From Xanthomonas indica (lineage in GTDB: Bacteria; Pseudomonadota; Gammaproteobacteria; Xanthomonadales; Xanthomonadaceae), in contig NZ_CP131914.1 of NCBI RefSeq assembly GCF_040529045.1, positions 4,262,501 to 4,326,500 on the forward strand: DNA of 64,000 nt. The letters run 5' to 3'. Positions within the stretch are counted from its first letter, which is position 1. Each line of letters starts with the position of its first letter. A program made the translations under genes and the position numbers. Under the pieces are notes generated by a model. The model made no database searches, was not told the DNA's origin, and saw only the letters and a list, made by a program, of their open reading frames with translations. Below, one piece after another: positions 1 to 64,000 of this stretch.

Positions 1-1
1 C

Positions 2-2320
2 GTGTCGGGAACCCGGAGCGTGGGCGGCTTGGTCGGACGCAGTTCCGCCGCGATCGACACGGCGTACGCGACCGGCGCGGTGAACGGCACCTCGTCCGAA
101 ATCGGCGGGCTAATCGGGACCATGGACCACGGCAGCGTCACGTCGGTCCATGCCACCGGCACCGTGTCCGGCGGCCGCTTTGTCGGCGGACTGGTCGGCT
201 ACAGCAATACCGGAAGCGTGGGCGCGTCCTACGCCACCGGCAACGTGTCCGGGACCGACTATCTCGGCGGACTGGTGGGCTACAACGAGAGCGGCAGCAT
301 CGGCAACGCCTACGCCACCGGCAACGTCTCCGGCGGCATGTATGTCGCCGGACTGGCCGGCTACAACGACGAGGGCACCATCGCCAACACCTACGCCAGC
401 GGCGATGCCACCGGCACGGCGTATGTCGGCGGACTGGTCGGCGTCAACTACAACAACACCGTGCGCAACTCCTACGCCACCGGCAACGTTTCCGGCACCG
501 GCGCGGTCGGCGGCCTGGTCGGCTCCAATTCCAATGGCAGCATCGTCGCCAGTTTCTTCGCCACCGACATCGGCGGCAATCCGCGGAACGTGGGCCTGAA
601 CACGGTCGGCAACAGCGGCGGCAGCATCGATGCGATCAGCGGCGGCAGGTCCTGGAGCGCGCTGAACACGCTGTCCACCTTCACCGATGCCGGCTGGGCG
701 ATCGACGACCGTGGCGGCACCGGCCTGACCTGGCGCCTGTACGAACAGATGGGCACGCCGCTGCTGCGCAGCTTCCTGACCCCGTTGACGATCACCACCG
801 GCGTCTCCGGCCTCGACAAGACCTACGACGGCAATGCCGTCAGCGGCACGCTTGCGTCGTATACGATCGGCGGCGCCTTCGACCCTGGCCTGCTGTTCGG
901 CTCGTCGCTGCGGTACGCGACCACCGGCAATGGGGTCGGCCGCTACACCACGGGCAACGGCACCCTGCAGTTCGGCGGCCTGGCGTCCTCGCAGCAGGGC
1001 TACGACATCGCCTACGTGGTCTCCGGCGGCATCAGCATCACCCCGGCGACGCTGACGGTGACGGCGACCTCGGGTTCCAAGACCTACGGCGGCACCGCCA
1101 ACCTCGGCGGCTACAGCGTTTCCGGCCTGGTCGGCAACGACACGGTGTCCGGCGTCGCCCTGGGCAGCGCCGGTGCCGGTGCGGGTGCCGCGGTGGGCAC
1201 CTACGCGATCACCGCCTCCGGTGCCACCGGCGCAGGGCTGTCCAACTACGTCATCAGCTACGTCGATGGCAACCTGCGCGTCGACCCGGCCACCCTGCGC
1301 ATCGTCGCCACCGACACCAACAAGACCTATGGCGGTACCGCCACTCTCAGCGGCTACAGCGTCTTCGGTCTGCTCAACGGCGACACTGTTTCCGGCGTCG
1401 CCCTGGGCAGCGCCGGTGCCGGTACCGGCGCCGCGGTGGGCACCTACGCGATCACCGCCTCCGGTGCCAACGGCGCAGGGCTGTCCAACTACGTCATCAG
1501 CTACGTCGATGGCAGCCTGCGCGTCGATCCGGCCACCCTGCGCATCGTCGCCAACGATGCCAACAAGACCTACGGCAGCACCGCCAACCTCAGCGGCTAC
1601 AGCGTCTCCGGCCTGCTCAACGGCGACACTGTTTCCGGCGTCGCCCTGGGCAGCGCCGGTGCCGGTACCGGCGCCGCGGTGGGCACCTACGCGATCACCG
1701 CGTCCGGCGCCAGCGGCGCGGGGCTGTCCAACTACGTCGTCAGCTACGTCGATGGCAGCCTGCGTGTCGACCCGGCCACCCTGCGCATCGTTGCCAGCGA
1801 TGCCAGCAAGACCGTCGGCAGCACCGCCACCCTGAGCGGCTACCGTGTCTCCGGCCTGCTCAACGGCGACACCGTCGCCGGCGTCGCCCTAGACAGCGCC
1901 GGTGCCGGCGCTGGCGCCGCGGTCGGCAACTACGCGATCACCGCGTCCGGTGCCACCGGCGCGGGGCTGTCCAACTACGCCATCACCTACGTCGACGGCC
2001 TGTTGAACGTGGTTCCCGGCAGCGGCGATGGCGGTGGTGCCGGTGCCCAACTGACCACCACGACCGTGCAGGCGATCAACACCTCGGTCGCCGTCGCAAC
2101 GACCAGCGATGCCGTCAGCACGGCATCGACGCAGCAGCAAAAGGCCGACGAAGCCGCCAAGGAACTGGCCGCCGCGGCCCAGGCCAGTGGCAGTGGCACC
2201 GTCACGGCCGCCACCGACTCGATCCTCATCGTCGATGGCGGCATCCGCGCCCCGAGCGTCGCCTGCACCCCGAGCGGCGCGTCCAACGCATCCGCGGACA
2301 GCTGCATCATCCGGCAGTGA
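2..2320 (+). CDS. GLUG/MBG-repeat exoprotein, filamentous-haemagglutinin-like, 3' part
   Basis: The reading frame is open to the left edge, so the true start and N-terminal secretion domain lie outside the window; 772 codons are visible. Residues 1-190 are GLUG-type repeats of about 30 residues, each carrying a GGLVG-like core followed by YATGNVSG. From about residue 350 there are four MBG-type repeats of 81 residues (period exactly 243 bp, starting near 1052, 1295, 1538 and 1781), each with a K-T-Y/V-G motif, then a Gly/Thr-rich linker, an alanine-rich helical stretch and a tail with two cysteines. Such repeats occur in large secreted adhesins, often exported by two-partner secretion; this assignment comes from family knowledge, because the export signal is not visible. 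It ends convergently to a sensor kinase, with a strong hairpin after the stop. Surface or extracellular adhesion is the likely role; the ligand is unknown. Confidence 0.8.
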   Translation: MSGTRSVGGLVGRSSAAIDTAYATGAVNGTSSEIGGLIGTMDHGSVTSVHATGTVSGGRFVGGLVGYSNTGSVGASYATGNVSGTDYLGGLVGYNESGSIGNAYATGNVSGGMYVAGLAGYNDEGTIANTYASGDATGTAYVGGLVGVNYNNTVRNSYATGNVSGTGAVGGLVGSNSNGSIVASFFATDIGGNPRNVGLNTVGNSGGSIDAISGGRSWSALNTLSTFTDAGWAIDDRGGTGLTWRLYEQMGTPLLRSFLTPLTITTGVSGLDKTYDGNAVSGTLASYTIGGAFDPGLLFGSSLRYATTGNGVGRYTTGNGTLQFGGLASSQQGYDIAYVVSGGISITPATLTVTATSGSKTYGGTANLGGYSVSGLVGNDTVSGVALGSAGAGAGAAVGTYAITASGATGAGLSNYVISYVDGNLRVDPATLRIVATDTNKTYGGTATLSGYSVFGLLNGDTVSGVALGSAGAGTGAAVGTYAITASGANGAGLSNYVISYVDGSLRVDPATLRIVANDANKTYGSTANLSGYSVSGLLNGDTVSGVALGSAGAGTGAAVGTYAITASGASGAGLSNYVVSYVDGSLRVDPATLRIVASDASKTVGSTATLSGYRVSGLLNGDTVAGVALDSAGAGAGAAVGNYAITASGATGAGLSNYAITYVDGLLNVVPGSGDGGGAGAQLTTTTVQAINTSVAVATTSDAVSTASTQQQKADEAAKELAAAAQASGSGTVTAATDSILIVDGGIRAPSVACTPSGASNASADSCIIRQ
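1052..2023 (+). repeat. Four tandem 243-bp MBG-domain repeats
   Basis: Four head-to-tail copies with a constant 243-bp (81-codon) period encode MBG domains. Copies two and three are near-identical over long stretches; the fourth has diverged (its K-T-V-G replaces K-T-Y-G). Repeats this alike could expand or contract by recombination. Confidence 0.9.
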
Positions 2321-2325
2321 CCGGG

Positions 2326-2364
2326 ATGGCCTGACGACACCGCGCGACGGTGTCGTCAGGCCAT
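2326..2364. terminator. Strong hairpin between convergent genes
   Basis: A perfect 17-bp inverted repeat (2326-2342 and 2348-2364) with a 5-nt loop follows the stop of the exoprotein gene by 5 nt. There is no clear T-run. It probably acts as a terminator or transcript-end stabiliser for the adhesin gene, and possibly for the convergent kinase gene. Confidence 0.7.
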
Positions 2365-2504
2365 GGCAACGCCATCACGACGGCTCTCGGCGGCGAGCCC
2401 GGGCCGCAACGGCCATCCAGGAACGCACGATCCGGCGCAACCCGGCGCCATCGCGTTTGCCGACAGCGCAGCCCATGCATCGCACCGCGCGCGACCGCAT
2501 ACGA

Positions 2505-4577
2505 TCAGGCATCCGCCGCCGGCGGCAACCGCGGCAAGGCACGCTGCAGCACCGGCCGACGCGGCAGCAGCAACACGAAGCAGACCGATTCGCCCGGTGG
2601 CTGCGTGGACAGCTCCACCGAGCCCCCCAGCCGTTCCGCGATCCGCCGCACCAGATACAGGCCCAGCCCCGCACCCGGCGCATGCCGCGCGTTTTCGCCA
2701 CGGTAGTACTTCTGGAACAGACGCTCCTGTTCGGCGGGCGCGATGCGTTCGCCCGGATTGGCGACCTCCAGCCACAGGCGTTCGTCACTGCCGCGCACGC
2801 GCACGCGGATGGCCATGCCCTCGGGGCAATGGCGGTCTGCGTTGGCGATCAGGTTGCGCAATGCCACGCGCAACAGTCCGAGATCGGTGAGCAGGCCATC
2901 GTCGTCGGTGAGGAACTCGCAGAGCACCCGCTGCGACGGAAAATCCAGGCACAGCTCGGCCAGCAGCGCGCGCAGCGCGCACGGCTGCAGCCGCAGTTCC
3001 GACGCCGTCTCGCCCATGCGGTCGTCGGCGAGATACTCGTCCACCAGCGCCAGCAGCCGTTGCGCCGCGTCGCGGATGTTGCCGCAACGCGCGCGATTGC
3101 GTTCCGCCGGCGCATCCAGCTTGCGCGCCAACTGTTGCGCCGAGGTCATGATCACGGCCAGTGGCGTGCGGAACTCGTGGGACACCATCGCCACGAAGTC
3201 GCGTTGTTCCTGCGCGACCTTGCGTTCGGTCTGCAACAAGGCGCGCAGGTCGTCCTCCAACGCCTGCCGCCGGCCGATCTCGTTGCGCAGTTCGGCGGTA
3301 CGCAGCGTCACTTCGCGCTCGAGCGCCAGGCCGTGCCGGCGTGCCAGCTCCACCGCGGCATCGGCATGCCGCCGTTCGCGCAGCCGGCGCTGCCGCTCGT
3401 ACCGGGCGATGAGGAAGACGCTCAGCAGCGTCATGTGCAGCATGGTGCCGAACGTGGTGGCGTACTGGGTCCAGGCGTTGACCGGGACGAAGCCGAGGTT
3501 GCGCAGGAAACCCAGCATCACCCCCAGGTAGAACGGGAAGAAGGCGAGCACGAAGAACAGCGCCGGCCGGTAGCGGCGCCACAGCAGGTGCACCCCCAAC
3601 CCCACCAGCAGCACGATTTCCAGCAGCCCCAGCGTCTGCACCGGCCGCATGCCCCAGGCGTAGTGGCCCGCGAGCACGGCCACCGCGCCGCCGAACGCGA
3701 CCGCCCATAGAAAACGCGTGCCCCAACGCACCAGACGCGGATGGAAGGCGCGCAGGTTCAACTGCCGGCTGGCGACCTGGAACCCCACCGGCAGGCTGCA
3801 GGCGATGCTGATGCCCAGCAGGCTGTCGCTCCAGGCCATCGGCATGCCGGTGACCTGCTGCACCAGGCCGATCGACATCGCTTCGTTGAACACGCAGCCG
3901 CCGAGGTAGGCCACGAACAGGCCGCTCATGCGCGCACGCGTGGCCAGCCAGAACAGCACATGCAGGCACAGCAGCAGCAGATAGAAGCCAAAGTACAGGC
4001 CGAACTGCAGGCCTTCGCGCCGCGACTGGTTGTCGAATGGCAACCGTTGCCACACGTCCAGGCGCGTGACCAGCGCGTTCTTGCTGCGCAACCGCAGCAG
4101 CACCTCGTAGTCGCCAGCCTGCGAGGGCGCGAACTGGAACACCGGACTGCGATAGTCCACCGGCCAGTCGCGCCGCGGCACGCGTTCGCCGCTGCGCCCC
4201 AGCGCGCGCCAGGCGCCGCCGTCGCTGCGCACGTAGGCCTGCACGTCGTCGAGCAGGGCATTGCTCAATCGCAACATCCAACCGCCGGGCGGTACACTTT
4301 CGACATGAACAGGCAGGCGCAGCCACACTGGACCGTCGACGAATCCTGCGTTGAGCCCGGCGGGCAGCCGCGTCCAGCCGCGCGCGGCCGCGGCCTGCGC
4401 GGCGTCCAGGCGGCCCTGCGGGTCGTCCAGGCGTTGCAGGTAGCCGCTGGCATCGTGATGCGCCGCGGTCAGCGGCAACGCCGCGACCGCATGCGGTGCC
4501 GGTGTCGCGGCCAGGCCGACGCTCATTCCCACCAGCAGCCATGCGCCCGCCAGCCAGCGCCACCATTGCGCCATCAT
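2505..4577 (-). CDS. 7TMR-DISM hybrid-free sensor histidine kinase
   Basis: Membrane sensor kinase of about 690 residues. Order of domains: signal peptide; a periplasmic 7TMR-DISM extracellular domain (about 35-185); seven hydrophobic segments (about 190-395); a coiled coil; HisKA with the phospho-acceptor in SHEFRTPLA (His about residue 467); and an HATPase domain with an N-box (NLIANADRH) and a G-box (GAGLGLYL). There is no receiver domain. The start at 4577 (or the adjacent ATG at 4574) is preferred over an in-frame ATG at 4646 because it places the signal peptide at the N-terminus and leaves a divergent promoter gap of 67 bp to the response regulator gene. That neighbour is its probable phosphotransfer partner. 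DISM sensors often bind carbohydrate-like ligands; the ligand here is unknown. Confidence 0.88.
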   Translation of the reverse strand: MMAQWWRWLAGAWLLVGMSVGLAATPAPHAVAALPLTAAHHDASGYLQRLDDPQGRLDAAQAAAARGWTRLPAGLNAGFVDGPVWLRLPVHVESVPPGGWMLRLSNALLDDVQAYVRSDGGAWRALGRSGERVPRRDWPVDYRSPVFQFAPSQAGDYEVLLRLRSKNALVTRLDVWQRLPFDNQSRREGLQFGLYFGFYLLLLCLHVLFWLATRARMSGLFVAYLGGCVFNEAMSIGLVQQVTGMPMAWSDSLLGISIACSLPVGFQVASRQLNLRAFHPRLVRWGTRFLWAVAFGGAVAVLAGHYAWGMRPVQTLGLLEIVLLVGLGVHLLWRRYRPALFFVLAFFPFYLGVMLGFLRNLGFVPVNAWTQYATTFGTMLHMTLLSVFLIARYERQRRLRERRHADAAVELARRHGLALEREVTLRTAELRNEIGRRQALEDDLRALLQTERKVAQEQRDFVAMVSHEFRTPLAVIMTSAQQLARKLDAPAERNRARCGNIRDAAQRLLALVDEYLADDRMGETASELRLQPCALRALLAELCLDFPSQRVLCEFLTDDDGLLTDLGLLRVALRNLIANADRHCPEGMAIRVRVRGSDERLWLEVANPGERIAPAEQERLFQKYYRGENARHAPGAGLGLYLVRRIAERLGGSVELSTQPPGESVCFVLLLPRRPVLQRALPRLPPAADA

Positions 4578-4644
4578 TCGCCATACCGCTCCGTTGCCAG
4601 CCGATGACGTTACAGCAAACCGCCAGGCGCGAGGATCCGCCGCC

Positions 4645-5328
4645 ATGTCCGAGGTGATCCTGCTCGAGGACGAGCCGGTGCTGTGCGAGGAACTCGGCGA
4701 GTTCCTGCAGGACCTGGGCTACGTCGCCACATGCGTGGACAGCCTCGCCGGCTTCCGGGCGCGGTTCGATCCGGCGCGCCACAGCATGGCGGTGATCGAC
4801 GTGGGCCTGCCCGACGGCAGCGGCCTGGAGTTGGTGCGCGAACTGCGCCGCGCCGGCCATCGGCTGGGCATCGTGGTGTTCAGCGCCCACAACACCCCCA
4901 GCGATCGTATTGCGGGGCTGGAATTCGGCGCGGACCACTACCTGGGCAAGGGCATCGATTTGGACGAGCTGGCCGCGACCCTGGCCGCGCTCGGCCGGCG
5001 CCTGGCGCTGCCGCCACCGGCCGCGCGCTGGGTGCTGGAGCTCGCCGCCGCACGCCTGAACGTTCCCAACGCACCGCCGGTTCCGCTCTCGCGCCAGGAT
5101 CTGCTGGTGCTGACCTGCCTGATGCGCCATGCCGGCGAAAGCGTGGGCCACCGCGAGATCGCCGAGGCGCTGGGGGTGAACTTCCTCGAGTACGACCGGC
5201 GCCGGCTGGACACGCAGATGTACCGGTTACGGCGCCGCGTCGAGGAGATCAGCGGGCGCGCATTGCCGGTGAAGACCCTGCGCAACAGCGGCTATTGCTT
5301 CCACGCTCCGGCCGCGCTGGCGCCGTAA
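4645..5328 (+). CDS. OmpR-like response regulator
   Basis: A 227-residue two-domain regulator. The receiver has acidic residues ED near position 8-9, the phospho-acceptor Asp52 (IDVGLPDG) and Lys102. The C-terminal half is a winged helix of the Trans_reg_C type, with the expected RRLDTQMYRLRRR recognition region and KTLRNSGYCF wing. The start at 4645 has a GAGGA-type ribosome site 9-14 nt upstream; an upstream in-frame ATG (4594) would add 17 residues before the receiver and is unlikely. It is divergent from the 7TMR-DISM kinase gene and probably forms a two-component system with it. Targets are not evident; the neighbouring adhesin gene is one candidate by position only. Confidence 0.88.
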   Translation: MSEVILLEDEPVLCEELGEFLQDLGYVATCVDSLAGFRARFDPARHSMAVIDVGLPDGSGLELVRELRRAGHRLGIVVFSAHNTPSDRIAGLEFGADHYLGKGIDLDELAATLAALGRRLALPPPAARWVLELAAARLNVPNAPPVPLSRQDLLVLTCLMRHAGESVGHREIAEALGVNFLEYDRRRLDTQMYRLRRRVEEISGRALPVKTLRNSGYCFHAPAALAP

Positions 5329-5424
5329 GCGCGACGCGGCGCTGCGCGTCGCCCACGCTTGTCCTGGGTTTTGGCCACCGCTGCGAGTGCGCCTCCGGGG
5401 ACGCTGGCGAGGCACTGCACCACA

Positions 5425-5459
5425 AACGAAAAACGCCGGCGATGCCGGCGTTCTTCGTT
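5425..5459. terminator. Bidirectional terminator between response regulator gene and fbaB
   Basis: An inverted repeat with a 9-bp GC-rich core stem (5432-5440/5444-5452), a 3-nt loop, and, after one mismatch, a further 6-bp AT-rich stem (5425-5430/5454-5459). Convergent genes end on either side, so it probably serves both. Confidence 0.75.
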
Positions 5460-5482
5460 GCGCATCGACAGCGAGGGACTGC

Positions 5483-6487
5483 TCAGCCCTGCCACTTGCC
5501 CAGCGCGGCCAGGCCATTTTCCTTGGCGCGCTCGTACACCACCTGCTGCGCCTTGGCGAAATTGCCCTTCATGTCCTGCGCCCACAGCTTCAGCGCGGCC
5601 TGCTGCATGGCGCGGCCGTAGGAGAAGCTCAGCGGCCACGGCAGGTTGCCGAGCTGGTTCATCGCGTTGAGGTGCGCGGTGGACTGCTCGTCGGTCTGGC
5701 CGCCGGAGAGGAACACGATGCCCGGCAAAATCGCCGGCACGGTGCTCTTGAGGCACATCACGGTGGACTCGGCCACTTCCTCGACGCTGGCCTGCTCGTC
5801 GCAGTCCTTGCCGGCGATGACCATCGACGCCTTGAGGATGGTGCCTTCCAGGACCACGTTCTGCTCGTACAGCGCGCCGAACAGCGAACGCAGCGTGGCT
5901 TCGGTGACCTCGTAGCAGGTCTCGATGTCGTGGTCGCCGTCCATCAGCACTTCCGGCTCCACCATCGGCACCAGGCCCTGCTCCTGGCACAGCGCCGCAT
6001 AGCGGGCCAGCGCGTGCGCGTTGGTCTCGATGCACACGCCGGACGGGATGTCCTCGCCGATGGTGATGACCGCACGCCACTTGGCGAAGCGCGCGCCGAG
6101 CTTGTAGTACTCCTCCAGGCGGGTGCGCAGGCCGTCCAGGCCTTCGGTGATCAGTTCGCCCGGCATGCCGGCCAGCGGATGCGTGCCCTTGTCGACCTTG
6201 ATGCCGGGGATGATGCCGTGCTCGGCCATGTACTTGGCGAACGGCACGCCATCCTTGGTCTTCTGGCGGATGGTCTCGTCGTACAGGATGGCGCCGGAGA
6301 TGTGGTCGCTCAGCTTCGGCGTGGTCAGCAGCAGCTCGCGGTAGGCACGGCGGTTCTCTTCGACATTCTCGATGCCCACGCCGGCGAAGCGCTTGGCGAT
6401 CGTGCTGGTGGATTCGTCGATCGCGATGATGCCCTTGCCCGGGGCGACCATTGCCTGTGCGGTTTCGGCAAGCTGTTCGATGCTCAT
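5483..6487 (-). CDS. fbaB: Class I fructose-bisphosphate aldolase
   Basis: Cleaves fructose 1,6-bisphosphate to DHAP and glyceraldehyde 3-phosphate, and reverses this in gluconeogenesis; cytosolic. The 334-residue protein is the eukaryotic-like class I form: the Schiff-base lysine is Lys219 in GTILKAS, with Lys136 (FAKWR), Glu177 (EPE) and the SGGQT phosphate-binding loop also present. The first residues run straight into the conserved GKGIIAIDES motif, supporting the start. It is a single gene with its own putative promoter and terminator. The symbol follows common usage in Xanthomonas; fda would be equally acceptable. Confidence 0.95.
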   Translation of the reverse strand: MSIEQLAETAQAMVAPGKGIIAIDESTSTIAKRFAGVGIENVEENRRAYRELLLTTPKLSDHISGAILYDETIRQKTKDGVPFAKYMAEHGIIPGIKVDKGTHPLAGMPGELITEGLDGLRTRLEEYYKLGARFAKWRAVITIGEDIPSGVCIETNAHALARYAALCQEQGLVPMVEPEVLMDGDHDIETCYEVTEATLRSLFGALYEQNVVLEGTILKASMVIAGKDCDEQASVEEVAESTVMCLKSTVPAILPGIVFLSGGQTDEQSTAHLNAMNQLGNLPWPLSFSYGRAMQQAALKLWAQDMKGNFAKAQQVVYERAKENGLAALGKWQG

Positions 6488-6520
6488 ACGGTTCCTGATG
6501 GCTGCAACGGGGGAACCCTA

Positions 6521-6526
6521 AGTATA
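6521..6526 (-). promoter_or_regulatory. Putative -10 element of fbaB
   Basis: TATACT on the minus strand, about 34 nt upstream of the fbaB start codon, matches the sigma-70 -10 consensus at five of six positions. No convincing -35 is present at 17 bp, so the call is tentative. Confidence 0.4.
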
Positions 6527-6605
6527 CCGGGCCGGCCTGCATGCATTCCGTTACCGTCGGTGTTGCAAGCGGTTACAGGCGTAGACCGCGCGTCTTCCCG
6601 GCACC

Positions 6606-8018
6606 TCAGCCAAGCGCATCCGTCATCGCATCAGACGGCGCTGCTGCATCGGCCTGCGCCGCCTGCAGCGGCGCAACGTCCGCGGCCGGCACCCGCAAAG
6701 GCGCGGCGTACGCCGCCGACGGCAGGGCGATGTCGAGCGCATCGAGCAACGGCCGCCAGTCGTCGGCGCTGCGCGCGCGGCGGTGCGCCAGCAACGCCGC
6801 ATGGCGGCGCAGCCCCGGCAACTGCCAGCGCAGCTCGCAACAGACGCGATCCACTTCCTCGGCCGCCTCCGGTGCGGCGATCAGCCACGGCAGTTGCTCG
6901 ACCATCTTGCCGGCGCCGGAATCGTGGATGGCCATGATGTAGCCCACGATCAGCAGCAGCAGGTGCTGCAGGGCCGCGCGCTCGTCCTCGCGCAGGTCGC
7001 CGCCGCGCTGCAGGCGCAAGGCTTCGTCGCGCGCCCGCTCCAGGCCGTCGAGCAAGGCCGCCACCACTTCGCGCAGGTGCTGCGGGTCGTGCGCCGACGC
7101 AGGCTCCGGCACGCAGTCGCGCAACCGCGCGGTCACCAGATCGACCACGTCGCGTGGGAACTGCCCCGGCACCACGCGCAGCGCGATGCGCATCCGCGCC
7201 AGCGCGTGCGCCTGCCCCTGCTCGCGCTCGAACAACGCATCCAGCGCTTCGGCGCAGGAAATCAGCCGCCCCAGGGGCGACAGCACCGGCGTGCCGACCG
7301 GATAGCCGGAGCCGTCGATGCGTTCGTGATGCTCGCGCGCGGCGGCGGCCTGCTGCGCCGAATACACGCCGGATTCGCCCAGCAGCGCCGCGCTGATCAC
7401 CGGGTGCACGCACTGCATGCGCCACTGCGCGAAATCCTGCTGCGCCTCCGGCAGTTCCAGCACCGCCGGATCCACGTACATCTCGCCGAGGTCGTGCAGC
7501 AGGCCGACTTCCGCGGCCTCGCGCATCGCCGCGTCCGAGCGCGACAGCAGCGCCGCCAGCCAGGCCACCAGCATCGCCACCCGGACCGCATGCGAGAACG
7601 CCGCCGGCCGGGTCTGGCCGAGCGTGGTCAGCAAGGTGCCGGGCGCGCCCAGCGTGCGGGCGCGGGCCAGCGCAGTCATGACCGGCTGCACTTCCTCGCC
7701 CAGCAACAGGCGCAGATGCGGGTGTTCGTCCAGTTCGCGCTGCGCGGCCAGTTGCACTTCGCTCGGGCGCAGTTCTTCGCAGAACGCCAGCGAGGATTCC
7801 AGCGGGCGCAGCAGGCGCCGCGCAATCAGGCGTTCGCGCAGGCCGGCGTTGATGCGCTGGCCCTTGGCGACCAGCAGGATGCCGCGGCGGTCGCGGATGT
7901 CCTCGGTGACCACCAGCTCGCGCGTGGCCGAGGCCTGGATCAGGTGTTCAAGGCAGTGCGTGCCGGGGCGCTCGGGCAGTTCCAGCCCGAGCTCGGCGTG
8001 CGCGCTCGTGGATGTCAT
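6606..8018 (-). CDS. HD-GYP domain protein (putative c-di-GMP phosphodiesterase)
   Basis: A soluble 470-residue protein. The central HD-GYP domain (about 135-300) has His143, His175-Asp176 (HDLGEMYVDP), His205 (HPV), His230-His231 and the HHERIDGSGYP signature (Asp235, Gly238-Tyr-Pro240). HD-GYP enzymes hydrolyse cyclic di-GMP. The usual HDIGK lysine is replaced by glutamate (Glu179), so activity should not be assumed. There is no receiver or sensor domain that I recognise; the N-terminal 130 residues resemble the DUF3391-like lead-in of some HD-GYP proteins, and the C-terminal 150 residues are helical and unassigned. It lies between fbaB and pyk on the same strand but has no obvious metabolic link to them. 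No good ribosome site is visible at the assigned start. Confidence 0.8.
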   Translation of the reverse strand: MTSTSAHAELGLELPERPGTHCLEHLIQASATRELVVTEDIRDRRGILLVAKGQRINAGLRERLIARRLLRPLESSLAFCEELRPSEVQLAAQRELDEHPHLRLLLGEEVQPVMTALARARTLGAPGTLLTTLGQTRPAAFSHAVRVAMLVAWLAALLSRSDAAMREAAEVGLLHDLGEMYVDPAVLELPEAQQDFAQWRMQCVHPVISAALLGESGVYSAQQAAAAREHHERIDGSGYPVGTPVLSPLGRLISCAEALDALFEREQGQAHALARMRIALRVVPGQFPRDVVDLVTARLRDCVPEPASAHDPQHLREVVAALLDGLERARDEALRLQRGGDLREDERAALQHLLLLIVGYIMAIHDSGAGKMVEQLPWLIAAPEAAEEVDRVCCELRWQLPGLRRHAALLAHRRARSADDWRPLLDALDIALPSAAYAAPLRVPAADVAPLQAAQADAAAPSDAMTDALG

Positions 8019-8123
8019 GGGGGGTATCGCGCGATCAGGGAACGGTGGATGACGCGCCGTTCCATGCGCGATCGAACAGGGACTGCCGACGGTGCGGCGG
8101 CCTGGGCCGCCGCACCGCGTCCT

Positions 8124-9590
8124 TCAGAGTTCGCCCAGGCCGCTGGCGCGGCCATCCGGGCCGACCTCGAGCAGGCGCAGGGTGTTGGTGGCGCCGTGGG
8201 TTTCCATGTGCTCGCCGCTGGTGAACACCACGCGGTCGCCCGGCGCCAGCAGGCCGGCCTCGACCAGTACGCGGATCGCGCCACGCGCGGCCTCGCGCGG
8301 GGTCAGGCCGCGGCTGTCGAAGTTGATCGGGAACACGTCGCGCATCATCGCCATGTGCCGGCGTGCGCCGTCGTGGCGGGTCACCGCGAAGATCGGCGCC
8401 TTGGCGCGAAAGCGCGACAGGTAGCGCGGGGTGCCGCCGGATTCGGTCATCGCCACGATCGCCCGCACGCCCACGTGCTGGGACAGGAACATCGTGGCCA
8501 TGGCGATGGCCTGGTCGGCGCGCTCGAGGTTGCGCGGGGCCATGCCGAAGTCGGTCTCGGTCTCGAACTGGCGCTCGGCGCCCAGGCAGATGCGCGCCAT
8601 CGCCTCGACCGCACGGATCGGATAGGCGCCGGCCGCGCTCTCGGCCGACAGCATCACCGCGTCGGTGCCGTCGATCACCGAGTTGGCCACGTCCAGCACT
8701 TCGGCGCGGGTCGGGATCGGGCTTTCCACCATCGACTGCAGCATCTGCGTGGCGGTGATCACCACTTTGTTCTGCGCCAGCGATTCCTTGATGATCTTCT
8801 TCTGCAGACCGGGCAGCTCGGCGTCGCCGATTTCCACGCCCAGATCGCCGCGCGCGACCATCACCACGTCCGAGGCCTCGACGATCTCGCTCAGGTTCTC
8901 GATCGCCTCGGTACGCTCGATCTTGGACACCAGCGCCGCATCGCAGCCGTGCGCGCGGGCGATGCGCCGCGCCTCGTTCATGTCCTCGGCGTTGCGGCAG
9001 AACGACACCGCGATGAAGTCGACGCCAATCTTGGCGACGATGCCGATCAGTTCCTTGTCGCGCTCGGTCAGCGCGCCCAGCGACAGGCCGCCGCCCTGCT
9101 TGTTGAGCCCCTTGCGGTCGGACAGCACGCCGTCGTTGAGCACGCTGGTGACGATGCGCTCGCCCTGCACCTCGACCACCTTCAGCTGCATCAGGCCATC
9201 GTCCAGCAGCAGCACGTCGCCCGGCGCCACGTCCTGCGGCAGGCCCAGGTAGCTGACCCCGACCTGGCTGGCGTCGCCCGGCGCGGCATTGGCGTCGGCG
9301 ATCAGGTCGAAGCGGTCGCCGAGCTTGAGCGACACCTTGCCCTGGGCGAAGCGCTCGATGCGGATCTTCGGACCCGGCAGGTCGGCGAGGATGCCGATCT
9401 CGGCGCCGACGCGGGCCGCGGCGGCGCGCACTTCGGCGGCGCGCTTGGCCTGGCCGGACGGATCGCCGTGGCTGAAGTTCAACCGCACCACGTTGACGCC
9501 GGCGCGGAACAGATCCTCGAGCACGCCGGGCGGGTCGGTGGCCGGACCGAGGGTGGCGAGAATCTTGGTGCGGCGCTGGCGTTCGATCAT
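8124..9590 (-). CDS. pyk: Pyruvate kinase
   Basis: Converts phosphoenolpyruvate and ADP to pyruvate and ATP, the last step of glycolysis; cytosolic. The 488-residue protein begins RRTKILATLGPA, then has the NFSHG substrate motif, the catalytic-lysine region ALVSKIERTEAIEN, the metal site MVARGDLGVEI and a C-terminal regulatory domain ending GATNTLRLLEV. The ATG at 9590 is chosen because family members start just before this motif and AAGGA lies 9 nt upstream; an in-frame ATG 30 codons earlier adds an unrelated extension. It lies downstream of the gph/pgk pair on the same strand, after a 232-bp gap that may hold its own promoter. Confidence 0.96.
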   Translation of the reverse strand: MIERQRRTKILATLGPATDPPGVLEDLFRAGVNVVRLNFSHGDPSGQAKRAAEVRAAAARVGAEIGILADLPGPKIRIERFAQGKVSLKLGDRFDLIADANAAPGDASQVGVSYLGLPQDVAPGDVLLLDDGLMQLKVVEVQGERIVTSVLNDGVLSDRKGLNKQGGGLSLGALTERDKELIGIVAKIGVDFIAVSFCRNAEDMNEARRIARAHGCDAALVSKIERTEAIENLSEIVEASDVVMVARGDLGVEIGDAELPGLQKKIIKESLAQNKVVITATQMLQSMVESPIPTRAEVLDVANSVIDGTDAVMLSAESAAGAYPIRAVEAMARICLGAERQFETETDFGMAPRNLERADQAIAMATMFLSQHVGVRAIVAMTESGGTPRYLSRFRAKAPIFAVTRHDGARRHMAMMRDVFPINFDSRGLTPREAARGAIRVLVEAGLLAPGDRVVFTSGEHMETHGATNTLRLLEVGPDGRASGLGEL

Positions 9591-9822
9591 GACGGCATCC
9601 TTGGAAAAGCGCTCAAAGCTAGCACACGCGCCCATCACACGGCATGGCATTTCGGCATAGACGCGCGCGTGGCCGGGCATAGCGAGCGGACAATGCGGGA
9701 CAGTATGTGGTCATGCTGGGACCGCAGGCGCCGGCCCGCGGGCGTTGCAAGGGCGCGATCGCGGCGTGCGCCCCCATGCGTGGCGCCCTCGCGTGCGCCG
9801 GACGCGCCAGCGCATGCAGGCC

Positions 9823-10473
9823 TCAGGCTGCGACGAGTGTCGGCAACTGCGCCGGCGTCTGCGCCAGGACATCGGCGCCGGCCTGGCGCAGTTCCTCGGC
9901 ATCGCCGAAGCCCCACAACACGCCGATGCTGCGCATGCCGTGGTGGCGGGCGCCGTCGATGTCCATGCGCCGGTCGCCGATCATGCGGCACTGCGCCGGG
10001 ACGACCGCGAGCCGCCGCAGCGCCTCGGCGATCAGGTCCGGCTTGGCCCGGCGCGCGCCGTCGTCGCTGGCGCCGACGACCTCCTCGAAGCGAGCGCCGA
10101 ACGGCAACTGCTCGACGATGCGGCGCGCGAAGCGCTCGTTCTTCGAGGTCACCACCGCCAGACGGTGGCCGGCCGCGGCCACCGCCTCCACCGCTTCGCC
10201 GATGTCCGGGAACACCGTGTGCTCGCGCCAGCCGTGGCTGTCGTAGCGGCTGCGGTACAGGGTCAGCGCCTGTTCCACCAGCGCCGCATCGCCGGCGAAG
10301 TGCTGCTGGAAGCTGTCGCGCAGCGGCGGGCCGATCCAGGCGCGCAACTGCGCCGGGGTCGGCAGCGGCTGGCCCAGTTCGGCGAAGGCGTGGCGCAGGC
10401 TGCCGACGATGCCGGCCTCCGAATCGACCAGGGTGCCGTCCAGGTCGAAGAACAGGACGTCGGCGGCGCTCAC
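9823..10473 (-). CDS. gph: HAD-family phosphatase, phosphoglycolate phosphatase-like
   Basis: A 216-residue HAD hydrolase with motif [13 protein letters not shown] (nucleophile Asp10, Asp12), motif II VVTSKN, motif III Lys144 and motif [12 protein letters not shown] (Asp167, Asp171), plus a four-helix cap after motif I. This is the architecture of phosphoglycolate phosphatases, which remove 2-phosphoglycolate. The GTG start overlaps the pgk stop as GTGA, so translation is probably coupled to pgk. A repair role next to phosphoglycerate kinase is an inference; other small phosphate esters are possible substrates, so the gene symbol is provisional. Confidence 0.8.
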
Positions 10474-11645
10474 GCGCCGCGCGCCTGCAGTGCGGCCACC
10501 GCCGGCAGGGTCTTGCCTTCCAGGAACTCCAGGAACGCGCCGCCGCCGGTGGAGATGTAGCTGACCTGCTCGGCGATGCCGTACTTGTCGACCGCGGCCA
10601 GGGTGTCGCCACCGCCGGCGATGGAGAACGCCGGCGACGCGGCGATCGCCCGCGCCAGGGTCTCGGTGCCCTTGCCGAAGGCGTCGAACTCGAACACGCC
10701 GACCGGGCCGTTCCAGACCACGGTGCCGGCCTTGGCGATCAGCTCGGCGTAGTGCGCGGCGGTCTGCGGGCCGATGTCCAGGATCAGGTCGTCGTCGGCG
10801 ACGTCGGTGACCGCCTTCACCGCGGCCTCGGCGTCGGGCATGAACTGCTTGGCCACCACCACGTCGCTGGGCAGCGGGATCGCCGCACCGCGCGCGTTGG
10901 CATCGGCGACGATCTTGCGCGCGGTCTCGAGCAGGTCCGGCTCGCACAACGACTTGCCCACCGCATGCCCGGCCGCGGCGATGAAGGTGTTGGCGATGCC
11001 GCCGCCGACGATCAGTTGGTCGACCTTGTCCACCATGTTGGACAGCAGCTCCAGCTTGGTCGAGACCTTGCTGCCGGCGACGATCGCCAGCAACGGCTTG
11101 GCGGGTTGCTCCAGGGCCTTGGCCAGCGCGTCCAGCTCCGCCATCAGCAGCGGGCCGCCGGCGGCGACCGGGGCGAACTTGATCACGCCATGGGTGGAGG
11201 CCTGCGCGCGGTGGGCGGTGCCGAAGGCGTCCATCACGAACACGTCGCACAGCGCCGCGTACTTCTTCGCCAGCGCCTCGTCATCCTTGCCCTCGCCGAC
11301 ATTCATGCGGCAGTTCTCCAGCAGCACGATCTGCCCCGGCTGCACGTCCACGCCATCGACCCAATCGCGCAACAGCGGCACGTCGACGCCGAGCAGCGCG
11401 GCCAGGCGGATCGCCACCGGCTCCAGCGAGTCCTCCTGGGTCCACACGCCTTCCTTGGGCCGGCCCAGGTGCGAGGTCACCATCACCGCCGCGCCCTGCG
11501 CCAGCGCGTGCTTGAGCGTCGGCACCGAGGCCAGGATGCGCTGTTCGGAGGTGATCAGGCCATTGTCGATCGGCACATTCAGGTCTTGCCGGATCAGCAC
11601 GCGCTTGCCGGACAGGTCGAGATCGGTCATTCGCAGGATGGACAT
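10470..11645 (-). CDS. pgk: Phosphoglycerate kinase
   Basis: Transfers phosphate from 1,3-bisphosphoglycerate to ADP; cytosolic. 391 residues, the normal bacterial length. Seen: the N-terminal substrate motif [11 protein letters not shown], the basic-patch motif [10 protein letters not shown], the hinge region with [14 protein letters not shown] and the C-terminal ATP-binding GGGDTLAAV and [10 protein letters not shown]. The start at 11645 places MSILRM before the motif; Met6 (11630) is an alternative. It is the upstream partner of the HAD phosphatase gene, which it overlaps by 4 bp. The gap to the upstream DUF3999 gene is 209 bp, so it probably has its own promoter. Confidence 0.96.
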
Positions 11646-11854
11646 GTAAGTGCTCGCTTTCGTGGGGTTGCAAAGGGAAAACCGCGCCATCGGTGCAGTA
11701 TCGGCGTCGGCATCGGAACGCAAGGTGCACGACCGTCGGCCGATCGCCGCGCAGCGGCGAAACCGCCATTGTCCGGCGTCGGCCGCACAGCGGCAAATCG
11801 GTGCGGTGCGCTCCCGCGCGCGGCGCAGCCTGCGCACCGTCGCCGCGGGATCGA

Positions 11855-13216
11855 TCAGCCCGTGCCGTCGGCGGCGCCGGGTTTGCGCAGCAGGCTGAGC
11901 GCGAAGCCGACCACCAGCAGCGCACCGCCGACCAGCAGCGCCCACAGCAGCCAGGTCTTCCAGTCGCGCGGCGGCGCCGGCGCCTGCAACGCCGCCGCGC
12001 CGGCCAGCGGCTGTACCGCGCCGAGGCTGGCGGTGGCCGGCGCCCAGTGCGGCCCGCGCTGGGCGTGCAAGGCCTGCAGCGCGGCGGGCAGCGGCGCCGG
12101 CGCACGCTGGGTGCGCGCACTGCCGGCGGCCAGCGCATAGGGCGGCGCACCCTGCGCCAGGAACACCAGGGTCTCCGGCTGGTAGCCCAGGCGCAGCGCC
12201 GGCCGCTGCCGGCCCGGGTCCTGCGTCGCGAGCAGCTGCCAGTAGCGATCGCGCACCGGCGCGGTCAGCGCCTGCGGCGACGAGCGGCTGCCGCCACCGA
12301 CCTGGTAGGCCAGCCACGGACCGGCGCGGTCCTGCCACGGCGCGTCGGCGCTGTCGCGGCTCTGCACACGCCATTCGATCGCGTTGTTGCCGGGCAAGGC
12401 GACGTCGACGCGCGTCACCGGGTAACGACCCGGCGAAACGAAGGCGTAACGATGCTGCGCGGGGTCGGTACTCACCGCGTCCAGTTGCTGCCAATGCCAG
12501 TCGGCGGCGACCGGCGCCGGCGCCAGTTCGGCCTCCACCCCGGTCAGCGGCGGCGCGCTGGCGCCGGCCAGCGGCAGCAGGCGCAGGTAGCGCACCTCGC
12601 GACCGATGGGAATGCGCAACTGCTGCAGCCGGTGTCCCTGGTTGGCCAGGTCGACCAGGGTCGCATCCGCCACCAGCACCTCCCAGTCGCGCAGATCGTC
12701 GCTGCCCTCGACCCGGTAGCGCGCCTGCTGCGGCTGCGCGGCGGCGGCCCATTGCAGCGCCAGCGCGCGCAGCGGCGCATGCAGCGCGCTGGCGTCCACC
12801 AGCCAGCCCGCGCCGGCATCGGCGTCACCACTGGCCACGCGGGTCTGGATACGGCGCACGCTGCCGTCGCGATCGCGTTCGGCGATCAGTTCCAGGTCCG
12901 CTGCGCGCCCGTCGCGCGAGGCCGGCAGCGCAAACCACGGCAAGGGCTGCCGGCGCGGCGCGGTCTCGGCCTGCTCGGCGGCGAACAGCGCGGCCGGCAG
13001 CGGATCGCCCGCCGCGTTGAACACCTCCACGTCGCCCAGCGAGGCGCGCTGCGCGCTGCGGTACACCGCATCGTCGAGTTGCACGCGATAGGCACCGGCA
13101 TCGGCGTCCTGCAGGGTCAGCGGCCACTGCTGGGCGTAGTCGTCGCGCTGGCTGGCGGCGAATGCGCACAGCGGCAACCAGGCCAGCCACAACGGGAACA
13201 GCATGCGTCGGATCAT
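11855..13216 (-). CDS. DUF3999 family protein
   Basis: A 453-residue exported protein: signal peptide (about 1-20, ending AFA), a large periplasmic part of beta-rich discoidin-like segments, and one C-terminal membrane helix (about 425-447) followed by a short basic tail. It matches what is known of DUF3999 proteins, whose function is undetermined. Its ATG overlaps the stop of the upstream DUF2339 gene (ATGA), so the two are probably translated together and may form one envelope complex. Confidence 0.8.
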
Positions 13217-15951
13217 GGGAGGGCCTCCTCGACCGGTTCGGCGGCGCGCGGCGGCGCCGGCGCCAGATAGCCGACGACGGTACACAACAGCCCGTAAGCG
13301 ATGAACGAGGCGATGCCGGCGACATTGCCGAGATTGCCGCGATCGACCAGCAACAGCTTGCCCAGCACCACCGCCATCAACACCGCGCCGGCCAGCCACA
13401 GGCCGCGTTGGCCGCGCCGCGAACCCAGCACCCAGCCCAGCACGCCCAGCACGCTCCAGACCACGGTCAGGCTGGTCTGCGCCACGCCATCGCCGAGCAC
13501 GCCGTGCCACGGCACCGCCGCCCAGTGGTGCACCGCATGCAGGGTGACGCTGGTGATCCACAGGAAGCCGGCGCCGGCCAGCAGTTGCGTGCGCCAGGGA
13601 CGCAGCAGCGCCGGCAGTTCCGGGCTGCGGGTCCAGCGCACGCCCAGCACCAGCAGCGCCAGTTGGGTCAGTTCCAGCGGGTTGAGCACCGGCACCCATG
13701 GCAAGGGGGCGCTGCCGCCGGGCTGGCCCAGGCTGTACAGCCAGGCCAGCGCGAGCAGGCCGAAGTAGGTGCTCTGCAGCGTACTGCGGCAGGGCGCGAA
13801 CGCCGCCCCCAGCGGCGCCGCCAGCCAGGTCCAGCGCCACAGCGACAGCGCCGCGACCAGCAGCCAGGGCGCGATCAGCAGCATCCAGCGCCAGCCGGCG
13901 GCGAGGCCGCTGTGCAGCGCCAGCCAGCCGCACAGCAAGGTGGCCACGATCGGCCACACCAGCCACCACACGAACTGCGCCGCGCGCGCCACGCCGCCGC
14001 CACTGTCGCGCAGGTACAACAGGCTGCGCACGCCGAGCACGGCGTACAGCGCCCAGGCCCAGGCGCCATGCCCGGCGAAGGGTTGCCCATGCGCATCGGC
14101 CTGCCAGGCCGCCAGCGGCACCGCCAGCGCCAGGCCACCCAGCGTGGTCGCGGCCAACGCCGGTGCCGGCCAGCGCCGCTGCGCTTCGGCGGCAAGCCAG
14201 CCGCTGACCGCGACCCAGGCCAGCAACACGTCGGCACGCGCATCGGCGTCGACGAAGCGCAGGATCTCGGCGACGCCGATCCCGCACCACCAGGCCAGTC
14301 CCCACAGGTAGTAGCCCAACGCCGGCATGGCGACGCGCTCACGGCGGTAGCACCAGGCGCTGACGAAGCCGGCCAGGGCCAGCAACAGCGCGCTCATGCA
14401 GGTGGCATTGACCACCGCCTGGGTGTCCTGCGCCACAGCGTCCAGGCCCACGGTGAAGCCGAGCGCGGCCGCCAGTTGCAGGCCGGCGCCGCTGAGCTGC
14501 GGCAGCCAGCGCCTCTGGCGCAGGCCCAGCCACACCAGCGCCGCGCCCTCCAGCGCGAACACGCTGGCGGTGGCCCGTGCGGACAGCGCCAACGGCACCG
14601 CCAGCGTCGCCAAGCCCACCGCCAGCACCGCATACGCCTGCCCCAGCAGCGCGAAGCGCGCACGCCGGATCAGCGCCGCCGCCAGCAGCGCATAGAGCGC
14701 CGCCAGGCCCAGCGCGCACAAGGCCAGCGCCAGGCGCTCGCCACGCAGCAGCCCGGCCTGCAGCGAGAACGCGATCAGCGGCGTGCCGAACAGCAGGCTG
14801 CCGTCGATCAGCGTGCTGCGCGCGGCCGTCTGCCGCCGCGCGTACAGGATCGGGATCAGCAGGTAGAAGGCGAAGAACAGCAGCAGGAACGGCTCGGTGC
14901 TGGCGAACTGCTCCGGTCGATACTGCAGCACGCCCCACAGCGTGCCGATGCCGAAGGTGAAGCCGAACCCGAGCAGGTTCAGCACCCGCCAGGGCCGGTA
15001 CCAGGCGATCGCGAACACCGCCGCGTTGAGCAGCGCGTAGTAGGAGAACAGCGCGACGTGGTTGCCGCTGCCGGTGGACAGCCACAGCGGCGCCAGGAAG
15101 CCGGCCAGCGTGCCCAGCACCGCCAGCGTGCGCGTGTCCTGCGCCACCGCCAGCACGCACATGCCGGCGACCAGGGCGATGCTCAACGCCAGCGCCGCGC
15201 CGGCGGGGATCAGCCCGGACACCTTGAACGCGGCGAACACGGTCAGCAGCAACACGCCGATCGCCCCGCCCTGCAGGGCCAGGGCGAAGCTGCGCTTGCG
15301 TGAGCGCTGGCGCCAGCCGAAGGCGAGGCCGGCCAGCGACGCGGCGGCGATGCCGGCGTAGCGCAGCTCGATCGGCATGCGCAGCCAGCCCTGGTCGCCG
15401 GCGTACTTGAGCAGCGCGGCGACGCCGGCCAGCAGCACCAGCATGCCGATCTTGACCGGCACGTTGCCCTCGGTGAACCAGCGTTTGATGCCGCCCAGCA
15501 ACCGCTCGATCGGGTCTGGCCCGCGCGGCGCGGCGGGCTGGGCCGGCGCGGCGGCGCGCGCCTGCGCCTGCTGCCGCTCGGCATGCTCGGCCGCGGCGGC
15601 CAGCGTGGCGAAATCGTCGGCTTGCGGCGGCAGCGGCAAGGGCGGCGGCAGTGGCGGCGGCGCGCCCGCGCCCTCCATCGCCTGATGCGGACGCACGAGG
15701 TCGCGTGACACCTCGCTCGGCCAGGGCTCGGCGGCAGTCTCGGGCTCGGCGGCGGCATCGGCTTGCCCGGTTGCTGCCGCGGCACCGGCCCGGGCCGTCG
15801 CAGGCGCTGCCGGGGCGGCCGCCATCCGTGCGACCTGCGCCTCCAGCGCAGCCAGCCGCTGGCGCAGGCGCGACTGCCCGACCAGCACCACGACCAACAG
15901 CACCGGCACCGCCAGTACCGCCAACACCACCAGCACGATCACCATCTCCAT
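13213..15951 (-). CDS. DUF2339 polytopic membrane protein
   Basis: A 912-residue protein with one N-terminal membrane helix, a coiled-coil and Ala/Pro-rich cytoplasmic stretch (about 35-165), then some two dozen closely spaced hydrophobic segments to the C-terminus. This is the DUF2339 layout; the function is unknown, though such proteins have been proposed as transport or envelope components. The start at 15951 is chosen because it begins at the first membrane helix; upstream in-frame codons lack a hydrophobic or conserved feature. It heads a two-gene operon with the DUF3999 gene. Confidence 0.82.
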   Translation of the reverse strand: MEMVIVLVVLAVLAVPVLLVVVLVGQSRLRQRLAALEAQVARMAAAPAAPATARAGAAAATGQADAAAEPETAAEPWPSEVSRDLVRPHQAMEGAGAPPPLPPPLPLPPQADDFATLAAAAEHAERQQAQARAAAPAQPAAPRGPDPIERLLGGIKRWFTEGNVPVKIGMLVLLAGVAALLKYAGDQGWLRMPIELRYAGIAAASLAGLAFGWRQRSRKRSFALALQGGAIGVLLLTVFAAFKVSGLIPAGAALALSIALVAGMCVLAVAQDTRTLAVLGTLAGFLAPLWLSTGSGNHVALFSYYALLNAAVFAIAWYRPWRVLNLLGFGFTFGIGTLWGVLQYRPEQFASTEPFLLLFFAFYLLIPILYARRQTAARSTLIDGSLLFGTPLIAFSLQAGLLRGERLALALCALGLAALYALLAAALIRRARFALLGQAYAVLAVGLATLAVPLALSARATASVFALEGAALVWLGLRQRRWLPQLSGAGLQLAAALGFTVGLDAVAQDTQAVVNATCMSALLLALAGFVSAWCYRRERVAMPALGYYLWGLAWWCGIGVAEILRFVDADARADVLLAWVAVSGWLAAEAQRRWPAPALAATTLGGLALAVPLAAWQADAHGQPFAGHGAWAWALYAVLGVRSLLYLRDSGGGVARAAQFVWWLVWPIVATLLCGWLALHSGLAAGWRWMLLIAPWLLVAALSLWRWTWLAAPLGAAFAPCRSTLQSTYFGLLALAWLYSLGQPGGSAPLPWVPVLNPLELTQLALLVLGVRWTRSPELPALLRPWRTQLLAGAGFLWITSVTLHAVHHWAAVPWHGVLGDGVAQTSLTVVWSVLGVLGWVLGSRRGQRGLWLAGAVLMAVVLGKLLLVDRGNLGNVAGIASFIAYGLLCTVVGYLAPAPPRAAEPVEEALP

Positions 15952-16125
15952 TCGACTCGCCTCTCCATCGCGGTGGCGCGGCGCCGGCGGCCGCATCCGG
16001 TGCCCGGCGGTGCCGGACCTGGCGCAGATGGTAGACGAGTTCGGCACCCGCATCGGCCCACGCGCGAGACCGCAACCCAGGCAGGGCAAGCCTCGACGTT
16101 CCGACGAACGGTCTTCACATCACCC

Positions 16126-16152
16126 TCAAGTCAATGAATCGACAGCCGCTAC
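16126..16152 (+). promoter_or_regulatory. Candidate sigma-28 (FliA) promoter
   Basis: TCAAGTCA and GCCGCTAC are separated by exactly 11 bp, compared with the flagellar sigma consensus TAAAGTTT-N11-GCCGATAA (five and six of eight matches). It sits about 55 bp upstream of a gene with a chemoreceptor-like domain. A chance match cannot be excluded. Confidence 0.4.
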
Positions 16153-16206
16153 ACCCCTTACCGCGTCGTCCGTCTGCTGTTCCCTCCCACCCCACCGGCA
16201 GCATGA

Positions 16207-17283
16207 ATGAACCTACCCGCCCACCCCGCCGAAGCGGGGATCGATGACCATATCCGTGCCGTGGTCGGCCTGTCCGACCAGTTGCTCGGCCAATTGCGGC
16301 GCTCCTTGCAGGGCATCGACGCGATCAACCGCACCACCCACATGATCTCGATGAACGCGCGCATCGAATCGGCGCGGATCGGCGCCGCCGGACGCGGCTT
16401 CAGCGTCATCGCGCAGGAAATGGACGGGCTGTCGCGGCGAGTGGCCGAGGCCACCCAGGACCTGGACAAGGTCGCCGCGCGCACCAGCGCCGAGATGCGG
16501 CAGACACTGGGCCGGCTGCAGGACGACGTGCGCCGCACCCGGCTCAGCGAATTGGCGCTGAGCAACATCGACCTGATCGACCGCAACCTCTACGAGCGCA
16601 GTTGCGACGTGCGCTGGTGGGCCACCGACGCCGCGGTGGTGGCGGCAGCGCGCGCCGACAGCGATGCCGAAGCACTGGCCTACGCATCGCGCCGCATGGG
16701 TCAGATCCTGGATTCGTACACGGTCTACTTCGACCTGATCCTGGCCGGCAGCGATGGCCGCATCCGCGCCAACGGCCGGCCGCGGCAGTTCGCCTCGGTC
16801 GGCAGCGACGTTTCCGCACAGCCATGGTTCGAGCAGGCCATGCGCACCCGCAGCGGCGAGGACTTCAGCTTCCAGGGCGTGCATGCCAGTGCGCTGGCCG
16901 ATGGCGAGCGGGTTCTGGTGTACGCGTGCACGGTCCGCGAGGGCGGCCGCGTCGATGGCCGCGTGCTCGGCGTGCTGGGCATCGTGTTCCGCTGGGATGC
17001 GCTGGCGCAGACCATCGTGCAGCGCACGCCGCTGTCCGAATCCGAATGGGGTCGCAGCCGGGTCTGCATCGTCGACGCACACGGCGACGTGCTGGCCGAC
17101 TCGGCCGGACGCATGCTGAAGGACCGGATCGACTTCGATGGCCGCGACGCCTTGTTCAAGCAGCCGCGTGGCGCCGTGCTGCTCGACCTCGACGGCCAGC
17201 CGCACTGCATCGCGCATGCCGCCTCGCCCGGCTACGAAACCTACCGCACCGGCTGGCACTCGCTGATCCTGCAGGCGCTGTAG
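16207..17283 (+). CDS. Soluble chemoreceptor-like protein: MCP tip plus cache domain
   Basis: A 358-residue protein with no membrane segment. Residues about 12-105 form a coiled coil that includes the hallmark MCP hairpin tip (MISMNARIESARIGAAGRG, then FSVIAQEM), the part that binds CheA/CheW in chemoreceptors. Residues about 120-350 resemble a double-cache sensor (FDLILAGSDGRI, QPWFEQAM, CIVDAHGDVLADS). The order is reversed relative to ordinary receptors, and both membrane helices and the HAMP domain are absent. It probably senses a cytosolic ligand and signals to a chemotaxis-type kinase, or acts as an adaptor. There is no chemotaxis gene beside it. The ligand is unknown. Confidence 0.75.
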   Translation: MNLPAHPAEAGIDDHIRAVVGLSDQLLGQLRRSLQGIDAINRTTHMISMNARIESARIGAAGRGFSVIAQEMDGLSRRVAEATQDLDKVAARTSAEMRQTLGRLQDDVRRTRLSELALSNIDLIDRNLYERSCDVRWWATDAAVVAAARADSDAEALAYASRRMGQILDSYTVYFDLILAGSDGRIRANGRPRQFASVGSDVSAQPWFEQAMRTRSGEDFSFQGVHASALADGERVLVYACTVREGGRVDGRVLGVLGIVFRWDALAQTIVQRTPLSESEWGRSRVCIVDAHGDVLADSAGRMLKDRIDFDGRDALFKQPRGAVLLDLDGQPHCIAHAASPGYETYRTGWHSLILQAL

Positions 17284-17570
17284 ACCGCAGGCGCCCCACC
17301 GCGTCCCGCGCAAAAGCGGCAGCGGATCACAGCGCACCGCGTGGCGTGTCGGCGCGGCTGTACGCGTAGCGGCGTGGCGCATCGTGCTGGTAACCGGCCA
17401 GCGGCATTGCAGGCAGGGCACGGGCGCTGCCTGAATGCCCCTGCCCGCTGTATTGACGGCGTCATTTCGCCATGCCTAAGCTCGGTGCGCCGCGCTGAAG
17501 CCGTACCGACGCATCCTCGACGCGACCGGTGCCCTCTGGATTGCAGACGCCACTCCCCAGGTAAACGGAC

Positions 17571-18032
17571 ATGACCATGAAACCCTTTCGCACCCTGCTG
17601 ATCTCGGCCATGCTGGCCGCGTCCTTCGCTGCTCCCGCCCTGGCCGAAAAGGTCGACAATCCGGAGCTCTACACCCCCGATGCGGTGAAGAAGAACATCG
17701 TGATCGGCAAGACCACCAAGGAGCAGGTGCGCGCGATCTACGGCGAGCCCAGACACGTCTACCGGACATCCGGGAAGGAAGGCGGTTACGAGAACGAATG
17801 GACCTACAGCCCCGGCGAATCGCACGGCGAAAAAATCCGCGGGACCGCCACGACGGTGCTCAAGCGCATGTTGCCGGGGTTCTACACCGGCCAGGCAATC
17901 AACGAGGCGCAGGATCACGGTGTTGGCGCGCGCAACGTCAAGTCCTACGACCTGAGCATCGAATTCGACGCCAAGGGCGTGGTCTCCGATTACCGGCAGA
18001 CCGAAGGCAACGAGTCCCGCGACGCGCTGTAA
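17571..18032 (+). CDS. Secreted SmpA/OmlA (BamE)-like small protein
   Basis: A 153-residue protein with a cleavable signal peptide ending ALA (about residue 25). The mature part has the BamE/OmlA-like pattern IVIGKTTKEQVRAIYGEP followed by short beta strands and DLSIEFDAKGVVSDY. There is no lipobox cysteine, so it is predicted to be soluble in the periplasm, unlike BamE itself. Two starts are possible (17571 and 17577). A bidirectional terminator follows. Function is unknown beyond the fold. Confidence 0.72.
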   Translation: MTMKPFRTLLISAMLAASFAAPALAEKVDNPELYTPDAVKKNIVIGKTTKEQVRAIYGEPRHVYRTSGKEGGYENEWTYSPGESHGEKIRGTATTVLKRMLPGFYTGQAINEAQDHGVGARNVKSYDLSIEFDAKGVVSDYRQTEGNESRDAL

Positions 18033-18084
18033 CCGCAATGGCAGCCGCCTTGCGGCGCGGCAGATTCAACAGACGCCACAACGA

Positions 18085-18110
18085 AAAAGGAGCGCATGAG
18101 CGCTCCTTTT
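18085..18110. terminator. Bidirectional intrinsic terminator
   Basis: An 11-bp perfect stem (18085-18095/18100-18110) with a 4-nt loop and a T-run on each strand. It lies between the convergent BamE-like gene and gapA and should terminate both. Confidence 0.9.
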
Positions 18111-18173
18111 CCGTTTCGACGGGGCGGCGGCAGCGCCAGGCCATGCCGGGCGCCGCCGCACCGCTGCGTCGTC

Positions 18174-19235
<1,062 letters not shown>

Positions 19236-19265
19236 GGCCGGCCGCGTCACGCCGGACACGCCGGT

Positions 19266-19279
19266 TTGATCAGGATCAA
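19266..19279. promoter_or_regulatory. Perfect FNR/ANR-type box upstream of ompW-like gene
   Basis: TTGAT-CAGG-ATCAA is an exact match to the FNR-family consensus TTGAT-N4-ATCAA. Its centre is about 62 bp upstream of the first ompW-like start codon, which suits activation from near -41.5 if transcription starts near 19314. It also lies about 52 bp upstream of the inferred gapA start site, so it could influence both genes. Confidence 0.7.
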
Positions 19280-19334
19280 GGAGGCACGGGGCCGCGCGCC
19301 GGACACTGCGCCCACACCCAACCGAGACTTCACC

Positions 19335-19964
19335 ATGCGCACCACCTCCCCCCTCCTGCTCACCGGCCTGGCCGCCGCCCTGACCCTGTGCGCCTTGCCG
19401 GCGCTGGCGCAGTCGCAAGGCGACTGGACCGTCGGCATCGGCGCCCACCAGGTCAACCCGAAGTCCGACAACGGCACGCTGGCCGGCGGCACCCTGCCGC
19501 TGCGCATCGACAGCAACATCCGCCCGACGGTGACCTTCGAGTACTTCGTGCACCAGAACCTAGGCGTGGAAGTGCTGGCCGCGCTGCCGTTCGAGCACGA
19601 CATCAGCGTCAAGGGCGTGGGCAAGGTCGGCAGCACCAAGCACCTGCCGCCGGTGGTGTCGCTGCAGTACCACTTCAACAGCGCCGGCAAGGTCTCGCCG
19701 TTCGTCGGCGCCGGCCTCAACTACACCACCTTCTTCAGCGAGAAGACCACCGGCGCGCTGGCCGGCAGCAAGCTGAAGCTGGACGACTCCTGGGGCCTGG
19801 CCGCGCACGCCGGCGTGGACATCGCGCTCACCGAGAAATCGGCGCTGCGCGTGGACCTGCGCTGGATCGACATCGACAGCAAGGTCAAGGTCAACGGCAG
19901 CGACCTGGGCACCGCGCACATCGATCCGCTGGCATACGGCCTGGCCTACGTGATGAAGTTCTGA
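19335..19964 (+). CDS. ompW: OmpW-family outer-membrane protein
   Basis: A 209-residue protein: signal peptide ending ALA-Q (about residue 25), then an eight-strand beta barrel with the OmpW features RPTVTFEYFVHQNLGVEV, the VSLQYHF strand, SPFVGAGLNYT and a C-terminal phenylalanine. OmpW forms a small channel for hydrophobic molecules, and its gene is controlled by oxygen in several bacteria. A perfect FNR-type box precedes this gene. A paralogue follows 236 bp downstream. Confidence 0.9.
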   Translation: MRTTSPLLLTGLAAALTLCALPALAQSQGDWTVGIGAHQVNPKSDNGTLAGGTLPLRIDSNIRPTVTFEYFVHQNLGVEVLAALPFEHDISVKGVGKVGSTKHLPPVVSLQYHFNSAGKVSPFVGAGLNYTTFFSEKTTGALAGSKLKLDDSWGLAAHAGVDIALTEKSALRVDLRWIDIDSKVKVNGSDLGTAHIDPLAYGLAYVMKF

Positions 19965-20200
19965 GGCGTGCGCCGCCGCCGCGACATGCGGCGGCGGCAG
20001 GACGGGCGCCGTTCGCCGCAGCGGCGCCATCCTGGGCACGGACGCGCCGCATCGACGCTGCCCCGCACCCGCGGCGACACCGGGTCGCAGCGCGTCGGCG
20101 CCGCTTCTCTGGCAGACTACGCGCCACACGGATGTGGATCGGCGCCCACCGGGCCGACATGGGTTCGCATCCGCCCACTCGTCGTCCACCGGGGTCTTCC

Positions 20201-20821
20201 ATGCCGCCACGCCTGTTCCGTCGCCTTGCCGTCGCCGCCCTCGCCAGCATCGCCCTGCCCGCCGCGGCGCAATCGGCCGGCCACTTCACCACCAGCTACG
20301 GCCTCCACGGCATGGTGCCGGGCGGCTCCAACGGCACGCTGCGCGGCAGCGACCAGCGCTTCGACGCCGATACCGCACCGGCCGTGTCGTTCACCTACGA
20401 ATACTTCTTCCGCGGCAACCTCGGCGTGGAGATCCAGGGCCTGGTCGGCCAGCAGAAGATCGGCGTGGACCGCGGCGGCGACATCGGCAGCGCCTGGATG
20501 CTGTCGCCCACCATCTCGCTGCAGTACCACTTCAACGGCAACGGCGACATCTCCCCGTTCGTCGGCGCCGGCCTCAACTACACCGCCTTCCTCGGCAGCG
20601 ACGGCAAGGGCGCGTTCTCGTCTAACGACGTCAAGTTCAAGGACAGCGTCGGCCCGGCACTGCATGCCGGCGTGGACTTCGCCGTCGGCGAACGCAGCGC
20701 GATCCGCGTGGACGCGCGCTGGACCGGCATGCGCAGCGACGTGGAGGTGGAGGGCACCAAGCTCGGCAAGGCCAAGCTCGATCCGGTCACCTACGGCGTC
20801 GCCTACCTGATGTACTTCTGA
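20201..20821 (+). CDS. OmpW-family outer-membrane protein, second copy
   Basis: A 206-residue paralogue of the preceding OmpW protein: signal peptide ending AAA-Q, the conserved FTYEYFFRGNLGVEI strand, ISLQYHFN, SPFVGAGLNYT and a C-terminal Tyr-Phe. The loops between strands differ from the first copy, so substrate range may differ. The start at 20201 gives a normal signal peptide. No FNR-type box was found in its own upstream gap; it may rely on read-through or a separate promoter. Confidence 0.87.
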   Translation: MPPRLFRRLAVAALASIALPAAAQSAGHFTTSYGLHGMVPGGSNGTLRGSDQRFDADTAPAVSFTYEYFFRGNLGVEIQGLVGQQKIGVDRGGDIGSAWMLSPTISLQYHFNGNGDISPFVGAGLNYTAFLGSDGKGAFSSNDVKFKDSVGPALHAGVDFAVGERSAIRVDARWTGMRSDVEVEGTKLGKAKLDPVTYGVAYLMYF

Positions 20822-20963
20822 GCCAGCGCGCCAGGCCGCTCCACCGGCACGGCCTGGCGCGTTCGGTCAACGGCAATGCGGCACGGCCCATCACGCTGAG
20901 CGGCAGCGCAACGCGGCCGCCGCGCGTCATGGTCGCGTCGCCCTCGCGGGCTAGAATCCGCGC

Positions 20964-21776
20964 ATGAAAACCTCTTCCCTCGTTTGCACCGCGCTCGCCG
21001 CGACCCTTGCCGCCGCACCGTCCGCCGCCTTCGCCTGGGGCCCGCTGGGCCACCGCCTGGTCGCCGATCTCGCCGCCACCCAGCTCACCCCGCAAGCCCG
21101 CGCGCAGGTCCAGACCCTGCTGCAGGGCGAACCCGACCCGACCCTGGCCGGCGTCGCCAACTGGGCCGACCAGCTCCGCGAACACGATCCCGACCTGGGC
21201 AAGCGCAGCGCGCGCTGGCACTACGTCAATCTGGCCGAAAACGATTGCCACTACGAGCAGACCCGCGACTGCCCGGACGGCAACTGCGCGGTAGAGGCGC
21301 TGCGCCGCCAGGCCGCCATCCTTGCCGACCGCAGCCAGCCGCAGGCTGCGCGCGCGCAGGCGCTGAAGTTCGTCGTGCATTTCGCCGGCGACGTGCAGCA
21401 GCCGCTGCATGCCGGCTACGCCCGCGACAAGGGCGCCAACACCGTGCAGATCCAGTTCGAGGGCAAGGGCACCAACCTGCACTCACTGTGGGACAGCGGC
21501 CTGCTGCGCAGCCGCGGACTGGACGAGCAGGCCTACCTGACCGAACTGGAAAAACAGCCGTTGCCGGCGCCGTCCCCGGCCGGCATCGCCCTCCCGCCGC
21601 CGGCCGCCGCGTGGGCCGAGGCCTCCTGCAGGATCATGATGCGCCCAGGCTTCTATCCGCCTGGCGCGAAGCTGCCGGCCGACTACGTGACGACCTGGCG
21701 GCCGGTCGCCGAAGCACAGTTGCGCCAGGCCGGCGCCGACCTCGCAGCAACCTTGAACGCAGCGCTGGGCAAGTAA
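20964..21776 (+). CDS. S1/P1-type zinc nuclease
   Basis: A secreted or periplasmic 270-residue enzyme that cleaves single-stranded nucleic acids. After signal cleavage (AFA-W) the mature N-terminus is Trp1, which in this family is itself a zinc ligand. The full three-zinc ligand set is present at mature positions Trp1, His6, Asp45, His62, His115, Asp119, His125, His149 and Asp153, very close to fungal P1 spacing. It stands alone. A role in nucleotide scavenging, or in degrading host or extracellular DNA and RNA, is inferred. Confidence 0.93.
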   Translation: MKTSSLVCTALAATLAAAPSAAFAWGPLGHRLVADLAATQLTPQARAQVQTLLQGEPDPTLAGVANWADQLREHDPDLGKRSARWHYVNLAENDCHYEQTRDCPDGNCAVEALRRQAAILADRSQPQAARAQALKFVVHFAGDVQQPLHAGYARDKGANTVQIQFEGKGTNLHSLWDSGLLRSRGLDEQAYLTELEKQPLPAPSPAGIALPPPAAAWAEASCRIMMRPGFYPPGAKLPADYVTTWRPVAEAQLRQAGADLAATLNAALGK

Positions 21777-21789
21777 GCGCGGCGCACCG

Positions 21790-21857
21790 TGCAGGAGCGG
21801 CTTCAGCCGCGATGGACTTGCTTAGGGAAGCAAATCACGGCCGAAGCCGCTCCTGCA
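21790..21857. repeat. REP-like inverted repeat, copy 1
   Basis: Two arms of about 20 bp (GCAGGAGCGGCTTCAGCC and its near-perfect complement) face each other across about 26 bp, just after the nuclease gene and before the thioredoxin gene end. The arm recurs at 45600 and 47880. It matches the short intergenic REP-type repeats common in Xanthomonadaceae. Confidence 0.8.
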
Positions 21858-21864
21858 AGAGCAC

Positions 21865-22308
21865 TTACGCCTCACCCAACTGCGCCCGCGCCCAGCGCAC
21901 GATCTCGGCCGTGCCGATGGCGCCGCTGTGCCGGGCGAGTTCGCGGCCCTGGCGCAGCAGGAGCAGGGTCGGAATGCTGCGAATGCCGAAGCGCCCGGCC
22001 AGCGCCGGCTGCGCGTCGCTGTCCAGCTTGCCCAGGCGCAGCCGCGGCTCCAACTGCGCGGCGGCGGCCGCGAAGTGCGGCGCCATGCTCCGGCACGGAC
22101 CGCACCACGGCGCCCACACGTCCACCAGCAGTGGCAGATCGCTGCGTTCGGCATGCACGGCGAAACTGTCGGCGGTCAGGGTCACCGGCGTGGCCTCGAA
22201 CAAGGCACGATGGCAGCGCCCGCACTGCGGCGCATCCGCCAGCTTCGCCTCCGGCACGCGGTTGAGCGCGGCGCAATCCGGGCAGGCGACATGCAGCGGC
22301 TCGCTCAT
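21865..22308 (-). CDS. trxC: Thioredoxin 2 (zinc-ribbon thioredoxin)
   Basis: A 147-residue cytosolic thiol-disulfide oxidoreductase. It has an N-terminal zinc ribbon with two CxxC pairs (CPDC and CGRC, within residues 9-32) and a thioredoxin fold with active site WCGPC (68-72) and the cis-proline SIPT. This is the TrxC type, often induced by peroxide. Its ATG overlaps the stop of the upstream OsmC-like gene (ATGA), which suggests a shared role in thiol or peroxide stress. Confidence 0.92.
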   Translation of the reverse strand: MSEPLHVACPDCAALNRVPEAKLADAPQCGRCHRALFEATPVTLTADSFAVHAERSDLPLLVDVWAPWCGPCRSMAPHFAAAAAQLEPRLRLGKLDSDAQPALAGRFGIRSIPTLLLLRQGRELARHSGAIGTAEIVRWARAQLGEA

Positions 22309-22784
22309 GCCCCGGCCTCGATGCTCTTGTCGCCGAGCAGCACCGTGCCCTGCGCATCCTTGACCGTGACCTGCACGTCGATGCCCTGGCGCACGCTCTG
22401 GGTGACCACGCAGAACTGCTCGAACTGGGCCAGGATCCGCTCCAGTTGCGCGTAGTCCTGGTTGGCGCCGGGCAACTGCAGTTCCACCGACGCCTGGGGG
22501 ATGCGCCAGAATCCTTCCGGATTGCGCATCGGTGTGGCCGTGATGTGCGCGACCACGCCGGCCGGATCGTTCTTGTACTTGCGCATCGCGAACAACAGGC
22601 TGGCGGCCAGGCAATTGGCGATGCCGGCGAGCAGGATGCGCGTCGGGTTCGGACCGCGCTCATGGCCCAGCGGCGCGGTTTCATCGCTCAGCCAGGGCTC
22701 CAGCGCGGTTTCGTCGAAGCGGATGCGGAACGCGAAGTCCGTGTCCTGCTCCAGGGTGACGCGGATCGGATCGCCGATGGGCAT
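22305..22784 (-). CDS. OsmC-family protein
   Basis: A 159-residue OsmC/Ohr-fold protein. Both family cysteines are present: one in ANCLAASL and one in FEQFCVVTQSVRQGI, matching the thiol peroxidase catalytic pair. OsmC-like proteins reduce organic hydroperoxides, or act on other electrophiles. It is translationally coupled to thioredoxin 2, a plausible electron donor; this is an inference from the overlap. Confidence 0.88.
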   Translation of the reverse strand: MPIGDPIRVTLEQDTDFAFRIRFDETALEPWLSDETAPLGHERGPNPTRILLAGIANCLAASLLFAMRKYKNDPAGVVAHITATPMRNPEGFWRIPQASVELQLPGANQDYAQLERILAQFEQFCVVTQSVRQGIDVQVTVKDAQGTVLLGDKSIEAGA

Positions 22785-22863
22785 GGCGGAGGCTCCAGGT
22801 GCGAAGAAGGGATCTGCGACTCTACGCCGGCGCCGGCAACGGCATGTGGACGTTCTGTCGCGC

Positions 22864-25800
22864 TCATGCCGATGCGTCGCGTCGCGCCAGTGGGTAGTAC
22901 AGCAACGGGATGACCAGCAGGGTCAGTGCGGTGCTGACCAGGATGCCGAACAGCAGCGCCACCGCCAGACCGTTGAAGATCGGATCGTCGAGGATGAACA
23001 GCGCGCCCAGCATCGCGGCCAGGCCGGTCAGCGCGATCGGCGGCGCGCGCACCGCACAGGCCTCGATCACCGCCTGCTCGGCACTGCGCCCCTGCGCCAG
23101 CGCATGGCGGACGAAGTCCACCAGCAGGATCGAATTGCGCACGATGATGCCGGCCAGGGCGATCATGCCGATCATGCTGGTGGCGGTGAACTGGGCGCCG
23201 AGCAAGGCATGGCCCGGCATCACCCCGATCACGGTCAGCGGAATCGGCGCCATGATCACCAGCGGCAGCAGATAGCTGCGGAACTGCGCCACCACCAGCA
23301 GGTAGATCAGCAACAGGCCCACCGCGTAGGCGATGCCCATGTCGCGGAAGGTCTCGTAGGTGATCTGCCATTCGCCGTCCCATTTCACTGCGAAGTCGCC
23401 GGTATCGGCCGGCGGCGCGATGAAGTGCTGCTGCAGCGCCTGGCCATCGAGCGCGTGCCGGCGCAGTTGCCCGACCAGGTCGAACATGCCGTACAGCGGG
23501 CTGTCCAGGCGCCCGGCTTCGTCGCCGGTCACGTACACCACCGGCCGCAGGTCCTTGTGCGCGATGCTGTCGTCCCAGGGCAGGCGCTGCACGGTCACCA
23601 GCGCCGACAGCGGGACCAGTTGGCCATCGCCGCCGCGCACATGCAGCGCCAGCACGCGTGCGCTGGCGGCCTGCGCGGCGGCCGGCAGGCGCAACCGCAC
23701 CGGCTGTGCCACCTTGGACGTGCCATCGTGCAGCCAGGTGACGTCCAGACCCTGCACCGCCGTAGCCAGGGCATCGGCGATGGATGCCTGGCTCACGCCC
23801 AGGCGCGCGGCGCGCACCCGGTCGACCACCAGCGTCTCGCGGGTGGCGGCACTCTCCACGCTGGTGTCGACATCGACCACGTTCGGCGTACGCAGGAAGC
23901 GCTGCTCCAGCAGCAACGCCAGGCGCTGGCTGCGCGCATAGTCCGGCCCATAGACCTCGGCCACCAAGGGCGCCAGCACCGGCGGCCCCGGCGGCACTTC
24001 CACCACCTTCAGCGAGGCGCCATACCGGCGCGCGATCGCCGCCAGCGGAGGGCGCAGCGTGCGGGCGATGGCGTGGCTATGACGCGTGCGTTGGTGTTTG
24101 TCGACTAGGTTCACCTGCAGGTCGCCGACGTTGTTGCCGCTGCGCAGGAAGTACTGCCGCACCAGGCCATTGAAGTTGACCGGCGCCGAGGTGCCGGCAT
24201 AGCCCTGGTAGTCGTGCACCTCGGGCGAGCGGTCGAGCACCCCGGCCAGTTCCACCAACAGCGCGTCGGTGTCCTGCAGGGTTCTGCCCTCGGGCAGATC
24301 GACCACGATCTGCAGTTCGGACTTGTCGTCGAACGGCAGCATCTTCAGCACCACCCATTGCAGCCCGACCAGGCCGACCGCGGCCAGCAGCAGCGCCGCG
24401 ATGCCGGCGAACAGCCAACCACGGCGGCGTGCGCCGCGGACCGGATCCAGGAACGGGCGCAGCAACCGCGCGAACAGCCGCTGCAGGCGCGGCGGCGCAT
24501 CGCCACCGGCATGTGCCGGCGCAGGCTGCGCCGGCACATGCCGCTTCAACAGCGTCAGCGCCAGCCAGGGCGTCACCACCAGTGCGATCGCCAGCGACAG
24601 CAGCATGCCGACCGAGGCATTGATCGGGATCGGTCGCATGTACGGTCCCATCAGGCCGCTGACGAAGGCCATCGGCATCAGCGCCGCGATCACGGTGAAG
24701 GTGGCGAGGATGGTCGGGCCACCAACCTCGTCCACCGCCGCCGGAATCGCCTCGCGCAAAGTCTTGCCGCCGGCGCGCAGATGGCGGTGGATGTTCTCCA
24801 CCACCACGATGGCGTCGTCGACCAGGATGCCGATCGAGAAGATCAGCGCGAACAGCGACACGCGATTGAGGGTGAAGCCCATCGCCCACGAGGCGAACAG
24901 CGTCAGCGCCAGTGTCAGTACCACCGCGCTGCCGACCACGATGGCCTCGCGCCAGCCCAGCGCGAACAGCACCAGCAGCACCACCGAGGCGGTGGCGAAC
25001 ACCAGCTTGTGGATCAGCTTGGCGGCCTTGGCCGCCGCGCTGGCGCCGTAGTCACGGGTGACCTCGGCATGCACGCCCTGCGGCAGCAGTTCGCCGCGCA
25101 AGGCCTGCAGACGCGCGCTCACCGCGCGGGTGAGCGCCGCGGCGTCGCTGCCCGGCTTCTTGGCAATGGCCAGGGTCACCGCCGGCGCACGCCCCTGCGC
25201 CGGGCCGCCGCGCGTGGGCGGCGCGCCGTACCACACGTAGGCGCCGGGCAGATCGGCGCCAGCCTGCACCTGGGCCACGTCGCGCAACCTCAGTGGCTGG
25301 CCATCGTGCATGCCGATCACCAGTTCGCGCACGGTGTCGGCGTCGGCCAGGAACCGGCCGGCACTGAGCGGCACCGCGCGGCCGTCGCCGATCCGGTCGC
25401 CGAGCGGGCGTACCACGTTCGCGCCCTGCAGCGCCTGGCCGAGGTCGGCCACGGTGAGGTCGTAGGCGGCCAGCCGCGCCGGATCCAGGGTCACCGTCAG
25501 CACCCGTGGCGGCGCACCGATGCTGTAGATGTCGCGCGTGCCGGGAATGCGCTTGAGTTCGGTTTCCAGCGTGCGCGCGATCGCGACCAGATCGGCGGCG
25601 CTGCGCTGCGGATCGTCGCCCCACAGGGTCACGCTCATCACCGGCACGTCGTCGATGCCCTTGGGCTTGACCAGCGGCGCGCTGGCACCCATCCGCGTCG
25701 GCAGCACGTCCAGATTGGAATACACCTGGTTGTACAGGCGCACCAGTGCGACCTGCCGCGGCACCCCGACCTGGAATTCGACGGTCAGCACCGCCTGACC

Positions 25801-26067
25801 CGGGCGGCTCACCGAGTACACGTGCTTGATGCCTTCGATCTCGTCGAGCTTCTGTTCCAGTGGCGTGCTCAGCAATTGCTCGACCTCGCGCGCATCGGCA
25901 CCGGGCAAGGCGACGAACACATTGGCCATGGTCACATCGATCTGCGGCTCTTCCTCGCGCGGGGTGACCGCCACCGCCGCCAGGCCGAGCAGCAGACCGA
26001 GCAGGGCCAGCAACGGCGTCAGCGGATTGGCCTGAAAGAATGCCGCCAGGCGGCCGGACAGTCCCAT
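22864..26067 (-). CDS. RND efflux transporter inner-membrane permease
   Basis: A 1067-residue AcrB-superfamily proton antiporter. Seen: the N-terminal membrane helix, then periplasmic porter region with EEEPQIDVTMANV, and the proton-relay motif GILVDDAIVVVENIHRH in the TM4 region (Asp-Asp pair), with the expected second half duplicating the layout. Start at 26067 is chosen because it precedes the first helix; the adaptor gene upstream ends 1 bp before it. The substrate is unknown; the sequence looks closer to HAE1/uncharacterised hydrophobe pumps than to metal pumps. There is no outer-membrane channel gene in the operon. Confidence 0.92.
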   Translation of the reverse strand: MGLSGRLAAFFQANPLTPLLALLGLLLGLAAVAVTPREEEPQIDVTMANVFVALPGADAREVEQLLSTPLEQKLDEIEGIKHVYSVSRPGQAVLTVEFQVGVPRQVALVRLYNQVYSNLDVLPTRMGASAPLVKPKGIDDVPVMSVTLWGDDPQRSAADLVAIARTLETELKRIPGTRDIYSIGAPPRVLTVTLDPARLAAYDLTVADLGQALQGANVVRPLGDRIGDGRAVPLSAGRFLADADTVRELVIGMHDGQPLRLRDVAQVQAGADLPGAYVWYGAPPTRGGPAQGRAPAVTLAIAKKPGSDAAALTRAVSARLQALRGELLPQGVHAEVTRDYGASAAAKAAKLIHKLVFATASVVLLVLFALGWREAIVVGSAVVLTLALTLFASWAMGFTLNRVSLFALIFSIGILVDDAIVVVENIHRHLRAGGKTLREAIPAAVDEVGGPTILATFTVIAALMPMAFVSGLMGPYMRPIPINASVGMLLSLAIALVVTPWLALTLLKRHVPAQPAPAHAGGDAPPRLQRLFARLLRPFLDPVRGARRRGWLFAGIAALLLAAVGLVGLQWVVLKMLPFDDKSELQIVVDLPEGRTLQDTDALLVELAGVLDRSPEVHDYQGYAGTSAPVNFNGLVRQYFLRSGNNVGDLQVNLVDKHQRTRHSHAIARTLRPPLAAIARRYGASLKVVEVPPGPPVLAPLVAEVYGPDYARSQRLALLLEQRFLRTPNVVDVDTSVESAATRETLVVDRVRAARLGVSQASIADALATAVQGLDVTWLHDGTSKVAQPVRLRLPAAAQAASARVLALHVRGGDGQLVPLSALVTVQRLPWDDSIAHKDLRPVVYVTGDEAGRLDSPLYGMFDLVGQLRRHALDGQALQQHFIAPPADTGDFAVKWDGEWQITYETFRDMGIAYAVGLLLIYLLVVAQFRSYLLPLVIMAPIPLTVIGVMPGHALLGAQFTATSMIGMIALAGIIVRNSILLVDFVRHALAQGRSAEQAVIEACAVRAPPIALTGLAAMLGALFILDDPIFNGLAVALLFGILVSTALTLLVIPLLYYPLARRDASA

Positions 26068-26068
26068 C

Positions 26069-27244
26069 TCAGTGCTCCGCCAGCGCGCGCCGCTGCGCGA
26101 CCAGGGCCTGTCCGGCGGCGACCGGGTCGCGCGCCACGCGTTCGCCTGCGCGCAGCCCGGCCAGCACTTCCACCCGCTGCGCATCGCGCCGCCCGATCCG
26201 CAGCTGACGCAGGACCAAACGCCCATCGGCCAGGACATAGGCGGCGCTGAGTTCGCCCCGCTGCAGCAACGCCGAGCGCGGGATGCTCAACGGCGTCGCC
26301 TCCGCGGCATCGCCGGCCGCCAGCGGAAAGTCGACCTTGGCCGTGGTGCCCGGCGCCGGGGCCGGCTGCAGCGCCGGCAGCGGCACCCGCACCGTCACGC
26401 TGTGGCTGCGCGGATCGGCCGTGGGAAACACCGTGACCTGCGGAACCTGCAGGATGCGTCCATCGTCCAGCCGCACCTGCGCGCGCGGCGCGGCGCGGAC
26501 GGCAGCGGCGTCGGACTGCGGCACCTGCACCTCGATACGCTGCGAACCGGGCACGTACAGCGACAGCAACGCCTGTCCAGCCGCCACCGCCTCGCCCGGC
26601 TGCACCTGGCGGGCGCTGATCACCCCGGCAAACGGCGCACGCACCACCGTGTACGCGGCCGGCTGTTGCGCCTGCGCCAGTTGCGCCTCCGCCGCGGCGC
26701 GCGCCGCGCGTGCCGCATCGCGGGTGGCGCGCGCCTGATCCTGTTGCGCGCGCGACACGTACTGCGCATCGGCCAGGGCGGCATAGCGGCGGTAGCTGGC
26801 CTCGGCCTCGCCAGCGCTGGCCATGGCAGCGCGCAGCTGTGCCCGGGCGCTGTCGACCCCGGCCCGCTGTTCCACTGCGCTCAATTGCAGCAGCACCTGG
26901 CCGGCGACGACGCGGTCGCCCACGTCCACCGCCACACGGCGGACGCGGCCGTCGGTTTGCGCGCTCAGATCGGCGTGTTCCACCGCGGCGACCACGCCGT
27001 CCCAGGAGCGGGAGGCCATCGCCGCAGACGCCACCGGAGCCGTCGCCAGCGCCGGCAACGGCGGCGGCGCAACCGCGGCGGCGTCATGTCGGCAGCCGGC
27101 GAGCGCCAGCATGGCCAGCGACACGAGCACGCCAGCCACGGTGGCGCGGCCGTTCGCGCCTGATGGCGTGGCCGCGGCCGCACCCGGCCGGCGCAGCCGC
27201 TCGGCGCTCCCGGCGCTCCAGATTGGCCAACGACGCACATGCAT
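26069..27244 (-). CDS. RND efflux periplasmic adaptor lipoprotein (HlyD-like)
   Basis: A 391-residue membrane-fusion protein that bridges the RND permease and an outer-membrane channel. It has a lipobox (LALAGC), a lipoyl-like half motif (DGRVRRVAVDVGDRV), an Ala-rich coiled-coil hairpin and a second lipoyl half (APFAGVISARQV). The start at 27244 has a GGAG ribosome site 9 nt upstream, but leaves an unusually long N-region before the lipobox. It is the first gene of a two-gene operon with a sigma-70-like promoter in the AT-rich gap shared with the divergent rhodanese operon. Confidence 0.88.
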   Translation of the reverse strand: MHVRRWPIWSAGSAERLRRPGAAAATPSGANGRATVAGVLVSLAMLALAGCRHDAAAVAPPPLPALATAPVASAAMASRSWDGVVAAVEHADLSAQTDGRVRRVAVDVGDRVVAGQVLLQLSAVEQRAGVDSARAQLRAAMASAGEAEASYRRYAALADAQYVSRAQQDQARATRDAARAARAAAEAQLAQAQQPAAYTVVRAPFAGVISARQVQPGEAVAAGQALLSLYVPGSQRIEVQVPQSDAAAVRAAPRAQVRLDDGRILQVPQVTVFPTADPRSHSVTVRVPLPALQPAPAPGTTAKVDFPLAAGDAAEATPLSIPRSALLQRGELSAAYVLADGRLVLRQLRIGRRDAQRVEVLAGLRAGERVARDPVAAGQALVAQRRALAEH

Positions 27245-27334
27245 GATCGAACTCCACAAGGAAAAGCACGGTTCCGCCAGCGGCGGGCAAGCCACGCGGC
27301 GGCAGCGGTCGCGACCACGAGGCTGGCCGCGAGA

Positions 27335-27375
27335 TAAATTAGAATTTTCTTATATTAGAGTCAACTGATATGATG
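27335..27375. promoter_or_regulatory. AT-rich divergent promoter/operator region
   Basis: A short, strikingly AT-rich patch in a GC-rich genome, between the efflux operon and the rhodanese-bigR operon. On the minus strand TTGACT (27359-27364) and TAATTT (27336-27341) are 17 bp apart, a plausible promoter for the efflux genes. On the plus strand TATGAT (27369-27374) is a possible -10. A direct repeat ATTAGA occurs at 27338 and 27354. BigR-type repressors are known to bind AT-rich sites overlapping their own promoter; binding here is inferred. Confidence 0.5.
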
Positions 27376-27402
27376 GGCGCACTTTCCCGCCGAGCACCCC
27401 CA

Positions 27403-27771
27403 ATGCCCGCCTCCTCCGCCCAAGCCCTGGTCGATCGCGCACGCGCGCAGATCCACGAAACCCCCATCCACCCCGATTTCGCTGCCACGCCATTGCCCGG
27501 CGAATGGATCATCGACGTGCGCGAACCCGGCGAGTTCGCCATGGGCCACCTGCCCAACGCCATCAACATCCCGCGCGGCATCCTCGAATTCCGCCTCGAT
27601 GCCGATCCGGCGCTGGCCCGGCGCGATCAGCCGATCCTGCTGTATTGCGCCAGCGGCGGCCGCTCCACGCTGGCGGCACTGAGCCTGCAGCACCTGGGCT
27701 ACACCGCGGTGCGCTCGCTGACCGGCGGCTTCCTGGGCTGGACCGCAGCCGGTGGCCCGGTCGATTTCTGA
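27403..27771 (+). CDS. Rhodanese-like sulfurtransferase
   Basis: A 122-residue single-domain rhodanese that carries sulfane sulfur on Cys82 in the active loop CASGGRS. The DVREPGEF and GHLPNAINIPRG motifs are typical. The start at 27403 is preferred to 27370/27373 because the putative -10 overlaps the upstream ATGs, but no start has a good ribosome site; the longer form would be 133 residues. It is followed by a BigR-type regulator and a persulfide dioxygenase, so it likely shuttles sulfur in sulfide detoxification. Confidence 0.85.
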   Translation: MPASSAQALVDRARAQIHETPIHPDFAATPLPGEWIIDVREPGEFAMGHLPNAINIPRGILEFRLDADPALARRDQPILLYCASGGRSTLAALSLQHLGYTAVRSLTGGFLGWTAAGGPVDF

Positions 27772-27775
27772 GCCG

Positions 27776-28126
27776 ATGACGCGCCGCGCCGCGCCCGCCC
27801 TGGATCCTGCCGCGATGCGTGCGCACGCCAGCGAGGCCGCACGCCTGCTGAAGGCGCTCGGCAACGAGAAGCGCCTGTTGCTGCTGTGCCTGCTGGTGGA
27901 CCACGAGCAATCGGTCGGCGAACTCAACGCACGCGTGGAGCTGAGCCAGTCGGCGCTGTCGCAACATCTGGCGCTGCTGCGCGAGGATGGGCTGGTGCAG
28001 ACCCGCCGCGACGGCCAGACCATCTATTATTCGCTGGTGCCCGGCCCGGTGCAGCGCATCCTCGAGGTGCTGCACGGCATCTACTGCAGCGCCGCGCCGC
28101 CCGCCGCCAGCAGGAGCGATCGATGA
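27776..28126 (+). CDS. bigR: ArsR-family persulfide-sensing repressor, BigR-like
   Basis: A 116-residue winged-helix repressor with the recognition helix LSQSALSQHLALLRE. Two cysteines, Cys38 (LLLLCLL) and Cys104 (GIYCS), are spaced exactly 66 residues apart, the spacing of the redox pair Cys42/Cys108 in BigR of Xylella and Agrobacterium. These oxidise in response to persulfide and release DNA. It is the second gene of the rhodanese operon, and its stop overlaps the dioxygenase start. Self-repression at the AT-rich promoter is expected from the family. Confidence 0.85.
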   Translation: MTRRAAPALDPAAMRAHASEAARLLKALGNEKRLLLLCLLVDHEQSVGELNARVELSQSALSQHLALLREDGLVQTRRDGQTIYYSLVPGPVQRILEVLHGIYCSAAPPAASRSDR

Positions 28127-28953
28127 ACCAGCATCCGCACGTCCACGCCTTCCACCACGCCGGTTCCGGCACCTGGAGCTATGTGGTGGAGGACGGCCAC
28201 GACGCCGCGGTGATCGATCCGGTGGTGGGCTTCGATCCGCAGACCGGCGCGCTGGACGCGGCGCCGGCGCAGGCGTTGGCCGCGTGCCTGGACGAACGCG
28301 GGCTGCAGTTGCGCTGGATCCTGGAGACCCACGCCCACGCCGACCATGTCTCCGCCGCGCAATGGTTCAAGCAGCGCTGGCCACAGGCGACGCTGGCGAT
28401 CGGCGACGGCATCCGCCAGGTCCGCGCCCGCTTCGCGCCACAGTTCGGCCTGGACGCGGATGCGCAGGCGCGCTGCGGCTTCGACCACCTGTTCGCCGAT
28501 GGCGAGCGCTTCACGATCGGAGGGTTGCAGGCGCAGGTGATCGCCGTGCCCGGCCACACCGGCGACAGCGTCGCCTACCTGATCGGCGATGCCCTGTTCC
28601 CGGGCGATTCGCTGTTCATGCCCGACAGCGGCACCGCGCGCTGCGATTTCCCCGGCGGCGATGCGGCCACGCTGTACCGCTCGATCCAGCGGCTGTACGC
28701 GCTGCCGGAGGCCACCCGCGTGTTCGTGTGCCACGACTACGGCGCAGGCGGCCGCGCGGTCGCCTGCCAGACCAGCATCGGCGAACAGCGCCGCGCCAAC
28801 ATCCACGTGCGCGACGGCATCGACGAAGCGGCCTTCGTGGCCTTGCGCCAGGCACGCGATGCGACGCTGGCCGAGCCGCGGCTGATGCAGCCGTCGGTGC
28901 GCGCCAACATCCAGGCCGGGCGCACCGACGATCTGGTGCCGCCGGCGGTGTGA
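28123..28953 (+). CDS. blh: Persulfide dioxygenase-type metallo-beta-lactamase-fold hydrolase (Blh-like)
   Basis: A 276-residue MBL-fold enzyme with the metal motif THAHADH (His70, His72, Asp74, His75), GHTGDS, GDSLF and CHDYG. Sequence and context fit the ETHE1/Blh persulfide dioxygenases, which oxidise glutathione persulfide to sulfite using one iron. It is translationally coupled to the bigR-like gene (ATGA). There is no fused rhodanese domain; the separate rhodanese gene upstream may fill that role. Confidence 0.88.
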   Translation: MNQHPHVHAFHHAGSGTWSYVVEDGHDAAVIDPVVGFDPQTGALDAAPAQALAACLDERGLQLRWILETHAHADHVSAAQWFKQRWPQATLAIGDGIRQVRARFAPQFGLDADAQARCGFDHLFADGERFTIGGLQAQVIAVPGHTGDSVAYLIGDALFPGDSLFMPDSGTARCDFPGGDAATLYRSIQRLYALPEATRVFVCHDYGAGGRAVACQTSIGEQRRANIHVRDGIDEAAFVALRQARDATLAEPRLMQPSVRANIQAGRTDDLVPPAV

Positions 28954-29063
28954 GCAGGCAGCGCGCCGCGGGCGCGCTAGGATGCGGGTCTGCGCCAGCG
29001 CTGCGCGACTGCGGTCGCGCGCGCCGCCGCATCGCCTGCCCCGCCCCCCCGCTGGAGTGACCC

Positions 29064-29843
29064 ATGACCCGACCGTTGCGCCGCCTGTTGTGCCTGTGCA
29101 CGCTGCTCGTCGCCAGCGCGATCGCGCCGGTTTCGGCGCAGACGCCGCTGACCGTGTTCGCCGCCGCCAGCCTCAAGGAATCGCTGGACGAGGCCGCCAG
29201 CGCCTACCAGCGCGCCCGCGGCACGCCCGTGCAGGTGTCCTACGCCGCCAGCTCGACGCTGGCGCGGCAGGTGGAACAGGGCGCGCCGGCGGACGTGTTC
29301 GTGTCCGCCGACCAGGAATGGATGGACTACCTGCAGCAGCGCAAGCTGATCGACCCGGCGCAGCGCCATGACCTGCTCGGCAACACCCTGGTGCTGGTGG
29401 CGCCAGCCGCCAGCACCGCCCAGGTCGATCTGCGCAAGCCCGGCGCACTGCTCGCCGCACTCGGCGCACAGGGACGCCTGGCGGTCGGCCAGACCGCCAG
29501 CGTGCCGGCCGGCAAGTACGCGCGCGCGGCGCTGCAGGCGCTGGGGCAGTGGAACAGCGTGCAGCCGCGCCTGGCCGAAAGCGAGAGCGTGCGCAGCGCG
29601 CTGATGCTGGTGGCGCGCGGCGAGGCGCCGCTGGGCATCGTCTACGGCTCCGACGCCCAGGCCGAGCCGAAGGTGCGGGTGGTGGCGACCTTCCCCGCCG
29701 ACAGCCACGCGCCGATCGTGTATCCGGTGGCGCCGCTGCGCGCGAGCGCACAGGCGAAGAGCGCCGCCGATTTCGTGCGCTGGCTGGGCACGCCACCGGC
29801 ACAGGCGATCTTCCGTCGCCACGGTTTCTCGCTCGCCCGCTGA
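29064..29843 (+). CDS. modA: Molybdate ABC transporter, periplasmic binding protein
   Basis: A 259-residue binding protein: signal peptide ending SAQ (about residue 25), then [34 protein letters not shown] and [12 protein letters not shown], the ModA oxyanion-binding motifs. Captures molybdate (or tungstate) for the ModBC importer encoded downstream. It is the first gene of modABC, 9 bp before modB. Confidence 0.94.
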
Positions 29844-29852
29844 GGCCTGGCA

Positions 29853-30548
29853 TTGTTCGACTTCACCGCGCAGGAACTGACCGCGATCGTGCTGAGCGTC
29901 AAGGTGGCGCTGGTCGCGGCGCTGGCCAGCCTGCCCTTTGCGGTGGCCTGCGGCTGGCTGCTCGCGCGCCGCCGCTTTTTCGGCAAGGCCTTGCTGGACG
30001 CGTTGCTGCACCTGCCGCTGGTGATGCCGCCGATCGTCACCGGCTACGCGCTGTTGCAACTGTTCGGTCTGCAGGGCCCGATCGGCGGATGGCTGTTCGA
30101 GCACCTCGGCGTGCAGTTCGCGTTCCGTTGGACCGGCGCGGCGCTGGCCAGCGCGGTGATGGGCTTCCCGCTGATGGTGCGGGCGATCCGCCTGGCCCTG
30201 GAAGCCACCGACCGGCGTCTGGAAGCGGCCGCCGCCACCCTCGGCGCCGGCCCGTGGCGGGTGTTCTTCACCATCACCCTGCCGCTGGCATGGCCGGGCG
30301 TGGTCGCCGGCGGCGTACTCGGCTTCGCCAAGGCGCTGGGCGAGTTCGGCGCCACCATCACCTTCGTCTCCAACATTCCGGGACAGACGCAGACCCTGGC
30401 TTCGGCGATCTACAGCCTGCTGCAGGTGCCCGGGGCCGAGGCCGGCATCTGGCGATTGGCGGCGGTGGCGCTGGCGATCTCGCTGGGCGCCCTGCTGGCC
30501 TCCGAGTGGCTGGTGCGGCGCCAGCGCGGCGCGGAGGCGGACGCATGA
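29853..30548 (+). CDS. modB: Molybdate ABC transporter permease
   Basis: A 231-residue inner-membrane permease with five hydrophobic segments and the ABC-coupling loop (EAAAATLGAGPWRVFFTITLP region). It begins with a TTG start 9 bp after modA; the reading frame then runs directly into MFDFTAQELTAI, the family N-terminus. Forms the channel of the ModABC molybdate importer. Confidence 0.93.
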   Translation: MFDFTAQELTAIVLSVKVALVAALASLPFAVACGWLLARRRFFGKALLDALLHLPLVMPPIVTGYALLQLFGLQGPIGGWLFEHLGVQFAFRWTGAALASAVMGFPLMVRAIRLALEATDRRLEAAAATLGAGPWRVFFTITLPLAWPGVVAGGVLGFAKALGEFGATITFVSNIPGQTQTLASAIYSLLQVPGAEAGIWRLAAVALAISLGALLASEWLVRRQRGAEADA

Positions 30549-30576
30549 GCCGCACGTGCGCCCGGAGCCCGCACCG

Positions 30577-31194
30577 ATGCTGAGCATCGACCTGCATCTG
30601 CAGCGCGGGCGTTTCGCCCGCCACGTACGGATCGAGGAACAGGCGCGCGTGGTCGCCCTGGTCGGTCCGTCCGGCGCCGGCAAGACCAGCCTGCTCAACG
30701 CCATCGCCGGCGTGCTGCCGCCGCGCAGTGGGCGCATCGCCATCGATGGTCGGGTGCTGTACGACAGCGCCACCGGCATCGACCTGCCGGCGCACCGCCG
30801 CGGTATCGGCTACGTGTTCCAGGATGCGCGGCTGTTCCCGCACATGGACGTGCGCCGCAACCTCGGCTACGGCCGCCATGGCCGCGGCCAGCCGGCGCGC
30901 TTCGCATTGGACGCGGTGGTCGAGCTGCTGGGCATCGGCGCCCTGCTGGGGCGGCGCCCCGACACGCTCTCCGGCGGCGAAGCGCAACGCGTGGCGATCG
31001 GCCGGGCGCTGTTGTCGCAACCCGCGCTGCTGCTGTTCGACGAACCGCTGTCGGCGCTGGACGCGGACCGCCGCAGCGACCTGATCCCCTACCTGCAGCG
31101 GGTGCGCGACGAAGTGCGCCTGCCCATGCTCTATGTCAGCCACCAAGCCGAGGAAGTGGCGCGCATCGCCGACGCGGTGCATCGGCTGGATTGA
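30577..31194 (+). CDS. modC: Molybdate ABC transporter ATP-binding protein, short form
   Basis: A 205-residue ATPase with Walker A GPSGAGKTS, Q-loop, signature LSGGEAQRVAIGRAL and Walker B LLLFDEPLSALDA. The ATG at 30577 has a GGAG site about 10 nt upstream; a GTG 21 bp earlier is possible. It ends soon after the H-loop (SHQAEEV), so the C-terminal TOBE/Mop domain of ordinary ModC (about 350 residues) is absent. The following 60 bp hold no trace of that domain, so this is a naturally short form rather than a visible frameshift. Confidence 0.9.
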   Translation: MLSIDLHLQRGRFARHVRIEEQARVVALVGPSGAGKTSLLNAIAGVLPPRSGRIAIDGRVLYDSATGIDLPAHRRGIGYVFQDARLFPHMDVRRNLGYGRHGRGQPARFALDAVVELLGIGALLGRRPDTLSGGEAQRVAIGRALLSQPALLLFDEPLSALDADRRSDLIPYLQRVRDEVRLPMLYVSHQAEEVARIADAVHRLD

Positions 31195-31254
31195 CGCCGA
31201 CACCGCGTTCACCGCCGCTGGCGAGACTGGGGTCCCAGGTTCCCGGTCCGCCGC

Positions 31255-31812
31255 ATGCGCCGCTACCGCAAGCTCGACTTCCCCACGCAGGACGTCCGCC
31301 GCTTCCTCGAGCCGGGCCCGGTGGTGCTGGTCAGTTCGGCCTGGAAGCAGCAGCGCGACGTCATGACCCTGGGCTGGCACATGGTGCTGGAGTTCTCGCC
31401 CTCGCTGCTGGCTTGCTGCATCTCCAGCGCCAACCACAGCTTCGCGCTGATCCGGCGCAGCAAGCAATGCGTGATCAACCTGCCCACCGCCGACCTGGTC
31501 GATACCGTGGTCGGCATCGGCAATACCAGCGGTGCTGACCTGGACAAGTTCGCGCACTTCGGCCTCACCGCGGTGCCCGCCACGCACGTGGCGGCGCCAC
31601 TGATCGCCGAGTGCTACGCCAGCTTCGAGTGCCGCCTGCACGACGGCAGCCAGATCGGCAAGCACGGCCTGTTCGTGTGGGAGGTGGTCAAGGCGCACGT
31701 CGCCGCCTCGCCCAAGCGGCCGCGCACCCTGCACTACCGGGGCGACGGCCGCTTCATGCTGTCCGGCCCGGAGATCTCGCGGCGGCGCCTGTTCAAGCCG
31801 GAGATGCTGTAG
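31255..31812 (+). CDS. Flavin reductase-like FMN-binding protein
   Basis: A 185-residue protein of the flavin reductase-like split-barrel family (PVVLVSSAWKQQRDVMTLGWH, SFALIRRSKQCVINLP). Members bind FMN and reduce it, or use it on small substrates. It follows modC by 60 bp on the same strand, possibly a molybdenum-linked or independent oxidoreductase. Substrate unknown. Confidence 0.82.
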   Translation: MRRYRKLDFPTQDVRRFLEPGPVVLVSSAWKQQRDVMTLGWHMVLEFSPSLLACCISSANHSFALIRRSKQCVINLPTADLVDTVVGIGNTSGADLDKFAHFGLTAVPATHVAAPLIAECYASFECRLHDGSQIGKHGLFVWEVVKAHVAASPKRPRTLHYRGDGRFMLSGPEISRRRLFKPEML

Positions 31813-31857
31813 GCCGAGGCGGAGGGCGACGGATGCCGGATGCGCCGGTCGCCACGC

Positions 31858-32454
31858 TCAGCGTGCGCCGCTCACGCGCCCCGACTGCACGCTGGCCTTG
31901 CCCTGCCGGACCTCGAAAGTGAACGCATAGGCCAGCGTCACCGGCACCTCCTGCACCGACTGTGCATCGTCGCAACGCCCTTCCTGGGCCGGCCGCTGCG
32001 CCGGATCGGCGTAGGTGCAGATCGCCGCCGGTACGAAGCGCCACTGCACGACCGCGGCCTGCACTGCCTGCAGCAGATCGGCCATCTCCGGCTGCGCACC
32101 CGCGCTGCAGTCCGGGCGATCGTTCAACAGGGCGCTGCGCTCCACCGTGCCTTGCGCGGAGAGGATCACCCGCACGCAGACCGTGGTCGGGGCCAGCGTG
32201 CGGCGTGGCGACTCGGCCGGCAACTGCGGCGTCGGCGCCTGCAGCGGTTGCGGCATGCGGAACACTTCCTGCGGCCGCATCCGATACGACTGCACCGCCG
32301 CCGCCCCCGGCGCCGCGCCGAACCCGGTTTCCAGCATGCGCTGATCCACCGAGTCGATGCGCTTGGTCGGTTGTGGCGCCTCTTTCGGCACGTGGCTGGC
32401 GCAGCCGGAAAGAGCCAGCGCCAGCAGCATGCCCGCCCGCCAGTGCGCACTCAT
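31858..32454 (-). CDS. TonB C-terminal-like lipoprotein
   Basis: A 198-residue lipoprotein with lipobox LSGC (Cys18). Its C-terminal half has a TonB-like pattern (VCVRVILSAQGTVERSALL, then VVQWRFVPA). It has four further cysteines in the mature domain. Its ATG overlaps the stop of the M56 peptidase gene (ATGA), so it is the third gene of a BlaI/M56 operon. Function unknown; a partner or reporter of envelope state for the M56 protein is a reasonable guess. Confidence 0.75.
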   Translation of the reverse strand: MSAHWRAGMLLALALSGCASHVPKEAPQPTKRIDSVDQRMLETGFGAAPGAAAVQSYRMRPQEVFRMPQPLQAPTPQLPAESPRRTLAPTTVCVRVILSAQGTVERSALLNDRPDCSAGAQPEMADLLQAVQAAVVQWRFVPAAICTYADPAQRPAQEGRCDDAQSVQEVPVTLAYAFTFEVRQGKASVQSGRVSGAR

Positions 32455-33899
32455 TGCACGGTCCGCGCCATGCCGCACAGCGGCGCGGCGCCGCCCTTGC
32501 CGGAGAGCACCTTGTCGCACAGGCTCGCCGAGGTATCGCCGGCCTCCTCGCCCAGGCGAAACCAGCGGTAGTTCGCGGCATCGGCGACGCCAGCCGGCGC
32601 ATCCTCGGGGTACATTTCCACATCGAACGCGACCGGAATCTTCAAGCGGCTGGCCACAGCGCGTCCGTGCGCAATCGCGGGCGAGAAGCGCCACTTCCAG
32701 GCGGCGGTGACCGCGGCGGCATCCAGCGCAGCGCTCCCGCTGCCATGGTCCAGCACGCGCACGCCGCTCGGCGTCCCGTGCACATCCACGTCGACCAGCA
32801 GGACCAGCTTGCCGGAGACGCCCGCACGCACCGCTTCATCCGGGTATTTCGGGGGCGGCATGTCGATCACCTTGGCAGGCCGCGCTCCGGTCCGCACGGC
32901 GACCACCGACACCTGCTGCGCCGGTCGTGCCGACGTGCCATCCACCTCACTCCCGACCAGATCGCGTGCCACGCCCGTGGCACCTGTTCCAATTGGCAAC
33001 GCCAGTGCCATCGCACTCCCGCTCAACGCGGCCAGCGTCACCGCCGCGATGCCCAAACGACGCCGCCAACCACGCACCGCCGGACGCCGCAGCAGGGCAA
33101 TGCGCTGACACAACACGCTGCCCGCCTGCCAGTGGCAGCCGACCGGCAGGGCCAGCGCATCCAGCTGCGTCTGCAGCATCGCCTCGGCATAGTGCCGGCG
33201 CGCACCCGGATGGCGTGCCAGCACCGCCGCATCGCAGGCCAGCTCCTGATCCAGGCGGAAGCGCGTGGCGGCCCAGTGCAGCAGCGGATTGAACCAGTAC
33301 ACGCAGCGCAGCGCGGCGAGCAGAAGATTGCTGCGGGTGTCGCCGCGGGCGATGTGCAGGCGTTCGTGCGCCAGCACCAGTTGCGCCTGCGGCGGCGGGT
33401 AGCGCGCGGCGAAGTCCATCGGCACCACCACCTGCGGCCGCCACGCGCCCAGCACCAGCGGCCCATGCAGCGCATGCTCGGCGACCAGTACGCCGCCCTC
33501 GCCCGCCCGCAAGCGGCCCAGGCTGCGCCGGTAGCGGCGCTGCTGCCGCCACAGCACGGCCGCCGAGGCCACGGCGCCCGCGAGCCACACCGCCAGCCAC
33601 CAGACCGCGGCGTGGCCGCTCGCCGGCAAGCCGCCGCTGCCTGCGGACAGTTGCGCCTGTGGTGCGCCGACCAGCACTGACGGCATGTCCAGCACCAACC
33701 CCGCCGGTAACGCTGGACGCCAGCCGCTCGGCAACAGTGCCGCCAGCAGCGCCAACGGCACCGCCATCCACACGGCATAGGCGATGCTCGCGCCGAAGGC
33801 ACGCCGCATCGGCACGCGCAACACCAGCACCGCCGCGATGGCCACGCTGACGACCAGCGCGGTGCTTCCGAGGTTCCTCACGATCCCGTCAATGCTCAT
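32451..33899 (-). CDS. M56 (BlaR1-like) membrane metalloprotease with TonB C-terminal domain
   Basis: A 482-residue membrane protein. The N-terminal half has several helices and the zinc-protease motif HERLH (His178, Glu179, His182), with a downstream Glu ligand in LDQELACD. Unlike classical BlaR1 it has no penicillin-binding sensor; residues about 345-440 are a TonB C-terminal domain instead (PPPKYPDEAVRAGVSG, WKWRFSPA). M56 proteases typically cleave a BlaI-type repressor on sensing a signal. The gene overlaps the BlaI gene by 11 bp and is followed by the lipoprotein gene. Confidence 0.85.
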   Translation of the reverse strand: MSIDGIVRNLGSTALVVSVAIAAVLVLRVPMRRAFGASIAYAVWMAVPLALLAALLPSGWRPALPAGLVLDMPSVLVGAPQAQLSAGSGGLPASGHAAVWWLAVWLAGAVASAAVLWRQQRRYRRSLGRLRAGEGGVLVAEHALHGPLVLGAWRPQVVVPMDFAARYPPPQAQLVLAHERLHIARGDTRSNLLLAALRCVYWFNPLLHWAATRFRLDQELACDAAVLARHPGARRHYAEAMLQTQLDALALPVGCHWQAGSVLCQRIALLRRPAVRGWRRRLGIAAVTLAALSGSAMALALPIGTGATGVARDLVGSEVDGTSARPAQQVSVVAVRTGARPAKVIDMPPPKYPDEAVRAGVSGKLVLLVDVDVHGTPSGVRVLDHGSGSAALDAAAVTAAWKWRFSPAIAHGRAVASRLKIPVAFDVEMYPEDAPAGVADAANYRWFRLGEEAGDTSASLCDKVLSGKGGAAPLCGMARTVQ

Positions 33900-34257
33900 C
33901 GTCCAGCTCCTGGATCAGTCGTTTGAGTTCGGCGATATCGGCGTCGCTGAGCTTGCCGCGTTCGCTGAAGTGCGCCACCAGCGGCGCGATGCGGCCGCCG
34001 AACAGGCGGTCAAGCAGGCCTTCGCTCTGTTGCTGCACCCACTGCGCGCGCTGCAGCAGGGGCGTGTACAGATAGCGGCGGCCTTGTTTGTCGGCGCGGA
34101 TCGCGCCCTTGTTGAGCAAGCGGTTGAGCAGGGTCTTGACCGTGGGTTCGGCCCAGCCGCCATGGCCGGACAAGGCAGCGAACACCTCCTCGGCACTGAG
34201 CGGGTGCCGCTCCCACAGCACCTCCATGACCACCGCTTCCGCATCGCTGATCGACAT
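33889..34257 (-). CDS. BlaI/MecI/CopY-family repressor
   Basis: A 122-residue winged-helix repressor starting MSISDAEAVVMEVLWERHPLSAEE, typical of the family, with the DNA-binding segment TVKTLLNRLLNKG. Such repressors bind as dimers and are inactivated by cleavage by a partner M56 protease, here encoded by the overlapping downstream gene. Two dyad operators lie within 5-41 bp upstream of its start, supporting autoregulation. Confidence 0.9.
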   Translation of the reverse strand: MSISDAEAVVMEVLWERHPLSAEEVFAALSGHGGWAEPTVKTLLNRLLNKGAIRADKQGRRYLYTPLLQRAQWVQQQSEGLLDRLFGGRIAPLVAHFSERGKLSDADIAELKRLIQELDDEH

Positions 34258-34261
34258 TACG

Positions 34262-34275
34262 TTTACACCCGTAAA
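34262..34275. promoter_or_regulatory. BlaI-type operator 1
   Basis: TTTAC-ACCC-GTAAA is a perfect dyad 5 bp upstream of the blaI-family gene. It resembles the TACA/TGTA half-sites bound by this family. Confidence 0.65.
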
Positions 34276-34284
34276 TTTTTATCG

Positions 34285-34298
34285 ATTACACGCGTAGA
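34285..34298. promoter_or_regulatory. BlaI-type operator 2
   Basis: ATTACACGCGTAGA is a second, weaker dyad (TTAC-ACGC-GTAG) 23 bp from the first, centre to centre. Two adjacent sites around the -10 region fit repression of the operon by its own BlaI-type protein. Confidence 0.6.
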
Positions 34299-34531
34299 CG
34301 AACTCGCTGTCAAGCGCTTTTCCCGGCTCCTGCATCGCCACCTCGACACGGACCGAACGGCGGCACCGCGCCGCGACTGCCGTGGCATCCGGACGCTTCC
34401 GCGACGACGGATCGCTCGACCGTGACCAACACGGAGCCGCCGCTGGTGCTCGACACATCCCGCCGGCCCCTGCGCCGACACAACGGCGCCACCTCCGAAC
34501 GCACTGCAATCGGCCGCACACGCTCTAAGCT

Positions 34532-36487
34532 ATGCCGATGACCGATCATCTCGACGACCTCGACGCTGCTGCCGACCTGATCCTGCAGCGCATCGCCGGC
34601 CCGCTGCGCGTGGGCGCGCCGCTGGGCCTGGGCAAACCGCACCGCCTGCTCAACGCGCTGTACGACCGCATCGAGCACGATCCAACGCGGCCGCTGCAGA
34701 TCTACACCGCGCTGTCGCTGCATCCGCCGGCGCCCGGCGGCGGCTTGCAGGGCCGGTTCGCGCGGCCGTTCGTGCAGCGCCATTTCGGCGAGGACTTCCC
34801 GCGCCTGCGCTATGTGCAGGCGATGCAGCGCGATGCGCTGCCGGCGCACATCCAGGTCGAAGAGTTCTACATGCAATCCGGCGCGCTGCTGCGCTCGACC
34901 CAGGCGCAGCGCAGCTACACCAGCCTCAACTACACCCATGCCGCCGACGCGGTGGCGCAGCGCGCGCCGAACCTGATCGTGCAGAAAGTGGCACGCGAAC
35001 CCGACGGCACCCGGCTGTCGTTCTCGTGCAACAACGACATCACCCAGGACACCCTGGCGGCGGTGCAGCGGCGCGGCCTGCCGCGGCCGCTGCTGGTGGC
35101 CGAAGTCGATCCCCAGTTGCCGTGGATCGGCGGGGCTGCGGCGGTGGAACCGGGCTTCTTCGACGTGGTGGTGACCCCGCCCGGGCCGTATCCGCGCCTG
35201 TTCGGGCTGCCGCGGCAGCCGGTCGCCGATGCCGATTACGCCATCGGCCTGTACGCCAGCACCCTGGTGCGCGACGGCGGCACCCTGCAGATCGGCATCG
35301 GCACCCTGGCCGATGCGCTGTGCCACGCGCTGGTACTGCGGCACACCGACAACGCGCGCTACCGGCAGGTGCTGGCGGCGCTGGATCCGGAGCTGGAGCG
35401 GCATCCGGCGGTGCGCGAATGTGGCGGCCTGGAGCCGTTTGCGGTTGGCCTGTTCGGCTGCAGCGAGATGCTCAACGAGGGCTTCCGGCAACTGGTCCAG
35501 TGCGGGGTGATCCGGCGCAAGGTGCTCGACGACGCGCCGCTGCTGCAGCGCGTGGCCGACAGCAGCGCCGATGCGCAGGACCTGCAGCGCCTGGAGCGCG
35601 ACGGCGAATACCTGCAAGGCGCGTTCTACCTGGGGTCGCCGGAGTTCTACGCCTGGCTGCGCGAGATGGATCCGCAGGCGCGCAAGGCGATCGGCATGCA
35701 CCGCATCAGCGAGATCAACCAGCTGTACGGCGGCGAGGCGCTGCGCCGGCTGCAGCGGCGCGAGGCGCGTTTCTTCAACTCCTGCATGATGGCCACCGCG
35801 CTGGGCGCGGCGGTGTCCGATGCGCTGGACGACGGCCGCGTGGTGTCCGGCGTCGGCGGCCAGTACAACTTCGTGGCCATGGCGCACGCGCTGGACGACG
35901 CGCGCAGCGTGCTGATGTTCCGCGCCGTGCGCAGCGACGGCGGCGCGGCGCAGTCCAACCTGCGCTGGAACTACGGCCACACCACCATCCCGCGGCACCT
36001 GCGCGATCTCTACGTCAACGAGTACGGCATTGCCGACCTGCGCGGCCTGACCGACGAGGATTGCATCGCGGCGATGACCGGGATCGCCGACGTGCAGGCG
36101 CAACCCGCACTGCTGGAAACGGCGAAGACCAACGGCAAGCTGGCCGCCGGCTTCATTGCGCCGGCGCACTGGCAGCGCAACCACGCCGCGCGGGTGCGCG
36201 ACGCGCTGGCGCCGTTCCGCCGCGACGGCAGCCTGCCCGACTATCCGCTGGGCAGCGATTTCACCGAGGTCGAGCAGCGCCTGTTGCGCGCGCTGGCCTG
36301 GCTGCAGCAACACACCACCAGTACGGGCGCCAAGCTGAAGACGATCGCCACGGCTTTGCTGGCGCGTCCCACCCGCGACGCCGCCTGCATGCAGCGCATG
36401 GGGCTGGACGCACCACGCAGTCTCGGCGAGCGCCTGGAGGCGACGTTGCTGGCGTTCGCGCTGCAGCGCACGCGCACGCCGCCATGA
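34532..36487 (+). CDS. Acetyl-CoA hydrolase/transferase family protein
   Basis: A 651-residue protein of the acetyl-CoA hydrolase/CoA-transferase family. Seen: YASTLVRDGGTLQIGIGTLADAL, the family CoA-transferase core in two halves; and VVSGVGGQYNFV, the C-terminal domain's glycine-rich motif. The usual SGVGGQGDF is altered to SGVGGQYNF, and I could not fix the catalytic glutamate with certainty. It is longer than typical members (about 430-500 residues). The acyl substrate is unknown. Start at 34532; the second ATG, two codons on, is equally possible. It stands alone, with a hairpin downstream. Confidence 0.78.
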   Translation: MPMTDHLDDLDAAADLILQRIAGPLRVGAPLGLGKPHRLLNALYDRIEHDPTRPLQIYTALSLHPPAPGGGLQGRFARPFVQRHFGEDFPRLRYVQAMQRDALPAHIQVEEFYMQSGALLRSTQAQRSYTSLNYTHAADAVAQRAPNLIVQKVAREPDGTRLSFSCNNDITQDTLAAVQRRGLPRPLLVAEVDPQLPWIGGAAAVEPGFFDVVVTPPGPYPRLFGLPRQPVADADYAIGLYASTLVRDGGTLQIGIGTLADALCHALVLRHTDNARYRQVLAALDPELERHPAVRECGGLEPFAVGLFGCSEMLNEGFRQLVQCGVIRRKVLDDAPLLQRVADSSADAQDLQRLERDGEYLQGAFYLGSPEFYAWLREMDPQARKAIGMHRISEINQLYGGEALRRLQRREARFFNSCMMATALGAAVSDALDDGRVVSGVGGQYNFVAMAHALDDARSVLMFRAVRSDGGAAQSNLRWNYGHTTIPRHLRDLYVNEYGIADLRGLTDEDCIAAMTGIADVQAQPALLETAKTNGKLAAGFIAPAHWQRNHAARVRDALAPFRRDGSLPDYPLGSDFTEVEQRLLRALAWLQQHTTSTGAKLKTIATALLARPTRDAACMQRMGLDAPRSLGERLEATLLAFALQRTRTPP

Positions 36488-36554
36488 CGCGCCGCCGCGC
36501 CTGACGCTGCAACGCGCTGGCGCACCGATCGCAGGCGCGATGCAATAAGTGACC

Positions 36555-36580
36555 GCGCGTCGCATGCGAATGCGACGCGC
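36555..36580 (+). terminator. Hairpin after the acetyl-CoA hydrolase family gene
   Basis: An 11-bp perfect stem (36555-36565/36570-36580) closes a GCGA tetraloop 67 bp past the stop. There is no T-run, so it may be a transcript-stabilising or weak termination element. Confidence 0.6.
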
Positions 36581-36692
36581 TGCACGAATGTCGCGCATCG
36601 GCGGCGATGACACGATTCGGCAACATGCCGGCAGGAAGGGCGTCAACTGCGCTCGGGATGCTGTCGGGATATCGTTACCAAGCGTGGCCGCG

Positions 36693-37835
36693 ATGCACTC
36701 CCAACGCCCTGTCCCGATGCCGTCGTCGCTCTCCCGTCGCACCGCGCTGCGCGTGCTGCTGGCGATACTGGCGCTGTTGCCGTCCGCCCTGCTCGCCGAA
36801 CCCAAGCTCAACGACCTGCAGTACCTCGGCAGCCACAACAGCTACCACGCCGGCTTCGCGCCCAGCGAAGCGGCGCTGTGGAAACGCCTGGACCCGGCGA
36901 CGTTCGCGGCGCTCGACTACCGGCACCCGCCGTTGACGCAGCAACTGGACGACGGCGTGCGCCAGATCGAACTGGACATCTACGCCGACGCCAAGGGCGG
37001 ACGCTATGCGCATCCGGCGATGATCGAGCAACTCGCCAAGGCCGGGCTGCCGCCGGCCCCGCCGATCGCCGCGCCGGGGGTGATGCAGCAACCGGGCTTC
37101 AAGGTCATGCACATCCAGGACCTCGACCAACGCAGCACCTGCCAGCCGCTGCTGGCCTGCCTGCGCGAGGTGCGGGCGTGGTCGCAACGGCATCCCGGGC
37201 ATCTGCCACTCTTCATCCTGCTGGAAACCAAGCAATCGACCGTGCCGGCGGCCTTCCCCACGGTGCAGCCGGAACCGTTCGACGGCAAGGCGCTGGATGC
37301 ACTGGATGCCGAACTGCGCGCGGTGTTCGCCGCCAACGAGTACATCAGCCCCGACCAGGTGCGTGGCAGCGCGGCCACGCTCAACGACGCCGTGCTCGCG
37401 CATGGCTGGCCCGCGCTCTCGGCGGCGCGCGGCAAGGTGGTGTTCCTGCTCGACCAGCGTGCCGTCGGCCCGGCCTACCTGGCCGGCCATCCGTCCTTGC
37501 GCGGCCGCGTGTGTTTCACCAATGCCGATCCCGGCACCGACGATGCCGCCTTCGTCGAGCGCAACGACGGCAGCGCCGACGCGATCGCAACGTTGGTGAA
37601 GGCCGGCTACCTGGTGCGCACCCGCACCGATGCCGACCTCAAGGAAGCCCTGCGCAACGACACCGCGCGGCGCGACGCCATGCTCGCCAGCGGCGCGCAA
37701 CTGCTCAGCACCGACTTTCCCGATCACGAGCCGGCCGCCTCCGGCTACGTGGTGCGCTTTCCCGGCGACGCCGTCGCCCGCTGCAATCCGCAACGCCCGC
37801 AAGCCGACTGCCACGACGTCGACCTGCGCCACTAA
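36693..37835 (+). CDS. Secreted phosphatidylinositol-specific phospholipase C-like enzyme
   Basis: A protein of up to 380 residues, with an exported signal peptide (RRTALRVLLAILALLPSALLA). The mature enzyme opens with LQYLGSHNSYH and has KVMHIQDLDQRSTC, the two catalytic-histidine regions of Ca-dependent PI-PLC-like phosphodiesterases, followed by LPLFILLETKQS and RGKVVFLLD. Family members cleave phosphatidylinositol or related phosphodiesters. The start could be 36693 or 36717; neither has a clear ribosome site. It lies 132 bp upstream of a TonB-dependent receptor gene, a possible importer for its product. Confidence 0.82.
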   Translation: MHSQRPVPMPSSLSRRTALRVLLAILALLPSALLAEPKLNDLQYLGSHNSYHAGFAPSEAALWKRLDPATFAALDYRHPPLTQQLDDGVRQIELDIYADAKGGRYAHPAMIEQLAKAGLPPAPPIAAPGVMQQPGFKVMHIQDLDQRSTCQPLLACLREVRAWSQRHPGHLPLFILLETKQSTVPAAFPTVQPEPFDGKALDALDAELRAVFAANEYISPDQVRGSAATLNDAVLAHGWPALSAARGKVVFLLDQRAVGPAYLAGHPSLRGRVCFTNADPGTDDAAFVERNDGSADAIATLVKAGYLVRTRTDADLKEALRNDTARRDAMLASGAQLLSTDFPDHEPAASGYVVRFPGDAVARCNPQRPQADCHDVDLRH

Positions 37836-37841
37836 TCGCCA

Positions 37842-37865
37842 GTGGCCGCGCTGCGTCGCGGCCAC
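37842..37865 (+). terminator. Hairpin between PI-PLC-like gene and receptor gene
   Basis: A 9-bp stem (37842-37850/37857-37865) with a 6-nt loop, 6 bp past the phospholipase stop. It lacks a T-run, so read-through into the receptor gene may occur. Confidence 0.55.
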
Positions 37866-37967
37866 GCCCTGCACACACGCAATGGAAGGCCTGGGCGATC
37901 CGCGCGCCGGCATCGGCGTGTCCGGACTTCGGATCGCAACCGCTGTTTCCCCCAACGAGTCGTGCCC

Positions 37968-40706
37968 ATGCCCGTGTTCCATCGCCCCCGTCCCTTGTGC
38001 TGTGCCATCGCCCTTGCGCTGGCGCTCTCACCAGCCGCCCGCGCCAGCGATGCCAACGACCCCGCTGACGCCAGTGCGCGCACCACCACCCTGGACTCGG
38101 TCAACGTGCAGGCGGCGCAGGCCAGCGCGCCGGGTTCGCTGGACGAGCAGCGCCTGTCCAGCGGCGTCAACAGCGTGATGAGCAAGCAGCAGATCGACGC
38201 GATCCCCTCCGTCGGCATCGCCGACGTGGTCGCGCACCTGCCCGGCCTGTCGGCCTACAGCGACATGCATCTGGGCCAGGCCACCACCGGCGAGAACGCC
38301 TACGTCAGCATCCGCGGCCTGGATGCCAGCTACAACAGCTACAGCCTCAACGGCTTCGGCATGCCCGAGACCGATTCGTCCACGCGCGCGATCTCGCTGA
38401 ACATGCTGGCGCCGTTCGGCATCCAGTCGGTCAAGGTCTCCAAGTCGCCGACCCCGGACCTGCCGGGCGACGCGATCGGCGGCGCGATCGACATGCGCAC
38501 GCCCAGCGCGTTCGATTTCGACGGCGACTTCTACGGCAAGACCACCGCGCAAGGCCAGTTCAACGCGCTCGCCTCCGACCTCGGCGGCAAGCACACCGGC
38601 GGCACGGTGCAACAGGAGCTGGCCTGGAAGTTCGGCGACGACCACGCGTTCGGCATCTACGCCTCGGCCTACTACGGCAAGAACAACAACATGGCGCAGG
38701 CGCCCGCGCCCAACAGCGCGTACTTCCCGGCGGACCCGGCGCAGGCCAAGGCGGTGGACCTGCGCGACGTCGGCCCGCTGCTCAGCGCCCGCTACAAGTA
38801 CAGCGTCTACACCAGCCAGATCGAGCGCTACGGCGGCAACCTCGCCTTCGACTGGCAGGGCGACCACACCTCCCTCTTCGCCCGCGCCATCTACGGCAGC
38901 TACAACGTCACCGGCCAGCAGGACCAGTCCAGCGCACGCCTGGAAACCGTCAACAACCAGCCCACCGCGGTGCGTGGCGGCTACTTCAACACCCACGACA
39001 TCAAGGAAACCCTGGCCACGCTGCAGCTGGGCGGGCAGACCACGCTGGACCGCCTGCGCTTCGACTACGGCGGATCGTTCGGCCGCGGCACACGCAGCCG
39101 CCCGGACTACGTCGCCGCAAGCCTGTACGGTTTCACCCCGGGCAGCTTCGCGTTCGACCTCAGCGACCCCACCTATCCCGGCATCGGCCCCAGTTCGCCG
39201 GCCCTGAAGAACTTCTTCTACAGCCTGGATTCGGCGCTGTTCTGGAAGACCCAGGGCCACGACGCCGGCAGCCACGACAACCGCGCCAGCGCGCATGCCG
39301 ACATCAGCTACCGCGTGGACGGCGACCTGCTCGACGAGGTCAAGACCGGCCTGTCGCTGGACCACGCCGACCGCGGCTCCTACGATCACCCGTTCTTCCA
39401 CAAGGACGGCAACTTCATCTACAACGGCCCCTACTTCGGCGGCAGCAACTACGTGTTCCCCAACGCCGGCGGCCCGCCGCTGAGCGCGCTGCCCGGCCGT
39501 CTCACCTATGCCGCCTTCGATGGCCACTACGCCGGCCCGTTCAAGATCCTCGACCGCGACTGGGTGCGCGCGCAGGCGGTGCCGTACAAGTACGTCAACG
39601 ATCCCAATGGGGCCGGCGTCTATACCGCCAACGACTACAACGCCAACACCACCTCCAGCACCGAGGCGATCTACGCCGGCTACGCGATGGCCACGCTGCA
39701 TGTCGGCGCGGTGACCGTGCTGCCCGGGGTGCGCTACGAACTGACCCGCTACTCGGCCGACGCCTGGCAGTCCAACGGCGACGGCATCAACGGCCGCTTC
39801 GTCGGCAGCGGCCGCAGCTATGGCGAGGTGCTGCCCGGCATCAGCCTCAACTACCGCCCGGACGAGCTGACCGTCTACCGCGCCTCGCTGCGCCGCAGCT
39901 TCAGCCGCCCGGCGTTCGGCCTGATCTCCGGCGAGACCGTGTACACCGTCGATCCCACCCAGAAAGTCATCGGCATTTCCAAACCCAATCCCGACCTGCA
40001 GCCGAGCAAGGCCGACAACGCCGACCTGTCCGCGGAGTTCTACGACCGCAACGGCGGCGTGCTCAGCGCCTCGACCTACTACAAGCGCATCACCGGCTTC
40101 ATCTACACCTCGCAGTCGGCGACCAGCAACGACAACACGCTGGGTGGCCTGGTCCCGACCGGCACCACCTTCGAGGACGGCGTGCCGGTGACCATGCCGC
40201 AGAACGGCGGCACCGCCACGCTGTACGGCGTGGAGCTGGCCGGCAGCAAGCGCCTGCAGGACCTGCCCGGGTTCTGGGGCAATCTCGGCATCGCCGCCAA
40301 CCTGACCCTGCAGCACAGCTCCGCCGACAGCAAGCGCGCCGACCAACCCGAAAAGACCTGGCTGCCGCGTGCGCCCGAGCGCATCTACAACCTGGACCTG
40401 TTCTACGACGACAGCCGCCTGCGCGCCGACCTGACCTACAACTACACCGGCCTGCAACTGCTCGGCCTGACCAGCGACCGGCTCAACTACTACCTGCAGC
40501 CGGTCAAGTCGCTGGACTTCACCGCCACCTACCACCTGCCGCACGGCATCGATGTCGGGATCGCCGCCAAGAACCTGCTGAACGCGGCCACGTTCTACGA
40601 AACCCAGGGTAAGTCCACGCGCTACATGGCCTACGACCCCGGTGCCGATGGCGCCTACGTGGAAACCGGGCGCGTGTACATGCTCACGCTGAGCTACACC
40701 TACTGA
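37968..40706 (+). CDS. TonB-dependent outer-membrane receptor
   Basis: A 912-residue receptor. It has a signal peptide ending ARA-S (about residue 25), a plug domain (VNSVMSKQQIDAIPSVGIADVV; YVSIRGLDASYNSYSLNG), then a 22-strand barrel ending MLTLSYTY. The first visible start at 37968 gives a normal signal peptide. Such receptors take up scarce ligands by TonB energy. The ligand is unknown; the adjacent phospholipase gene suggests a phosphoester or inositol-containing product. Confidence 0.92.
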   Translation: MPVFHRPRPLCCAIALALALSPAARASDANDPADASARTTTLDSVNVQAAQASAPGSLDEQRLSSGVNSVMSKQQIDAIPSVGIADVVAHLPGLSAYSDMHLGQATTGENAYVSIRGLDASYNSYSLNGFGMPETDSSTRAISLNMLAPFGIQSVKVSKSPTPDLPGDAIGGAIDMRTPSAFDFDGDFYGKTTAQGQFNALASDLGGKHTGGTVQQELAWKFGDDHAFGIYASAYYGKNNNMAQAPAPNSAYFPADPAQAKAVDLRDVGPLLSARYKYSVYTSQIERYGGNLAFDWQGDHTSLFARAIYGSYNVTGQQDQSSARLETVNNQPTAVRGGYFNTHDIKETLATLQLGGQTTLDRLRFDYGGSFGRGTRSRPDYVAASLYGFTPGSFAFDLSDPTYPGIGPSSPALKNFFYSLDSALFWKTQGHDAGSHDNRASAHADISYRVDGDLLDEVKTGLSLDHADRGSYDHPFFHKDGNFIYNGPYFGGSNYVFPNAGGPPLSALPGRLTYAAFDGHYAGPFKILDRDWVRAQAVPYKYVNDPNGAGVYTANDYNANTTSSTEAIYAGYAMATLHVGAVTVLPGVRYELTRYSADAWQSNGDGINGRFVGSGRSYGEVLPGISLNYRPDELTVYRASLRRSFSRPAFGLISGETVYTVDPTQKVIGISKPNPDLQPSKADNADLSAEFYDRNGGVLSASTYYKRITGFIYTSQSATSNDNTLGGLVPTGTTFEDGVPVTMPQNGGTATLYGVELAGSKRLQDLPGFWGNLGIAANLTLQHSSADSKRADQPEKTWLPRAPERIYNLDLFYDDSRLRADLTYNYTGLQLLGLTSDRLNYYLQPVKSLDFTATYHLPHGIDVGIAAKNLLNAATFYETQGKSTRYMAYDPGADGAYVETGRVYMLTLSYTY

Positions 40707-40716
40707 CGCCGCGCCT

Positions 40717-40741
40717 GCCTCCGGCGCGCCGCGCCGGAGGC
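40717..40741 (+). terminator. Terminator hairpin of the receptor gene
   Basis: An 11-bp GC-rich stem (40717-40727/40731-40741) with a 3-nt loop, 11 bp after the stop codon, followed by CTTGT. Probably an intrinsic terminator despite the short T-run. Confidence 0.65.
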
Positions 40742-40962
40742 CTTGTGGCGCATCGGGCAGCCTGGACGCGCCCCGGCGGCGCGGTCGGCCCTGCGGCCGC
40801 GTCAGCGAGCGCCCCGCATCCCCGGGCGCCTGCGCCGCCAGCCCCACCTGGACGCCGCCAGGACCGCGCGGTGCCTGCCACGCAACGGTTTCCGACCGCC
40901 GCAGGCAGGTGCCGGCGGGGGATGTCATTCGCGTGTAAAATTGCGGGTTTTTGACCCCTCAC

Positions 40963-41697
40963 ATGGCGAAAGCCCCTCCACGGGCGCCCGTCCCGGGCCC
41001 GGCCTTCATTCGCCTGCTGGCGCGCCTGAGCGATGCGCCGATGCCCGCGTCCAGCCCCGCGCTGGCCGACCGGCTCGGCCAATGGATCGACTGGAACCGC
41101 GCGGTGGCGGTGTCGCGGGCGCTGGACGGCAAACTGCCCGAGCCCGCCGAAGACGCGCCCGAAGCGCCGGAACCGTCGGCGCTGGAGGCCGAATGCCTGC
41201 GCGTGCGCGCCGCGCTGGAAGAAGGCATCGCCCTGGACATCGCCAAGGAGACCGGCAAGCCCGTGGGCAAGCGCCAGCACGACCCCGACGCACCGATCGA
41301 GTACGCGCCGTTCCGCCAGCGCTACCTGGCGCTGCAGCGCGCGATGCTCACCGCGACCGGGCGCCTGCGTGGCCTGCTGCGCGATGCCCTGATCCCGCTC
41401 TCGCCGGACATGGCGCGGCTGGCCGAGGTCGATGCGGTCATGGAACTGACCCTCAGCCCGCGCGAGCAGACCTTGCTGGCGACGGTGCCCAACCTGCTCG
41501 AGGCGCATTTCCAGCGCCTGCGCGCGACGGCGGCGGCACCCACTCCCGATCCAACGCTCACCGACCCTCTCCCGGCGCCGTCCGACGTGGCCTGGCTGGA
41601 CCTGTTCCGCCAGGACCTGCACAGCGTCCTGCGCGCCGAACTTGACGTCCGCTTCCATCCCATCGAAGCGCTGCTCGCCGCGCTTCGCAGCCGTTGA
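40963..41697 (+). CDS. DUF3348 family protein (first gene of motor-like operon)
   Basis: A 244-residue, predominantly helical, soluble protein of the DUF3348 type, with a charged Glu/Pro-rich linker (about 50-75) and C-terminal helices (MELTLSPREQTLLATVPNLLEAH). There is no catalytic motif or membrane segment. ATG at 40963 follows the preceding TTG frame start by 4 codons. It precedes the MotA/TolQ-like DUF802 gene by 10 bp. Function unknown; it could be a cytosolic regulator or an effector of the membrane motor. Confidence 0.78.
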   Translation: MAKAPPRAPVPGPAFIRLLARLSDAPMPASSPALADRLGQWIDWNRAVAVSRALDGKLPEPAEDAPEAPEPSALEAECLRVRAALEEGIALDIAKETGKPVGKRQHDPDAPIEYAPFRQRYLALQRAMLTATGRLRGLLRDALIPLSPDMARLAEVDAVMELTLSPREQTLLATVPNLLEAHFQRLRATAAAPTPDPTLTDPLPAPSDVAWLDLFRQDLHSVLRAELDVRFHPIEALLAALRSR

Positions 41698-41707
41698 TTT
41701 GACCCTC

Positions 41708-44164
41708 ATGCCCAAGACCCTGCTCCATTCCGCCCTGTTCCTCGCCGGCCTCGCCGTGGTCTGCTGGATCGGCGTCGGCTATCTCGGCTCCAACCCGCTG
41801 GGCGCCGGCTTCGCCGCGCTGATCGGCCTCTGCTACCTGGCCGGCATCGCCGAGCTGTACCGCTACCGCCAGGCCACGCAGACCCTGCACGGCGCGCTGG
41901 CGCAAGCCGACGCCGCAAGCAGCGACCTGGGCGGCTGGCTGCAGCGCCTGCACCCCAGCCTGCGCAACGCGGTGCGCCTGCGCATCGAGGGCGAGCGCGC
42001 GGCCCTGCCGGTGCCGGCCTTGACCCCGTACCTGGTCGGCCTGCTGGTGCTGCTGGGCATGCTCGGCACCTTCCTGGGCATGATGGCCACCCTGCGTGGC
42101 ACCGGCCTGGCGCTGGACAGCGCCACCGACCTGCAGGCCATCCGCGCCTCGCTGGCGGCGCCGCTGAAGGGCCTGGGCTTCGCCTTCGGCACCTCCATCG
42201 CCGGCGTGGCCACCTCGGCGATGCTCGGCCTGCTCGCCGCGCTGTGCCGGCGCGAGCGCCTGCAGGCGGTGCAGCAGTTGGACCTGCATGCGGCCACCGC
42301 GTTGCGCACGCATTCGCTGGCCTACCAGCGCAACGAGGCCTTCAAGCTACTGCAGACCCAGGCCACGCTGATGCCCGGCCTGATCGAGCGCATGCAGACG
42401 ATGATGGCGGCGCTGGAACAGCACAGCGCGGTCAGCGGCGAACGCCTGGCCAGCAGCCAGGACGCCTTCCACAGCCGGACCGAAGCCGCCTACACGCGCT
42501 TGGCCGGGGCCGTGGAACACGCCCTGCAGGCCGGCGTGGCCGCGCACGCGCGTGCGTTCGGCGATGCGCTGGAACCGGTGGTGCAGCGCACCCTCGACGG
42601 CGTGGCGCGCGAGACCGCCGCGCTGCAGGACAGCGTCGGCCAGGCGGTGCAGCGGCAACTGGACGGTCTGTCCAGCGGCTTCGCACAGGCCGCCGAGCAG
42701 GCCACGCAGCGCTGGGACAAGGCGCTGGCCGAGCAGCAACGCGCCAACGGCGCGCTGCTGCAGGAACTCGGCAGCGCGCTGCAACGCGCCGGCGACGGCC
42801 TGGAACAGCGCACTATCAGCCTGGTGGAGGCGACCGCGGCACGCCTGCAGGCCGCCAGCGACGACGCCAGGCAGGCCTGGGCCGAGGCCGTGACGCAGCA
42901 GCGCGCGGCCAACGACGGTCTCGCCGCGCGCCATGCGCAGGCGCTGGACACGGTGGCGACCCGTCTGGATGCCACCGCCGAGGCCGCACAACAGGCCTGG
43001 GGCGCGGCACTGACGCAGCAGCGTGAGGTCAACGAGACGCTCGCCACGCGCAATGCGCAGGCGCTGGAAACCGTGGCGACCCGTCTGGACGCCACCGCCG
43101 AGGCCGCGCAGCAGGCCTGGAGCGCCGCGCTGGCGCAGCAACGCGACGTCAACGAGGCCCTCGCCATGCGCAATGCGCAGGCGCTGGAGACCGTGGCGAC
43201 GCGCCTGGACAGCACTGCCGAAGCCGCGCAACAGGCCTGGAGCTCGGCGCTGGCGCAGCAACGCGAGGTCAACGAGGCCCTCGCCGTGCGCAACGCGCAG
43301 GCGCTGGACACGGCCGCGGCCACCCTGGAACAGCGCGCCGCCACGCTGGCCGAGACGCTGCAGCAGGCCCATGCCGACCTGCAGCAGGCGCTGGAAGCGC
43401 GCGACCAGGCGCGCCTGCGCGCCTGGACCGACAGCTTCGCCAGCATGGCCGCGACCCTCGGCGGGCAGTGGGAGCATCACGGCGAGCGCATCGCGCAGCG
43501 CCAGCAGGAGATCTGCAGCACCCTGCAGGAGACCGCCGCGGCGATGTCGGAACAGAGCCAGGCGCAGGCGCGCGACACCATCGCCGAGATCGAGCGGCTG
43601 GTGCAGGTCGCCTCGGAAGCGCCGAAGGCGGCGGCCGACGTGGTCGCCGAACTGCGCCAGAAGCTCTCCGACAGCATGGTCCGCGACACCGCGATGCTGG
43701 ACGAACGCAACCGCCTGCTGGCCACGCTTCAGACCCTGCTGGAGGCGGTCAACCACGCATCCACCGAACAGCGCAGCGCGGTGGATGCCCTGGTCGCCAC
43801 CTCGGCCGACCTGCTGGAGCGCGTCGGCAGCCGCTTCACCGACCGGATCGAAGCCGAGACCGGCAAGCTCGGCGACGCCGCCGCACAGGTCGTCGCCGGC
43901 GCCACCGAAGTGGCCAGCCTGGGCGACGCCTTCGCCGGTGCGGTGCAGGCCTTCGGCGAATCGAATACGGCGCTGCTGGAACGCCTGCAGGGCATCGAAC
44001 AGGCGCTGGACAAGTCGCTGGCGCGCAGCGATGAGCAATTGGCGTACTACGTGGCGCAGGCGCGCGAAGTGATCGACCTGAGCATGCTCTCGCAGCAGCA
44101 GATCACCGAGGAACTGCGCCAGCTCGCCGCGCGCCAGGCGCCCGACCAGGCCGACGCGGCATGA
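41708..44164 (+). CDS. DUF802 protein: MotA/TolQ/ZorA-like channel with long coiled-coil tail
   Basis: An 818-residue membrane protein. The first 220 residues have four hydrophobic segments: TM1 and TM2 near 7-60, TM3 with LLGMLGTFLGMMATL, and TM4 with GLGFAFGTSIAGVATSAML. These last two match the two motifs of the MotA/TolQ/ExbB/ZorA ion-channel superfamily. The remaining 600 residues form a cytoplasmic alpha-helical tail containing three to four 40-residue repeats. Together with the OmpA-like neighbour it has the layout of a proton-driven rotary stator. It overlaps that gene by 4 bp (ATGA). Confidence 0.82.
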   Translation: MPKTLLHSALFLAGLAVVCWIGVGYLGSNPLGAGFAALIGLCYLAGIAELYRYRQATQTLHGALAQADAASSDLGGWLQRLHPSLRNAVRLRIEGERAALPVPALTPYLVGLLVLLGMLGTFLGMMATLRGTGLALDSATDLQAIRASLAAPLKGLGFAFGTSIAGVATSAMLGLLAALCRRERLQAVQQLDLHAATALRTHSLAYQRNEAFKLLQTQATLMPGLIERMQTMMAALEQHSAVSGERLASSQDAFHSRTEAAYTRLAGAVEHALQAGVAAHARAFGDALEPVVQRTLDGVARETAALQDSVGQAVQRQLDGLSSGFAQAAEQATQRWDKALAEQQRANGALLQELGSALQRAGDGLEQRTISLVEATAARLQAASDDARQAWAEAVTQQRAANDGLAARHAQALDTVATRLDATAEAAQQAWGAALTQQREVNETLATRNAQALETVATRLDATAEAAQQAWSAALAQQRDVNEALAMRNAQALETVATRLDSTAEAAQQAWSSALAQQREVNEALAVRNAQALDTAAATLEQRAATLAETLQQAHADLQQALEARDQARLRAWTDSFASMAATLGGQWEHHGERIAQRQQEICSTLQETAAAMSEQSQAQARDTIAEIERLVQVASEAPKAAADVVAELRQKLSDSMVRDTAMLDERNRLLATLQTLLEAVNHASTEQRSAVDALVATSADLLERVGSRFTDRIEAETGKLGDAAAQVVAGATEVASLGDAFAGAVQAFGESNTALLERLQGIEQALDKSLARSDEQLAYYVAQAREVIDLSMLSQQQITEELRQLAARQAPDQADAA
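42830..43330 (+). repeat. Tandem 120-bp repeats in the DUF802 gene
   Basis: Three near-identical units start at 42938, 43058 and 43178, with a partial fourth from 43298 and a degenerate unit before the first. The period is exactly 120 bp (40 codons). Units encode a coiled-coil heptad pattern, so copy number would set the length of the cytoplasmic tail. Confidence 0.9.
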
Positions 44165-44811
44165 GCGACGAGCTGGAACTCGACGCCGACAGCGGCGCGC
44201 CGGTCTGGGCGGTGTTCGGCGACCTGATGTCGGTGCTGCTCGGCGCCTTCGTGCTGATCCTGATCGGGGTGATCGGCGTGCAGCTGCAGCTGGCGAACAA
44301 GCTGGACGCGGAAATGCGTGAGCACCAGCGCGAAGCGCAACAGCGCAAGACCCTGGAACAGGCGCTGTCGGTCCCGCTGGCGGCGGGCCGGGTGACTCTG
44401 GTCGACGGCCGCATCGGCATCCGCGGCAACGTGCTGTTCGCGTTGAACTCGGACCAGTTGCAGCCGGAGGGCCGCGACCTGCTGAAGAGCCTGGCCGCAC
44501 CGCTGGCCGGCTACCTCAAGGCCCGCGACGAGATCCTGATGGTCAGCGGCTTCACTGACGACCGCCAGGTGCGCGAGAGCAACCGCCAGTTCGCCGACAA
44601 CTGGGAACTGTCAGCCGAGCGTGCGCTGACCGTGACCCGCGCGCTGATCGAGGCCGGCGTACCGGCCGATGCGGTCTTCGCCGCGGCCTTCGGCGCGCAG
44701 CAGCCAGTGGCGCCGAACGTGGACGAGGCCGGACGCGCCAGCAACCGCCGCGTGGAGATGGCACCATTGCCGCGCATGCGCAAGCGCGCCGCGACACCGC
44801 ATGCGCCCTGA
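44161..44811 (+). CDS. OmpA/MotB/ZorB-like peptidoglycan-binding motor subunit
   Basis: A 216-residue protein with one N-terminal membrane helix (about 16-40) carrying Asp21 in FGDLMSVLLGAFVLIL, the position of the proton-accepting aspartate in MotB/ZorB-like subunits. The C-terminal OmpA-like domain has SGFTDDRQ and SNRRVEM, a peptidoglycan-binding fold. It overlaps the preceding gene by ATGA and the following DUF2894 gene by 11 bp. Together with the MotA/TolQ-like protein it probably makes a proton-driven inner-membrane motor anchored to the wall. Confidence 0.86.
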   Translation: MSDELELDADSGAPVWAVFGDLMSVLLGAFVLILIGVIGVQLQLANKLDAEMREHQREAQQRKTLEQALSVPLAAGRVTLVDGRIGIRGNVLFALNSDQLQPEGRDLLKSLAAPLAGYLKARDEILMVSGFTDDRQVRESNRQFADNWELSAERALTVTRALIEAGVPADAVFAAAFGAQQPVAPNVDEAGRASNRRVEMAPLPRMRKRAATPHAP

Positions 44812-45574
44812 TCCAATCGCCGCCGCCGACCGTCTTGCCGCCTGGCGCGCACAGCATGCCGAGCGGCTGGACCCGCTGCGTTTCCGCTTCCTTGAGGCGC
44901 TGGTACGCCGCACCGAGGCGCAGCAGGGCAAGGCGCGGGAAATGCTGGAGCAGAAGCTGTCCGCTCTGCTCGACGCCTACGCGGCCGCGCTGGCCGCAGC
45001 GCCGCCGGACACTGGCGATACCGCCGACGCCGCGGCGCGCTCGGCCCAGCCGAGTCCGCTGGGCGCACTGCTGGCGGAACATCGTTCGGCTGCCAGCACC
45101 AGCACCAGCACCAGCACCAGCAACGTTGCCACCGAATCCGACGCCGCGCCCGGCCTGGGTGCCAACACCGGCACCGGGACCACCACCGAGCCGCTCACAG
45201 CGGCAGCGTCGCCAGCTGACGCAGCGCCGTCGTCCGCAGCGGCGCCAGCGCGCATCGTCGCGCCACAGTTGCCCGCGGTCGAAGACGCGCGCCGGCTGTG
45301 GACCGAGCTGCGCAGCCGCAGCCAGTTGCGGCAGTCGCTGCAACCGGCACCCGCCGACGCCGGTCCGCTGAACTCCGGCGTGCTGGTGCATCGCGCACTG
45401 ACGCTGATGCGCACGCTCTCGCCCGGCTATCTGCAGCACTTCCTGTCCTACGTCGACGCGCTGTCCTGGCTGCAGCAACTGCAGGAGGCTGGCGCACTGG
45501 CGACGCCGCAAAAATCCGGCAGCACCGCCGGCAAATCTGCGACGCCGCGCAGCAGGCCGCGCAAGCGCGGTTGA
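44801..45574 (+). CDS. DUF2894 family protein (last gene of motor-like operon)
   Basis: A 257-residue soluble protein of the DUF2894 type: a helical N-terminal third (RRTEAQQGKAREMLEQKL), an Ala/Ser/Thr-rich linker with an STSTSTS hexanucleotide microsatellite near 45095-45125, and a helical C-terminal third (SGVLVHRALTLMRTLSPGYLQHF). No enzyme motif is visible. Its ATG overlaps the OmpA-like stop region by 11 bp. It ends with a basic tail. Function unknown. Confidence 0.75.
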   Translation: MRPDPIAAADRLAAWRAQHAERLDPLRFRFLEALVRRTEAQQGKAREMLEQKLSALLDAYAAALAAAPPDTGDTADAAARSAQPSPLGALLAEHRSAASTSTSTSTSNVATESDAAPGLGANTGTGTTTEPLTAAASPADAAPSSAAAPARIVAPQLPAVEDARRLWTELRSRSQLRQSLQPAPADAGPLNSGVLVHRALTLMRTLSPGYLQHFLSYVDALSWLQQLQEAGALATPQKSGSTAGKSATPRSRPRKRG

Positions 45575-45599
45575 GCACCTCGCCAATGCACGTGTCGTG

Positions 45600-45666
45600 G
45601 CAGGAGCGGCTTTAGCTGCGACGGGCGTTACAGGAAACGGCGGTCGCGGCTGAAGCCGCTCCTACG
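45600..45666. repeat. REP-like inverted repeat, copy 2
   Basis: The same inverted arms as copy 1 (CAGGAGCGGCTTTAGCTGC against GCGGCTGAAGCCGCTCC), 26 bp after the DUF2894 stop. It lies just before the tkt terminator. Confidence 0.78.
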
Positions 45667-45707
45667 AGATCCACTTTCCCTCATCCGACACATCCGCACA
45701 GACAAGA

Positions 45708-45733
45708 AAAAGGCCGGCATACGCCGGCCTTTT
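45708..45733. terminator. Bidirectional terminator between DUF2894 gene and tkt
   Basis: A perfect 11-bp stem (45708-45718/45723-45733) with a 4-nt loop, flanked by A and T runs on both sides. Convergent genes end on both flanks. Confidence 0.9.
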
Positions 45734-45756
45734 CCGTCTTCCATCGCGGGATCGGC

Positions 45757-47757
45757 TTACAGCGCCTTCGCCGCCGCCACCACGTGTTCGGCGGTGATCT
45801 GGAAGTGCTTGTACAGCACGTTCGCCGGCGCCGAGGCGCCGAAGCTGTCGATGCCGACCACGGCGCCGTCTAGGCCCACGTAGGCGCGCCAGAAGGCGGT
45901 GACACCGGCTTCCACCGCCACGCGCTTGCGCACGGACGACGGCAGCACCGACTCCCGGTAGGCGGCGTCCTGGCGATCGAACACGTCGGTGCACGGCATC
46001 GACACCACGCGGGTCTTCAGGCCCGCAGCATCCAGCGCCTGCTTGGCTTCCACCGCCAGGCCGACTTCCGAGCCGGTGCCGATCAGGATCACGTCGGGCG
46101 TGCCGCCCTCGGCATCGGCCAGCACGTAGCCGCCGCGCTCGATCTGCTTGATCTGCTCGGCGCTGCGCGGCTGGTGCGGCAGGTTCTGGCGGCTGAACAC
46201 CAGGCAGCTCGGGCCGTCCTTGCGGGTGATCGCGGCCTTCCAGCTCACCGCCGACTCCACCGTGTCGCAGGGGCGCCACACGTCGTTGTTGGGGATGTAG
46301 CGCAGCGACGCCAGGTGTTCCACCGGCTGATGGGTCGGGCCATCCTCGCCCAGACCGATCGAATCGTGGGTGTAGACGTGGATCGCGTGCGCTGGGATCA
46401 GCGCGCTCATGCGCACGCCGTTGCGCGCGTAGTCGCTGAACACCAGGAAGGTGGCGTCGAACGGAATGAACCCGCCGTGCAGCGCCAGGCCGTTGGCGAT
46501 GGCGGTCATGCCGAACTCGCGCACGCCGTAGTACACGTAGTTGGCGTTCGGATCGTCGGTGGCGACCGACTTGCTGGCCTTCCACAGGGTCAGGTTGGAA
46601 TGCGCCAGGTCGGCCGAACCGCCGACCAGCTCCGGCAGCAGCGGGGCGAACGCCTCGATCGCCATCTGCGAAGCCTTGCGCGAGGCGATGGTCTGGCCTT
46701 CGGCGGCCTGCTTGGCGATATAGGCGTCGGCCTGGGCGAGGAAGTCTTCCGGCAGCTCGCCATGCGAGCGGCGGGTCAGTTCCGCGGCTTCGGCCGGGTA
46801 CTGCTTGGCGTACTTGTCGAAGGCCTGCTCCCACTCGGCCTGGCGCAGCGTGCCCGCACCACCGGCGCGCCAGCCGTCGTAGATCGCCTGCGGGATCTCG
46901 AACGGCGCATACGGCCAGTTCAGCGCCTTGCGCGCGCCTTCCAGCTCTTCCTTGCCCAGCGCGGCGCCGTGCGAGGATTCCTTGCCGGCCTTGGTCGGCG
47001 CACCGAAGCCGATGGTGGTGCGGCAGCAGATCAGGGTCGGCTTCTCGCTCTCGGCGATCGCGGCCTCGATCGCGGCCTTGACCGCGTCGGCATCCTGGCC
47101 GTCGACATCGCGGATCACGTGCCAGTTATAGGCCTCGAACCGGGCCGGGGTGTTGTCGCTGAACCAGCCGGCGGTGTTGCCGTCGATGGAGATATGGTTG
47201 TTGTCCCAGAACGCCACCAGCTTGCCCAGGCCCCAGGTGCCGGCCAGCGACGCGGCTTCGTGGGACACGCCTTCCATCATGCAGCCGTCGCCCATGAACA
47301 CCCAGGTGCGATGGTCGACGATCTGGTGCTCGGGGCGGTTGTAGCGCTGCGCCAGCAACTTCTCGGCCAGCGCGAAACCGACCGCGTTGGCAAAGCCCTG
47401 GCCCAGCGGACCGGTGGTGGTCTCCACCCCCGGGGTCTCGCTGCGCTCGGGATGGCCGGCGGTCTTGCTGTGCAGCTGGCGGAAGCGCTTGAGCTCCTCG
47501 ATCGGCAGGTCGTAGCCGGACAGGTGCAGCAGCGCGTACTGCAGCATCGAGCCATGGCCGTTGGACAGCACGAAGCGGTCGCGGTTGAACCAGTGCGGGT
47601 TGTTCGGGTTGTGGCTGAGGAAGTCGTTCCACAGCACTTCGGCGATGTCGGCCATGCCCATCGGCATGCCGGGGTGGCCGGAATTGGCGGCCTCGACCGC
47701 ATCGGCGGCAAGGAAACGGATCGCGTTGGCGAGTTCGCGGCGGGTAGGCGTCGTCAT
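45757..47757 (-). CDS. tkt: Transketolase
   Basis: Thiamine-diphosphate enzyme of the pentose-phosphate pathway, moving two-carbon units between sugar phosphates; cytosolic, probably dimeric. 666 residues, the standard length. Seen: [20 protein letters not shown], the TPP-binding motif [10 protein letters not shown]...WDNN, a [10 protein letters not shown] active-site segment and the C-terminal TGSEVGLA. Monocistronic, minus strand, with a shared terminator downstream. The region upstream of the start holds a repeat element (see 47814-48011). Confidence 0.97.
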
Positions 47758-47813
47758 GAGGGATCTGTCGGAAGCGGGCGCGTGGCGTCGGGCCCACTAT
47801 TGTCCCACAGGCT

Positions 47814-48011
47814 GGGATTGGGGATTGGGGATTGGGGATTCGGGATTCGTAGTGTCACCGGCTGTAGGCCCCGGATGGCGTAGAAGCGGCTTCAACCGCA
47901 ACGGGCGTTTTCCGGGGATGGTCCATCGCGGCTGAGGCCGCTCCGACGCGTGGCCTGTCAGGCGGCGACGCCGCCACCTTCCCCAATCCCGAATCCCGAC
48001 TCCCTAATCCC
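47814..48011. repeat. Nested palindromic intergenic element (GGGATTG heptamers around a REP-like repeat)
   Basis: Five heptamers GGGATTG/GGGATTC (47814-47848) face a complementary array at about 47981-48011 across a REP-like inverted repeat (47880-47950). The whole forms a rough 200-bp palindrome between the tkt start and the dctA-type stop. The last arm covers the symporter stop codon. Confidence 0.75.
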
Positions 48012-49293
48012 GGCCATCCTCGCCCTTGGCCACCAGCGTGGTCAGGGCCAGGTCGCCGGTCACGTTCAGCGCGGTGCGGCACATGTCCAGGAAATGGTTG
48101 ACGCCCAGGATCATGCCGATGCCGACCGGGTCGACGCCGACCATCGCGCAGATCAGCGCCACCACCGGCAGCGAGCCGGATGGCACGCCGGCAGTGCCGA
48201 TGCCGCCGAGGATGCACACCAGCATCACCATGCATTGCTGCGCGATGCTCAGTTCCACGCCGAAGAACTGCGCCAGGAAGATCACCGTCACCCCCTCGAA
48301 CAGCGCGGTGCCGTTCTGGTTGGCGGTGGCGCCAACGGTCAGCACGAAACGCGAGACCTTGTGCGGCAGCCCCATCTGGTCGGCCACGCGCAGCGCGGTC
48401 GGCAGGGTGGCGTTGCTGGACGCGGTGGAGAACGCCATCACCGTCGCTTCGCGGGTAGAGCGGAAGAACCACAGCGGCGAGCGTCCGGCCAGGCGCACCG
48501 CCACGCCGTAGCTCACCACCATGTGCAGGCCCAGCGCCAGCACCACCACGCCCACATAGGCGCCCAGCCGCACCAGCAGCTCGAAGCCGAACAGTGCCGC
48601 CAGGTTGAACATGAAGCAGGCCACCGCATACGGCGCCAGGCGGATCACCAGCCCGATCAGGGTCATCGAGATCTCGAACACGCCCTCGATGCCGCGGCGC
48701 AGCGTCGCCACCTTGGCGTCCTCGCTGAGCACCATGCCCACACCGAACATCACCGCGAAGAACATCAGCGACAGGATCGCGCCGTTGCTGGACGCGGCTT
48801 CGATCACGTTGTCGGGCACGATCGACAACAGCATGTCCATGCCGTGCGGCTGATGCTTGCTCTGGTCGACGATCTGCGCGGTACGCTCCACGTTCTGCTG
48901 CAGCAACTGCTGCGCCAGCTCGCGATCCACGCCGATGCCGGGCTTGAGCACGTTGACCAGCACCAGTCCCAGCAGCACCGCCACGCCGGACAGCACCACG
49001 GTGTAACCCAGCGTCTTCCAGCCGATCCGGCCGAGCGCGCGGATGTCGCCCATCTCCGAAATGCCCATCACCAGCGCCGAGAACAGCAGCGGCACGATCA
49101 GCATGAAGATCAGGTTGAGGAACAACTTCGAGAACGGCGTGGTGAGGTACTTGGTCAGCGCCTGCACCCACGCCGCATCGCCTCCCACGCTCATATGCAC
49201 CGCCAGGCCCAGCACCAGCCCGAGGACGAAGCCGATCGCCATTTTCCAGTGCAACGGCATGCCGGTTTCGGCCTTCACGGGGGTGTCGGTCAT
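48004..49293 (-). CDS. Dicarboxylate/amino acid:cation symporter (DAACS family)
   Basis: A 429-residue inner-membrane transporter. Seen: the serine-rich AFSTASSNATLP reentrant motif, TVGATANQNGTALFEG and the C-terminal GGIGTAGVPSGSLPVVALIC, all typical of Glt/DctA symporters for glutamate, aspartate or C4-dicarboxylates. The final Gly-Arg-Asp and the stop codon coincide with an intergenic heptamer repeat. The start has an AAGGTG ribosome site. The exact substrate cannot be told from sequence alone. Confidence 0.9.
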   Translation of the reverse strand: MTDTPVKAETGMPLHWKMAIGFVLGLVLGLAVHMSVGGDAAWVQALTKYLTTPFSKLFLNLIFMLIVPLLFSALVMGISEMGDIRALGRIGWKTLGYTVVLSGVAVLLGLVLVNVLKPGIGVDRELAQQLLQQNVERTAQIVDQSKHQPHGMDMLLSIVPDNVIEAASSNGAILSLMFFAVMFGVGMVLSEDAKVATLRRGIEGVFEISMTLIGLVIRLAPYAVACFMFNLAALFGFELLVRLGAYVGVVVLALGLHMVVSYGVAVRLAGRSPLWFFRSTREATVMAFSTASSNATLPTALRVADQMGLPHKVSRFVLTVGATANQNGTALFEGVTVIFLAQFFGVELSIAQQCMVMLVCILGGIGTAGVPSGSLPVVALICAMVGVDPVGIGMILGVNHFLDMCRTALNVTGDLALTTLVAKGEDGRD

Positions 49294-49821
49294 GAGTGCA
49301 CCTTGCGAGAGAGAACCCCGAGCTTAACAAACCCCTACTGGGAGGCCGCAAGCCTGTGGGGGCAGTCCATGCGCCGCGCAGACATCGGCCCACATCCGGC
49401 CGATGGCCCTGTCGCCCATTGCGCCGCATCCGCCGCCCTGGCCGGCCCCCATCTTTTTCCTCTCCTGCTCGCCGCCGCGGCCTGGGTGCTCAGGCGCTCA
49501 AGACCGGCCGGCCTCACGCCGAACATGCATCGTAACCAGAGCGCATATCTGATGCAGACATGGACGCCTTAGCCACGCACGTCCTGACGCACCGATGTCG
49601 AACAGTGGCTATGAGGCAGATACACGTCTATCGAAACGCCACAACGGCCTCCGGATCGGATGTAGTGCCGTTGAAACCAGAGAGAAGGAGTTGGAAGACA
49701 CGTCGTTTTATTGGGCTGCAGATCTGATTTACGGAATGGCACGACCGCTAGATTGTTGCGCGGGGGGCACGACCGAACGCACGCCCCCGGGTACCCATCC
49801 GATACGCAAAAAAGGACGCAC
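49294..49821. other. Long divergent intergenic region, low GC at its right end
   Basis: About 530 bp between two divergent genes. It has a ribosome site for the symporter but no convincing gene. The right half (about 49580-49800) is AT-richer than the surroundings. One 76-codon frame (49595-49825) is present there but has no ribosome site or familiar features, so it is not called. Confidence 0.6.
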
Positions 49822-50811
49822 ATGAAAAGGACTCTGTTTGCCCTGACGCTGACGACCGCAACGCTAGCTGGCGCAGTCACGCCAGCGAAGGCCGAAAATC
49901 AGATCTGGCAACGCGCATCCGGCACCGAATGGGCAGGTGGCCTCGCAGGTAAGGCGCATCAACCAAAGGGCTACTATCTGTTCAATGAGGGCTATGGCAG
50001 TGCAGTGGACTTTCCGCTCCACGAGCTTTGGGACGTGAATGCCTTCACCCAGGCGGGCGCGCCTGTGCAAGCCGCGCATCAAGCCAGTTTCAACGCGACG
50101 CGTTATGGCAGCACCAGCTTCAACATGGGAGGCGGCAAGGCCGGCGTGTTCTTGAATACCTACGGACATGACGGCGCGCTCGACTACAAGATGGACGGCG
50201 CATTCGGCGGCGAGCTCGAAAACAATCAGATCCACAACTGGTCATATGGACCGAATAGTCGGGTGTGCTTTGCGACGCGGCACAAAGTGACGTATTTCTC
50301 CTCGGAGCCAGTGCCTAAGGTGCAAAGCTATTTTTCGGTTTTCATTTACGACACCCGGCTGGGCAAAAGCATCAACCTGACCATCAAGCTCTGGGCTAAT
50401 CGGCCTGAAGACACGGGCGAAGGTGCGGGCAATGCCGAAGTAGGACGCTACATGTACTCGTTGGCCAGGGAGAATGCCCTGTTCACGACGAAGGCGCCTG
50501 GTTCGGACGAATCGGTCATCGGCCGCGTCCCCCTGAATGAAGAGCGCTTCTACCACACGTGCATCACCCGTCAGAACCTTGCGAACATGGTGCAGGCATA
50601 CAACGAAGGGCTGCCGGAAGCGCAGAAGGCCAGTTGGGATTTGAACGACTATCGGGTGGACGGGGTGTTCGTCCAGACCGAAGCCATGGATCTGCGGCAC
50701 GTCGTCGCTGGCGATCACCCCAACAATTGGGTACTGGGGCCAGTCAGACAGGAAGGCATGATGAAAGTGGGCGTTCTGTGGTGGGACCACTCGGTCATCA
50801 CCCGGTACTGA
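49822..50811 (+). CDS. Secreted protein of unknown function
   Basis: I do not recognise this 329-residue protein. It starts MKRTLFALTLTTATLAGAV with a normal signal peptide cut near PAKA-E (residue 24) and has a strong AAAGGA ribosome site. The mature protein is rich in aromatic and polar beta-strand-like segments, with only two visible cysteines and no membrane segment, consistent with a soluble globular periplasmic or secreted domain. Its base composition is clearly AT-richer than its neighbours, which suggests acquisition by transfer. It stands alone, after an AT-rich upstream region. A lectin- or enzyme-like beta fold is possible but not shown. Confidence 0.75.
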   Translation: MKRTLFALTLTTATLAGAVTPAKAENQIWQRASGTEWAGGLAGKAHQPKGYYLFNEGYGSAVDFPLHELWDVNAFTQAGAPVQAAHQASFNATRYGSTSFNMGGGKAGVFLNTYGHDGALDYKMDGAFGGELENNQIHNWSYGPNSRVCFATRHKVTYFSSEPVPKVQSYFSVFIYDTRLGKSINLTIKLWANRPEDTGEGAGNAEVGRYMYSLARENALFTTKAPGSDESVIGRVPLNEERFYHTCITRQNLANMVQAYNEGLPEAQKASWDLNDYRVDGVFVQTEAMDLRHVVAGDHPNNWVLGPVRQEGMMKVGVLWWDHSVITRY

Positions 50812-51173
50812 CCGCCGGCGTGTCGCCCGGCCAGATCCGATGAGTGGGGCTTGTGTCCTTAACGATCGTTCGTTACGGGCGCAGCGGACGTGGCTGGCCA
50901 CCCGGAAACCGCGATTGTCGTTGCCCATGGATGCCGCTGCGCAGCGAGCGGGATCATCCCGCTCGCTGCCAATGTCTGCGTGATCCGAACCCCGCGCGAC
51001 CCATTGAAGGAGCGATGCGCGGCATTGGCATCGGTTGCAGTCTCGCGTCGACATATTGCCGCCGCGCGGCGCACTTCTGCGCAAGCACCGCCCCGTCGCA
51101 CGCGCCAACTTGCGGCAACTCGTTGCCGCGCGGCGCTACGCCGCGCCGTGGGTTCTGGCTGGCGAGGGCCGCT
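50812..51173. other. Non-coding gap with strong palindrome
   Basis: Between the unknown secreted protein and the batD-like gene (convergent). It contains a palindrome AACGATCGTT at 50861 and a perfect 14-bp-arm dyad at 50941-50969. No gene was recognised. Confidence 0.6.
50941..50969. terminator. Perfect 29-nt dyad in convergent gap
   Basis: Arms of 14 bp (50941-50954 and 50956-50969) around one central base. As an RNA it would form a strong hairpin, but the loop is too short for a normal terminator and there is no T-run. It may be a protein-binding dyad or a transcript-end hairpin. Confidence 0.45.
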
Positions 51174-52931
51174 TCACGCGTCGCGCGGATACAACGGCGG
51201 CAAATCGTCCTTGTCCTGCTTGCGCGGCGCAGCGCGCCAACGCGGCCCGGCCCAGAACGCCTGGCGCAACGCGGCGCGCGCACCGCTCACATCGCCGCCA
51301 CCGCCCCAGCGCGCGTGCTGCATGCGCAGCACCGCCTCGCGCTGTGCCGGATCGTCCAGACGCTGCACGACCGTATCCAGGTCGGCGACGCCCGCCTGTG
51401 CGCACAGGATCGCCGCGACCTCGTCCAGTCCGCCGCTGTCCAGGGCCTTGCGCAACGCCGGCAGCGCGGCGCGGGCGCTTGCAGGCGCCGATGGCGTGCC
51501 AGGCGCAGCGTTGGGCGCCGTCGACGGCAGCGCGGCCGCGCCGCGCGGGCGACGCGCGGGACGCCAGGCCCAGACCAGGGTCGCCAGCCATAGCACCGCG
51601 AAACCCGCGGCCAATGCCATCCACAGCGGCAACGAAGCGAGCCGTCCGCGCAGCGTGTGCGTCGGCGCCACCGCGTTGTCCGGCGGCACCACGCTCAGCG
51701 TCGGCGCCGTCGGACTGACCGGCGCCGGGGCCGGCGCGGGCACGCCTTGCCCAGGCTGCACCTGCAGGGTCAGGTCCGGCAGGCTGGCCTCGCGCGCGGC
51801 CCCGGCGCCGACATCCCACCAGGGCATGCGCAGGCCGCGCACCAGCAACGGGCCCGCCGCCTGCGGCACGATCGAGTAGCGGCGGGTGACGGTCACCTGC
51901 GGGCCGCCGTCGACGAAGCGTTCCTGCACCTGCGGCGGCTCGGCGAACACCTGCGCGCCATCGACGCTGGGCGTGGGCAGTTCGGGGAACTGGGCCTGGG
52001 TGGCGCCGCGTGCGGTGGCCTCGACCACGATGTCGGCCGCCTCGCCGGCCTTGGCGCGCTGCGGCGTGGCGGTATAGCGCAGGCGCAATTCATGCAGCGG
52101 CAGCCATGGCTGCGGCGCATTGGCCGGCTGCGCGCGCACCTGCAGGGTCTGCGCGGTACCGCGCGCATTGAGTTCGCCGCCGCGACCGAAGTAGTCGTCA
52201 AAGAAGCCGGTGGGGCCACGCCCGCTGAAACGCGCGCCTGGCAACAGCAGCGGTCCGCTGCGTTCGGGGACCAGCAGGTAATGCCGCTCGACCACGGTGT
52301 ACATGCGTCCGTCGATCTGGCGGCGGTTCTGGATGTCGTCGCCGACGCGCTGCAACGACGCGCCCGCCGGCGCGTCCAGGTCCAGTTCGCCGGAACTCAG
52401 CGGCACGCCGAGATACAGCCGCACCACCACGCCCACGCTCTGCTGCACATAGGGCTGCGCGTCGTCGACGACGGTCTGCACGAACACATCGGCGTTACCC
52501 ACTTGCGCGGGCACATCGGCGTTGGCGGTGGCGGGCGCCGCGGCGCTGGCTGCGCCCACCTCCAACCGCAATGGCGCGGTGCGCTCGTTGCCGACCTGCA
52601 GCGACGGGATCTCCAGCGTACCGGTGCTGCGCGGGGTCAGGATCACGCCGAACAGGGACTTCGCCGAGACCGCACCATTGACGATCTGCATCTGCCGGCT
52701 CTTGACCTCGTTGCTGAGCGCGAAATCCGCGCGCAGCGGCGTGTAGTCCGGGGTCGCCGTGGCTTGATCGGTCTCGATGTTGAGGGTCACGCCCTCGCCG
52801 GCGCCGACGTTGTCGCGATCCAGCCACGCACGCGTGGCGGCACCCGCCGGCAGCGCCAGCAGCAGCGCGGCCAACGCCATCAGCACCGCGCCGACGCGCC
52901 CCCGCTGGCCGACTCGCTTGAAGTGGATCAT
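51174..52931 (-). CDS. batD: BatD-like (oxygen tolerance) membrane protein
   Basis: A 585-residue exported protein, last gene of the moxR-bat operon. It has a signal peptide (about 1-30), an extended periplasmic region of repeated Ig-like strands (GRGPTGFFDDYFGRG), one C-terminal membrane helix (LPLWMALAAGFAVLWLATLV) and a short cytoplasmic tail with a helical Cys-containing region. This matches BatD/oxygen tolerance family proteins, of unclear biochemical role. The ATG overlaps the upstream stop (ATGA). Confidence 0.85.
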   Translation of the reverse strand: MIHFKRVGQRGRVGAVLMALAALLLALPAGAATRAWLDRDNVGAGEGVTLNIETDQATATPDYTPLRADFALSNEVKSRQMQIVNGAVSAKSLFGVILTPRSTGTLEIPSLQVGNERTAPLRLEVGAASAAAPATANADVPAQVGNADVFVQTVVDDAQPYVQQSVGVVVRLYLGVPLSSGELDLDAPAGASLQRVGDDIQNRRQIDGRMYTVVERHYLLVPERSGPLLLPGARFSGRGPTGFFDDYFGRGGELNARGTAQTLQVRAQPANAPQPWLPLHELRLRYTATPQRAKAGEAADIVVEATARGATQAQFPELPTPSVDGAQVFAEPPQVQERFVDGGPQVTVTRRYSIVPQAAGPLLVRGLRMPWWDVGAGAAREASLPDLTLQVQPGQGVPAPAPAPVSPTAPTLSVVPPDNAVAPTHTLRGRLASLPLWMALAAGFAVLWLATLVWAWRPARRPRGAAALPSTAPNAAPGTPSAPASARAALPALRKALDSGGLDEVAAILCAQAGVADLDTVVQRLDDPAQREAVLRMQHARWGGGGDVSGARAALRQAFWAGPRWRAAPRKQDKDDLPPLYPRDA

Positions 52932-54850
52932 GGTTCCTGTTCCCGCTGCCTGCGTTCGTGTTCCAGCCTGAATTTGGCGCGCAGCAGATTGCCCGGATCG
53001 TCCGGCACCCGCCGCAACCACGCCTCCACCGCCTGGCGCTGCTCGCGCTGCTGCGGCGTCTCGTTCGCGGCGGCAGCCGCGCGTTCGGCGGCCTGCTTGT
53101 CGGTGCCGCCCTGCTGCGCCATCGCCTGCTGCATCTGCTGGCGCTGCGCCGCATCGGCCTGCTGTTGCGTCTGCGCATCGCCAGGCTTCGGTGGCGCCTG
53201 TTGTGCGTCCTTGGCGCCTTCGCGCCCCCGCTGGCCGTCGCGCTGCTTGCCATTCTGTTGCTGGCCGCCCTGCGCTTGCTGCTGGTCCTTCTGCTGCTGG
53301 CCCGACTGCTGCTGACCGTTCTGCTGCTGTCCGTTCTGCTGCTGTCCGTTCTGCTGCTGACCGTTCTGCTGCTGTCCGTTCTGTTGCTGTCCGTTCTGTT
53401 GCTGTCCGTTCTGTTGCTGACCGTTCTGTTGCTGACCGCTCTTCTGCTGCTGGCCGTCCTTGCCCTGCTGGCCGGACTTGGAGTTCTGCGACGACTGACG
53501 CTTGCGCGCGGCCTCCACCGCGGCGCGGTTGGCGATCGCATCGGCCATCTGCGGATGCAGCTTCAGCGCCTTGTCGTACGCGTCGATCGCCTCGTCGTAA
53601 CGGCCCTGGCGCGCCAGCGCATTGCCGAGGTTGTACCAACCTGCATCGTTGTCGATGCCTTCGAACTGCTGTTGGGCGGCGGCGAAATCGCCCTTGCGAT
53701 ACGCCTGCACGCCGGCGTCCAGCCGCTGCTGGCGGACCTGGTCGGCACGCTCCCACCATCCACCTGCAACAGGACCGGACGCCTGCGTCTGTGCCTGTGG
53801 CGCCTTCGACGCCTGCGCCTGCGCATGGACCGGTATCGGCATCGCCAGCGGCGCCAGCACCAGCAGCAGCACCGCGGCGCCACCACGGCGGCGGAACGCG
53901 AGCAATGCCAGCAGCATCAGTGGCGGCAGCAACCAATAGCCTTGATCGAGCCACACGCGGCCATGGCTTTCGTCGGCGGCCGTGGCGTCCGCTTCCTGCG
54001 GCCGCAACACGCCCAGCGCGCGCAGGTCGCTATCGTCGGGCGTCAACGCGGCATAGCGCCCCGCGCCGGCCGTGGCCAGCGCACGCAGCGAGCCGGCATC
54101 CAGTTGCGCGTGCGCCAGCCGGCCCTGGTCGTCGCGGTAGGCAGCGCCCTGCGCGGTGCCCAATCCCAGCGCGGACACGTGATAGCCCTGCCCGGCCGCA
54201 CGCGCCGCCGCCTGCTGCGCCTGCGCATCGGCCTGATCGCTGAGCACCAGGATGTCGCCACGGGAGAAACCGGCCTGGCGCAGCAACTGCGCTGCCCAGT
54301 CGATCGCCAGGTCGGTCCGCTGCCCCGCCACCGGCATCACCTGCGGCGACAGCGCGTCGAGGAACAGGCCCACGTTCGCCGCGTCGTCGGTCAGCGGCGC
54401 CACCGTGTACGGCTCGCCGGCATACGCCAGTAGCGCCACTTCGCCGCCGGCGCGCTCGTGCAGCAGCCGCGCCAGCTTGGCCCGCGCCTGCAACAGCCGC
54501 GACGGCGGCAGGTCGCGCGCATCGATCCGCGCGGACAGATCCAGCGCGATCACCAACGGCGTGCGCGCCTGCCACAACGGCTGCTGTTCCTGGCGCCAAC
54601 TCGGCCCGGACAGCGCCAGCACGGCGAGCGCATAGCCCAGTGCACCCAGCAACAGGCCGGCGCGGCCCTTGGCATCGCCGCGCGCCAGCAGGTGCGGCAG
54701 CAGGTGCGGGTCCACCGTGCGCCGCCAGATGTCGCGGCGCCGGCGCCGACGCCACCAGCTCCAACCCAGCAACGGCAGCAACAGCAACGCCCACAGCCAC
54801 TCCGGACGCAACAGGTGCAGGGCCTGGAGGAACTCCATCACGCGGGTCAT
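52928..54850 (-). CDS. batB: BatB/BatC fusion: VWA plus TPR protein
   Basis: A 640-residue membrane protein: two N-terminal helices, a von Willebrand A domain (about 90-270), a membrane helix (about 310-330), TPR-like repeats (WYNLGNALARQGRYDEAIDAY) and a long low-complexity Gln/Asn/Gly tail. The VWA metal-site motif reads DLSAR rather than DLSxS: the second serine is replaced by arginine, so metal binding is doubtful. The Q-rich segment contains eight tandem GQQQN units. It overlaps batA and batD genes by ATGA. The two Bat functions that are separate in some organisms appear joined here. Confidence 0.85.
   Translation of the reverse strand: MTRVMEFLQALHLLRPEWLWALLLLPLLGWSWWRRRRRRDIWRRTVDPHLLPHLLARGDAKGRAGLLLGALGYALAVLALSGPSWRQEQQPLWQARTPLVIALDLSARIDARDLPPSRLLQARAKLARLLHERAGGEVALLAYAGEPYTVAPLTDDAANVGLFLDALSPQVMPVAGQRTDLAIDWAAQLLRQAGFSRGDILVLSDQADAQAQQAAARAAGQGYHVSALGLGTAQGAAYRDDQGRLAHAQLDAGSLRALATAGAGRYAALTPDDSDLRALGVLRPQEADATAADESHGRVWLDQGYWLLPPLMLLALLAFRRRGGAAVLLLVLAPLAMPIPVHAQAQASKAPQAQTQASGPVAGGWWERADQVRQQRLDAGVQAYRKGDFAAAQQQFEGIDNDAGWYNLGNALARQGRYDEAIDAYDKALKLHPQMADAIANRAAVEAARKRQSSQNSKSGQQGKDGQQQKSGQQQNGQQQNGQQQNGQQQNGQQQNGQQQNGQQQNGQQQNGQQQSGQQQKDQQQAQGGQQQNGKQRDGQRGREGAKDAQQAPPKPGDAQTQQQADAAQRQQMQQAMAQQGGTDKQAAERAAAAANETPQQREQRQAVEAWLRRVPDDPGNLLRAKFRLEHERRQREQEP
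53290..53455 (-). repeat. 15-bp tandem repeat encoding GQQQN
   Basis: About eight perfect or near-perfect 15-bp units in the batB-like gene, flanked by variant units (GQQQS, GQQQK). An in-frame minisatellite whose copy number may vary between strains without breaking the frame. Confidence 0.85.
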
Positions 54851-55869
54851 TGCCGCCTCCAGGGCCAGATGAAGGACAGCAACGCCAGGGCCAAGGCCGC
54901 GCCCAGCGGCCAGGCGTAGCGTTCGATCCGCGGCCGCACCGCCGGGCCGGCAGACCGTACCGGCTCGAGCCGATCCAGCTCGGCGTAGATCGAGGCCAGC
55001 TCGGCAGTGTCGCGGGCGCGGAAGAAGCGCCCACCGGTGTCCTGCGCGATCTTGCGCAGCGTGTCCTCGTCGACCTGATCGTCGCCGCCGCTCCCGGGGA
55101 TCGGCAGGCCGAACAGGGACATGCCGCCGTCGCCACCGAAGGCGATGGTATAGACGCGCACGTGTTCGGCCTTGGCCAGTTCGGCGGCCTTCAGCGGGTC
55201 GAGCACGCCGGCGGTGTTGACGCCGTCGGTGAGCACGATCAGCACGCGCTCGCCCTGCTTCTGCTCGCGCAGGCGCTTGACCGCCAGCGCGATCGCATCG
55301 CCCAGCGCGGTCTCGCGACCGGCCAGGCCGACCACGCTGTCGCGCAACTGGTCGCGCACCGTGGCCAGGTCCGCGGTCAGCGGAGTCAGCGCATACGCCT
55401 GCTGGCCGAACACCAGCAGGCCGATGCGGTCGCCGTCGCGGCGGTCGAGGAAATCGGCCAGCACCGCCTTGGCCGCGGTCAAACGATCGACCACACGCCC
55501 GCCCAGCGTCATGTCCGGCTCGCTCATGCTGCCGGACAGATCCACCGCCAGCATCAGTTGTCGGGCCTGCTGCGGCGGCGCGATGGGCTCGCCCAGTTGC
55601 AGCGGCCGCGCCGCCGCCGCGCACAGGCAGAACCAGGCCAGCCATGCCAGCCACACGCTGGCGCGCCACAGCCCACCGCGCACCGGGGCGGCGGCCACGG
55701 CCTGCAGGCGCTCGCCATAGGGCACGCGCAAGGCCGGCGCATTGCCGCGGCGTGCCGGCAGCAGCAGGTTGGCCAGCAAGGGCAGCGGCATCGCCAGCCA
55801 CATCCAGGGCCAGGCGAAGCCGGCCACCAGATCGCTGAGGCTCTGCCACGACGACGGCAACAGGCTCAT
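54847..55869 (-). CDS. batA: BatA-like VWA-domain membrane protein
   Basis: A 340-residue protein with N-terminal membrane helices and a von Willebrand A domain holding a complete MIDAS metal site (Asp110, Ser112, Ser114 in DLSGSMS; a downstream threonine in GRETALGDA; and Asp in LTDGVN), plus a C-terminal membrane helix. BatA proteins occur with MoxR ATPases and are thought to work as chaperone-like metal-dependent complexes in the envelope. Coupled by ATGA to DUF4381 and batB genes. Confidence 0.88.
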   Translation of the reverse strand: MSLLPSSWQSLSDLVAGFAWPWMWLAMPLPLLANLLLPARRGNAPALRVPYGERLQAVAAAPVRGGLWRASVWLAWLAWFCLCAAAARPLQLGEPIAPPQQARQLMLAVDLSGSMSEPDMTLGGRVVDRLTAAKAVLADFLDRRDGDRIGLLVFGQQAYALTPLTADLATVRDQLRDSVVGLAGRETALGDAIALAVKRLREQKQGERVLIVLTDGVNTAGVLDPLKAAELAKAEHVRVYTIAFGGDGGMSLFGLPIPGSGGDDQVDEDTLRKIAQDTGGRFFRARDTAELASIYAELDRLEPVRSAGPAVRPRIERYAWPLGAALALALLSFIWPWRRQ

Positions 55870-56333
55870 CGCCGTCCTCCACGTCGCGTCGCCATCAGCA
55901 CCAGGAACCGGCGCCGCGCCAGCGGCAGCAACGCCTGCACCTGTGCCGGGTCCACGCTGGGCCGATAACCGCCATCGAGCAGCACACGGCCCGGGCCGGC
56001 CGAGAACGCCTGGCGCTTGTCGCCCCCGTCCAGGAACCGCAGCCAGTCTTCGCCCTGCAATGTCGCCGCGGCGGGATCGCGACGTTGCGCCGCGCGCCGC
56101 AGCAACTCCGACACCGCGGCCACCTGCGCCGGCGGTTCACCCGCGCGCGTTGCCGCGTCGAACTGGCGCTGCCAGCGCTGCACGCGCTGGCGCCGGCGTA
56201 TCCACACGAACAGCACCGCGGCGATCGCCAGCAGCAGCACTGCCGCCAGCATCCACCAGCCCGGTGCGGGCGGCCACCAGGCTGGCGCCGGCGGCAGATG
56301 CACATCGCGCAGGGGCAGTTGCTGCGGACTCAT
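55866..56333 (-). CDS. DUF4381 family membrane protein
   Basis: A 155-residue protein with a Trp/Pro-rich N-terminus, one membrane helix (about 28-45) followed by basic residues, and a helical cytoplasmic part. The position between DUF58 and batA genes is the usual place of DUF4381 in Bat operons. Function unknown. Both ends overlap neighbours by ATGA. Confidence 0.82.
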   Translation of the reverse strand: MSPQQLPLRDVHLPPAPAWWPPAPGWWMLAAVLLLAIAAVLFVWIRRRQRVQRWQRQFDAATRAGEPPAQVAAVSELLRRAAQRRDPAAATLQGEDWLRFLDGGDKRQAFSAGPGRVLLDGGYRPSVDPAQVQALLPLARRRFLVLMATRRGGRR

Positions 56334-57268
56334 GCCATCGCCCCCTGCGACACCGGCAGCAACCACGATTCGCTGGGCGCGTCGCTCAGCAGCACCCGCA
56401 CCTGCACGCCACGGCCCGGCAGTTCCGCAGCCAGGGTTTCCAGCGGCTGCACGAACTGCGCGCGCCAGCGCTGCTGCGCGGTGCTCGCCAGCAGATCCAC
56501 TTCCACGCGGCGGCCGCCGGCCCAGAACGGCAGGGCTGCGCGCGGCGGCTGCACTTCCAGCGGATCGGCGAGCAGCAACAACTCGACGTCGTTGTGCAGC
56601 GCCAGTCCGGCCCAGCGCGCGGCGGGTACCGCCTGGGCGCTGGCCGGATCGGCCAGCACGGTCAGGCGCGATCCTGGGCGCAGCAACTTGGCCGCGTGAT
56701 CCAGGGCCATGCCCAGGCCGGCGTCATCCTGCGGCGGCTGCGCATACCAGCGCGCCAGCGCATCGAGCACACGCAGCACCCCGCGCGGTCCGGAGGCGGG
56801 CGGCACCGGCGCTTCGCTGCGGCTGCCGCGCAGGGCGGCCAGGCGATCGCCCTGGCGCTGCGCCGCCCATGCGGCCACTGCCCCGGCACGCGCCGCCTGC
56901 ACCGACTTGAAGCGGACGCGCGTACCGAAATAGAGCGACGGCGCGGTATCGGCCACGATCAGGCTGAGCCGCTCGCGCTCGGCCTGGAACAATTTGGTGT
57001 GGGTACGGCCGCTGCGCGCGGTCAGCCGCCAGTCGATGTGGCGGACGTCGTCGCCCACCACGTATTCGCGCGATTCGGCGTACTCCATGCCACGCCCGCG
57101 CATCGGCGACGGCGCGGCGCCGCTGAGGCCGTGACGGCCGCGGCGCGGCGCTGGCACCCGCGCGACGGCCGCGCGCAGCGCCACCAGTTCGGTCAGGCTG
57201 GGGCGGACGCCCGCCTCGGCCGGCGCGGCGGCCTGCGGTATGCCCGGCGCGGTCGGCTGCGGTGCCAT
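56330..57268 (-). CDS. DUF58 family protein
   Basis: A 312-residue soluble protein of the DUF58 family, carrying GDDVRHIDWR, the family signature, in a VWA-like fold. It is the usual partner of MoxR ATPases, likely handling substrates or metal centres; the mechanism is not settled. The next gene overlaps by ATGA. The gap to moxR is 67 bp. Confidence 0.87.
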   Translation of the reverse strand: MAPQPTAPGIPQAAAPAEAGVRPSLTELVALRAAVARVPAPRRGRHGLSGAAPSPMRGRGMEYAESREYVVGDDVRHIDWRLTARSGRTHTKLFQAERERLSLIVADTAPSLYFGTRVRFKSVQAARAGAVAAWAAQRQGDRLAALRGSRSEAPVPPASGPRGVLRVLDALARWYAQPPQDDAGLGMALDHAAKLLRPGSRLTVLADPASAQAVPAARWAGLALHNDVELLLLADPLEVQPPRAALPFWAGGRRVEVDLLASTAQQRWRAQFVQPLETLAAELPGRGVQVRVLLSDAPSESWLLPVSQGAMA

Positions 57269-57335
57269 CGTCGTTACTCCGTGCGAAGGCGGACGACCGT
57301 CAGCCCTGCATCAGGGCGGGCGCACCTGCACCCGG

Positions 57336-58355
57336 TCACGGCGGCGGCACCTTGTCCAGCAGCGCGGCGACCAGGCGATCGCCGTCCCAGCCTTCGGCGG
57401 TGGCCTCGTAGCTGGGCAACACGCGGTGGCGCAGCACGTCGGCGGCGACCGCGCGCACATCGTCGGGCGTGACGAAATCGCGTCCGGCCAGCCAGGCCCG
57501 GGCGCGCGCGCAACGCTCCAGCGCGATCGAGCCGCGCGGACTCGCGCCCCAGGCGATGCGCCGCGCCAACGCGGCGTCGTAACCGCTGGCGTCGCGCGAG
57601 GCCAGCACCAGTTCGATCAAATAACGCTCCAGCGGCGGCGCCATGTGCAGCGCCAGCACCGCACGGCGTGCGGCGAACACATCTTCCAGCGGCATGCGCG
57701 ACGGCGGCGCCTCCCCCGCCTCCAGCGTCTCGCGCGCGCGCTCGCGCGCCAAGCGCAGGATCTCCGCTTCCGCCGCTGCTTCCGGATAACCGATCCGCAC
57801 ATGCATCAGGAAGCGGTCCAACTGCGCCTCCGGCAACGGGAAGGTCCCTTCCTGCTCGATCGGGTTCTGCGTCGCCATGACCAGGAACAGCTTCGGCAGC
57901 GCATAGGTATGCCGGCCGACGGTGACCTGGCGCTCGCCCATCGCTTCGAGCAGCGCCGATTGCACTTTGGCTGGCGCTCGGTTGATCTCGTCGGCAAGCA
58001 GGATCGGATGGAAGATCGGCCCGGGCAGGAACTCGAAGCGGCTTTCCTGCGGACGCCACACCTCGGTACCGGTGAGGTCGGCCGGGAGCAGGTCCGGCGT
58101 GAACTGCACGCGGGCGAAGTCCGCTTCCAGGCGCGAGGCCAGGGCGCGAATCGCCGTGGTCTTGGCCAGACCGGGCGCGCCTTCGACCAATAGATGGCCG
58201 TCGGCGAGCAGCGCGATCAGCAAGCGTTCCACCAGCGCCGATTGGCCGACGATGGTCTGGGACAGGCCGTCGCGCAGGGCGACGAACGCGGCGTGCAGGC
58301 GCTGCTGCTCGGGCGCGGCCGGCGGGGAATCGAGGGGCGAGGAGGACGTGTTCAT
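57336..58355 (-). CDS. moxR: MoxR-family AAA+ ATPase
   Basis: A 339-residue AAA+ ATPase with Walker A GAPGLAKTT, Walker B ILLADEINRAPAK and sensor/arginine-finger motifs including QNPIEQEGTFPLPEAQLDRF. MoxR ATPases act as chaperones that activate metal or enzyme complexes with VWA partners; the downstream DUF58 and BatA proteins are such partners. Chosen start ATG at 58355; a GTG at 58376 would add seven residues. Confidence 0.92.
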   Translation of the reverse strand: MNTSSSPLDSPPAAPEQQRLHAAFVALRDGLSQTIVGQSALVERLLIALLADGHLLVEGAPGLAKTTAIRALASRLEADFARVQFTPDLLPADLTGTEVWRPQESRFEFLPGPIFHPILLADEINRAPAKVQSALLEAMGERQVTVGRHTYALPKLFLVMATQNPIEQEGTFPLPEAQLDRFLMHVRIGYPEAAAEAEILRLARERARETLEAGEAPPSRMPLEDVFAARRAVLALHMAPPLERYLIELVLASRDASGYDAALARRIAWGASPRGSIALERCARARAWLAGRDFVTPDDVRAVAADVLRHRVLPSYEATAEGWDGDRLVAALLDKVPPP

Positions 58356-58453
58356 TTGCGCAGTCTGACCGATCACCGGTGAAAATGGTTCCGCGCGCCG
58401 CCGCCGCCGCGTGCTGTGAATTCAGGATTTCCTCATCCATGCGGCGTAAACGA

Positions 58454-58483
58454 CGACGGGAGAGGCCTGCGCCTCTCCCGTCG
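58454..58483 (-). terminator. Terminator of the pil operon
   Basis: A 13-bp GC-rich stem (58454-58466/58471-58483) with a 4-nt loop, 24 bp after the pilQ stop. It probably ends the pil transcript and insulates moxR. Confidence 0.75.
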
Positions 58484-58507
58484 GAGGATCCCGCCTGTCC
58501 GCACCGG

Positions 58508-60415
58508 TCATCCGGCGCGCTTGGCCACGCGCATCACCTTCGGGGTCACGAAGATCAGCAGTTCGGCCTTGCTCTTGCTGCGGCCGCGTTGCTTGAACAG
58601 ATTGCCCAGGAACGGGATGTCGCCCAGGAACGGCACCTTGGAGACGCTGCTGCGATCGGTGAACTCGTACACGCCGCCGATCACCACGGTCTGCCCGTCG
58701 TCGACCAGCACCGCGGTGTTGATTTCACGGCGATTGATTTCCGGCACCGTGCCGTAGTTCTGCAGGGTGACGTAGCGTTCCACCTCGTCCTTCTTGACGT
58801 TCATGTTCAAGAAGATGCGGTTGTCGTCGGTGATGGTCGGGGTCACCTTCAGTTCCAGCAGCACTTCCTTGAACTGCACGTTCGGCGTGGCAGCAGTGCC
58901 GCCGGTACCACCGGTGATGGTGACGTAGCCGATTTCCTTACCCTGTTTGATCACCGCCTCGCGCTGATTGGAGGTCACGATGCGCGGGTTGGAGATCACT
59001 TCGCCACGTCCCTCTTCCTGCAACGCCGACAGTTCCATATCCAGCGAAAAATTGGCACCCAGCAAAGTATAAGCAATGGAGCCGGGGGTTCCATTGGTGA
59101 AGGTACCGGCAGGCATATTGAAGTTCAGCCCGCTGGGAATGTTGTGCACGCTGTCGTTGATGATCGAGGTGTTGTTGGCCAGGTTGCCGCTGACCACGCC
59201 GGTATTGCCGCCGTACTGCCGGCGGCCGGCCACACCGAAACGTGCACCCAGGTCGCGGGCGAAAGTATCGGTGGCGATGACGATACGACCCTCGATCAGC
59301 ACCTGGTCGACCGGCCGATCGATCACGTTGATCAGTTCGCGCATCTGCGCGACCTTCTTCGGGATGTCGCTGATCATCAGCGTGTTGGTGCGCTCGTCGG
59401 CGACGAGCCGCCCGCGTGGCGACAGGAAGCCGTTGTCGTTCTGACTACCACCACCGTTGCCACCACCGCCACCACCGCCGCCACCACCGATGCCCTTGGC
59501 CTCGGTCAGCGCCTTGAAGATCGCCGTGGCGCTGTGATAGTTGATCTGCACGTAGTCGGTGATCAGGTCCTCGCGGTTCTCGATCGCGATGCGCGCGTCT
59601 TCCTTGTCCTGTTCGAACTTGGCCAGTTCCTGCTGCGGCGCGACCCAGATCACCTTGCCGTCGCGGCGCTTGTCCAGGCCCTTGGCGCGCAGCACGATGT
59701 CCAGCGCCTGGTCCCACGGCACGTTGACCAGGCGCAGGGTGACGCTGCCCTGCACGGTGTCGGACGCGACGATGTTGAGATTGGATTCCTCGGCGATCAG
59801 CTGCAGCACCGTGCGCACCGGCACGTCCTGGAAGTTGAAGGTCACCGGCTTGCCGCTGTAGCCGCGCTCGGCCACCTGCGCGGCGGCCTGGCTGACCGTG
59901 GCCGCGGTGACCGCGCCGACGGCCGGCGCAGCGGCGCGCGGGGTGATCTCGACCACGTACTCGTTGCCCGACTGGTAGGCCAGCGACTCGAACGGGCCGT
60001 TGGTGCTCAGCGTCAGCTGCGCGCCGCCCGCATAGGGCTTGGCATCGATGCGCTGCACCGGGGTGGCGAAGTCGGTGACGTTGAGCGGCCGCTGCAGCTC
60101 CGGCGGCAGCATGGCATTGCCGACGTCGACCACCACGTTGTTGCCCTGCGTGCGCAGGTCCGGGCTGGCGCCGGCGCCGTTGAAGGACAGGATCAGCCGC
60201 CCCGCACCGCCATCGCCGCGCTTGAAGTCGACCTTCGACACGGTGAGCTTGGCCGGCGTCGCCGCCGCCGCGGCAGGCGTGGCCGCAGGCGCAGTGGCCG
60301 GCGCCGCGCTGGCGACGACCGCGTTCCCGAGCATCGCCGCCAACCCCAACGCGCATAGCCGCATCGTCGCGTGGCGCCGGATGGGGCGCAGGCTCAGGGC
60401 TTTGGAAAAAGTCAT
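58508..60415 (-). CDS. pilQ: Type IV pilus outer-membrane secretin PilQ
   Basis: A 635-residue secretin: signal peptide (about 20-35), an AMIN domain (about 45-140), STN/secretin N domains, a glycine-rich linker around residue 320 and the secretin core with VPFLGDIPFLGNLF and LLIFVTPKVM. It forms the pilus gate in the outer membrane. Start at 60415 is chosen because GGGGA lies 8 nt upstream; an overlapping ATG at 60439 gives nine extra residues and an ATGA with the pilP stop. Confidence 0.95.
   Translation of the reverse strand: MTFSKALSLRPIRRHATMRLCALGLAAMLGNAVVASAAPATAPAATPAAAAATPAKLTVSKVDFKRGDGGAGRLILSFNGAGASPDLRTQGNNVVVDVGNAMLPPELQRPLNVTDFATPVQRIDAKPYAGGAQLTLSTNGPFESLAYQSGNEYVVEITPRAAAPAVGAVTAATVSQAAAQVAERGYSGKPVTFNFQDVPVRTVLQLIAEESNLNIVASDTVQGSVTLRLVNVPWDQALDIVLRAKGLDKRRDGKVIWVAPQQELAKFEQDKEDARIAIENREDLITDYVQINYHSATAIFKALTEAKGIGGGGGGGGGGNGGGSQNDNGFLSPRGRLVADERTNTLMISDIPKKVAQMRELINVIDRPVDQVLIEGRIVIATDTFARDLGARFGVAGRRQYGGNTGVVSGNLANNTSIINDSVHNIPSGLNFNMPAGTFTNGTPGSIAYTLLGANFSLDMELSALQEEGRGEVISNPRIVTSNQREAVIKQGKEIGYVTITGGTGGTAATPNVQFKEVLLELKVTPTITDDNRIFLNMNVKKDEVERYVTLQNYGTVPEINRREINTAVLVDDGQTVVIGGVYEFTDRSSVSKVPFLGDIPFLGNLFKQRGRSKSKAELLIFVTPKVMRVAKRAG
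59443..59488 (-). repeat. Poly-glycine codon tract in pilQ
   Basis: A (CCA/CCG) run on the plus strand encodes ten consecutive glycines plus more, between the N-terminal and core secretin domains. A flexible linker whose length may vary. Confidence 0.75.
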
Positions 60416-60435
60416 CGTGCTATCCCCATAATCAA

Positions 60436-60972
60436 TCATTGATCGTCCAGCGCGACGGAGGCGGGACGTTCCAACCAGCCGCCGGCGCCATCCGGCACCA
60501 GTTCAATCAAATCGATGCGATCCTCGTGCACCCCGGTCACGCGGCCATCGCTCTGCCCCATGTACACGCCGGGACGCACGCGGTAGGTCACCTTGTCCGG
60601 CGCCATCACCAGCGCGACCTGGCCCGCGCCACTCCCCAGCGTGCCGACCATGTTGAGGCTGTCCAGCGGGAACTGCTCCAGCGGCTCCTTGCGGCGGTTC
60701 GGGTCCGGGCGCAGGCCGCTGCTGCCGTCGGGGCTGGCCCAGGCGTCGCTGAACGGATCGCGCAGGCCCTGCGCCGCATACTCGAAGGTTTCGAACTGCT
60801 GCATCACCGGCAGCGGCTCCAGCGGCTGCGCCGGCCGCGCGCGCACTTCCTTCACCCAGTTCTCCAGGTTCGGCGCATCGCCAGGCGTGCTGGTGATGCT
60901 GCGGCCGCACGCGCCGAGCGCGAGCGCCAGCGCGCCCGCGGCGAGCATCCTGACAATCCGCTGCCGACTCAT
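60436..60972 (-). CDS. pilP: Type IV pilus lipoprotein PilP
   Basis: A 178-residue lipoprotein (lipobox LGAC, Cys22) that links the PilN/PilO inner-membrane complex to PilQ. The beta-domain has RDPFSDAW and VTYRVRPGVYMG, as in other PilP. It overlaps pilO by ATGA and pilQ upstream ATG by ATGA. Confidence 0.93.
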   Translation of the reverse strand: MSRQRIVRMLAAGALALALGACGRSITSTPGDAPNLENWVKEVRARPAQPLEPLPVMQQFETFEYAAQGLRDPFSDAWASPDGSSGLRPDPNRRKEPLEQFPLDSLNMVGTLGSGAGQVALVMAPDKVTYRVRPGVYMGQSDGRVTGVHEDRIDLIELVPDGAGGWLERPASVALDDQ

Positions 60973-61634
60973 GCGCCACCGCCTTGCTTGCCCGCCTTCT
61001 TCGCGGCCTGCTCCTGTTCTTCCATTTCCTTGTCGTCCAGGTAGCGATAGGTCTTGACCGTCCCGGACAGTTCCAGCTCGCCGCGCGCGGTGATGCCGTT
61101 GCTCTTGTCGCGCGGCTTCAGGTTGATGTCGTGCATGGTCAGGATCACCACCCGCGGCAGCGACGCCACGCCGCTGACGAAGGCACCGAACTGGTGGTAG
61201 CTGCCGACCATGCGCAAGGCGATCGGCTTCTCCGCGTAGAACTCCTTCGGCGATTCCGGACCCGGCTGGAACAACTCGTTGGTCAGGCCGCTGGACAGCG
61301 CGGTCTGCGAGATGTCGATGATCAGGTCGGGCATCTCGGTCTTGCTCGGCAGCTGCCGCAGCATCTGCTGCAGCACCTGCTCCATCTGCACCAACTGCTG
61401 CTTGAGCGGCTGCAGGTTCACCGCGCGGCTCTGTTCCTTCTCGAAGGTGGCGCGCAGCTCGGTTTCCTTCTGTTCCAGCCCTTCCAGCTCGTCGCTCTTG
61501 CTGCTGATCAGCAGGAACCACGACATGGCCAGGATGAACAGCGTCACCAGCACGCAGAACACGATCTTGGCCTGCTGCGGCCAGTTGCCGATGTTGTTGA
61601 AATCCAGCTCTTTGATGTTGAATTTCTTGCTCAT
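60969..61634 (-). CDS. pilO: Type IV pilus alignment protein PilO
   Basis: A 221-residue bitopic protein: one membrane helix (about 21-43), a coiled coil (KETELRATFEKEQSR) and a ferredoxin-like domain. Pairs with PilN in the alignment complex. It overlaps pilN and pilP genes by ATGA. Confidence 0.94.
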   Translation of the reverse strand: MSKKFNIKELDFNNIGNWPQQAKIVFCVLVTLFILAMSWFLLISSKSDELEGLEQKETELRATFEKEQSRAVNLQPLKQQLVQMEQVLQQMLRQLPSKTEMPDLIIDISQTALSSGLTNELFQPGPESPKEFYAEKPIALRMVGSYHQFGAFVSGVASLPRVVILTMHDINLKPRDKSNGITARGELELSGTVKTYRYLDDKEMEEQEQAAKKAGKQGGGA

Positions 61635-62421
61635 GACGCCGGTCCCTGTTGCGCTGGCGTGGCGGCGGGCGTCGGCGCGGCGGCCGGTGCCGGTGCGGCG
61701 GAACTGCCCGCGGCAGGTGCAGGCGCCGGCGCACCCGGCGTCTGCGCGGGCGGCGTGCCAGGCGCGCCACCCGCGGGCGCGGCGCCTGGGGTCGCGGGCG
61801 CGGCGGAGCCGGCCGGCACGGTCGCGTCGGCCGCCGGGTCGGTGCTCTCACCCGGCACCGGCAGCTTGACCCGCAGCGTGAACACGTACGGCAGCGCCTT
61901 GGTGTCGACGATCGGCCCCTTGGCGTCCTTCTCCTGGGCCTTGGCCTCGATCACGGTCAGTTCCGGATTGGTCATCCAGCCAGAGCCTTCGAGGTTGCGC
62001 ATGTAGGTACTGACCCGCGCGTTGGACTGCGAGCGGCCTTCCAGGGTCAGCATGTCGCCTTCCTGCTTCACCGAGGTCAGCACCACGCCATCGGGAATGG
62101 TCCGCACCAGCGAGTCGAACAGATGCACCATCTGCGAGCGCTTGGCCTGCAGTTCCTCGATGACCTGCTTGCGCGCCAGCAGCCGGCGCTTCTTCTCGTC
62201 GAGGGTGTCGATTTCCTTGTTCTGCGCCTGGACCTTCTCGATCTCGGTCTGCAGATAGGCGTTGCGTTCGTTCTGGCCGCTGATCTGCAGGTCGTAGTAG
62301 AACCAGATCAGCCCCGCCAGCAGCACCCCGGCGAATGCGGCCAGGCCAAGCATCGAATAGAACTCGCGTTCGCGCTGCTTGCGCCGTTCCGCCCGCCAGG
62401 GCAGCAGATTGATCTTCGCCA

Positions 62422-62422
<1 letters not shown>
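61631..62422 (-). CDS. pilN: Type IV pilus assembly protein PilN, with Pro/Ala-rich tail
   Basis: A 263-residue protein. The N-terminus INLLPWR (4-10) is the known PilM-binding motif; a membrane helix (about 23-43), coiled coil and ferredoxin-like domain follow (about to 190). Residues 191-263 are a low-complexity Pro/Ala/Gly tail not found in short family members (usual length about 180-210). Starts one base inside the pilM stop (TGATG). Confidence 0.9.
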
Positions 62423-63585
<1,163 letters not shown>

Positions 63586-63698
63586 TCACGGCATGACCTG
63601 CGGCAGCAAACCCGTCGCATCCCCGGAACCGGCCCCAGCCGTTCCCCGGCGTACTCTATACTCTGCGCCCAAGAAATCTGCAATCGGAATCTCTCGCG

Positions 63699-64000
63699 AT
63701 GCCCCGTTTTCGTCGTTGGCTGCGCTGGGCGCTGGTCACGTTCGTCCTCCTTGGCCTGGTCGGCGCCGCCGTGGCAGGCGGGCTGTACTACGTCGTTTCC
63801 TCCAAGCTCCCGGACGTGCAGACCCTGCGCAAGGTCGAACTGCAGGAGCCCATGTACGTCTATTCCAGCGACGGCAAGCTGATGGCGCTGTTCGGCGAGA
63901 CCCGGCGCTACCCCATCACCATGAAGGACGTGCCGGAGCGGCTGAAGCAGGCCTTCCTGGCCACCGAGGACGCCCGTTTCTACGAGCACGGCGGCGTCGA
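63699..64000 (+). CDS. mrcA: Penicillin-binding protein 1A, 5' end
   Basis: Only the first 100 codons are visible; the gene runs off the right edge. A short cytoplasmic basic segment (PRFRRWLRW), one membrane helix (about 10-32), then the start of the glycosyltransferase-51 domain with [14 protein letters not shown] and the catalytic-glutamate motif [12 protein letters not shown]. It makes and cross-links peptidoglycan. Divergent from pilM, the usual order in gammaproteobacteria. Confidence 0.93.

What the first reader, a model, noticed from the sequence alone, without database searches (positions are those of the whole stretch)
40963..45574. ZorAB-like motor in a four-gene operon with two DUF proteins
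Seen: a protein with TolQ/MotA-type helices (LLGMLGTFLGMMATL, AFGTSIAGVATSAML) and a 600-residue coiled tail, followed by a single-helix OmpA protein with Asp21 in FGDLMSVLLGAF. Known: this pair layout is the core of flagellar stators and of the Zorya anti-phage motor (ZorA tail, ZorB peptidoglycan anchor). Inferred: DUF3348 and DUF2894, tightly coupled at the ends, may be the cytoplasmic effectors or regulators of a new motor system. No ZorC, ZorD or ZorE protein is seen, so it is not classical Zorya, and it could instead be a housekeeping envelope motor.
Basis: partly seen in the sequence, partly recalled or inferred. Interest (0 to 1): 0.72.

Follow-up and report, generated by a model that had tools for sequence, protein, structure and literature searches.

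The report
Zorya type III motor operon
The four genes are a copy of a known but poorly understood anti-phage membrane motor, Zorya type III; what is worth a second look is that in the genera examined nearly every genome carries it, and in the window's own genus it is inherited much like a core gene, which is unusual for a phage-defence system.

Summary
The operon 40963-45574 encodes DUF3348, a MotA/TolQ-like protein with a 600-residue tail (DUF802), an OmpA-type MotB-like protein with Asp21, and DUF2894. PADLOC models name all four as Zorya type III, published in 2021 and shown to reduce phage plaquing in E. coli. It is not a new motor. Channel residues are invariant in the relatives aligned. 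New as far as my searches went: the operon looks core-like. In four genera, chosen because a member has it, zorB or zorG is found in 177 of 186 genomes; in one of them Cas1 is in 5 of 87 and HsdR in 45 of 87. In the window's genus 18 of 19 operons sit beside transketolase and their divergence follows rpoB. The ZorA tail lengthens by tandem duplication of units that are nearly whole numbers of helix turns. No nuclease fold was recognised in ZorF or ZorG. Whether this is core immunity or an envelope motor with an anti-phage side effect is open.

The parts
40963..41697 (+). zorG (PADLOC-DB label; DUF3348, 244 aa), predicted all-helical protein
   Evidence: Pfam E 1.3e-85, PADLOC ZorG3 E 1e-83, model pLDDT 85 pTM 0.80
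41708..44164 (+). zorA (818 aa): MotA/TolQ-like membrane domain about residues 1-180, helical tail about 210-818 with DUF802 (limits are my reading)
   Evidence: PADLOC ZorA3 E 0, 8vvn_C E 2.9e-6, DUF802 in five stretches
42872..43311 (+). tandem array in the zorA tail: 120-bp unit (40 residues), 3.7 copies, 86% matches
   Evidence: Tandem Repeats Finder; 40-residue self-similarity
44161..44811 (+). zorB (216 aa): one membrane helix with Asp21, periplasmic OmpA/MotB-type peptidoglycan-binding domain
   Evidence: PADLOC ZorB3 E 5e-113, OmpA E 5.3e-18, 8vvn_B E 6.1e-8, D21 invariant 81/81
44801..45574 (+). zorF (PADLOC-DB label; DUF2894, 257 aa): helical N part, variable linker, conserved GPLN/SPGYLQ part, basic C-terminal end
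   Evidence: Pfam E 3.7e-56, PADLOC ZorF3 E 1.5e-64, conservation, charge
45757..47757 (-). transketolase, the neighbour that marks the conserved chromosomal site in the window's genus (not part of the system)
   Evidence: Pfam; next to 18 of 19 operons of the genus

Best explanation
The operon is a Zorya type III system. Inferred mechanism: five ZorA and two ZorB form an ion-driven motor in the inner membrane. ZorB holds the peptidoglycan by its OmpA domain, and ions pass at Asp21 between ZorA Thr/Ser (T121, T162, S163). When the envelope is disturbed, for instance by a phage injecting DNA, ion flow turns ZorA and its tail, a hendecad-type bundle of about 600 residues, roughly 90 nm if straight. 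The tail signals to or recruits ZorF and ZorG, which act in place of ZorC/ZorD or ZorE. ZorF, with its basic end, is the better candidate for contact with DNA or the membrane; ZorG is a helical adaptor. Shown: gene content, order, families, invariant channel residues, tail repeats, mostly vertical inheritance in the window's genus. Inferred: 5:2 assembly, rotation, sensing, roles of ZorF and ZorG. In the genera examined I take it to be long-resident immunity rather than a travelling defence cassette.
For: All four proteins match the Zorya III PADLOC models. The same gene set from Stenotrophomonas nitritireducens lowers plaquing of at least one phage in E. coli BL21-AI (passages read). Channel residues are invariant. 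The solved relative 8vvn lists five chains of the ZorA-like and two of the ZorB-like protein. Order G-A-B-F is conserved in 75 of 75 loci that hold zorG. Median dN/dS in seven close genomes is below 1 for every gene (zorG 0.14, zorA N part 0.28, zorA tail 0.18, zorB 0.085, zorF 0.37; transketolase 0.05). The tail's hydrophobic period is 3.66-3.67 residues in 63 of 91 ZorA. ZorF has net charge +4 or more in its last 25 residues in 80 of 81.
Against: No nuclease or other effector fold was recognised: ZorG has no Foldseek match in the PDB with E <= 0.001 (best 0.5); ZorF has none either, but from a low-confidence model. The activity I found in print is from expression in E. coli. In B. cenocepacia only the first one or two genes of Zorya I and Zorya III changed on infection (direction not given in the text I read) and the authors did not name Zorya III among the transcriptionally active systems. 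Occurrence within the genera examined is unlike that of two yardstick defence genes.
Confidence: 0.72

Rival explanations
1. Zorya III is first of all a core envelope motor or envelope-stress sensor of these bacteria (anchored to peptidoglycan, signalling inward through the tail to ZorF/ZorG), and the anti-phage effect seen on expression in E. coli is a by-product or only one of its uses.
For: DUF3348 is in 34 of 34, 84 of 87 and 40 of 45 genomes of three other genera, ZorB3 in 19 of 20 of the window's genus. Cas1 is in 5 of 87 and HSDR_N in 45 of 87 genomes of one of these genera. Site beside transketolase in 18 of 19. Distances track rpoB (Spearman 0.58-0.79, transketolase 0.85, all p 0.001, 18 genomes). 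None of 6 flanking proteins tested matches PADLOC at E <= 1e-5. No match at E <= 1e-20 in 50,697 phage records.
Against: Published anti-phage activity. Dispensable: one genus member has lost zorB by an internal deletion, and another has no operon at the transketolase site and a different copy elsewhere. DUF3348 is absent from most of the family sample (49 of 149 genomes, 16 of 46 genera have it) and of a class sample (8 of 370). Sites differ among most Dyella and Rhodanobacter loci. The genera counted were picked because a member was positive.
Confidence: 0.24
2. A new motor system outside Zorya.
For: ZorA's Pfam MotA_ExbB match is under the cut-off, and ZorA3 is far from type I/II in sequence. 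ZorF and ZorG matched no ZorC, ZorD or ZorE model.
Against: Each of the four proteins matches its PADLOC Zorya III model (best E 1.5e-64 or lower); the set was named and tested in 2021.
Confidence: 0.03
3. A decayed, non-functional copy.
For: A truncated copy exists in one genome of the genus.
Against: All four window genes are open and have dN/dS below 1 among 7 close genomes.
Confidence: 0.01

Closest known systems
Zorya type III (Payne et al. 2021, PMC8565338; passages, section 16)
   Same: Same four families and flanked layout, recognised by the authors' own profiles.
   Different: Nothing in gene content. The paper says of its systems together that they are patchy at genus level and in multiple phyla (its supplementary figures not seen); here type III is near-universal within four genera that have it. 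The paper's text calls DUF3348 ZorF and DUF2894 ZorG, PADLOC-DB 2.0.0 the reverse.
Zorya types I and II (Mariano et al. 2025, PMC11890865; passages, Discussion)
   Same: ZorA5B2 motor core, critical ZorB Asp (D24/D21), Ser/Thr ring, OmpA-type anchor, long ZorA tail needed for defence.
   Different: Type I has ZorC/ZorD, type II the nickase ZorE; type III has two proteins predicted as helical, with no nuclease fold recognised.
Flagellar stators MotAB and PomAB; TolQR and ExbBD motors (recalled, apart from the ZorB matches)
   Same: Works like them: pentamer around a dimer, single helix with Asp, peptidoglycan anchor (ZorB matches solved MotB and PomB domains).
   Different: ZorA carries a 600-residue tail and stands in an operon with DUF3348 and DUF2894.

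Membership tests
Zorya type III | ZorA of type III | tested here: met
   PDLC00650/649/647/648, E 0 to 6e-276
Zorya type III | ZorB of type III | tested here: met
   PDLC00651, E 5e-113, residues 1-211 of 216
Zorya type III | DUF3348 protein beside zorAB | tested here: met
   Pfam E 1.3e-85; PADLOC ZorG3 E 1e-83
Zorya type III | DUF2894 protein beside zorAB | tested here: met
   Pfam E 3.7e-56; PADLOC ZorF3 E 1.5e-64
Zorya type III | anti-phage activity | not testable with these tools
   Shown for the S. nitritireducens system in E. coli, not for this copy
Zorya type III | patchy, horizontally spread occurrence at genus level (a trait reported for defence systems, not a criterion of membership) | tested here: inconclusive
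   Within four genera picked because a member has it: near-universal, and mostly vertical in the window's genus. Between genera: patchy (16 of 46 genera). Sites scattered in most Dyella and Rhodanobacter loci
Zorya types I and II | ZorC and ZorD, or ZorE, in the operon | tested here: not met
   Neither the four proteins nor six neighbours match such a model in PADLOC; the rest of the genome was not searched for them
MotA/MotB-type 5:2 ion motors | ZorB Asp and ZorA polar residues | tested here: met
   D21 81/81; T121, T162, S163 77/77; that these line the channel is by analogy
MotA/MotB-type 5:2 ion motors | 5:2 assembly and ion flow | not testable with these tools
   No complex prediction offered; only the homologue 8vvn (five and two chains in its record)

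The most novel reading that the evidence does not exclude
Zorya III is not a travelling defence cassette but a core, mostly vertically inherited envelope-surveillance motor of many Xanthomonadaceae and several Burkholderiales. Its tail is a length-adjustable rod that evolves by whole-helix-turn duplications (units of 29, 40, 51, 62, 87 and 131 residues among others), so that tail length and phase are tuned per lineage. Phage sensing would be one output of it, and types I and II would be mobile offshoots that gained nucleases.
Probability: 0.22. Interest if true: 0.72.

Novelty: new member of a known kind. Interest (0 to 1): 0.42.

Why it matters
Payne et al. counted 6,401 type III loci beside 7,742 of types I and II, so type III makes up much of what is called Zorya. 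If it is a core gene in whole genera, prevalence tables of defence systems mix a resident core system with mobile ones, and its natural role should be tested in native hosts and not only in E. coli. The tail rule gives a natural series of rod lengths (698 to 1229 residues in most of the ZorA seen) with which to ask what ZorA tail length does.

Tried and rejected
Considered and rejected: a new non-Zorya motor; a defence island (none of six neighbours in PADLOC at E <= 1e-5; Pfam: acetyl-CoA hydrolase, PI-PLC, TonB receptor, transketolase, dicarboxylate symporter, one without a match); kinship of ZorG with ZorF (hhalign probability 0.3); a nuclease fold in ZorG or ZorF (the ZorF model is poor, pTM 0.39, so its search says little).

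Led nowhere: type I ZorA (NF033914) in 149 family genomes gave 0, but nothing rang in the controls either, so it shows no absence. A first rpoB tree was wrong because antisense ORFs had been picked; it was thrown away and rebuilt. ORF-based flank families were blurred by shadow ORFs and replaced by DNA comparison of flanks. Stop-to-stop ORF starts made four loci look out of order; with gene starts they are in order. My first test of the whole-turn rule used six units that I had picked by eye (2 of 20000 random sets as good); tests with more of the detected periods are. Genus counts for Dyella and Paraburkholderia were wanted and not obtained.

Dropped rows: five of 80 loci without zorG left out of the tree; four with very short ZorA left out of the channel alignment; five of 80 left out of the tail analysis, and three unnamed copies of named loci counted once; five ZorG over 270 aa left out of A1 (70 of 75 kept).

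Full report
What is there. Four + strand genes overlap or nearly touch at 40963-45574: zorG (DUF3348, 40963-41697), zorA (41708-44164), zorB (44161-44811) and zorF (DUF2894, 44801-45574). Pfam confirms DUF3348, DUF802 (five stretches), OmpA and DUF2894, but its MotA_ExbB model is under the cut-off. PADLOC-DB names all four as Zorya type III: best models ZorG3 1e-83, ZorA3 0, ZorB3 5e-113, ZorF3 1.5e-64. ZorA also matches type I and II models at 1.7e-13 and 1.9e-6.

What is known. Payne et al. 2021 (PMC8565338; passages, section 16) defined Zorya type III as a zor gene pair flanked by DUF3348 and DUF2894 genes. They cloned one from Stenotrophomonas nitritireducens into E. [quoted passage not shown] they propose that the two extra proteins regulate ZorAB. 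Mariano et al. 2025 (PMC11890865; [quoted passage not shown] In B. cenocepacia (PMC12584637; passages, section 6) only the first one or two genes of Zorya I and III changed on phage infection. The names differ: the 2021 text calls DUF3348 ZorF and DUF2894 ZorG, PADLOC-DB 2.0.0 the reverse; I use PADLOC-DB. The terms DUF802, DUF3348 and DUF2894 gave 1, 2 and 2 papers; Zorya type III or Zorya III gave 4. The Nature 2025 structure paper is not held, and no supplementary file was seen.

Anatomy. In 81 aligned ZorB, Asp21 is invariant. In 77 ZorA, T121, T162 and S163 are invariant; that they lie in the third and fourth membrane helix is by analogy. Against solved chains ZorB matches MotB and PomB domains and, over most of its length, 8vvn_B (E 6.1e-8). 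ZorA matches 8vvn_C alone at E <= 0.01 (E 2.9e-6). That entry lists two and five such chains; that it is a type I complex is recalled. ZorG is predicted with good confidence as eight helices (pLDDT 85, pTM 0.80) and has no Foldseek match in the PDB with E <= 0.001 (best 0.5). ZorF is predicted poorly (pTM 0.39). Its conserved part holds invariant GPLN, and its last 25 residues carry on average +5.9 charges, +4 or more in 80 of 81.

Where it occurs. Of 20 held genomes of the window's genus (at least 90% complete; the window's own and G051 are of one species), 19 have a ZorB3 match with E < 1e-100 and one, G161, has not. DUF3348 is in 34 of 34, 84 of 87 and 40 of 45 genomes of three more genera (unnamed; I guess Xanthomonas in the strict sense, Stenotrophomonas and one Burkholderiales genus). 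No second separate gene was seen in them; seven genomes have it split into two adjacent matches and one holds a part. Together with the ZorB3 count that is 177 of 186. Two cautions: these genera were picked because a member was positive, and in three of them only DUF3348 was sought. Yardsticks in the same 87 genomes: Cas1 5 of 87, HSDR_N 45 of 87; no yardstick was run in the other genera. Between genera it is patchy: 49 of 149 family genomes, 16 of 46 genera, and 8 of 370 in a class sample, four of them of the family. On plasmids: 27 of 72,556 records at E <= 1e-30, all 366 kb to 3.5 Mb, 26 from Burkholderiales and one from Azoarcus (orders recalled), 20 predicted non-mobilizable and 7 mobilizable. 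On phages: no match at E <= 1e-20 in 50,697 records.

How it is inherited. In the window's genus 18 of 19 operons lie beside transketolase. The exception, G158, has no operon at its transketolase site and a more distant copy elsewhere. G161 does have a locus beside transketolase: zorG is there, zorA residues 1-427 run in frame into ZorF 130-257, and zorB is gone. Pairwise distances of ZorG, ZorA, ZorB and ZorF follow rpoB (Spearman 0.67, 0.58, 0.79, 0.69; transketolase 0.85; each p 0.001 with 999 permutations, the 18 genomes at this site). The operon tree and the rpoB tree share their main groups, with G153 and G158 placed differently; 11 of 17 inner branches of the rpoB tree are weak. Over 76 rows Xanthomonadales (NCBI: Lysobacterales) and Burkholderiales are each one side of a starred branch, Xanthomonas (support only 22) and Stenotrophomonas (98) one group each, while Dyella, Rhodanobacter, Burkholderia, Paraburkholderia and Pseudoxanthomonas are not. 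Flanks: all 11 Xanthomonas of the other clade with a testable upstream flank share it and 10 of 12 share the downstream one; Paraburkholderia and Burkholderia have two main sites; most Dyella and Rhodanobacter differ, which speaks against a fixed site everywhere. In seven close genomes dN/dS is below 1 for all four genes. Payne et al. write that their systems are patchy at genus level, as a sign of horizontal transfer; within the genera examined here type III is not. In the listings and passages that I saw no paper reports this; the supplementary tables of both main papers may show it.

The tail. ZorA of 697 or 698 residues without a detectable repeat occurs in Xanthomonas, Dyella, Rhodanobacter, Luteibacter, Pseudoxanthomonas and Paraburkholderia; one more 698-residue ZorA of the window's genus gave a weak 162-residue period. 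In the window's genus lengths are 698, 738, 778 and 818, steps of exactly 40 (19 of 19); the window carries a 120-bp array. Of 91 ZorA, 61 have an internal period above all of 60 shuffles (one or two would by chance): 40 (15), 87 (14), 62 (13), 51 (6), 29 (5), 80 (2), and 22, 69, 84, 131, 162 and 172 once each. At about 3.64 residues per turn these are nearly whole numbers of turns: for the five commonest 42 of 20000 random sets fit as well, for ten (all but the two weakest, 162 and 172, which do not fit) 0, for all twelve 4. Hydrophobic residues repeat most strongly at 3.66-3.67, near 11/3, in 63 of 91; 10 of 91 peak at 3.22. So the tail behaves as a hendecad-type rod that grows in register. 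Related rows share units by descent, so these are not independent counts.

Reading. Identity as Zorya III is close to certain. The motor part is well supported by homology. The roles of ZorF and ZorG are inferred. Core-like inheritance fits long-resident immunity best in view of the published activity, but also an envelope motor with an anti-phage side effect; nothing here decides between them.

Noticed in passing
L173 7340-9004 (G161:C1, beside transketolase): The one genus member without zorB carries zorG and an in-frame fusion of the first 427 ZorA residues to the last half of ZorF; a natural internal deletion or an assembly error.
   Followed up: partly
window 40963-45574, PADLOC-DB PDLC00652-00658: ZorF and ZorG are swapped between the 2021 paper's text and PADLOC-DB 2.0.0.
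   Followed up: yes
L132-L151 (rpoB of 20 genomes of the genus): The strand opposite rpoB is open in the matching frame over 4119 bases in 16 of 20 genomes and has one stop in 4; probably codon use at high G+C.
   Followed up: no
window 36549-40706: A Ca2+-dependent phosphoinositide phospholipase C gene (PI-PLC-C1) directly before a TonB-dependent receptor gene; neither aligns in the 13-kb stretches around transketolase of G161 and G158.
   Followed up: no
L085 (Achromobacter pestifer), zorA: Longest ZorA seen, 1229 residues, with a 131-residue repeat at 57% identity.
   Followed up: no
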